DNA from: a virus
Reading direction: 5' to 3' (one strand)
IMG/VR virus record: IMGVR_UViG_3300021379_001157
Location: 1-20,749 of that record
Length of the DNA stretch: 20,749 nt
Under the pieces are notes generated by a model that saw only the letters and a list, made by a program, of their open reading frames with translations, did not search any database and was not told where the DNA came from. Every line of letters starts with the position of its first letter. Within the stretch, counting starts at the first letter, position 1. The position numbers and the translations under genes are program-made. Of the stretch, positions 1 to 20,749 are shown one piece after another.

Positions 1-1222
1 GACTGTCATCACCTTTAATACGGAGACCGCGAGCTTTAAGGCCAGCAGGTAAATTCGATAGCGTACCAGCGTCAATGAGCTGGCGGAGAATCGAGGTAGC
101 CGATTTCGCAAGCCCACCAATAAGGTGGATAAGTCCCGTTCCATAGAAGCCAAGACCTGGGAGATATCTGTAATGAACGAAGTGCATTCGTTTCTTTTTC
201 TTTTCATCATCTTCATACCAGTTTCTGCGGATTGAAAGAATTGTGGATGATGTTTTGTCGATAGTCACAACATATGGACGCGCAATACCATCAGGATCAT
301 CAAACTCTTCAGGCATGTTCATATCAACATGCATTTCTAGAATTGTGTGACGGTCATCGTCTTCAACAATTGCGTCTTCTCCATCAAGCTCATCATACTT
401 TTCTTGGATGTCAGAGTAATCTGGTTCTGGTTCGGGAAGATCAACATCACGATAGAATCCGTTTACCTGCAACTGCAGAACTTCGTTTTGAGTTTTTTTC
501 ATGACATGTGTGTATCGCGGACATGTCTGCAGGTCAGAGGCACCATAAGAAACAACAAAGTCTTCTGATGGAACAAACATAGAGCAAGGACGCTCCATTA
601 GAGGATCATAGTAAACCTTCTTGAATGCAGAGCCTGCAATAGGCAACTTGAACAATAACTGTTCTGTTTCATCGCGGTACTCAGTCATTTCTTCCGTGAG
701 AAGATAATTCATCTCCGTTTCAACACGAGATGCTTGATCTGTTTTTTCTGGTGTAATCTTTCCAATAATCTTTGTGCGAACAGGCCCAGACGCAGGGAAT
801 ATTTCACCCATTGCCTGAGCCTGAAAGCGGACAACTGCCTCAGTGAGGATTGGGTGGAACACTCCTGATGCTCCAGCCCAAGGCTGCTGTCTGTCTTCGA
901 CCTTCATGCCCAGAAGGTCTAGACCCTTAACATATGCTCTTGCCCAATCTGATCTAGATTCTTTATCAGCTTGAAAATCACCTACAAGTTCAGATGCCAT
1001 TGATTGTAGAGTGTCTTCGTCAATTAACTCTGCAAGGTTGGCATCGTGATCATCGGCTCCCAAGAGTTCATCTGTGATGTCTCCTTCGAAGTCGATAATA
1101 ACCCCGCCGTCTTCGGTTTCCATGGATACAGCGTCAGGATTTACAATCTCGATTTGTAGCTCCTCAGCACCTTCGTCCTCATCCTCTAGTTCGAAAGGTG
1201 TCATCTGCTTTTCGATAGCCAT
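1..1222 (-). CDS. Phage portal protein, C-terminus beyond left edge
   Basis: Portal proteins form the dodecameric ring at one capsid vertex through which DNA is packaged and ejected. About 407 codons are visible, read on the minus strand from an ATG at 1222. An SD-like AAAGGAT lies just upstream. The N-terminus is very acidic. The body carries the portal-like stretch HYRYLPGLGFYGTGLIHLIG followed by KSATSILRQLIDAGTLSNLP, typical of P22-like and related podovirus portals. The window edge cuts the gene, so the missing end cannot be judged. It lies 43 bp downstream of the large terminase gene on the same strand, the usual packaging-module order. A GTTC palindrome (1241-1252) sits in that gap just before the ribosome binding site. 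Family assignment rests on recognised motifs, not a search. Confidence 0.88.
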   Translation of the reverse strand, partial: MAIEKQMTPFELEDEDEGAEELQIEIVNPDAVSMETEDGGVIIDFEGDITDELLGADDHDANLAELIDEDTLQSMASELVGDFQADKESRSDWARAYVKGLDLLGMKVEDRQQPWAGASGVFHPILTEAVVRFQAQAMGEIFPASGPVRTKIIGKITPEKTDQASRVETEMNYLLTEEMTEYRDETEQLLFKLPIAGSAFKKVYYDPLMERPCSMFVPSEDFVVSYGASDLQTCPRYTHVMKKTQNEVLQLQVNGFYRDVDLPEPEPDYSDIQEKYDELDGEDAIVEDDDRHTILEMHVDMNMPEEFDDPDGIARPYVVTIDKTSSTILSIRRNWYEDDEKKKKRMHFVHYRYLPGLGFYGTGLIHLIGGLAKSATSILRQLIDAGTLSNLPAGLKARGLRIKGDDS

Positions 1223-1240
1223 GTCTTATCCTTTGTAAAA

Positions 1241-1252
1241 GTTCAACTGAAC
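1241..1252. promoter_or_regulatory. Dispersed palindrome site 1 (GTTCAACTGAAC)
   Basis: Between terL and portal. On the minus strand it is followed by TTTT and then the portal ribosome binding site, about 19 bases before the start codon. It is one of nine similar sites. Confidence 0.7.
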
Positions 1253-1265
1253 TATAACAGAACAG

Positions 1266-2771
1266 TTAATAATATGCCACTGGTCTTCTGTACGATGGCT
1301 CATCGTCCCATTCATCTGTTGGAGTTCTAATCCATCCACCTTGTCTAAACCGTATCAGCGCCTGTGTCATTGAGTCAACATAGTCGTCATGTTCTCCCGC
1401 TGGAAAGGATGCGGCTTCTTCCATAACTTCATCAGCGAACCTAGTTGGTGGTGCCCACACAATTCCACTGGCAAACAGGTCCGTGACAGCATTAACCCTT
1501 GCGATCTTGTCTTGACCCCTAGAAGGCGTAAACTCTGTGACAGGAAGCCCCATAGCCCTAAGCTCGAATATCAATGGAGCACCAGATGCTTTCTTTTCCA
1601 CAACAAGCTGGTCTGGCTCGTACTCCCAGTATTTTTGATATGCCGCCTGCTTTAGGTCTGGGAATTCTAGTTTCTCCTTGTAGGCATCCAATAATATCAG
1701 GTTGGGGGCCATAAGCCCTTCATCATCTGGTTGATGAAAGATTCCCCATGTTGTGCAAGCACTGTAGTCGGAACGCTGAGTTTTTAGGAATGCCGTGTCC
1801 CAAGATTGGATGATAGCCTCACATGGCGGGGGATTAGTCCCTTCCCATTCACGCCACCACTCCCTTTTGATCAGAGCGCCCTCTTCGGATGTCGGGTCTT
1901 GCTGGTACTGCGCAGACCACTTCGATACAGGAATCTCTGCCTTAATCGCCTCAAGCTCATCCTGTTTCCAGAATTCAGGCCACAATGGCTTGCCTGACGG
2001 CATCAATGCTGGGAACTCAATAACCTCCCATTCATCAGAGCCTGCTCTTTCTGCAGACTTCTTAATGATTTGCCCAGTTAGATCACGCTTTGACCAGCGG
2101 GTCATAACGATAATAATTGCACCACCAGGTTGTAAACGCTGACGTGGGCCAGAGGTGTACCATTCGTACACGCGGTCATAGACCTCTGGATTAAACTGAC
2201 CTTGCTGCGCATCCTGTTCTGAATGGGGGTCATCAATAATCAGTACATCCGCACCTTTACCAGTTACAGCACCACCAACACCGATAGCGAAGTAATCACC
2301 TTTCTTGTTCGTGTTCCAGCGACCAGCAGCCTTTGAATCAGAAGATAGTTCTATGCCCTGAAAGACTTTCTGGAAGTCTTCTCCTTGAATCAAGTTACGA
2401 ACCTTACGACCAAAACCCACAGCAAGTTCTGCAGTGTGTGCCGTCTGAATAACTTTCTTTTCAGGAAACTGACCAAGAAACCAAGCAGGAAACAAGTAGC
2501 TTGCAAACTCAGACTTCGTATGACGAGGGGGCATGTTGATGATTAAACGCTTTAGCTCACCCCGTGCCACACGTTCAAATGCCTCGGACATAATCTTGTG
2601 GTGCCTACCACCAATAAAGCTAGGCCACATCATTTTAACAAATGCCATGAAGTCAGTTTTAGCAGCCTTCTTGTTCTTCATTTCTTCAAGAAGCTCTAAG
2701 TCCGACAAAAGGTCAGCCTGTTCCTCTAAGGACAAACCCTGTAACTGCTTTAGTATTTGATCGTACTGCAT
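1266..2771 (-). CDS. terL: Terminase large subunit
   Basis: This is the packaging motor: an ATPase that pumps DNA into the procapsid and a nuclease that cuts the concatemer. The protein has 501 aa, normal for the family. An N-terminal helical stretch is followed by a Walker A-like loop MPPRHTKSE (about 80-88), Walker B VLIIDDP (176-182) and a coupling motif VMTRW (222-226). The C-terminal RNase H-like nuclease shows D325 in SWDTA, E392 in VVEKKA and the aspartates of HDDYVDS (461-467). All expected catalytic acids are present. The start at 2771 has AGGG about 10 nt upstream. Upstream on the same strand lies the small terminase gene, but 474 bp away, unusually far for a terS-terL pair. The portal gene follows. 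Confidence 0.95.
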   Translation of the reverse strand: MQYDQILKQLQGLSLEEQADLLSDLELLEEMKNKKAAKTDFMAFVKMMWPSFIGGRHHKIMSEAFERVARGELKRLIINMPPRHTKSEFASYLFPAWFLGQFPEKKVIQTAHTAELAVGFGRKVRNLIQGEDFQKVFQGIELSSDSKAAGRWNTNKKGDYFAIGVGGAVTGKGADVLIIDDPHSEQDAQQGQFNPEVYDRVYEWYTSGPRQRLQPGGAIIIVMTRWSKRDLTGQIIKKSAERAGSDEWEVIEFPALMPSGKPLWPEFWKQDELEAIKAEIPVSKWSAQYQQDPTSEEGALIKREWWREWEGTNPPPCEAIIQSWDTAFLKTQRSDYSACTTWGIFHQPDDEGLMAPNLILLDAYKEKLEFPDLKQAAYQKYWEYEPDQLVVEKKASGAPLIFELRAMGLPVTEFTPSRGQDKIARVNAVTDLFASGIVWAPPTRFADEVMEEAASFPAGEHDDYVDSMTQALIRFRQGGWIRTPTDEWDDEPSYRRPVAYY

Positions 2772-2783
2772 TCTATTACCCTA

Positions 2784-2857
2784 TCACCCAAGCGGTAGGC
2801 ATCGCAATGGGTGACTCGCGATACCTACCATAAGCACCAGTAGGGATAATTTGGTGC
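2784..2857 (-). repeat. Cluster of three inverted repeats in the terL leader
   Basis: Three pairs of arms are visible: TCACCC (2784-2789) with GGGTGA (2809-2814); GGTAGGCATCGC (2794-2805) with GCGATACCTACC (2818-2829), 11 of 12 positions complementary with a 12-nt spacer; and GCACCA (2834-2839) with TGGTGC (2852-2857), again with a 12-nt spacer. The first two pairs interleave, so they cannot both form simple hairpins at once. They could switch, form a pseudoknot, or be bound as DNA. The cluster sits 13 nt upstream of the terL start. Confidence 0.55.
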
Positions 2858-2884
2858 CTAGTAGTTAATAACATTACGCGCGCG

Positions 2885-2967
2885 TATAGTATATATATTA
2901 TATATATTACTCTCTCTCTAAAAGAGAGAGAGATATAATTATATTATATATATTATATATAGGGGTA
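2885..2967. repeat. Alternating AT tract with perfect CT/GA hairpin
   Basis: TA-rich simple sequence flanks CTCTCTCTCT (2910-2919), loop AAAA, GAGAGAGAGA (2924-2933), a perfect 10-bp stem that extends by two more pairs. Such DNA melts easily and could extrude a cruciform. It is a candidate origin or promoter element for the late minus-strand genes, or simply low-complexity spacer. Confidence 0.6.
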
Positions 2968-3124
2968 TAGGATTCCTTGGCATGCTGGCGCATAAATCTA
3001 CCAATTCCTTCACAGGCACTTCTGATTCTTGAACTTTATAGGGGGGGGTCTTTTTGTGAGGATTATATAATTGTTTGTGTGGAACATCATGTATACGCGC
3101 ATGCAGGTACGTGCAGCGTCATGC

Positions 3125-3145
3125 GGGGGTGGGGGTAGGTGGGGG
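3125..3145 (+). other. G-rich tract, possible two-tetrad G-quadruplex
   Basis: Runs of 5, 5, 2 and 5 guanines are separated by T, TA and T. Four runs of at least GG with very short loops could fold a two-tetrad quadruplex. Only three runs reach three or more G, so a three-tetrad form would need a long run to be used twice. A run of eight G lies at 3041-3048. Confidence 0.35.
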
Positions 3146-3233
3146 TGTCGCGTTCCGTCCAAGTTACGATGGGCGAGCCGATTTAACATAATACTTATTA
3201 TCGGATCACCCTGAAATCAAAGTGAGGGAAAAA

Positions 3234-3245
3234 GTGCGAATGAAC
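3234..3245. promoter_or_regulatory. Dispersed palindrome site 2 (GTGCGAATGAAC)
   Basis: Variant with GTGC in the left arm, preceded by AAAAA. It abuts the terS stop codon, at the 3' end of the gene. Confidence 0.55.
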
Positions 3246-3764
3246 TTATCCGATACCGAGGCGTTGCAGCTTGGCTTTGATGTCCTGCTCTAGCTGTTCC
3301 TCGGTGCGCTCGGTCTTATCCTCAGTCTCAACCTTGTCGATCCACATTCCCATGGACTTACCCAATAGCTCCAAGGCTCTGACCTGAGTGCCATCAGCTT
3401 CACCACCGCGCAGTGCGATCTCTTCCAGTTTTGAAATCACCCTTTCGCTTCGAGAGAGCCTCTGCATGCGCTGTTCCGCTTCTCTATCCCGCTGTAGCCT
3501 ATCAATCCTTAGTGACACCTTGGGGTGTTGCACGAGCTTACACGCCTCCACATGAACGCTTGCTGCACTCATGTTATTGGCATCATACGCCTGTCTGTAT
3601 GCATCACTAAAATTGGTTCCCTCGAATACAAGCATTGCGAAGGCTTCTTGCTTATCTGTTAACCCTGTATCTGGGTTGATGGCACTCTTCTTTCTGGTGC
3701 CTGTATTACTCTTACCTGTACTACTCACTACCTTGAGCTTTGGCTTATCTTTATTGGTTGTCAT
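3246..3764 (-). CDS. terS: Terminase small subunit (Terminase_2-like)
   Basis: TerS recognises the phage DNA to start packaging and regulates the large subunit. The 172-aa protein has a basic, low-complexity N-terminus (about 1-30), then the family's helical DNA-binding region LTDKQEAFAMLVFEGTNFSD AYRQAYD, then a charged helical segment rich in K, E and R suited to oligomerisation. Length and the LTxKQ...F..AYR..Y pattern fit the Terminase_2/TerS group. The start ATG at 3764 has GAGGT a few bases upstream. It is probably the first gene of the minus-strand packaging module, with its promoter in the control region to its right; a 15-bp palindrome lies 56 bp upstream. The GTGC form of the dispersed palindrome abuts its stop codon. 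Confidence 0.85.
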   Translation of the reverse strand: MTTNKDKPKLKVVSSTGKSNTGTRKKSAINPDTGLTDKQEAFAMLVFEGTNFSDAYRQAYDANNMSAASVHVEACKLVQHPKVSLRIDRLQRDREAEQRMQRLSRSERVISKLEEIALRGGEADGTQVRALELLGKSMGMWIDKVETEDKTERTEEQLEQDIKAKLQRLGIG

Positions 3765-3819
3765 ATTGACCTCGACGCTGCGCTTGGCTTTCGTGGTTTT
3801 TCATATTCAATTTAATGCA

Positions 3820-3834
3820 TGCAAGCAGCTTGCA
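3820..3834. promoter_or_regulatory. 15-bp palindrome upstream of terS
   Basis: TGCAAGCAGCTTGCA is a perfect inverted repeat of 6-bp arms around CAG, located 56 bp upstream of the terS start. Position and symmetry suggest an operator for the minus-strand packaging operon. The binding protein is unknown. Confidence 0.4.
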
Positions 3835-3896
3835 ATGTGAAAACGAATCACCCTTGGTTTGGCACCTGATCTAGGGCCAAGCGATCCCCCAGAAAA

Positions 3897-3908
3897 GTGC
3901 AATTGAAC
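3897..3908. promoter_or_regulatory. Dispersed palindrome site 3 (GTGCAATTGAAC)
   Basis: Variant with GTGC, preceded by AAAA. It lies in the control region between terS and the candidate early promoter, about 108 bp upstream of its -35 hexamer. Confidence 0.6.
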
Positions 3909-3988
3909 TAATTTGCAGTGTACACCTTAAATTTTTTTTTGTCACGATATCCCTTGTTTTATTGGTGTTTCCTGATCTTCTTCTACTG

Positions 3989-4044
3989 ATAAGGGAAAAT
4001 AAGGGACAATAGGGGTTGACTAGGTCATTTAGATCGCTTATCTA
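3989..4044 (+). promoter_or_regulatory. Candidate early promoter with three phased repeats
   Basis: A good -35 hexamer, TTGACT (4016-4021), is followed after 17 bp by TATCTA (4039-4044), a weak -10. Directly upstream are three repeats with 10-bp period, ATAAGGGAAA (3989-3998), ATAAGGGACA (3999-4008) and ATAGGGGTTG (4009-4018). They place the same bases on one face of the helix, as expected for an activator site. A related inverted copy (AACAAGGGAT) reads on the other strand near 3948-3957. It would drive the plus-strand early operon. Confidence 0.5.
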
Positions 4045-4045
4045 A

Positions 4046-4400
4046 CCCTAAGAAGCAACGGGTGCTCGCGGTTTCATCCCCCTGCCCCTCAGTGCTTAAA
4101 AGGTCTCTCAGGACCGCGCCCCTCAGCTTTCGGGGACAAGACATAAAGGCTCGCAAGGCCAGACACGAGGTTTCGACTTCGGAAAGCAGCTTCCCTCCTA
4201 GCGGACGGATGATCGGGCAACACGCCGACAATCATCTTTCCCCATGAAGAGTGGGCTTTCTACCAAACAGAGTGCACCACCGATGTTCAGTTGGTCGTCG
4301 TTGAACGCGACTTGGTATCGGACCTGACGCTGTCAGTCAGCATCACCTTCCACAAGTGATGTCCGCTGAGGTTTTCCAGAGTGATCAGGGTAGAGAACGA
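4046..4400 (+). ncRNA. Candidate structured leader or non-coding RNA
   Basis: This GC-rich stretch between the promoter-like sequence and the first plus gene has no convincing gene. Short open frames on both strands lack recognisable features. It is rich in complementary arms: CGCGGT/ACCGCG enclosing CCTG/CAGG (about 4067-4116); GGAA/TTCC; GATGAT/ATCATC enclosing CGG/CCG (about 4206-4235); and CGGAC/GTCCG enclosing CTGAC/GTCAG and a perfect CATCAC/GTGATG hairpin (about 4319-4369), which resembles a multibranch junction. It could be a long structured 5' leader or a phage non-coding RNA. I cannot match it to a known RNA family by eye, and no tRNA cloverleaf is seen. Confidence 0.4.
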
Positions 4401-4480
4401 CAGAGGTGGTTGGAGTGAGACAATCGAGAGCGGCAGCTATCTGGTTGCCGTTGTCATGGTTTCATTCGAAAGGACACACA

Positions 4481-4621
4481 ATGGGTTTTATCCTGTTTGC
4501 TTTGATCTTCATTTCTGTCGCTTGGTTCTTGCATGAACCACAGCCCAAGATGGTCTTCGCTACTAGCGAGGCTCGACTGCGCATTGACGGTGCTTATGCC
4601 GTTCGCGCCAATAACCTTTGA
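4481..4621 (+). CDS. Small membrane protein, unknown function
   Basis: This 46-aa protein is not assigned to a family. Residues about 2-17 (GFILFALIFISVAWFL) form one hydrophobic helix near the N-terminus, a single membrane anchor or signal-anchor, followed by a short soluble tail with several basic residues. The ATG at 4481 is preceded by AAAGGA with good spacing. Upstream in-frame starts would add a stretch overlapping the foldable leader and lack a good ribosome binding site. It is the first gene of the plus-strand early operon, 12 bp before the next gene. Small early membrane proteins in phages often act on the host envelope, but nothing here proves that. Confidence 0.6.
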   Translation: MGFILFALIFISVAWFLHEPQPKMVFATSEARLRIDGAYAVRANNL

Positions 4622-4633
4622 GAGGAGTTTTCA

Positions 4634-4834
4634 ATGACCAACCTTAACAATGCTATCGCCGCCTATCGCATGCATGTCCGCTGCAAAGCAGAGCGCAGCC
4701 ACTACGAGGCTGAGAGCTACTACCAACAGGCGACACACTTCGCCACCAAGCATGCCGCTGAGATCGGCAGCAACCGCCTGAACGTCATGTGGGACGTGTT
4801 TGACCACATGATCGAAAACCCTGTCTATTCTTAA
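4634..4834 (+). CDS. Hypothetical early phage protein (66 aa)
   Basis: No family recognised. The product is soluble and probably mostly helical, with many Ala, His and Tyr residues (YRMHVRCKAERSHYEAESYY in its first half). The start at 4634 has an excellent GAGAGGAG Shine-Dalgarno sequence. It is tightly placed between two other small early genes (12 bp before, 15 bp after), so it is probably co-transcribed and expressed early. Confidence 0.7.
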   Translation: MTNLNNAIAAYRMHVRCKAERSHYEAESYYQQATHFATKHAAEIGSNRLNVMWDVFDHMIENPVYS

Positions 4835-4849
4835 TCAAGGAGATCAATC

Positions 4850-5131
4850 ATGATCACTTACATCGCCGCCGATAACGGCTTCATTGAGCTTTACGAAAAC
4901 ACTGGCGATGAGGCACCTGTCGCCATCGCTGACAATGACAAAACCCTTGCGTACTATCTGACAGTGCACGGCGTTGCTCATTCAGTCGCCACCTCGTCCT
5001 CAATGGACTTTGCCGACGAATACGGCTTTGCCCATCACGACAGTGCAAAGAAGCTCTGGCTGCGCAGCATCGACAAGTACCGCAAAGTCGCCCAGATGTT
5101 GGGCATCTACGTTTCCCCAAATCTTCAATAA
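4850..5131 (+). CDS. Hypothetical early phage protein (93 aa)
   Basis: No family recognised. The N-terminal half looks like short beta strands (MITYIAADNGFIELYENT) and the C-terminal half helical with basic residues (KKLWLRSIDKYRKVAQML). No cysteines, membrane segments or catalytic motif are seen. The start is fixed by AAGGAGATCAATC immediately before the ATG. The 15-base initiation region GGAGATCAATCATGA is identical to that of the MoxR gene at 8812. It belongs to the first block of four small genes in the early operon. Confidence 0.7.
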   Translation: MITYIAADNGFIELYENTGDEAPVAIADNDKTLAYYLTVHGVAHSVATSSSMDFADEYGFAHHDSAKKLWLRSIDKYRKVAQMLGIYVSPNLQ

Positions 5132-5142
5132 GGAGAGCTATC

Positions 5143-5445
5143 ATGGCTTCAATCAATACCGTCTTCCGCTCAATCACCCGCGTTGGCATCACTGTCGAAA
5201 TCATCTTGGATGGTGATGGCGGTCAGCATGTCCTGAGCATCCGCTCTGATAGCGACACTGCTTTCCAGTGGACTTATCAGTACACTCATCCCAACGGTGA
5301 CAGTTGGCGTTATCGTGCCGATGAATACCTTCACAATGAGGCCGTTCACGGTCAGTTCGATGACGGTGACATCTTCCACGTCACCGCGATGATCATGGCG
5401 GTCAAAGAGAACGGCAAATACATCGCTGCGCCTGTCGCCGCGTGA
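5143..5445 (+). CDS. Hypothetical early phage protein (100 aa)
   Basis: No family recognised. Predicted beta-rich soluble protein with many Asp, His and aromatic residues (for example FQWTYQYTHPNGDSWRYRAD). Its N-terminal segment SITRVGITVEI resembles the start of the product at 8096 (ATRV...TVEI), so the two may share a domain; this is only a visual similarity. A strong AAGGAG lies before the ATG. It is the last gene of the first block: 10 nt after its stop comes the first of three similar GC hairpins. Confidence 0.68.
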   Translation: MASINTVFRSITRVGITVEIILDGDGGQHVLSIRSDSDTAFQWTYQYTHPNGDSWRYRADEYLHNEAVHGQFDDGDIFHVTAMIMAVKENGKYIAAPVAA

Positions 5446-5455
5446 TCTCAAAAGT

Positions 5456-5473
5456 GTGGCCCTGCGGGGCCGC
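5456..5473 (+). repeat. GC hairpin, copy 1 of 3
   Basis: GTGGCCC-TGCG-GGGCCGC folds into a 7-bp stem with one G-U pair and a tetraloop. It begins 10 nt after a stop codon and has no T-run after it, so it is not a standard intrinsic terminator. Two other gaps carry the same structure (6019-6036, 6784-6803). Confidence 0.7.
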
Positions 5474-5503
5474 ATCATTGGTATCATGAAAAGGAGATTG
5501 CCC

Positions 5504-6007
5504 ATGCAATATCACGTTATCAAGAAACGCATGTCCCCCCATGTTCGTGCGATGCTCAACAGCCCAGAGGGTAGTTGGGACGGTCACCCCCAAGCTCGTG
5601 CCTATGCTGACCTGAGCTTCCTGCTTGGCAAGGATGCACAAGAGCTTGAACTGAAAGCCCTGCATGCCCTGATCCACGGTGTTTACATGCACAAGACCTC
5701 TTACGAGATCGAACTGGAAGCGGGTGGCGATGGTGCCGAACAGATCAGCGAGAACCTTGAAAAGATTTTCGTATTCGAGAATGCGCCCTATCCCACTGAG
5801 CTAAACCAGATCGCCTGTCGTGGCGGCGGCGGTAGCAGCCTGTCAGTGGGTGACTTGGTGTTTGTCGATGCACCCAAGCCCATGATCTTCATGTGCGCTT
5901 CTGTCGGTTACGTCCAGTTGCGGAACCCATTTGTCGATGCCTTCAAGGATATCGGACCTTCAATCATTGTTGGGGAACAATGCCTCAACGATACTTGGGC
6001 TGCGTAA
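5504..6007 (+). CDS. Hypothetical early phage protein (167 aa)
   Basis: No family recognised. The N-terminal half is mixed (MQYHVIKKRMSPHVRAML) with several His residues; the middle has an acidic helical stretch. A Gly-rich linker CRGGGGSSLSVGDLVFVDAP (about 105-124) leads into a short hydrophobic beta-like C-terminal part. The Gly-rich turn and following strands suggest a small two-part fold. The ATG at 5504 is chosen because AAAAGGAG lies just upstream; more upstream starts would run into the GC hairpin. It is flanked by GC hairpins on both sides, so it may be expressed as a separate mRNA segment. Confidence 0.7.
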   Translation: MQYHVIKKRMSPHVRAMLNSPEGSWDGHPQARAYADLSFLLGKDAQELELKALHALIHGVYMHKTSYEIELEAGGDGAEQISENLEKIFVFENAPYPTELNQIACRGGGGSSLSVGDLVFVDAPKPMIFMCASVGYVQLRNPFVDAFKDIGPSIIVGEQCLNDTWAA

Positions 6008-6018
6008 GCCCCTTCACT

Positions 6019-6036
6019 GTGGCCCTGTCGGGCCGC
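6019..6036 (+). repeat. GC hairpin, copy 2 of 3
   Basis: GTGGCCC-TGTC-GGGCCGC has the same 7-bp stem and G-U position as copy 1, with a different tetraloop. It starts 11 nt after the preceding stop codon and lies 38 nt before the next start. No T-run follows. Confidence 0.7.
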
Positions 6037-6074
6037 ACCTTCCCAATAACAGTCAGCCAGAAAAGGATGAACAG

Positions 6075-6770
6075 ATGACTGCTAAAGATTTTATTGTTTC
6101 AGATGCTTCGATCAATGTTGTTTACAAAGCGGAGCAAAACATTGCTGACCTCAAGGGTCAGAACCGCACCAACAACGAGGCGGCTAACGCTGAGAAGATG
6201 GGTGCCTACGGCGAGGTGATCGCCTCAATCGCCCACGTCAAACTGGTCAAGGGTAACCTGCCTCGTGCCGTGTCTAAGAAGCTACGCTCTGCGCTGCTTG
6301 AAGAGGCGGGTCTGAAAGAGGCAACCGTCAAGCGGTACGTCGAGAATTCTGTCGGTGCCGTGCGCCTGATCAAAGAGAAGATCGGGGACATCCCAAGCCA
6401 GTACACTGGCGATGCCATTGTGCGTGACCTTGCTGCGATGGAGATCGATAGCGAGAACAAACTTGCCAAAGCGGTCAAGGGTGAGAGCGACAAGTCAAAA
6501 GCTCAACGCCTTGCGGAGCAAGTTGTCGGCAAGTTCTCTACCAAAAAGGATGAGAACGGCAAACAGGTGCAGGGCGATGTCTTCAAGGATGGCCTTGATG
6601 ATGACGAACTGGACGAGTTCCAGAACGCGATGCGTGAGCTTATGGCTGCGCGGAAAGCGTACCGTGACACTGAGGCTGCCAAGGCCGCTGCCGCTGAGGC
6701 AGAGAACGAGAACGACACTGTCGATGCTGCCGTTGTGGCGATGCTCGACGAGCTTGGCGTTGCGTCTTGA
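6075..6770 (+). CDS. Hypothetical helical phage protein (231 aa)
   Basis: No family recognised. The protein is highly charged and almost entirely helical. Residues about 60-100 (RAVSKKLRSALLEEAGLKEA TVKRYVENS) could include a helix-turn-helix-like segment, and the C-terminal third (FQNAMRELMAARKAYRDTEA AKAAAAEAENE) is strongly coiled-coil-like and ends in a short acidic helix. A DNA-binding or scaffold-type role is possible but not shown. The start ATG at 6075 has AAAAGGATG upstream with fair spacing; longer in-frame extensions would overlap the end of the previous gene and the hairpin. Confidence 0.72.
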   Translation: MTAKDFIVSDASINVVYKAEQNIADLKGQNRTNNEAANAEKMGAYGEVIASIAHVKLVKGNLPRAVSKKLRSALLEEAGLKEATVKRYVENSVGAVRLIKEKIGDIPSQYTGDAIVRDLAAMEIDSENKLAKAVKGESDKSKAQRLAEQVVGKFSTKKDENGKQVQGDVFKDGLDDDELDEFQNAMRELMAARKAYRDTEAAKAAAAEAENENDTVDAAVVAMLDELGVAS

Positions 6771-6783
6771 ATGAGTTTTGTTG

Positions 6784-6803
6784 GTGGCCCCTCGCGGGGC
6801 CGC
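6784..6803 (+). repeat. GC hairpin, copy 3 of 3
   Basis: GTGGCCCC-TCGC-GGGGCCGC is an 8-bp stem with the same G-U wobble at the second pair as copies 1 and 2. It starts 13 nt after a stop codon and is followed after 8 nt by the dispersed GTTC palindrome (6812-6823) and then the ribosome binding site of the nucleotidase gene. Confidence 0.7.
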
Positions 6804-6811
6804 TGCGCAAA

Positions 6812-6823
6812 GTTCATTTGAAC
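6812..6823. promoter_or_regulatory. Dispersed palindrome site 4 (GTTCATTTGAAC)
   Basis: Between GC hairpin 3 and the nucleotidase gene, followed by six T and GAGAGG. No room remains for a -10 box, so it is not simply a -35 element. Confidence 0.7.
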
Positions 6824-6841
6824 TTTTTTGAGAGGAAAAAG

Positions 6842-7285
6842 ATGACTGAAAAAATCTTGTACTTCGACATGGACGGTGTCCTCGCGGACTTCCAAGGCTA
6901 TGTCGATCAAAACCCACCAGAACCTGACGTTGAGGTTGATGAGATCGATGGGCTGTTTGCTCAACTCGAACCCATTGAGGGTGCGATTGATGCGTTCAAC
7001 ATCCTGTTCGAACACTTTGACTGCTACATCCTGTCAACTGCCCCTTGGGGCAACGTGTCTGCTTGGAGCGACAAGCGGGAATGGGTTGAGCGGTACTTGG
7101 GTGAGGCTGCAAAAAAGCGGCTGATACTGAGCCACAACAAGCACCTAAACATGGGTGACTACCTCATCGATGATCGGACCGCGAACGGCGCGGGTCAGTT
7201 CACTGGTGAGCATATTCATTTCGGGACCGATCAGTTCCCAGATTGGGATGCGGTGCTTCAATATCTTTTGGGAGATCAGCAATGA
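6842..7285 (+). CDS. HAD-family 5'(3')-deoxyribonucleotidase-like protein
   Basis: Probably removes phosphate from (deoxy)nucleoside monophosphates in the cytoplasm, adjusting nucleotide pools during phage growth. The 147-aa protein has the full HAD signature of the NT5C group: motif I DMDGVLADF (9-17, nucleophile D9 and acid/base D11), motif II STAPW (65-69), the lysine of NKHL (K100) and motif IV DYLIDDR (106-112). Length and the STAPW motif match small phage and bacterial dNT-2-like enzymes. The start is fixed by GAGAGGAAAAAG before the ATG. A GC hairpin and a GTTC palindrome precede it, so it heads a new sub-block of the operon. Its stop overlaps the next start (ATGA). Substrate preference cannot be read from sequence. 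Confidence 0.85.
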   Translation: MTEKILYFDMDGVLADFQGYVDQNPPEPDVEVDEIDGLFAQLEPIEGAIDAFNILFEHFDCYILSTAPWGNVSAWSDKREWVERYLGEAAKKRLILSHNKHLNMGDYLIDDRTANGAGQFTGEHIHFGTDQFPDWDAVLQYLLGDQQ

Positions 7286-7551
7286 CGAAATACACATATC
7301 ACACTGATGCGGGTCATGGTTGGCTAGAAGTGCCGTACCGTGATCTGCTCAACGCAGGGCTGCACATGTCTCAGGTCAGCGGTTACAGCTACGCTCAGGT
7401 CACTAGTCAGCATGTTCCGACACTGTACCTTGAAGAAGACTGCGACATGCCCCTCTTCCTCAATGCCTTACAGGCAAAGGGTGAGGAGTTTGAACTGGTC
7501 GAACAGCATCACAACGGCGATGCATTTATTCGTGAACTTGGGAGAGTATGA
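7282..7551 (+). CDS. Hypothetical early phage protein (89 aa)
   Basis: No family recognised. Small soluble protein of mixed strand and helix, with a Tyr/His-rich N-terminus (MTKYTYHTDAGHGWLEVPYR). The ATG at 7282 overlaps the preceding stop by 4 bases (ATGA), showing translational coupling to the nucleotidase gene, and GGGAGA lies upstream. Its own stop overlaps the start region of the following zinc protein gene. Confidence 0.7.
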   Translation: MTKYTYHTDAGHGWLEVPYRDLLNAGLHMSQVSGYSYAQVTSQHVPTLYLEEDCDMPLFLNALQAKGEEFELVEQHHNGDAFIRELGRV

Positions 7552-8093
7552 TGGAACGTGAAGAAATTTTACAAGAGCTTGGCGGGATGCGCACATGGAA
7601 TAACTTTGCGGCTTCCCTGCTCGTCCAGTACGTCACCAAGGGTGACCTGTCGGAGAAGCAATGGGATGCGGCAGAGCGCACGATCACCAAGGTGAAGCGC
7701 AAAGCTGAACGCCGTGAGGAATTGACGCGGGATGTCGATGTCTCGCGGATCAAGACCTTGCTCGAAACAGCCAACGTCAAGAAGCCTGTCTTCCGCGCGG
7801 CTGAGTTGGCATTCTCGTTGGCCCCTATGAATGGGCGCAATGGTGGTGCCGTGTACGTCAAACGCGGACCCGACTATCAGGGCAAGATCATGGACGGTAA
7901 GTTCATGCCTGTAGGCACCTGTCACACAGCCACAGCGGACGCTGTGGTGCGGGTAGCGTCTGACCCAAGGGGTGAGGCGGTGCAGCACGGTAAGGTCACT
8001 GGGCGGTGCTCATGCTGCGGACGTGAGTTGACTGACCCTGTTTCGATTGAGATGGGCATTGGCCCCATCTGCGCAAGCAACTGGGGATTATGA
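7551..8093 (+). CDS. DUF6011-like protein with C-terminal zinc-binding motif
   Basis: The last about 30 residues, GRCSCCGRELTDPVSIEMGI followed by GPICASNWG, match the DUF6011 signature, a small zinc-binding motif with CxxC plus a later Cys, common in phage and bacterial proteins. Its biochemical role is unknown to me. The N-terminal about 75 residues are helical and basic (RTITKVKRKAERREELTRDV); the middle looks beta-rich. Two adjacent ATG codons (7548 and 7551) are possible; 7551 is better spaced from GGGAG. The gene overlaps the preceding stop and is 2 bp from the next gene, so it belongs in the same coupled block. A nucleic-acid-binding role is plausible inference. Confidence 0.75.
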   Translation: MEREEILQELGGMRTWNNFAASLLVQYVTKGDLSEKQWDAAERTITKVKRKAERREELTRDVDVSRIKTLLETANVKKPVFRAAELAFSLAPMNGRNGGAVYVKRGPDYQGKIMDGKFMPVGTCHTATADAVVRVASDPRGEAVQHGKVTGRCSCCGRELTDPVSIEMGIGPICASNWGL

Positions 8094-8095
8094 TA

Positions 8096-8350
8096 ATGGC
8101 AAAAATAACAGTAACGGCAACGCGCGTAATAGAGCGCACCACGACAGTAGAAATCAACGTTCGCATTGGCGATGTTAAAGATTGGATGAAGGATGAATTC
8201 GGTTCACCATCGGAGCATGGATTGAATTGGAATGATCCAGAGGTACTTGAGCAATACATCCAATCCAACGCCCACCTCATTGATGAGGTCGATGGAGACA
8301 ACGATGACATCAATGATGATTGGGAAATTCAAACAGCAGAGGAAGCATAA
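8096..8350 (+). CDS. Hypothetical acidic early phage protein (84 aa)
   Basis: No family recognised. Starts with likely beta strands (AKITVTATRVIERTTTVEIN) and ends in a very acidic tail (DEVDGDNDDINDDWEIQTAE). Small, strongly acidic early proteins are sometimes DNA mimics or inhibitors of host nucleic-acid enzymes, but this is only a general analogy. ATG 8096 is preferred over ATG 8090 because the GGGGA sequence upstream is then correctly spaced. Its stop overlaps the next start by one base. Confidence 0.66.
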   Translation: MAKITVTATRVIERTTTVEINVRIGDVKDWMKDEFGSPSEHGLNWNDPEVLEQYIQSNAHLIDEVDGDNDDINDDWEIQTAEEA

Positions 8351-8580
8351 TGATTTACATGGTAGGAGTGAAGGTCGAGACGATACGTCATGTGACGGTA
8401 GACGCTGCGACGATTGATGAGGCAGAACAGCTTGGCCTCAAAGAAGCTATGGCATTGGTCGGCGGCATCGATGGTACGGTACTTGAGGTATACAGTGACC
8501 CAAAGCAATTGATCGGAGAGACAGAACGTGCCTGTCTGGAATTTGCTCAGGAATATCTTGGAGAAGAGAATGCAGACTGA
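8350..8580 (+). CDS. Hypothetical early phage protein (76 aa)
   Basis: No family recognised. The pattern MVGVKVETIRHVTVDAATID EAEQLGLKEA, a strand-strand-helix with a DEAE-type helix, looks like a small alpha/beta fold seen in many short phage proteins. The one-base overlap with the upstream stop (TAATG) and GAGG upstream support the start at 8350. It overlaps the next gene by 11 bases. Confidence 0.68.
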   Translation: MIYMVGVKVETIRHVTVDAATIDEAEQLGLKEAMALVGGIDGTVLEVYSDPKQLIGETERACLEFAQEYLGEENAD

Positions 8581-8815
8581 CCTTGAAGAATACATCAAAC
8601 AATCAAACGAGCGACTGATCCAACAGTACGCCGATTACAGCATGGACAAGCTCAAGGATGAGCTTGCCAAAGCACGAGACAAACACGATAGGGCGGTGAT
8701 GAACTATCAACGTCACTATCTGAAGTCTGACAAGGTCCACATTGAGGATGCCTCAGTGCGGATAGAGAACCTAAAATTTGTGATCAATTATAGAGAGAGT
8801 GGAGATCAATCATGA
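8570..8815 (+). CDS. Hypothetical coiled-coil early protein (81 aa)
   Basis: No family recognised. Nearly all helix, charged, with heptad-like spacing (YSMDKLKDELAKARDKHDRA), so probably a small coiled-coil oligomer. The start ATG at 8570 lies inside the end of the previous gene, preceded by GGAGAAGAGA. Its stop overlaps the MoxR start by four bases (ATGA), so it is translationally coupled to the AAA+ ATPase and may be part of that cassette. Confidence 0.68.
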   Translation: MQTDLEEYIKQSNERLIQQYADYSMDKLKDELAKARDKHDRAVMNYQRHYLKSDKVHIEDASVRIENLKFVINYRESGDQS

Positions 8816-9831
8816 AGCTATCACAAGCAATTACAATCACTGAGGCAGCGGTCAAGCATGCTCTGAATACACCCTTTGGTCGGGATGCCGAATACGTTGT
8901 GCCGTACCTCGTGTCTGGCGCGGGTATCGGTAAGACCACGAGCGTCAAGGATATCGCAAAGCGATTGGGCATTGGATGCCATATACTGTCACTGGCACAG
9001 TACGATGCGGGTGAGCTTGGCGGTTGGGCAGTCCCATCAGATGATGGTGAGACAATGGTGCGCAAGCGTCCTGATTGGATGCCGACTGACGGTGAGGGCA
9101 TCCTGTTCCTCGACGAGCTTCCCCAAGCACCAGTTGCCAACCAGAACATCGCGGCTCAGATCGTCAACGAACGCCGCGTGGGTCCGCATCATCTTCCTGA
9201 AGGATGGGCAATTGTTGCAGCGGGTAACCGCATGTCTGACCGTGCGGGTACAAACAGCATGCCATCGCACCTCAAGGATCGCCTGATGTTCTTAGAGATT
9301 GAGGCCGATCTGGAAGATACGATTGCCTACTACTACAGCAATCGTGTTCAGGAACGCATCTGTGCGTTCTTACGGTTTCGTCCTGAATGGCTGCACAAGT
9401 TTGATCGTGACGCGGACGCATGCCCATCGCCTCGTTCATGGGAGCGCGTCAGTACGATCATGTCATGGAAGCTTGGCCCACAGGAAGAGCTTGAAGCTTT
9501 TGCAGGTCAGGTTGGTCGCGCAGCTACCGCAGATTTTCATGGCTTCCTCAAGATGTACGACAGTGTGCCAGACATCGACAAGCTAATCGCAAACCCTGCG
9601 AGTGCTGATGTCCCAAGCGATCCCGCTGTGCTGTACGCGATCTGTGCTGCCATCTCTTCCCGCGTGAGCGAGAAGAATGTGGGCAACGTGATCAAATACC
9701 TTGAGCGTTTGCCTCAGCAAGAGTTCGCCGCTTTCGTCATCAAGGATGCGGTCAACCGCACCAAGGACTTGAAGCAGTCTCAAGCGATCCGCGATTGGAT
9801 CATGAAGACAGGTAAAAACCTGATCCTTTAA
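8812..9831 (+). CDS. MoxR-family AAA+ ATPase
   Basis: MoxR ATPases use ATP to remodel or activate partner proteins, usually a VWA-domain protein encoded next door, as in RavA-ViaA. This 339-aa protein has Walker A GAGIGKTT (36-43), Walker B ILFLDE (97-102), sensor-1 Asn in AAGN (N139) and a following LKDR arginine (R157), with the helical C-terminal region usual for the clade. Its partner candidate, a VWA/HExxH protein, lies downstream at 10104, separated by a zinc-ribbon gene. The start overlaps the preceding stop (ATGA) and is preceded by GGAGATCAATC. A 10-bp hairpin lies 16 bp after its stop. The biochemical class is firm; the phage role is unknown. Confidence 0.9.
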   Translation: MKLSQAITITEAAVKHALNTPFGRDAEYVVPYLVSGAGIGKTTSVKDIAKRLGIGCHILSLAQYDAGELGGWAVPSDDGETMVRKRPDWMPTDGEGILFLDELPQAPVANQNIAAQIVNERRVGPHHLPEGWAIVAAGNRMSDRAGTNSMPSHLKDRLMFLEIEADLEDTIAYYYSNRVQERICAFLRFRPEWLHKFDRDADACPSPRSWERVSTIMSWKLGPQEELEAFAGQVGRAATADFHGFLKMYDSVPDIDKLIANPASADVPSDPAVLYAICAAISSRVSEKNVGNVIKYLERLPQQEFAAFVIKDAVNRTKDLKQSQAIRDWIMKTGKNLIL

Positions 9832-9847
9832 AAACAATAGCTTACGC

Positions 9848-9873
9848 GGATAGTTGATGGCCTTCAACTATCC
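9848..9873 (+). terminator. Hairpin after the MoxR gene, terminator or attenuator
   Basis: GGATAGTTGA (9848-9857), loop TGGCCT, TCAACTATCC (9864-9873) form a perfect 10-bp stem, followed by a T-rich but interrupted stretch. It could be a weak terminator, an attenuator or an mRNA-stabilising end. The GTTC palindrome at 9882 follows at once. Confidence 0.55.
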
Positions 9874-9881
9874 TGTTTATT

Positions 9882-9893
9882 GTTCTATTGAAC
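9882..9893. promoter_or_regulatory. Dispersed palindrome site 5 (GTTCTATTGAAC)
   Basis: Between the 10-bp hairpin after MoxR and the zinc-ribbon gene, followed by six T and GGAGAG. Same architecture as site 4. Confidence 0.7.
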
Positions 9894-9909
9894 TTTTTTG
9901 GAGAGAGAT

Positions 9910-10104
9910 ATGCACGTATTTACGTGTCCATATTGTCATACCCTGTTCAAGGTGGGCCACTTAGAGTGGTCTGCCCTGACATGTATCAACGAAACATGTG
10001 GGCGTGACATTTACTTGGACGTTGAGATCACATTGAACCAAGCCTTTGAGGCTGTGTTCAACAAAGAAAATACAATTGAGAAAGTGATAGAGGAGATATC
10101 CTGA
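9910..10104 (+). CDS. Small zinc-ribbon protein between MoxR and VWA genes
   Basis: A 64-aa protein with an N-terminal zinc ribbon: CPYC (6-9) and a second knuckle CINETC (about 29-34), followed by a helical tail. Such ribbons bind nucleic acid or protein partners. The start ATG at 9910 has GGAGAGAG directly upstream; an earlier TTG would overlap this Shine-Dalgarno sequence. The gene begins after a hairpin and a GTTC palindrome, so its expression may be set separately from the MoxR gene. Its stop overlaps the VWA gene start by one base, suggesting coupled synthesis. An adaptor role for the ATPase/VWA pair is inference from position. Confidence 0.75.
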   Translation: MHVFTCPYCHTLFKVGHLEWSALTCINETCGRDIYLDVEITLNQAFEAVFNKENTIEKVIEEIS

Positions 10105-11228
10105 TGGATGCACAAATGAAAGTGTCGCGTTCGATTACGCGGCTTGTGGTAAAGCACCCATTCTTTGGGTCCATTGCCCTGTCCCTGCGTGTTGAGCCTG
10201 ATCCGACTGTCAGCACAATGTGTACTGATGGCAAGTTCATCAAGTGGAACCCAGAGTTCGTTGACACGATGGATCAAGAAGAGGTTGTAGGCGTTATGGC
10301 CCACGAGGTCTGCCACGTCACATTCAAGCACCCTCTGCGCCGTGGTGATCGTGACCCAGAACTTTGGAATATCGCCACTGACTTTGCGATCAACGACATC
10401 CTGATTGAGGCGGGGTTCACCCTGCCAGAGGGCGGTCTGCATGATCCACAGTACAGCGGCCTAAGTGCTGAGGCTATCTTTGATAGACTGCCAGAGGATG
10501 CCAAGGAACGCTACGGTCAGGCAGCGGGTGTCGGTGAGGTTGTCGATGCAACTGATGGCAACGGCAATGCACTATCCCCTGCGGAACAACAGCAGATGGA
10601 AGCTGACATCGATAGCAAGGTCATGATGGCTGCTACTGGTGCCAAGGCAGTGGGCAACCTACCCGCCAAGATCAAGCAGTTGATCGAACAGATGAAGCGC
10701 AGCCAAGTCGATTGGCGTGACGTGATGCGTAGGTTTATCGGTGGCGATCAGCCAGACGATTACAGCATGCGCAAGCCTCAGCGTAAGATGTATCACACGA
10801 ACGGTATCGTGGCCCCATCGATCCTGAAGATGGGTGCGGGTGACGTTGTTGTACTGTGCGATAGCAGCGGCTCTGTGTCGGGCCGTGAGATGTCGTTCTT
10901 CCTTGGTGAGTTGAATGCGATTAGCCAAGACATCAAGCCACAGTCAATCACAGTGATCACCTTTGATGCTGAGGTGCAGACGGTGCGCCGCTATGAGCAG
11001 GGCGATGAGGTCGATAAGATTGAGGTCGGTGGTCGAGGTGGCACGTTGGTATCACCCGCGTTCAAATACGTTGAGGACAACGAGTTGAACGTGGATAACA
11101 TGGTCGTGTTTACTGACTTGGGCATCAACGATTACCCAGATGAGCCGCACTACCCAGTGCTATGGATTTCATCATGGGCTAACGCCAACCCCGCACCGTT
11201 TGGTCAGACAACATATCTAGAAACATAG
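10104..11228 (+). CDS. VWA-domain protein with HExxH metallopeptidase-like motif (DUF2201-like)
   Basis: The 374-aa protein has two parts. The N-terminal part has HEVCH (67-71) in GVMAHEVCHVTFKHP plus DFAIND (93-98), the pattern of zinc metallopeptidase-like (DUF2201-type) domains. The C-terminal part is a von Willebrand A domain with an apparently complete MIDAS: D253, S255 and S257 in CDSSGS, T314 in RGGT and D338 in FTDLG. Proteins of this architecture pair with MoxR ATPases, and the MoxR gene is two genes upstream. A helical linker (about 160-215) joins the parts. Proteolytic activity is not proven. The start overlaps the zinc-ribbon stop by one base. The archaeal virus ATV also carries a MoxR/VWA pair, so viral use of the pair has precedent. 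Confidence 0.85.
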   Translation: MDAQMKVSRSITRLVVKHPFFGSIALSLRVEPDPTVSTMCTDGKFIKWNPEFVDTMDQEEVVGVMAHEVCHVTFKHPLRRGDRDPELWNIATDFAINDILIEAGFTLPEGGLHDPQYSGLSAEAIFDRLPEDAKERYGQAAGVGEVVDATDGNGNALSPAEQQQMEADIDSKVMMAATGAKAVGNLPAKIKQLIEQMKRSQVDWRDVMRRFIGGDQPDDYSMRKPQRKMYHTNGIVAPSILKMGAGDVVVLCDSSGSVSGREMSFFLGELNAISQDIKPQSITVITFDAEVQTVRRYEQGDEVDKIEVGGRGGTLVSPAFKYVEDNELNVDNMVVFTDLGINDYPDEPHYPVLWISSWANANPAPFGQTTYLET

Positions 11229-11236
11229 GAGTGAAG

Positions 11237-11845
11237 ATGAGAGAGGATGAGATCGATGCTCTGCTTGATGTAATGGGTATCGATCTTAGCCCATTCGATG
11301 AGAATGCAGAGTTCGCAAAGCCAAGGGTGGATGATTACCTTGGCGATGGAGATATAGAATTACCAATAAAAGGAGAGGTAGCCGTGAATACAGATAAGGC
11401 ATACAACGTGGACTACGCGAAGGTCAAAGCCGCACGAAAAGCGTCAGGGTACACACAAAAGAAAGTCGCTGACATCATTGGAATGCATGCTTCAAACTAT
11501 TGCCAGTTCGAGAGAGGCAATGCGGGTATCAAGAAAGATCAACTTGCAAAAGCTGCCAAGTTATTTGGCATTGATTACGATGACTGCTTCTACAAGAAGA
11601 GTACCTACGCAGGCAGTAAAAAGCAGCAAGCTGCTGAATTAAATACAGTGCTTCCAGTGAATTCGCCTGTTCGCAGTAGAGCATCAGCAGCAATGTTGCT
11701 AAGTGCTGAGAAGAAGAAGAGCCTGTTGGCTCATGCTGATGGTTTGCGTCAAGGTCTTGCGATTATGGTGGGCAAGGAGAATGTTGATCCTGTCTTAGCT
11801 ATATGCCGATCAATAATAGAATGTGAACGCCGTGCGGAATACTGA
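11237..11845 (+). CDS. Xre/Cro-type HTH regulator with N-terminal extension
   Basis: Residues about 60-116 form a Cro/C1-type helix-turn-helix (VKAARKASGYTQKKVADIIG followed by MHASNYCQFERG), so this is a DNA-binding regulator. An acidic N-terminal extension of about 50 residues precedes it and a helical region follows (202 aa in all). The ATG at 11237 has ATAGGAG upstream and starts 8 bp after the VWA gene. Inside the frame, AAAGGAGAGG is followed by GTG at 11384 (residue 50), so a shorter HTH-only product may also be made. A strong terminator and a 12-bp palindrome follow, as for an autoregulated repressor gene. It is one candidate reader of the dispersed GTTC palindrome; target and role (repressor or antirepressor) are unknown. 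Confidence 0.82.
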   Translation: MREDEIDALLDVMGIDLSPFDENAEFAKPRVDDYLGDGDIELPIKGEVAVNTDKAYNVDYAKVKAARKASGYTQKKVADIIGMHASNYCQFERGNAGIKKDQLAKAAKLFGIDYDDCFYKKSTYAGSKKQQAAELNTVLPVNSPVRSRASAAMLLSAEKKKSLLAHADGLRQGLAIMVGKENVDPVLAICRSIIECERRAEY

Positions 11846-11852
11846 CCCTTGG

Positions 11853-11878
11853 CCCCGCGATCTGCGGGGTTTTCTTTT
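11853..11878 (+). terminator. Intrinsic terminator after the HTH gene
   Basis: CCCCGC (11853-11858), loop GATCT, GCGGGG (11864-11869), then TTTTCTTTT. A compact GC stem followed by a T-run, 8 bp after the stop codon, is a textbook Rho-independent terminator. Confidence 0.85.
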
Positions 11879-11891
11879 GGCTATGTTTCAG

Positions 11892-11903
11892 TACGATATC
11901 GTA
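11892..11903. promoter_or_regulatory. Perfect 12-bp palindrome TACGATATCGTA
   Basis: A perfect inverted repeat just after the terminator of the HTH regulator gene and about 50 bp before the next start. This is a typical operator position. Related GATATC/TATCGTA pieces recur near 15800-15850. The binding protein is unknown; the upstream Xre regulator is a candidate. Confidence 0.4.
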
Positions 11904-11949
11904 TGGAAGCCAAGTGGAGATAATGAGCCACCATTTTGAGGGAGATGAT

Positions 11950-12165
11950 ATGAACATACAGGAATTAAAAGCCCTTCTACAATTAGGGATACCATACGAG
12001 CAAGCATACGCACAGTGTTGGGGTGACATAGTGCGAAGTGAAAATCATAAAGTTAACCCCATGTTTCGTGATCCAAAACAAGCACAGGAAAATGCGAAAA
12101 GAGCAGGTCGCCCAAGATATGGGGAGACAGTTGAAGAGGCCAGAAAAAGAAGAGGTTTTGCCTGA
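11950..12165 (+). CDS. Hypothetical phage protein (71 aa)
   Basis: No family recognised. N-terminal helix (MNIQELKALLQLGIPYEQAY), then a very basic C-terminus (QAQENAKRAGRPRYGETVEE ARKRRG) containing GRPR, reminiscent of an AT-hook-like DNA contact. Two in-frame starts have ribosome binding sites: ATG 11923 (GGAG very close) and ATG 11950 (GAGGGAG, better spaced). The second is preferred. First gene after the terminator; its stop overlaps the next start. Confidence 0.6.
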   Translation: MNIQELKALLQLGIPYEQAYAQCWGDIVRSENHKVNPMFRDPKQAQENAKRAGRPRYGETVEEARKRRGFA

Positions 12166-12386
12166 TGGAATATTTCTTTGCTCTCTACATAGAGTACACA
12201 ATCAGAGGCAGGGATATCGAAACCTTCCTGATAGTGCCAAGCCAAGAGGCTTGTCAGATAGCCATCCGCGACAACGAAGATATGTACCAGTATTTTGATG
12301 CAGATGGTGACGTGAACATGTGGTGCCTAGAAACAGGTGTCATGTCAAAATCAATTAGACCAATGCTGAGGCCAGACAATGGGTGA
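12165..12386 (+). CDS. Hypothetical phage protein (73 aa)
   Basis: No family recognised. Aromatic and acidic small protein (MEYFFALYIEYTIRGRDIET), apparently alpha/beta, with a C-terminal basic end. Starts one base inside the preceding stop (TGATG) without a strong Shine-Dalgarno sequence, consistent with coupled re-initiation. Its end overlaps the next gene by eight bases. These three small genes (11950-12567) are more AT-rich than the early block to their left. Confidence 0.62.
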   Translation: MEYFFALYIEYTIRGRDIETFLIVPSQEACQIAIRDNEDMYQYFDADGDVNMWCLETGVMSKSIRPMLRPDNG

Positions 12387-12567
12387 TGAAGCACTTAACA
12401 ATGAGCAGAAAGCTACGCTCAGATTTCTGAAGAATGAAGTTAGCAAGTACGAAGAAGAAGCAAACCGCAAAAATTTCCATCCCAATATCCAACACGACTT
12501 GTGGAGAGCTAGGATGGAATTAAAAAAATACACCGCTGAACTACGCAGTCAGGGTGTTAACATATAA
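12379..12567 (+). CDS. Hypothetical small helical phage protein (62 aa)
   Basis: No family recognised. Charged, probably a single helical hairpin (KATLRFLKNEVSKYEEEANR and RARMELKKYTAELRSQ). The start lies within the end of the previous gene, so translation is coupled. A GTTC palindrome follows two bases after the stop (12570-12581). Confidence 0.6.
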   Translation: MGDEALNNEQKATLRFLKNEVSKYEEEANRKNFHPNIQHDLWRARMELKKYTAELRSQGVNI

Positions 12568-12569
12568 AA

Positions 12570-12581
12570 GTTCAATAGAAC
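12570..12581. promoter_or_regulatory. Dispersed palindrome site 6 (GTTCAATAGAAC)
   Basis: In the 29-bp gap before the 251-aa protein gene, preceded by AAAA and followed directly by AAAAGGAG, the ribosome binding site. Confidence 0.7.
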
Positions 12582-12596
12582 AAAAGGAGTGGAAAA

Positions 12597-13352
12597 ATGA
12601 AAAGCAACAATCCAGATATCAATAATCATCATGCGATACGTCACCTTTCATATGCAATTGAAAAGTACTTTGAGGCTTATGATTTCTCAAATGACAACAA
12701 GAAGGACATCGCTTTAAGTCCATCGCAATATGGGTGGAAAGCATTTGATTATGACACTGCACCAAAGTTATTCAAGAGCCTACCAGATGAGGACGTAGGC
12801 TATGCTCAACGATATGGCTCTCATTTACTGAAGAGAATACAAGAACTACGTGCAATGCGAAAATCAACACCATCCATGCAGACTGTTATCGAAAAAGCCA
12901 AAGAGGCAACCAAGCTATACGGCGTGTCCTCTTTGAACGATGCGTTCCCATCTATCAGTTGGGAAGTCACGCCGTATACTACTGGCTCAATGTACTGCGA
13001 GAGATTGCGTGGCGTATGGGGGGTAAACTATGAGGTTGGCATCCCTGTCACTTGGGGTAAGCGCGTTTACGATCAGGGCATCGATAACGTCAAAGCAGGT
13101 GATGGCATGCGCTTCATCATGGATGCTAAGGAGAGGAAGCTAGACCGCCTTAACGACATAGGCATCCGCGCGTTCTCAGTTGTTGCACTCAAGGTCAAGA
13201 ACAAAGAGGCTGAGTACGACAATGCTTGGGTTATGAAGTACGAAACCTCTGGTGATCCAGTGACTGCTATCCAAGCTGAGTTCTCTAAATGTGAGAGCTT
13301 GATTACAAGACGCATCAAGGATACTGTTACTAAAGAGTTGATGGATTTCTGA
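12597..13352 (+). CDS. Hypothetical phage protein (251 aa)
   Basis: No family recognised. The N-terminal part (1-90) is mixed and aromatic; the middle is rich in charged helices (about 85-110). The C-terminal half (about 120-215) looks like an alternating beta domain (GIPVTWGKRVYDQGIDNVKA, GIRAFSVVALKVKNKEAEYD), then a helical end. No metal-binding cluster, P-loop or membrane segment is seen. AAAAGGAGTGG before ATG 12597 is a strong ribosome binding site, and the dispersed palindrome lies directly upstream, so the gene heads its own small block. Its stop overlaps the next start by one base. Confidence 0.7.
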   Translation: MKSNNPDINNHHAIRHLSYAIEKYFEAYDFSNDNKKDIALSPSQYGWKAFDYDTAPKLFKSLPDEDVGYAQRYGSHLLKRIQELRAMRKSTPSMQTVIEKAKEATKLYGVSSLNDAFPSISWEVTPYTTGSMYCERLRGVWGVNYEVGIPVTWGKRVYDQGIDNVKAGDGMRFIMDAKERKLDRLNDIGIRAFSVVALKVKNKEAEYDNAWVMKYETSGDPVTAIQAEFSKCESLITRRIKDTVTKELMDF

Positions 13353-13561
13353 TGGATGTAAGAGAACTAACACACGAGGAAATATCAAAGGTTATTTCCT
13401 CTTTGCCACCGACTGCATGTCGGATGCAAATGTGTGACTTAATCATAAACATTCTTATGGCCTACAATATGCATGACGATTTCCCAGTTATGGCTGTCGT
13501 TATAAATGAGGCCATAGAAAATCTCAGCGAAGATGATATAAAAGGATCACCCATACATTAG
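13352..13561 (+). CDS. Hypothetical phage protein (69 aa), last gene of the plus operon
   Basis: No family recognised. Small mixed protein with a central hydrophobic helix (DLIINILMAYNMHDDFPVMA VVINEAIE) and two nearby cysteines; it is probably soluble. Starts one base inside the preceding stop (TGATG). Its stop lies in the left arm of a 10-bp inverted repeat and two terminators follow, so it closes the early operon. Confidence 0.62.
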   Translation: MDVRELTHEEISKVISSLPPTACRMQMCDLIINILMAYNMHDDFPVMAVVINEAIENLSEDDIKGSPIH

Positions 13562-13601
13562 TGCATTAACATTTCGCTCATGTTTGCCTCGTGCACTAAT
13601 G
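13556..13601 (+). repeat. 10-bp inverted repeat spanning the operon's last stop codon
   Basis: CATTAGTGCA (13556-13565) and TGCACTAATG (13592-13601) are perfectly complementary across a 26-nt loop. The left arm contains the stop codon of the last gene. It may protect the mRNA end or help the terminator that follows. Confidence 0.6.
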
Positions 13602-13608
13602 TCAAACT

Positions 13609-13660
13609 GACAGGGATCGAGCAGTCACCACACTACATGTTGCTCTCCCTGTCTTTTTTT
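13609..13660 (+). terminator. Intrinsic terminator of the plus-strand early operon
   Basis: GACAGGGA (13609-13616) pairs with TCCCTGTC (13646-13653), with inner GAGCA/TGCTC pairs and a loop of about 16 nt, followed by seven T. It is a strong Rho-independent terminator just after the plus operon. Confidence 0.85.
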
Positions 13661-13662
13661 AT

Positions 13663-13689
13663 AAAAAAAGGACCACCCGAAGGTGGCCC
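13663..13689 (-). terminator. Intrinsic terminator of the minus-strand replication genes
   Basis: Read on the minus strand, GGGCCACC-TTCG-GGTGGTCC is an 8-bp stem (one G-U pair) with a stable C(UUCG)G tetraloop, followed by seven T. It faces the plus-strand terminator head-on and stops transcription coming from the primase-helicase gene. Confidence 0.88.
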
Positions 13690-13775
13690 AGTATAGAGTG
13701 GAGAGGATGCTAACCCTAGATGTAGGGCTGAAAATAATATCCTGACACAAGACCTAGCATTCAAATATATAAACG
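13690..13775. other. Short gene-free stretch with weak hairpins
   Basis: Between the minus-strand terminator and the small minus gene. CCCTA-GATG-TAGGG (13714-13727) and ATGCTA/TAGCAT (13708-13713 with 13755-13760) could fold in the 3' end of the minus mRNA. No gene is seen. Confidence 0.4.
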
Positions 13776-13940
13776 TCAAACCGTTTCAAACATGTTGTCC
13801 GCTAAGTTGCCTATAAGTCGCAGTGTTTCTCTGGAGTTTAAATCAACAACTGCAACCTCTTTTCCATCAACAAACACATGAACGGCGGGTCCATTTTCTC
13901 CCTGCCTGACAATCAAAAACTTTTTAGAATGGGAAGTCAT
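13776..13940 (-). CDS. Small hidden protein (54 aa) after primase-helicase
   Basis: A 54-aa frame on the minus strand begins at an ATG inside the last codons of the primase-helicase gene (17-base overlap) and ends at 13776. It reads MTSHSKKFLIVRQGENGPAV HVFVDGKEVAVVDLNSRE, an alternating strand-turn-strand pattern with a normal hydrophobic rhythm, then a short helix. This looks like a small beta protein rather than noise. No strong Shine-Dalgarno sequence is seen; re-initiation after the upstream gene is likely. It lies before the minus-strand terminator, so it would be the last gene of that transcript. No family recognised; function unknown. Confidence 0.6.
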   Translation of the reverse strand: MTSHSKKFLIVRQGENGPAVHVFVDGKEVAVVDLNSRETLRLIGNLADNMFETV

Positions 13941-15696
13941 CGTCATCTACTTGTGAATATGGTGATGGTGCGTCAAGTATGGGGTCTGGTATATATTTTC
14001 TGTATGTAGATGTAGGAACGTCAAACTCAAGTTCTGTGTCCCCTTGCTTCCCAACCCACGAGAAACGACACTTCCATATGTGTATCTCTGATACGCGTGA
14101 GTGAGATGGGTCAGGTCTGTGCACGGTCAAGCCAACATCAGCTTTCGCAAACCATGCAGCACTACCTGAGATATCATACCCCTTTGGAGCGGGAACACTG
14201 CCTGTCTGATCACGCATCATCTTTGTCGGGTGGGCTACGAACCAGAGGTGAATACCATGCGCCTGAGCAAACACACGCAGTCGTGTGAGTACATCTGAAA
14301 CCCAATCAGTTTCGCTGACATCACGTCCCTTTTGGATGTAATTGTATGGATCAATGATGGCACCCCTAACACCGTGCCGCATGACCGCAACCTTTAATCG
14401 TTCGATGATGCTATCGACTGACGACATGGAACCATCAGCTTGATACAAGAAAGAAAAGTGCGATTGAACAAATTCCTTACCCCGCGTCAGCTCCTCTGGC
14501 GTTATCCGATCCATTGCACCTTCAAAGAATGGTTTACGGATGTACTTGCTGATCAACTTAGCAATGTGCAAGCGAGGTTCATTTTCGAAAGAGCAGATGG
14601 CAAACTTCCATCCCTTCTCTTGCGCCATGTTCACCATGATCTGGTCAATGAATTCTGACTTTCCTGATGATGGGTGACCAGTAACAACAGTAAGCTGACC
14701 AGTAACGACAGAATACAATTCATCTACGTTATCATAGCCAGTGCTTTCCCCACGGCCCATGCCCTTCTCATATATATCATCTATCTGATCATAGAAATGT
14801 GATGCATCATAAAGCCCTGCGACAGGCCACGGTTTTGCATCAACGACTATGTCATCAACACCATCCTTGCCTAGCTTCAGGAGTACATCATTGGCATCCT
14901 TGCATCCATCTGGGTATTCAATTTTGAAGCATCGATCCTTTCCGATACGACGAGCGATCTCCTCTGCCATTGCCTGACCCGCACCGTCTGCGTCAGTGGC
15001 GATAATGATACGACTAGCGGCATCAATCTTTTTCTTAGCAGCCCATAAGAACTTGAATTTATTATCTTCTTTTGGGTCTATCTGACCATCGACAACCTTC
15101 ATTACTGCACCATTAGGTACAGACACAACGCTCTCATAACCTGTTTCCATGAACGCAAGCGCGTCCATCTCGCCCTCGCAAATGATCAGGTCATCGTCAC
15201 GCTCTACGCTCTCAATGTTGAAGAATGTCTGTGGTGCGCCATTGCACTTGAAGCCTTTACCCTCAAGTGACCTTACCTTGTATGCATACTCTTGCCCCTC
15301 GTTTGTATAGGGAAACATAATGCATTCTGTTTCTGCACCGACTGCCTGTATCCAAGCTCTAGTCGATACAAGTTTAGCTTTATTCGCTGTGTCTTCACTG
15401 ATGCCACGGCTCTCAAGCCACGCCAGTGCTGCCCCAGTTAGTGGGGTCTTCTCTACATTCTTTGCAACGGACATTGGTTCCACTCTATTAATTTTTTCTA
15501 CTCTCTCTGCCAACGGAACAATACCCTGCTGATCACAGTGCCAACACTGGAACAGTATTTTGTCTTGTTCAATTTTTAGAGAGAGCGTTCTATCGGTTTT
15601 ATTTTTGCGGCTTGGGGAACAGCTTGGACATTTGATCTTGTGTTGACCTTGCCCTAATCTGTACGCCTCGCCACGAACTTGTTGTTCGATTTGCAC
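13924..15696 (-). CDS. T7 gp4-like DNA primase-helicase
   Basis: Makes RNA primers and unwinds DNA at the phage fork. In order: a zinc-binding domain with CPSC (23-26) and CWHC (51-54); a TOPRIM primase core with CEGEMDA (173-179, E174) and TDADG (234-238); a RecA/DnaB-type helicase with Walker A TGHPSSGKSE (339-348) and Walker B IIDPYNY (447-453). At 590 aa it is close to T7 gp4, and all key residues are present. The C-terminus VDDDDFPF is acidic and ends in Phe, like SSB tails and the acidic gp4 tail that docks polymerase. No DNA polymerase gene is in this window. The start at 15696 lies just downstream of an AT-rich region with direct repeats. One palindrome copy (14458-14469) is inside the gene. 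Confidence 0.93.
   Translation of the reverse strand: MQIEQQVRGEAYRLGQGQHKIKCPSCSPSRKNKTDRTLSLKIEQDKILFQCWHCDQQGIVPLAERVEKINRVEPMSVAKNVEKTPLTGAALAWLESRGISEDTANKAKLVSTRAWIQAVGAETECIMFPYTNEGQEYAYKVRSLEGKGFKCNGAPQTFFNIESVERDDDLIICEGEMDALAFMETGYESVVSVPNGAVMKVVDGQIDPKEDNKFKFLWAAKKKIDAASRIIIATDADGAGQAMAEEIARRIGKDRCFKIEYPDGCKDANDVLLKLGKDGVDDIVVDAKPWPVAGLYDASHFYDQIDDIYEKGMGRGESTGYDNVDELYSVVTGQLTVVTGHPSSGKSEFIDQIMVNMAQEKGWKFAICSFENEPRLHIAKLISKYIRKPFFEGAMDRITPEELTRGKEFVQSHFSFLYQADGSMSSVDSIIERLKVAVMRHGVRGAIIDPYNYIQKGRDVSETDWVSDVLTRLRVFAQAHGIHLWFVAHPTKMMRDQTGSVPAPKGYDISGSAAWFAKADVGLTVHRPDPSHSRVSEIHIWKCRFSWVGKQGDTELEFDVPTSTYRKYIPDPILDAPSPYSQVDDDDFPF
14458..14469. promoter_or_regulatory. Dispersed palindrome site 7 (GTGCGATTGAAC), inside primase-helicase
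   Basis: GTGC variant within the helicase-coding part, preceded by AAAA and followed by AAATT. Being in coding sequence, it could be chance, but it keeps the flanks of the others. Confidence 0.45.
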
Positions 15697-15831
15697 GGCT
15701 ATCTCCTACTCTATCCCGCCATCATAGAAGAAGCAGGTACGAACAGTCAACTTACCAATTTTTCCCGCCTAATATATAATATATATATTTAGTCTACCGA
15801 TATATAATATCGTCTACCGAACGTCTTCCGA
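15697..15831. repeat. AT-rich region with direct repeats before primase-helicase
   Basis: GTCTACCGA occurs at 15792-15800 and 15812-15820, with a variant GTCTTCCGA at 15823-15831. The first and third are followed by ATAT-type sequence. CGATAT-ATA-ATATCG is a palindrome within the repeats, and a TA-rich tract follows towards the primase gene. The last repeats overlap the RusA 3' end. Iteron-like repeats plus AT-rich DNA beside a primase-helicase gene could be a replication origin, or just the minus-strand promoter of that gene. Confidence 0.45.
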
Positions 15832-16233
15832 TATCATAACAGTATCGTATAAAAGATATTCTGGGATATTTTCTACATCACATGAGCGGACACGGATTAT
15901 CGAACGAGGCTCCTCTTTATCCAAACCCCAGTAAATAAACTTCTGCTTTACCTGCCTGTCGTTCTTGTAGATGCGCCCCTGCATGCAATCCAAGATCAAG
16001 CTCTCGTCCAAATCAGGGCGGCGGGATGCGTAGTATATCATCATCTCAACAACAACATCATCAGTCGTCGGCACTTCCATGACAGGGCATTGGTTTTCGA
16101 ACATCGTCACGTAAGCTCTCGCCTTTGATGACTTAATCAGGGCAGGTTTGCCCTTGATCAAAACCATCTTGCGTGAGTTTGCCTTTGACGCAGGTTCGCC
16201 ATAAACCGTAAACGTAACATCGAAATCACCCAT
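15814..16233 (-). CDS. rusA: RusA-family Holliday junction resolvase
   Basis: Cuts four-way DNA junctions, resolving recombination intermediates before packaging. The 139-aa protein fits the RusA length. The acidic metal-binding signature RPDLDESLILDCMQGRIYKN followed by DRQV carries D74, D76, D82 and D92, corresponding to the essential acids of E. coli RusA. The spacing between the second and third is two residues shorter than in E. coli RusA and the usual Lys (K76) is not seen, as if from a divergent subfamily. The ATG at 16233 has GGGGAAGAT directly upstream. It is transcribed away from the recombination operon across a 72-bp divergent region and sits upstream of primase-helicase on the same strand. 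Confidence 0.88.
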   Translation of the reverse strand: MGDFDVTFTVYGEPASKANSRKMVLIKGKPALIKSSKARAYVTMFENQCPVMEVPTTDDVVVEMMIYYASRRPDLDESLILDCMQGRIYKNDRQVKQKFIYWGLDKEEPRSIIRVRSCDVENIPEYLLYDTVMISEDVR

Positions 16234-16255
16234 ATCTTCCCCTAAATATTCCTAT

Positions 16256-16284
16256 TTGACTTTGTATTCCATGTGTGATTTAAC
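16256..16284 (+). promoter_or_regulatory. Candidate promoter of the recombination operon
   Basis: TTGACT (16256-16261), 17-bp spacer, TTTAAC (16279-16284) resembles a sigma70 promoter in the divergent gap between the RusA gene and the exonuclease gene. The -35 hexamer is identical to that of the candidate early promoter at 4016. Confidence 0.5.
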
Positions 16285-16305
16285 TACAGACCAGTGGAGA
16301 AAACA

Positions 16306-17202
16306 ATGAAAATCACAAACAAGTACGACTTGCCTGATGCGTTCTTGAACTTTGCTCGTGACGACAAGTACACGAAAGGCAAAGCAGACATCAGCGTAAC
16401 AACCCTGATCGACGCGCCACGAGTGCGACTTATGAAAGACTTGTACGCCAAAGACGCAGAGACAGATGTCACTGATATGATCTGGCCTCTGTTTGGTACG
16501 GCAGTCCATCACATTCTTGAAAGTGCCGATGACCCAGAGCATGTGCAGGTAGAGGAACGCCTTTACGCAACCGTGGCTAACTGGGTTCTTTCTGGTGCGC
16601 TTGACCACCAAGAGGTTCTTCCTGATGGCACTGTGCAGATAACGGACTACAAGGTTACGTCCGCTTGGTCAGTAATTCTTGGCAAGAAGGAATGGGAGCG
16701 TCAGCAAAACTGCTATGCTTGGCTTGTTGAAAACTCTGACAACGGTTCCAATCGTGGGAAGACAGTGAGCAAGATACGCATCTGTGCCATCCTCAGAGAT
16801 TGGCAAAGACGCAAGGCTCAGTTCGATCCTGAGTACCCACAGGCACCAGTGGTGGTGGTTGATCTTCCTCTGTGGGGCAAAGAGGATCGTGAGGATTATA
16901 TCTACGAGCGCATCGATGCCCACCAAGAAGCACAGATGGATTATGATCTCTACGATCAGTTCCCCCGCTGCTCAACTGAAGACCAGTGGGCAAAGCCAGA
17001 TCAGTACGCCGTTAAGGAAGCGGGTAAGAAGAGAGCCTTGAAACTATGGGACAGTCTGGAGAAAGCTCAGGAGCATGTCGATAGCAGCGATAAGAAGCTA
17101 GAGATTGAACACAGAAAGGGCGAGAAGACCCGATGCGAGGGAAACTACTGCGGAGTTGCAGAGTTTTGTGAGCAATACAATGGATGGAGAAAAGATGGAT
17201 GA
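16306..17202 (+). CDS. PD-(D/E)XK exonuclease with four-cysteine cluster
   Basis: A RecB/Cas4-like nuclease of the type that resects phage DNA ends for the neighbouring annealing protein. In the 298-aa product: GTAVHHILE (64-72, His motif), SGALD (96-100, D100), TDYK (113-116, D114 and K116) and a QQNCYAWL (133-140) Q..Y motif form the active site. The end has C277, C282 and C288 (RCEGNYCGVAEFC) and an earlier C222 (FPRCS), which together could hold an iron-sulfur cluster or zinc; the metal is not known. The ATG at 16306 is chosen because GGAG lies 6-9 bases upstream; an upstream in-frame GTG would overlap that site. First gene of the recombination operon. It overlaps the next gene by 8 bases. 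Confidence 0.85.
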   Translation: MKITNKYDLPDAFLNFARDDKYTKGKADISVTTLIDAPRVRLMKDLYAKDAETDVTDMIWPLFGTAVHHILESADDPEHVQVEERLYATVANWVLSGALDHQEVLPDGTVQITDYKVTSAWSVILGKKEWERQQNCYAWLVENSDNGSNRGKTVSKIRICAILRDWQRRKAQFDPEYPQAPVVVVDLPLWGKEDREDYIYERIDAHQEAQMDYDLYDQFPRCSTEDQWAKPDQYAVKEAGKKRALKLWDSLEKAQEHVDSSDKKLEIEHRKGEKTRCEGNYCGVAEFCEQYNGWRKDG

Positions 17203-17491
17203 TAACCTCAAACGGAAATGGTGGGACTGGCACAAAGAAAATCCTCACGTCTACAGATTGTTCGAAGAGTTTACATTCAGAGCTATCAAGAGGGGTCATA
17301 AAAAACTAAGTGCTTGGTTAGTTGTCAACAGGATACGATGGGAAACCAGTATCGAGACAACAGGAGATGATTTCAAAATCAGCAACGACTACATCGCCTT
17401 GTACGCAAGATACTTCATGCACAAACATCCAAGGTATGAAGGATTTTTTAAAACTAAGAAAATGAAAAGAGTGGAAATTGATGGAGAATAA
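17195..17491 (+). CDS. Conserved phage protein of unknown function (98 aa)
   Basis: Small helical protein with KRKWWDWHKENPHVYRLFEE followed by FTFRAIKRGHKKLSAWLVVN RIRWET, and a C-terminal YARYFMHKHPRYEGFF. I recognise the style of a small conserved phage protein found near recombination genes, but know no function. The ATG at 17195 has GGAGAAAAG before it and overlaps the exonuclease stop, so it is translationally coupled. It sits between exonuclease and annealing protein, which suggests a recombination-related role. Confidence 0.72.
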   Translation: MDDNLKRKWWDWHKENPHVYRLFEEFTFRAIKRGHKKLSAWLVVNRIRWETSIETTGDDFKISNDYIALYARYFMHKHPRYEGFFKTKKMKRVEIDGE

Positions 17492-17492
17492 A

Positions 17493-18278
17493 ATGTCAGT
17501 ATGGAAAACACTATCATCGATTGATGTAAACGAACACACAGAGGCCAAGGAGTTTTTCCAAGGCAACAAGAAGGTTAGTCTCAAATATCTTTCTTGGGCT
17601 TGGGCTTGGGGTGCTTTAAAGAAAGAATGCCCTGATGCAACATATGAAGTCCTTGAGGATATCATATACCCAGATAGCACAGTGGAAGTTCGTGTAAATG
17701 TGACAGTAGGAGAGCAAACGCACATGATGTGGCTTCCTGTCATGGACAACAGGAACAGGTCAATTTCTGGACCGACATCGAAAGACATTAGTGATGCCAG
17801 AATGCGTTGCCTTGTGAAGGCTATCGCCATGCACGGACTGGGCCACTACATCTATGCGGGTGAGGATATCCCTCAGAATGACGGAGAGGTCCGTCAGAGT
17901 GAGGTAAAGGAAAAACCTAGCCATACCCCCACAAAGAAAGCAAACGTGCCTACACCGCCTTCACAGGGTGCCTCAGAAAAAAGTTCAATTGAACAAAAAG
18001 AAGAGGAAGCCCCAGGCGAACCGCTTGGATACATGATAAACACAGGTGCCTACAAGAAAGAAGATCGTGAGCCTAGAGCCATATACGATTGGGATGCTTG
18101 GGCAGATGTAGCTGTGGCTTGGGTCAAAGCCATCAAGAGCACTGAGACTTTGAATAAGTTTTACGTGGCAAACAAGCCATTGTTTGAACGCGCAAAAGAA
18201 GAGGCTTCCACAGCCTATGAGTCAGTTGGGGCAGCGATCTCAACTAAGAAAAACGAACTTGCGAAGGAGAAGAAGTAA
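17493..18278 (+). CDS. DUF1071 / Sak3-like single-strand annealing protein
   Basis: Phage recombinase that anneals complementary single strands. The N-terminal about 125 residues contain the DUF1071 pattern: YLSWAWAWGALKKECPDATY, a beta sheet with VEVRVNVTV and MMWLPVMDNRNRSI, and SDARMRCLVKAIAMHGLGHY, characteristic of this family, which is grouped with Rad52-like/Sak annealing proteins. A flexible Pro/Ser/Lys linker (about 130-190) joins a helical C-terminal part. The linker's coding DNA contains a perfect GTTCAATTGAAC palindrome (17983-17994). ATG 17493 is preferred to an upstream TTG because GGAG is correctly spaced. Partners by context are the exonuclease and the SSB-tailed protein that follow the same promoter. 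Confidence 0.85.
   Translation: MSVWKTLSSIDVNEHTEAKEFFQGNKKVSLKYLSWAWAWGALKKECPDATYEVLEDIIYPDSTVEVRVNVTVGEQTHMMWLPVMDNRNRSISGPTSKDISDARMRCLVKAIAMHGLGHYIYAGEDIPQNDGEVRQSEVKEKPSHTPTKKANVPTPPSQGASEKSSIEQKEEEAPGEPLGYMINTGAYKKEDREPRAIYDWDAWADVAVAWVKAIKSTETLNKFYVANKPLFERAKEEASTAYESVGAAISTKKNELAKEKK
17983..17994. promoter_or_regulatory. Dispersed palindrome site 8 (GTTCAATTGAAC), inside annealing protein gene
   Basis: Perfect palindrome with A-runs on both sides, in the part of the gene that encodes the flexible linker, where protein constraint is low. Confidence 0.6.
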
Positions 18279-18595
18279 TGTCGCAATATCCCGCATCAGG
18301 AGTTTTGTTTCAGAACGACAGGAAGCAGAACGAACGTCAGCCAGACTACACTGGCAACATTGAAATGGATCATGAAACGGTGACGGACTTATGGAACCAA
18401 CTTCAAGAGGGAATAGAGAAACCAAAAGCGAACTTAGTGGGTTGGAGAAAGTCGTCGAAGAATGGCAAGCCATTTCTGTCGTTGCGCAGCGACTTGTTGA
18501 GAGAGCGCAAAGAGAAAGGCGGATATCAAGCACCGTCAGGGTATCCGAACAATCAGAATTCATCCAATCAAATGGATGATGAGATACCCTTCTAA
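18278..18595 (+). CDS. Small ssDNA-binding-like protein with SSB-type tail
   Basis: 105 aa. The segment GVLFQNDRKQNERQPDYTGN IEM and the later KSSKNGKPFLSLRS resemble small phage OB-fold-type proteins in which a short N-terminal strand reads '...NDRK...PDYTG...'. The C-terminus is disordered, Gln/Asn/Ser-rich and ends MDDEIPF, very like the acidic SSB tail (DDDIPF) that recruits replication and repair partners. The start overlaps the annealing protein stop by one base (TAATG) after AAGGAGAAG. Single-strand binding is a well-supported guess, not proven; it is shorter than bacterial SSB. Confidence 0.68.
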   Translation: MSQYPASGVLFQNDRKQNERQPDYTGNIEMDHETVTDLWNQLQEGIEKPKANLVGWRKSSKNGKPFLSLRSDLLRERKEKGGYQAPSGYPNNQNSSNQMDDEIPF

Positions 18596-18598
18596 GCT

Positions 18599-18880
18599 AT
18601 GCTCATTCCGAAACATAAGAACATTCGGGATGAGAAGTACCTGAATACTTTGCGGGGATCACCCTGCTTAGTGTGCAGACGTGGCGCAGAGGCGCACCAT
18701 CTACAGCATGTGGGTGAGCGTGGTGTAGGTATGCGGTCAGGGGATAACTGGGCTGTACCTCTGTGTCACGACTGCCATATGTCTCTTCATCGATTTGGCG
18801 ATGAGCGTACATGGTGGGACTTGAATGGAATCGATCCGATAAACTGGTCTAAACGGAACTGGGATAAGTACAATGAGTAA
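18599..18880 (+). CDS. HNH nuclease, DUF968/Ref-like
   Basis: A 93-aa protein whose core is a zinc-bound HNH motif: CLVC (23-26), AHHLQH (32-37, catalytic-type His), CHDCH (56-60) and LH (63-64). This matches small phage recombination-associated HNH nucleases of the DUF968/Ref type, which cut DNA during recombination. The start has no strong Shine-Dalgarno sequence and lies 3 bp after the previous stop, so coupling is likely. The position in an operon with annealing and exonuclease genes supports a recombination role. Exact substrate unknown. Confidence 0.8.
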   Translation: MLIPKHKNIRDEKYLNTLRGSPCLVCRRGAEAHHLQHVGERGVGMRSGDNWAVPLCHDCHMSLHRFGDERTWWDLNGIDPINWSKRNWDKYNE

Positions 18881-19319
18881 TATAAGAGATGCAGCTATGG
18901 GGTTCGAAGCCGTGAAGGTGTCCATGTCTCAGGATAGGAACGGCATCATACTACGACTCAACGTACACCCTAATGACTGCCCCGCAGAGCTACATACTGA
19001 TTGGGTAGGCACGAGATACATGGTGGCTATGGTCCGACTCAATGATGAGGATGAACCAGAGACACGAGAAGAGTTTCAGCGCGTCGAGCGTCTGATAGCA
19101 TCAGCAGGTTTACTGTGCCGTAACCAAGAGTTTGGTGAATACCTGCATGACTGTGGATTGATAGAAGATATTGATCCGTTCAAGATAGAAGATGCGGCAG
19201 TCGCCGCTGTTCGTAAATACTGTGGCATCAAATCACGGTCAGAGTTTAGAGATAATCCTGATGCCAGAAGCAAGTTTGAAACACTACGAGAGGACTTTCG
19301 GCAATGGAAGAAAAGCTGA
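18873..19319 (+). CDS. Hypothetical recombination-operon protein (148 aa)
   Basis: No family confidently recognised. It begins with an alternating strand pattern (EAVKVSMSQDRNGIILRLNV and WVGTRYMVAMVRLNDEDEPE), then a helical half (VERLIASAGLLCRNQEFGEY and FRDNPDARSKFETLREDFRQ). Two cysteines are scattered. The start overlaps the HNH stop by 8 bases; the stop overlaps the next gene by 16 bases. Its position suggests a replication or recombination accessory factor. Confidence 0.7.
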   Translation: MSNIRDAAMGFEAVKVSMSQDRNGIILRLNVHPNDCPAELHTDWVGTRYMVAMVRLNDEDEPETREEFQRVERLIASAGLLCRNQEFGEYLHDCGLIEDIDPFKIEDAAVAAVRKYCGIKSRSEFRDNPDARSKFETLREDFRQWKKS

Positions 19320-19498
19320 TGGACATTCATGGGGTGGCAGAAATGATGTCAATGCACCCTAAGTCTATGCGTAAAATTATAAAAGAAGATCAGAGCTTCC
19401 CTAAAGAGATTGTTTTTAGTGAGCGCGTTAAGCGTTGGAAGTATTCAGAGATACTAGAGTGGATAGATAGTAAACATGACAGGAAACTACAGGACTGA
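19304..19498 (+). CDS. AlpA/excisionase-like HTH DNA-binding protein
   Basis: 64 aa. LMDIHGVAEMMSMHPKSMRK, then FPKEIVFSERVKRWKYSEIL EWI, follow the winged-HTH pattern of small AlpA/excisionase-type proteins (helix-turn-helix, 'FP..I.....RW....EI..WI'). It probably binds DNA, perhaps as a regulator or architectural factor. GAGAGGA with good spacing favours ATG 19304; ATG 19319, which overlaps the preceding stop by one base, is an alternative giving 59 aa. No integrase gene is seen nearby, so a true excisionase role is not supported. Confidence 0.75.
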   Translation: MEEKLMDIHGVAEMMSMHPKSMRKIIKEDQSFPKEIVFSERVKRWKYSEILEWIDSKHDRKLQD

Positions 19499-19895
19499 AG
19501 ACGAGATTAACGAAAACAGAATTGCAGAGTTAGTCTCTTCACGTTGGAAATGTGAACTAATTCGGCAAGATCATTACGATAGCTTTGACTACATAGCTAT
19601 GAGAAATGATGAGATACTTTCGTTCGTTGAGGTTAGATCAAGGACACATACTTATGGCAAGTTTCCTGACTGCTTCATATCATTAACAAAGATGCTTAGA
19701 GCAAAAGAACTTACCCAGACAACTGGGCTACCATGCTTCTTTGTTGTTTCTTGGAGTGATTGTGTTGGTTGGATAAACCTAGACTTCAAGCCAAGACTTG
19801 TCAGGTCTGGGAAGGAATGGAGCAGAAGAAACAACCCGAAGGTGTCCGAGCTTCTAGGCTCCATACCAATCCAAAAGTTTGTAATGTTCAATTGA
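19476..19895 (+). CDS. PD-(D/E)XK nuclease-like protein
   Basis: 139 aa. The core E...FDY....ILSFVEVRSR, with E in the N-terminal helix (about 9-12), D40 in FDYIA and E53 in FVEVRSR, resembles the PD-(D/E)XK nuclease fold, in the style of small phage resolvase/endonuclease-like proteins. Arg replaces the usual Lys in the E-x-K position, so activity is uncertain. The start overlaps the previous gene by 23 bases with only a weak ribosome binding site. The gene ends inside a GTTC palindrome (19886-19897), only 3 bases from the end of the convergent polyvalent gene. Confidence 0.6.
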   Translation: MTGNYRTEDEINENRIAELVSSRWKCELIRQDHYDSFDYIAMRNDEILSFVEVRSRTHTYGKFPDCFISLTKMLRAKELTQTTGLPCFFVVSWSDCVGWINLDFKPRLVRSGKEWSRRNNPKVSELLGSIPIQKFVMFN

Positions 19896-19897
19896 AC
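19886..19897. promoter_or_regulatory. Dispersed palindrome site 9 (GTTCAATTGAAC) at convergent gene ends
   Basis: Perfect palindrome covering the stop codon of the plus-strand nuclease-like gene and ending two bases before the stop codon of the minus-strand polyvalent gene. No hairpin terminator is visible there. Confidence 0.65.
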
Positions 19898-19898
19898 T

Positions 19899-20749
19899 TT
19901 ATCGATAGTCCTTCATGAGCATATTGCCACGAGCGTACAGCATTTGCTTCTGCTTATCTAATCGCTCTAAAAGCAACTGGCGCTGACTATCAGACAAAGC
20001 TACATTGTCGCGGATAGCATTTTGCTGCCGCGATATTTTCTTGATGGCATTATTGATAGCTTTAATTCGAGGAAGAAGTGCAATCTCTTCAGCATACTTT
20101 TCCCTCGCCCTCATAAGTCTACTGCGATCACCCGCCTCTTGTGCTGCTTTTATTTCAGAACCTACATTCAGAATGCGGTCACGCTTCTCAACGAACATGC
20201 CTATGTTCTCGCGCTCAGATACACTACCGATTGCTTTACGAACGAAAGGTATTTCCCTTGTAAGGTCTTCACTGAAACCATCGGTGTAGATACGAGCAGG
20301 AAGCTCACCTGTTCTCTGAACAAATCTACCAATACCACCAGTCAAATACTCAAACCAGTAGTCCATGATCTCTGGGTTCCAATCTACAAACCCAGACATT
20401 TCAGTAGTGCCGCCAGTGAGTGAGTTCAGGTTGTTTGTCACCCAACGTGCTGATGGACTAACGCTATTAAAGTAGCGTTGGCTATCAGGCGATTGATCCC
20501 CAGGATACTGCTGCTTATATATTGGCACTCCCGCATAGTTTTCATTACGCATGATCTCAATGAATGGATCAGCCACAGTTGGTGCCACAAAGTTCGCCAT
20601 GTTCTCAGTGCCGCCGATTGGGTTAAGGGCATCCACTGCAGTCATGATGATTGAGTTGGCACCCTCTGATGCAGAGTATTCTCCACGTAGTGTACGGCTA
20701 AACGCACGACCCGCATTAACAGCCATGTTCAAACCATATGGCATTGGTA
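19899..20749 (-). CDS. Polyvalent structural protein, C-terminal LPD38-like part (partial)
   Basis: Only the C-terminal about 283 residues are inside the window; the frame is open past the right edge. The segment starting MPYGLNMAVNAGRAFSRTLR, with ALNPIGG, PTVADPFIEIM and LTGG...GFVDWNPE...GGIGRF, matches the LPD38 domain found near the end of the very large polyvalent proteins of podovirus-like phages, which are injected with DNA and carry several enzymatic domains. The last about 110 residues are highly charged helices, probably coiled coil. It is a late gene converging on the recombination operon. The rest of the protein must be outside this window. Confidence 0.78.
   Translation of the reverse strand, partial: PMPYGLNMAVNAGRAFSRTLRGEYSASEGANSIIMTAVDALNPIGGTENMANFVAPTVADPFIEIMRNENYAGVPIYKQQYPGDQSPDSQRYFNSVSPSARWVTNNLNSLTGGTTEMSGFVDWNPEIMDYWFEYLTGGIGRFVQRTGELPARIYTDGFSEDLTREIPFVRKAIGSVSERENIGMFVEKRDRILNVGSEIKAAQEAGDRSRLMRAREKYAEEIALLPRIKAINNAIKKISRQQNAIRDNVALSDSQRQLLLERLDKQKQMLYARGNMLMKDYR

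Follow-up and report, generated by a model that had tools for sequence, protein, structure and literature searches.

NorQ and CbbQ belong to the MoxR ATPases and act together with VWA partners, and Midasin is another AAA+ machine with a MIDAS domain. Among phages, the 14 core genes of the N4-like group, as published in 2014, include gp24, listed as unknown, and gp25, listed with a vWFA domain; both are middle transcripts, and in roseophage RPP1 they are located near a second structural module (PMC4193335). A MoxR-vWA pair that includes an N-terminal metallopeptidase was described in jumbo phages in 2021, together with a proposed role in virion assembly, and the same paper cites a MoxR-vWA pair as reported to be required for tail assembly of ATV (PMC7824862). 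The combination of a MoxR ATPase with a VWA/metallopeptidase protein is not new, being known from both N4-like and jumbo phages.

Here, we analysed such a pair in a 20,749-base IMG/VR phage record (hereafter the window), derived from a virus of marine bacteria. The features discussed are the following:

8570..8815, + strand: predicted coiled-coil protein, 81 aa, accessory
8812..9831, + strand: MoxR-type AAA+ ATPase, 339 aa, N4 gp24 homologue (by phrog_1297, fold and motifs)
9848..9873, + strand: terminator-like hairpin between the MoxR and ribbon genes; in some relatives, unrelated hairpins take its place
9881..9894, no strand assigned: palindrome copy just 5' of the ribbon ribosome-binding site
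9910..10104, + strand: probable zinc ribbon, 64 aa from ATG, accessory, missing from most relatives
10104..11228, + strand: VWA adaptor with a predicted N-terminal metallopeptidase domain (DUF2201_N + DUF2201), 374 aa, N4 gp25 homologue (by Pfam, PHROG, conserved motifs and VWA fold)
11231..11845, + strand: Xre-type HTH regulator, 204 aa, accessory (HTH_3, E 2e-8)
11851..11871, + strand: terminator-like hairpin
12597..13352, + strand: 251-aa protein of no assigned family, conserved third gene, encoded in 40 of the 46 contigs that continue downstream for 1.6 kb or more

The open reading frames of the ATPase, ribbon, VWA and HTH genes, as delimited in an earlier sequence-only reading of this DNA, were all found at the same positions, and the terminator that it had placed after the HTH gene corresponds to the hairpin at 11851-11871.

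N4 gp24 and gp25 (Schitoviridae core; phrog_1297/phrog_1314) are the homologues of the window pair, adjacent and in the same order, with all catalytic and MIDAS residues kept, although identity is 26-29% and neither the 251-aa gene nor a ribbon or HTH gene is detectable beside the pair in N4. The pair of jumbo-phage group 2.2 shows the same pairing and, by published description, the same fused metallopeptidase domain (PMC7824862), whereas the window pair belongs to a mid-sized podovirus-like group and is accompanied by the 251-aa third gene. NorQ/NorD and CbbQ/CbbO likewise consist of a MoxR ATPase and a VWA partner and provide the nearest solved ATPase folds; unlike theirs, the VWA partner of the window bears the predicted metallopeptidase domain. 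The MoxR and VWA logic is also that of RavA-ViaA, but the window VWA protein has DUF2201_N and no ViaA-type N-terminal domain. Finally, chromosomal DUF2201 + MoxR loci, found in cyanobacteria, Acidobacteria, Chloroflexi and the Thermus group, encode the same two proteins with the same invariant residues and differ from the window in their HEAT/LRV-repeat or DUF3150-like companions.

The ATPase and its VWA partner

The two genes are adjacent in all 52 IMG/VR relative contigs with room for both, and they also stand next to each other across sequenced phages. By tblastn, 759 sequenced phage records encode the VWA protein and 792 the ATPase, and neither these two proteins nor the ribbon matched any PADLOC defence model.

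The ATPase matches the phrog_1297 profile far beyond chance (E 1e-74) and carries motifs of the MoxR family, namely conserved Walker A (K41), Walker B (D101, E102), sensor 1 (N139), arginine finger (R157) and sensor 2 arginine (P207-R208) residues. Its score against Pfam AAA_3 (MoxR) is 17.2 bits, below the cut-off of 27, which is a convenience threshold and not a defining trait; we regard the protein as a divergent member. The AlphaFold2 model (mean pLDDT 86) was matched best by NorQ, NorQ with the NorD VWA domain, and CbbQ in Foldseek. VIA-align 2 also placed CbbQ and NorQ on top (Z 14.5 to 13.8), other AAA+ proteins following at a small Z margin. By sequence profile, the best relative in the PDB is Midasin.

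The VWA protein matches phrog_1314 (E 4e-103) and, in Pfam, DUF2201_N ('putative metallopeptidase', E 7e-50) and DUF2201 ('VWA-like', E 8e-23), while its match to Peptidase_M48 is barely above the cut-off. The family carries the label 'HNH endonuclease' in PHROG and RefSeq; our analysis lends this label no support, as DUF2201_N and VWA are found in Pfam and no HNH match is. In the AlphaFold2 model (mean pLDDT 83), residues 244-374 are a VWA domain by fold comparison (Z about 12). This domain takes up the PDB fold matches of the whole model, whose list contains no metallopeptidase fold, and a sequence search for a solved structure returned nothing convincing. CobS/CobT and Mg-chelatase are likewise composed of an AAA+ protein and a VWA protein, which would allow for a metal-chelatase-like module of the CobS/CobT type. 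However, the N-terminal domain matches DUF2201_N, and a large chelatase subunit was not recognised within the 20.7-kb fragment; we consider such a module highly improbable.

Residue conservation was compared in phages and in chromosomes, the latter by means of a GTDB scan that gave 276 relatives, of which 80 were kept. In 26 aligned phage VWA proteins, including that of N4, residues H67, E68, H71, H76, N89, D93 and N97 are invariant, as are the MIDAS residues D253, S255, S257, T314 and D338. Among 75 chromosomal homologues, HExxH, H76, N89, D93, N97 and DxSxS are identical wherever the sequence aligns, and T314 and D338 are near-invariant. Thus, the motifs named in the sequence-only reading (Walker A K41, HEVCH with H67, E68 and H71, and a full MIDAS) are real and conserved, and its view of a chaperone-type MoxR/VWA module with a plausible metallopeptidase is upheld. 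Such conservation would be expected if the ATPase, the MIDAS and the zinc peptidase were all active, but does not prove that they are.

It could also be that the pair is a chaperone only, with an HExxH domain that binds metal or the target structurally and does not cut. NorQD (PMC9976466), CbbQO and RavA-ViaA are all non-proteolytic MoxR-VWA pairs, and our literature search found no experiment on the function of DUF2201 or COG3864 and no paper in which a DUF2201 protein is reported to be proteolytic. A structural zinc, however, would have no need of the HExxH glutamate, which is invariant in the aligned phage members and, wherever they align, in the 75 chromosomal homologues, and we consider the non-cutting alternative unlikely.

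Variable neighbours and a conserved third gene

The sequence-only reading had joined the MoxR, ribbon, VWA and HTH genes into one cassette and counted the adjoining coiled-coil gene at 8570 as a further part of the machine. The gene-neighbourhood comparison that it proposed as a check found that the ribbon and HTH genes next to MoxR/VWA are not conserved, being absent or swapped in most relatives, while the coiled-coil gene is restricted to the closest ones. Non-conservation of the ribbon and HTH genes is an outcome that the reading itself had named as refuting its proposal. Since these three genes are variable cargo, a four-part cassette is unsupported; the ribbon and HTH genes are exchangeable extras, optional neighbours of the pair.

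The ribbon is present in about 8-11 of 52-57 relative contigs (8 by one test, 11 when diverged copies are included), and in other relatives the gap between the MoxR and VWA genes is either occupied by an unrelated ORF of 61-65 aa, in another clade, or empty. Its coupling to the VWA gene had been described fairly, as the two genes overlap by one base (TGATG). The protein had no match of note in Pfam or PHROG and none among sequenced phages, but its cysteine pattern CxxC...CxxxxC is retained in copies of only 36-38% identity and it is therefore probably a real zinc ribbon. The HTH gene follows the VWA gene in 3 of 53 contigs; the same slot holds a different 86-aa ORF in L003-L005 and an extra 78-aa ORF in L006.

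The consistent companion of the pair is the gene of the 251-aa protein, which lies outside the coordinates given in the sequence-only reading and was missed there. Among the relatives that diverge most (L075-L080, L084, L091, L055), it begins 25 bp 3' of the VWA gene or overlaps it, and it is found farther away where accessory ORFs are inserted. Because this association is conserved, the 251-aa protein is a better candidate than the ribbon or HTH protein for a partner or substrate adaptor of the pair, although co-occurrence inside a single phage group does not prove that the genes act together. Pfam gives no family for the protein, and the PDB no convincing relative. As possible homologues we considered DUF3150 (hhalign probability 0.1%) and the gene after the VWA gene of phage MinM2, neither of which was supported, and CRP-7 gp16, whose match is marginal (probability 37%).

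A proposed remodelling machine and its target

Strict adjacency, intact HExxH and MIDAS residues, nearest folds among NorQ, NorQ-NorD and CbbQ, and the sequence match to Midasin lead us to propose that the pair is an ATP-driven remodelling and clipping machine. As has been proposed for the jumbo-phage pair (PMC7824862), it would most likely serve to mature a protein complex of the phage, probably one that belongs to the virion. We give this reading a probability of about 0.5. NorQD requires its MIDAS residues in order to act on its target, and its VWA domain was modelled docked on the ring (PMC9976466); by this analogy, docking and a MIDAS-held target would be expected for the window pair. We infer that the MoxR protein would form a hexameric ring, and that its 374-aa partner would dock on it by the VWA domain and grip the target via the MIDAS metal ion. 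ATP hydrolysis by the ring would then pull or distort the target, which the tethered N-terminal zinc peptidase would finally cut.

A role in the virion is favoured by the Hsp20 and virion genes that stand beside the pair in cyanophage S-TIM5, by the structural module near it in RPP1 and by the reported need of ATV for a MoxR-vWA pair in tail assembly. It is disfavoured by the position of the window pair, which is surrounded by small early-type genes close to replication genes and away from structural ones, and by the middle, not late, transcription of N4 gp24/gp25. The latter observations would suit the same machine acting on a host target: during the early or middle phase it would remodel or cleave a complex of the host, for takeover or counter-defence. 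This is a possible but tentative reading, supported by the small accessory and replication genes near the pair in the window, by the middle-phase transcription in N4 (PMC4193335) and by the variation of nearby accessory genes among relatives. However, the core pair is strongly conserved over unrelated hosts, unlike typical fast-changing anti-host genes, and it belongs to the N4-like core gene set (PMC4193335). Maturation of a virion protein is thus slightly favoured over host takeover.

The machine might also be dedicated to a giant protein that is packaged in the virion, which it would keep unfolded, process or load. N4, Thermus phage phiFa, MinM2 and the window's own group all bear the pair and have one ORF of 2775-3512 aa each (2831-3149 in the window's group), and the giant protein of N4 is its virion RNA polymerase. 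Six terminase relatives that are free of the pair (HTVC027P, HTVC023P, 023Pt_psg01, DSL-LC04, CRP-901 and Pam1) have no ORF longer than 1388 aa. There are exceptions in this small, hand-picked sample: the pair-bearing CRP-7 has nothing above 1371 aa in the stretch that was read, and the largest ORF of S-TIM5 has 1833 aa. A dedication of this kind seems to us quite doubtful.

The chromosomal relatives also speak against a role in the virion. In most of the 80 loci the ATPase gene stands beside the VWA gene. A member of one protein cluster, the tested examples of which proved to be HEAT/LRV repeat proteins, is also present in 41 of the 80, and eight hold a protein from a cluster of which one of the two tested members weakly matches DUF3150. 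Given these companions, the role of the chromosomal pairs would be one other than virion assembly. In phage MinM2, an annotated DUF3150 protein sits between the ATPase and VWA genes. Taken together, the chromosomal and MinM2 loci suggest that motor and adaptor may form a constant pair whose third component varies.

The N4 core pair, listed without a function since 2014 (PMC4193335), can now be named as a putative AAA+/metallopeptidase machine, for which the core is defined and a further, third gene has come to light. The pair is present in more than 700 sequenced phage records, often with the VWA member labelled as HNH endonuclease, and specific residues can now be mutated in a tractable system, N4 with E. 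coli K-12. With an active peptidase, the pair would be an ATP-dependent metalloprotease split across two genes and widespread in phages.

A dispersed palindrome

We also observed a conserved palindrome, AAAAGTTCAATTGAACTTTT, dispersed in related contigs, with one copy within the MoxR/VWA module (9881-9894); most relatives have a copy in their MoxR-VWA gap. Of 15 related contigs, 14 show strong enrichment of sites like AAAAGTTCAATTGAACTTTT and one shows none. Most contigs have 9-18 sites on each strand, and one has 6-7, whereas the reversed control gives 0-3. Lysogeny was considered as a reason for the palindromes and rejected, since no integrase was found in the 15 contigs. The simplest reading is that of a putative operator of a dimeric regulator. 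Of the 60 sites in the window and four relatives, 43 fall outside gene cores (13% expected), and several are located 14-18 bases 5' of a start codon.

Other genes of the window
Within the phage group of the window, the MoxR-VWA pair is accompanied by a gene for a 251-aa protein of no recognised family. It is listed here with two other genes (window positions).
7548-8093, DUF6011 gene, upstream of MoxR
12597-13352, gene for the 251-aa protein
19899-20747, giant ORF, C-terminal end only (phrog_14770/phrog_616)
Several of the more distant relatives, which lack the ribbon and HTH genes, still have the DUF6011 gene upstream of MoxR. In relatives with longer sequence, the giant ORF reaches 2980-3149 aa.

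Chromosomal loci and the label of the VWA family
HEAT/LRV-repeat proteins adjoin the MoxR-DUF2201 pair in 41 of the 80 chromosomal loci compared (L092-L171), and DUF3150-like proteins in 8. A ThiF protein lies close to the pair in three Acidobacteria loci.
Both PHROGs and RefSeq label the VWA-metallopeptidase family (phrog_1314), which includes N4 gp25 (2165-3307 of locus L022), as 'HNH endonuclease'; no HNH domain was seen when one was looked for in the VWA-metallopeptidase of the window.

Hairpins and a dispersed palindrome
The gap following the MoxR stop was compared with the same gap in relatives.
9832-9875, stretch after the MoxR stop, with a hairpin
1240, 3233, 3896, 6811, 9881, 12569, 17982 and 19885, copies of the palindrome AAAAGTTCAATTGAACTTTT
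Between relatives, unrelated hairpins replace one another after the MoxR stop, while the flanking genes are kept. The palindrome, a candidate operator of some regulator, is located mainly at gene boundaries in the window and is shared with related phage contigs.
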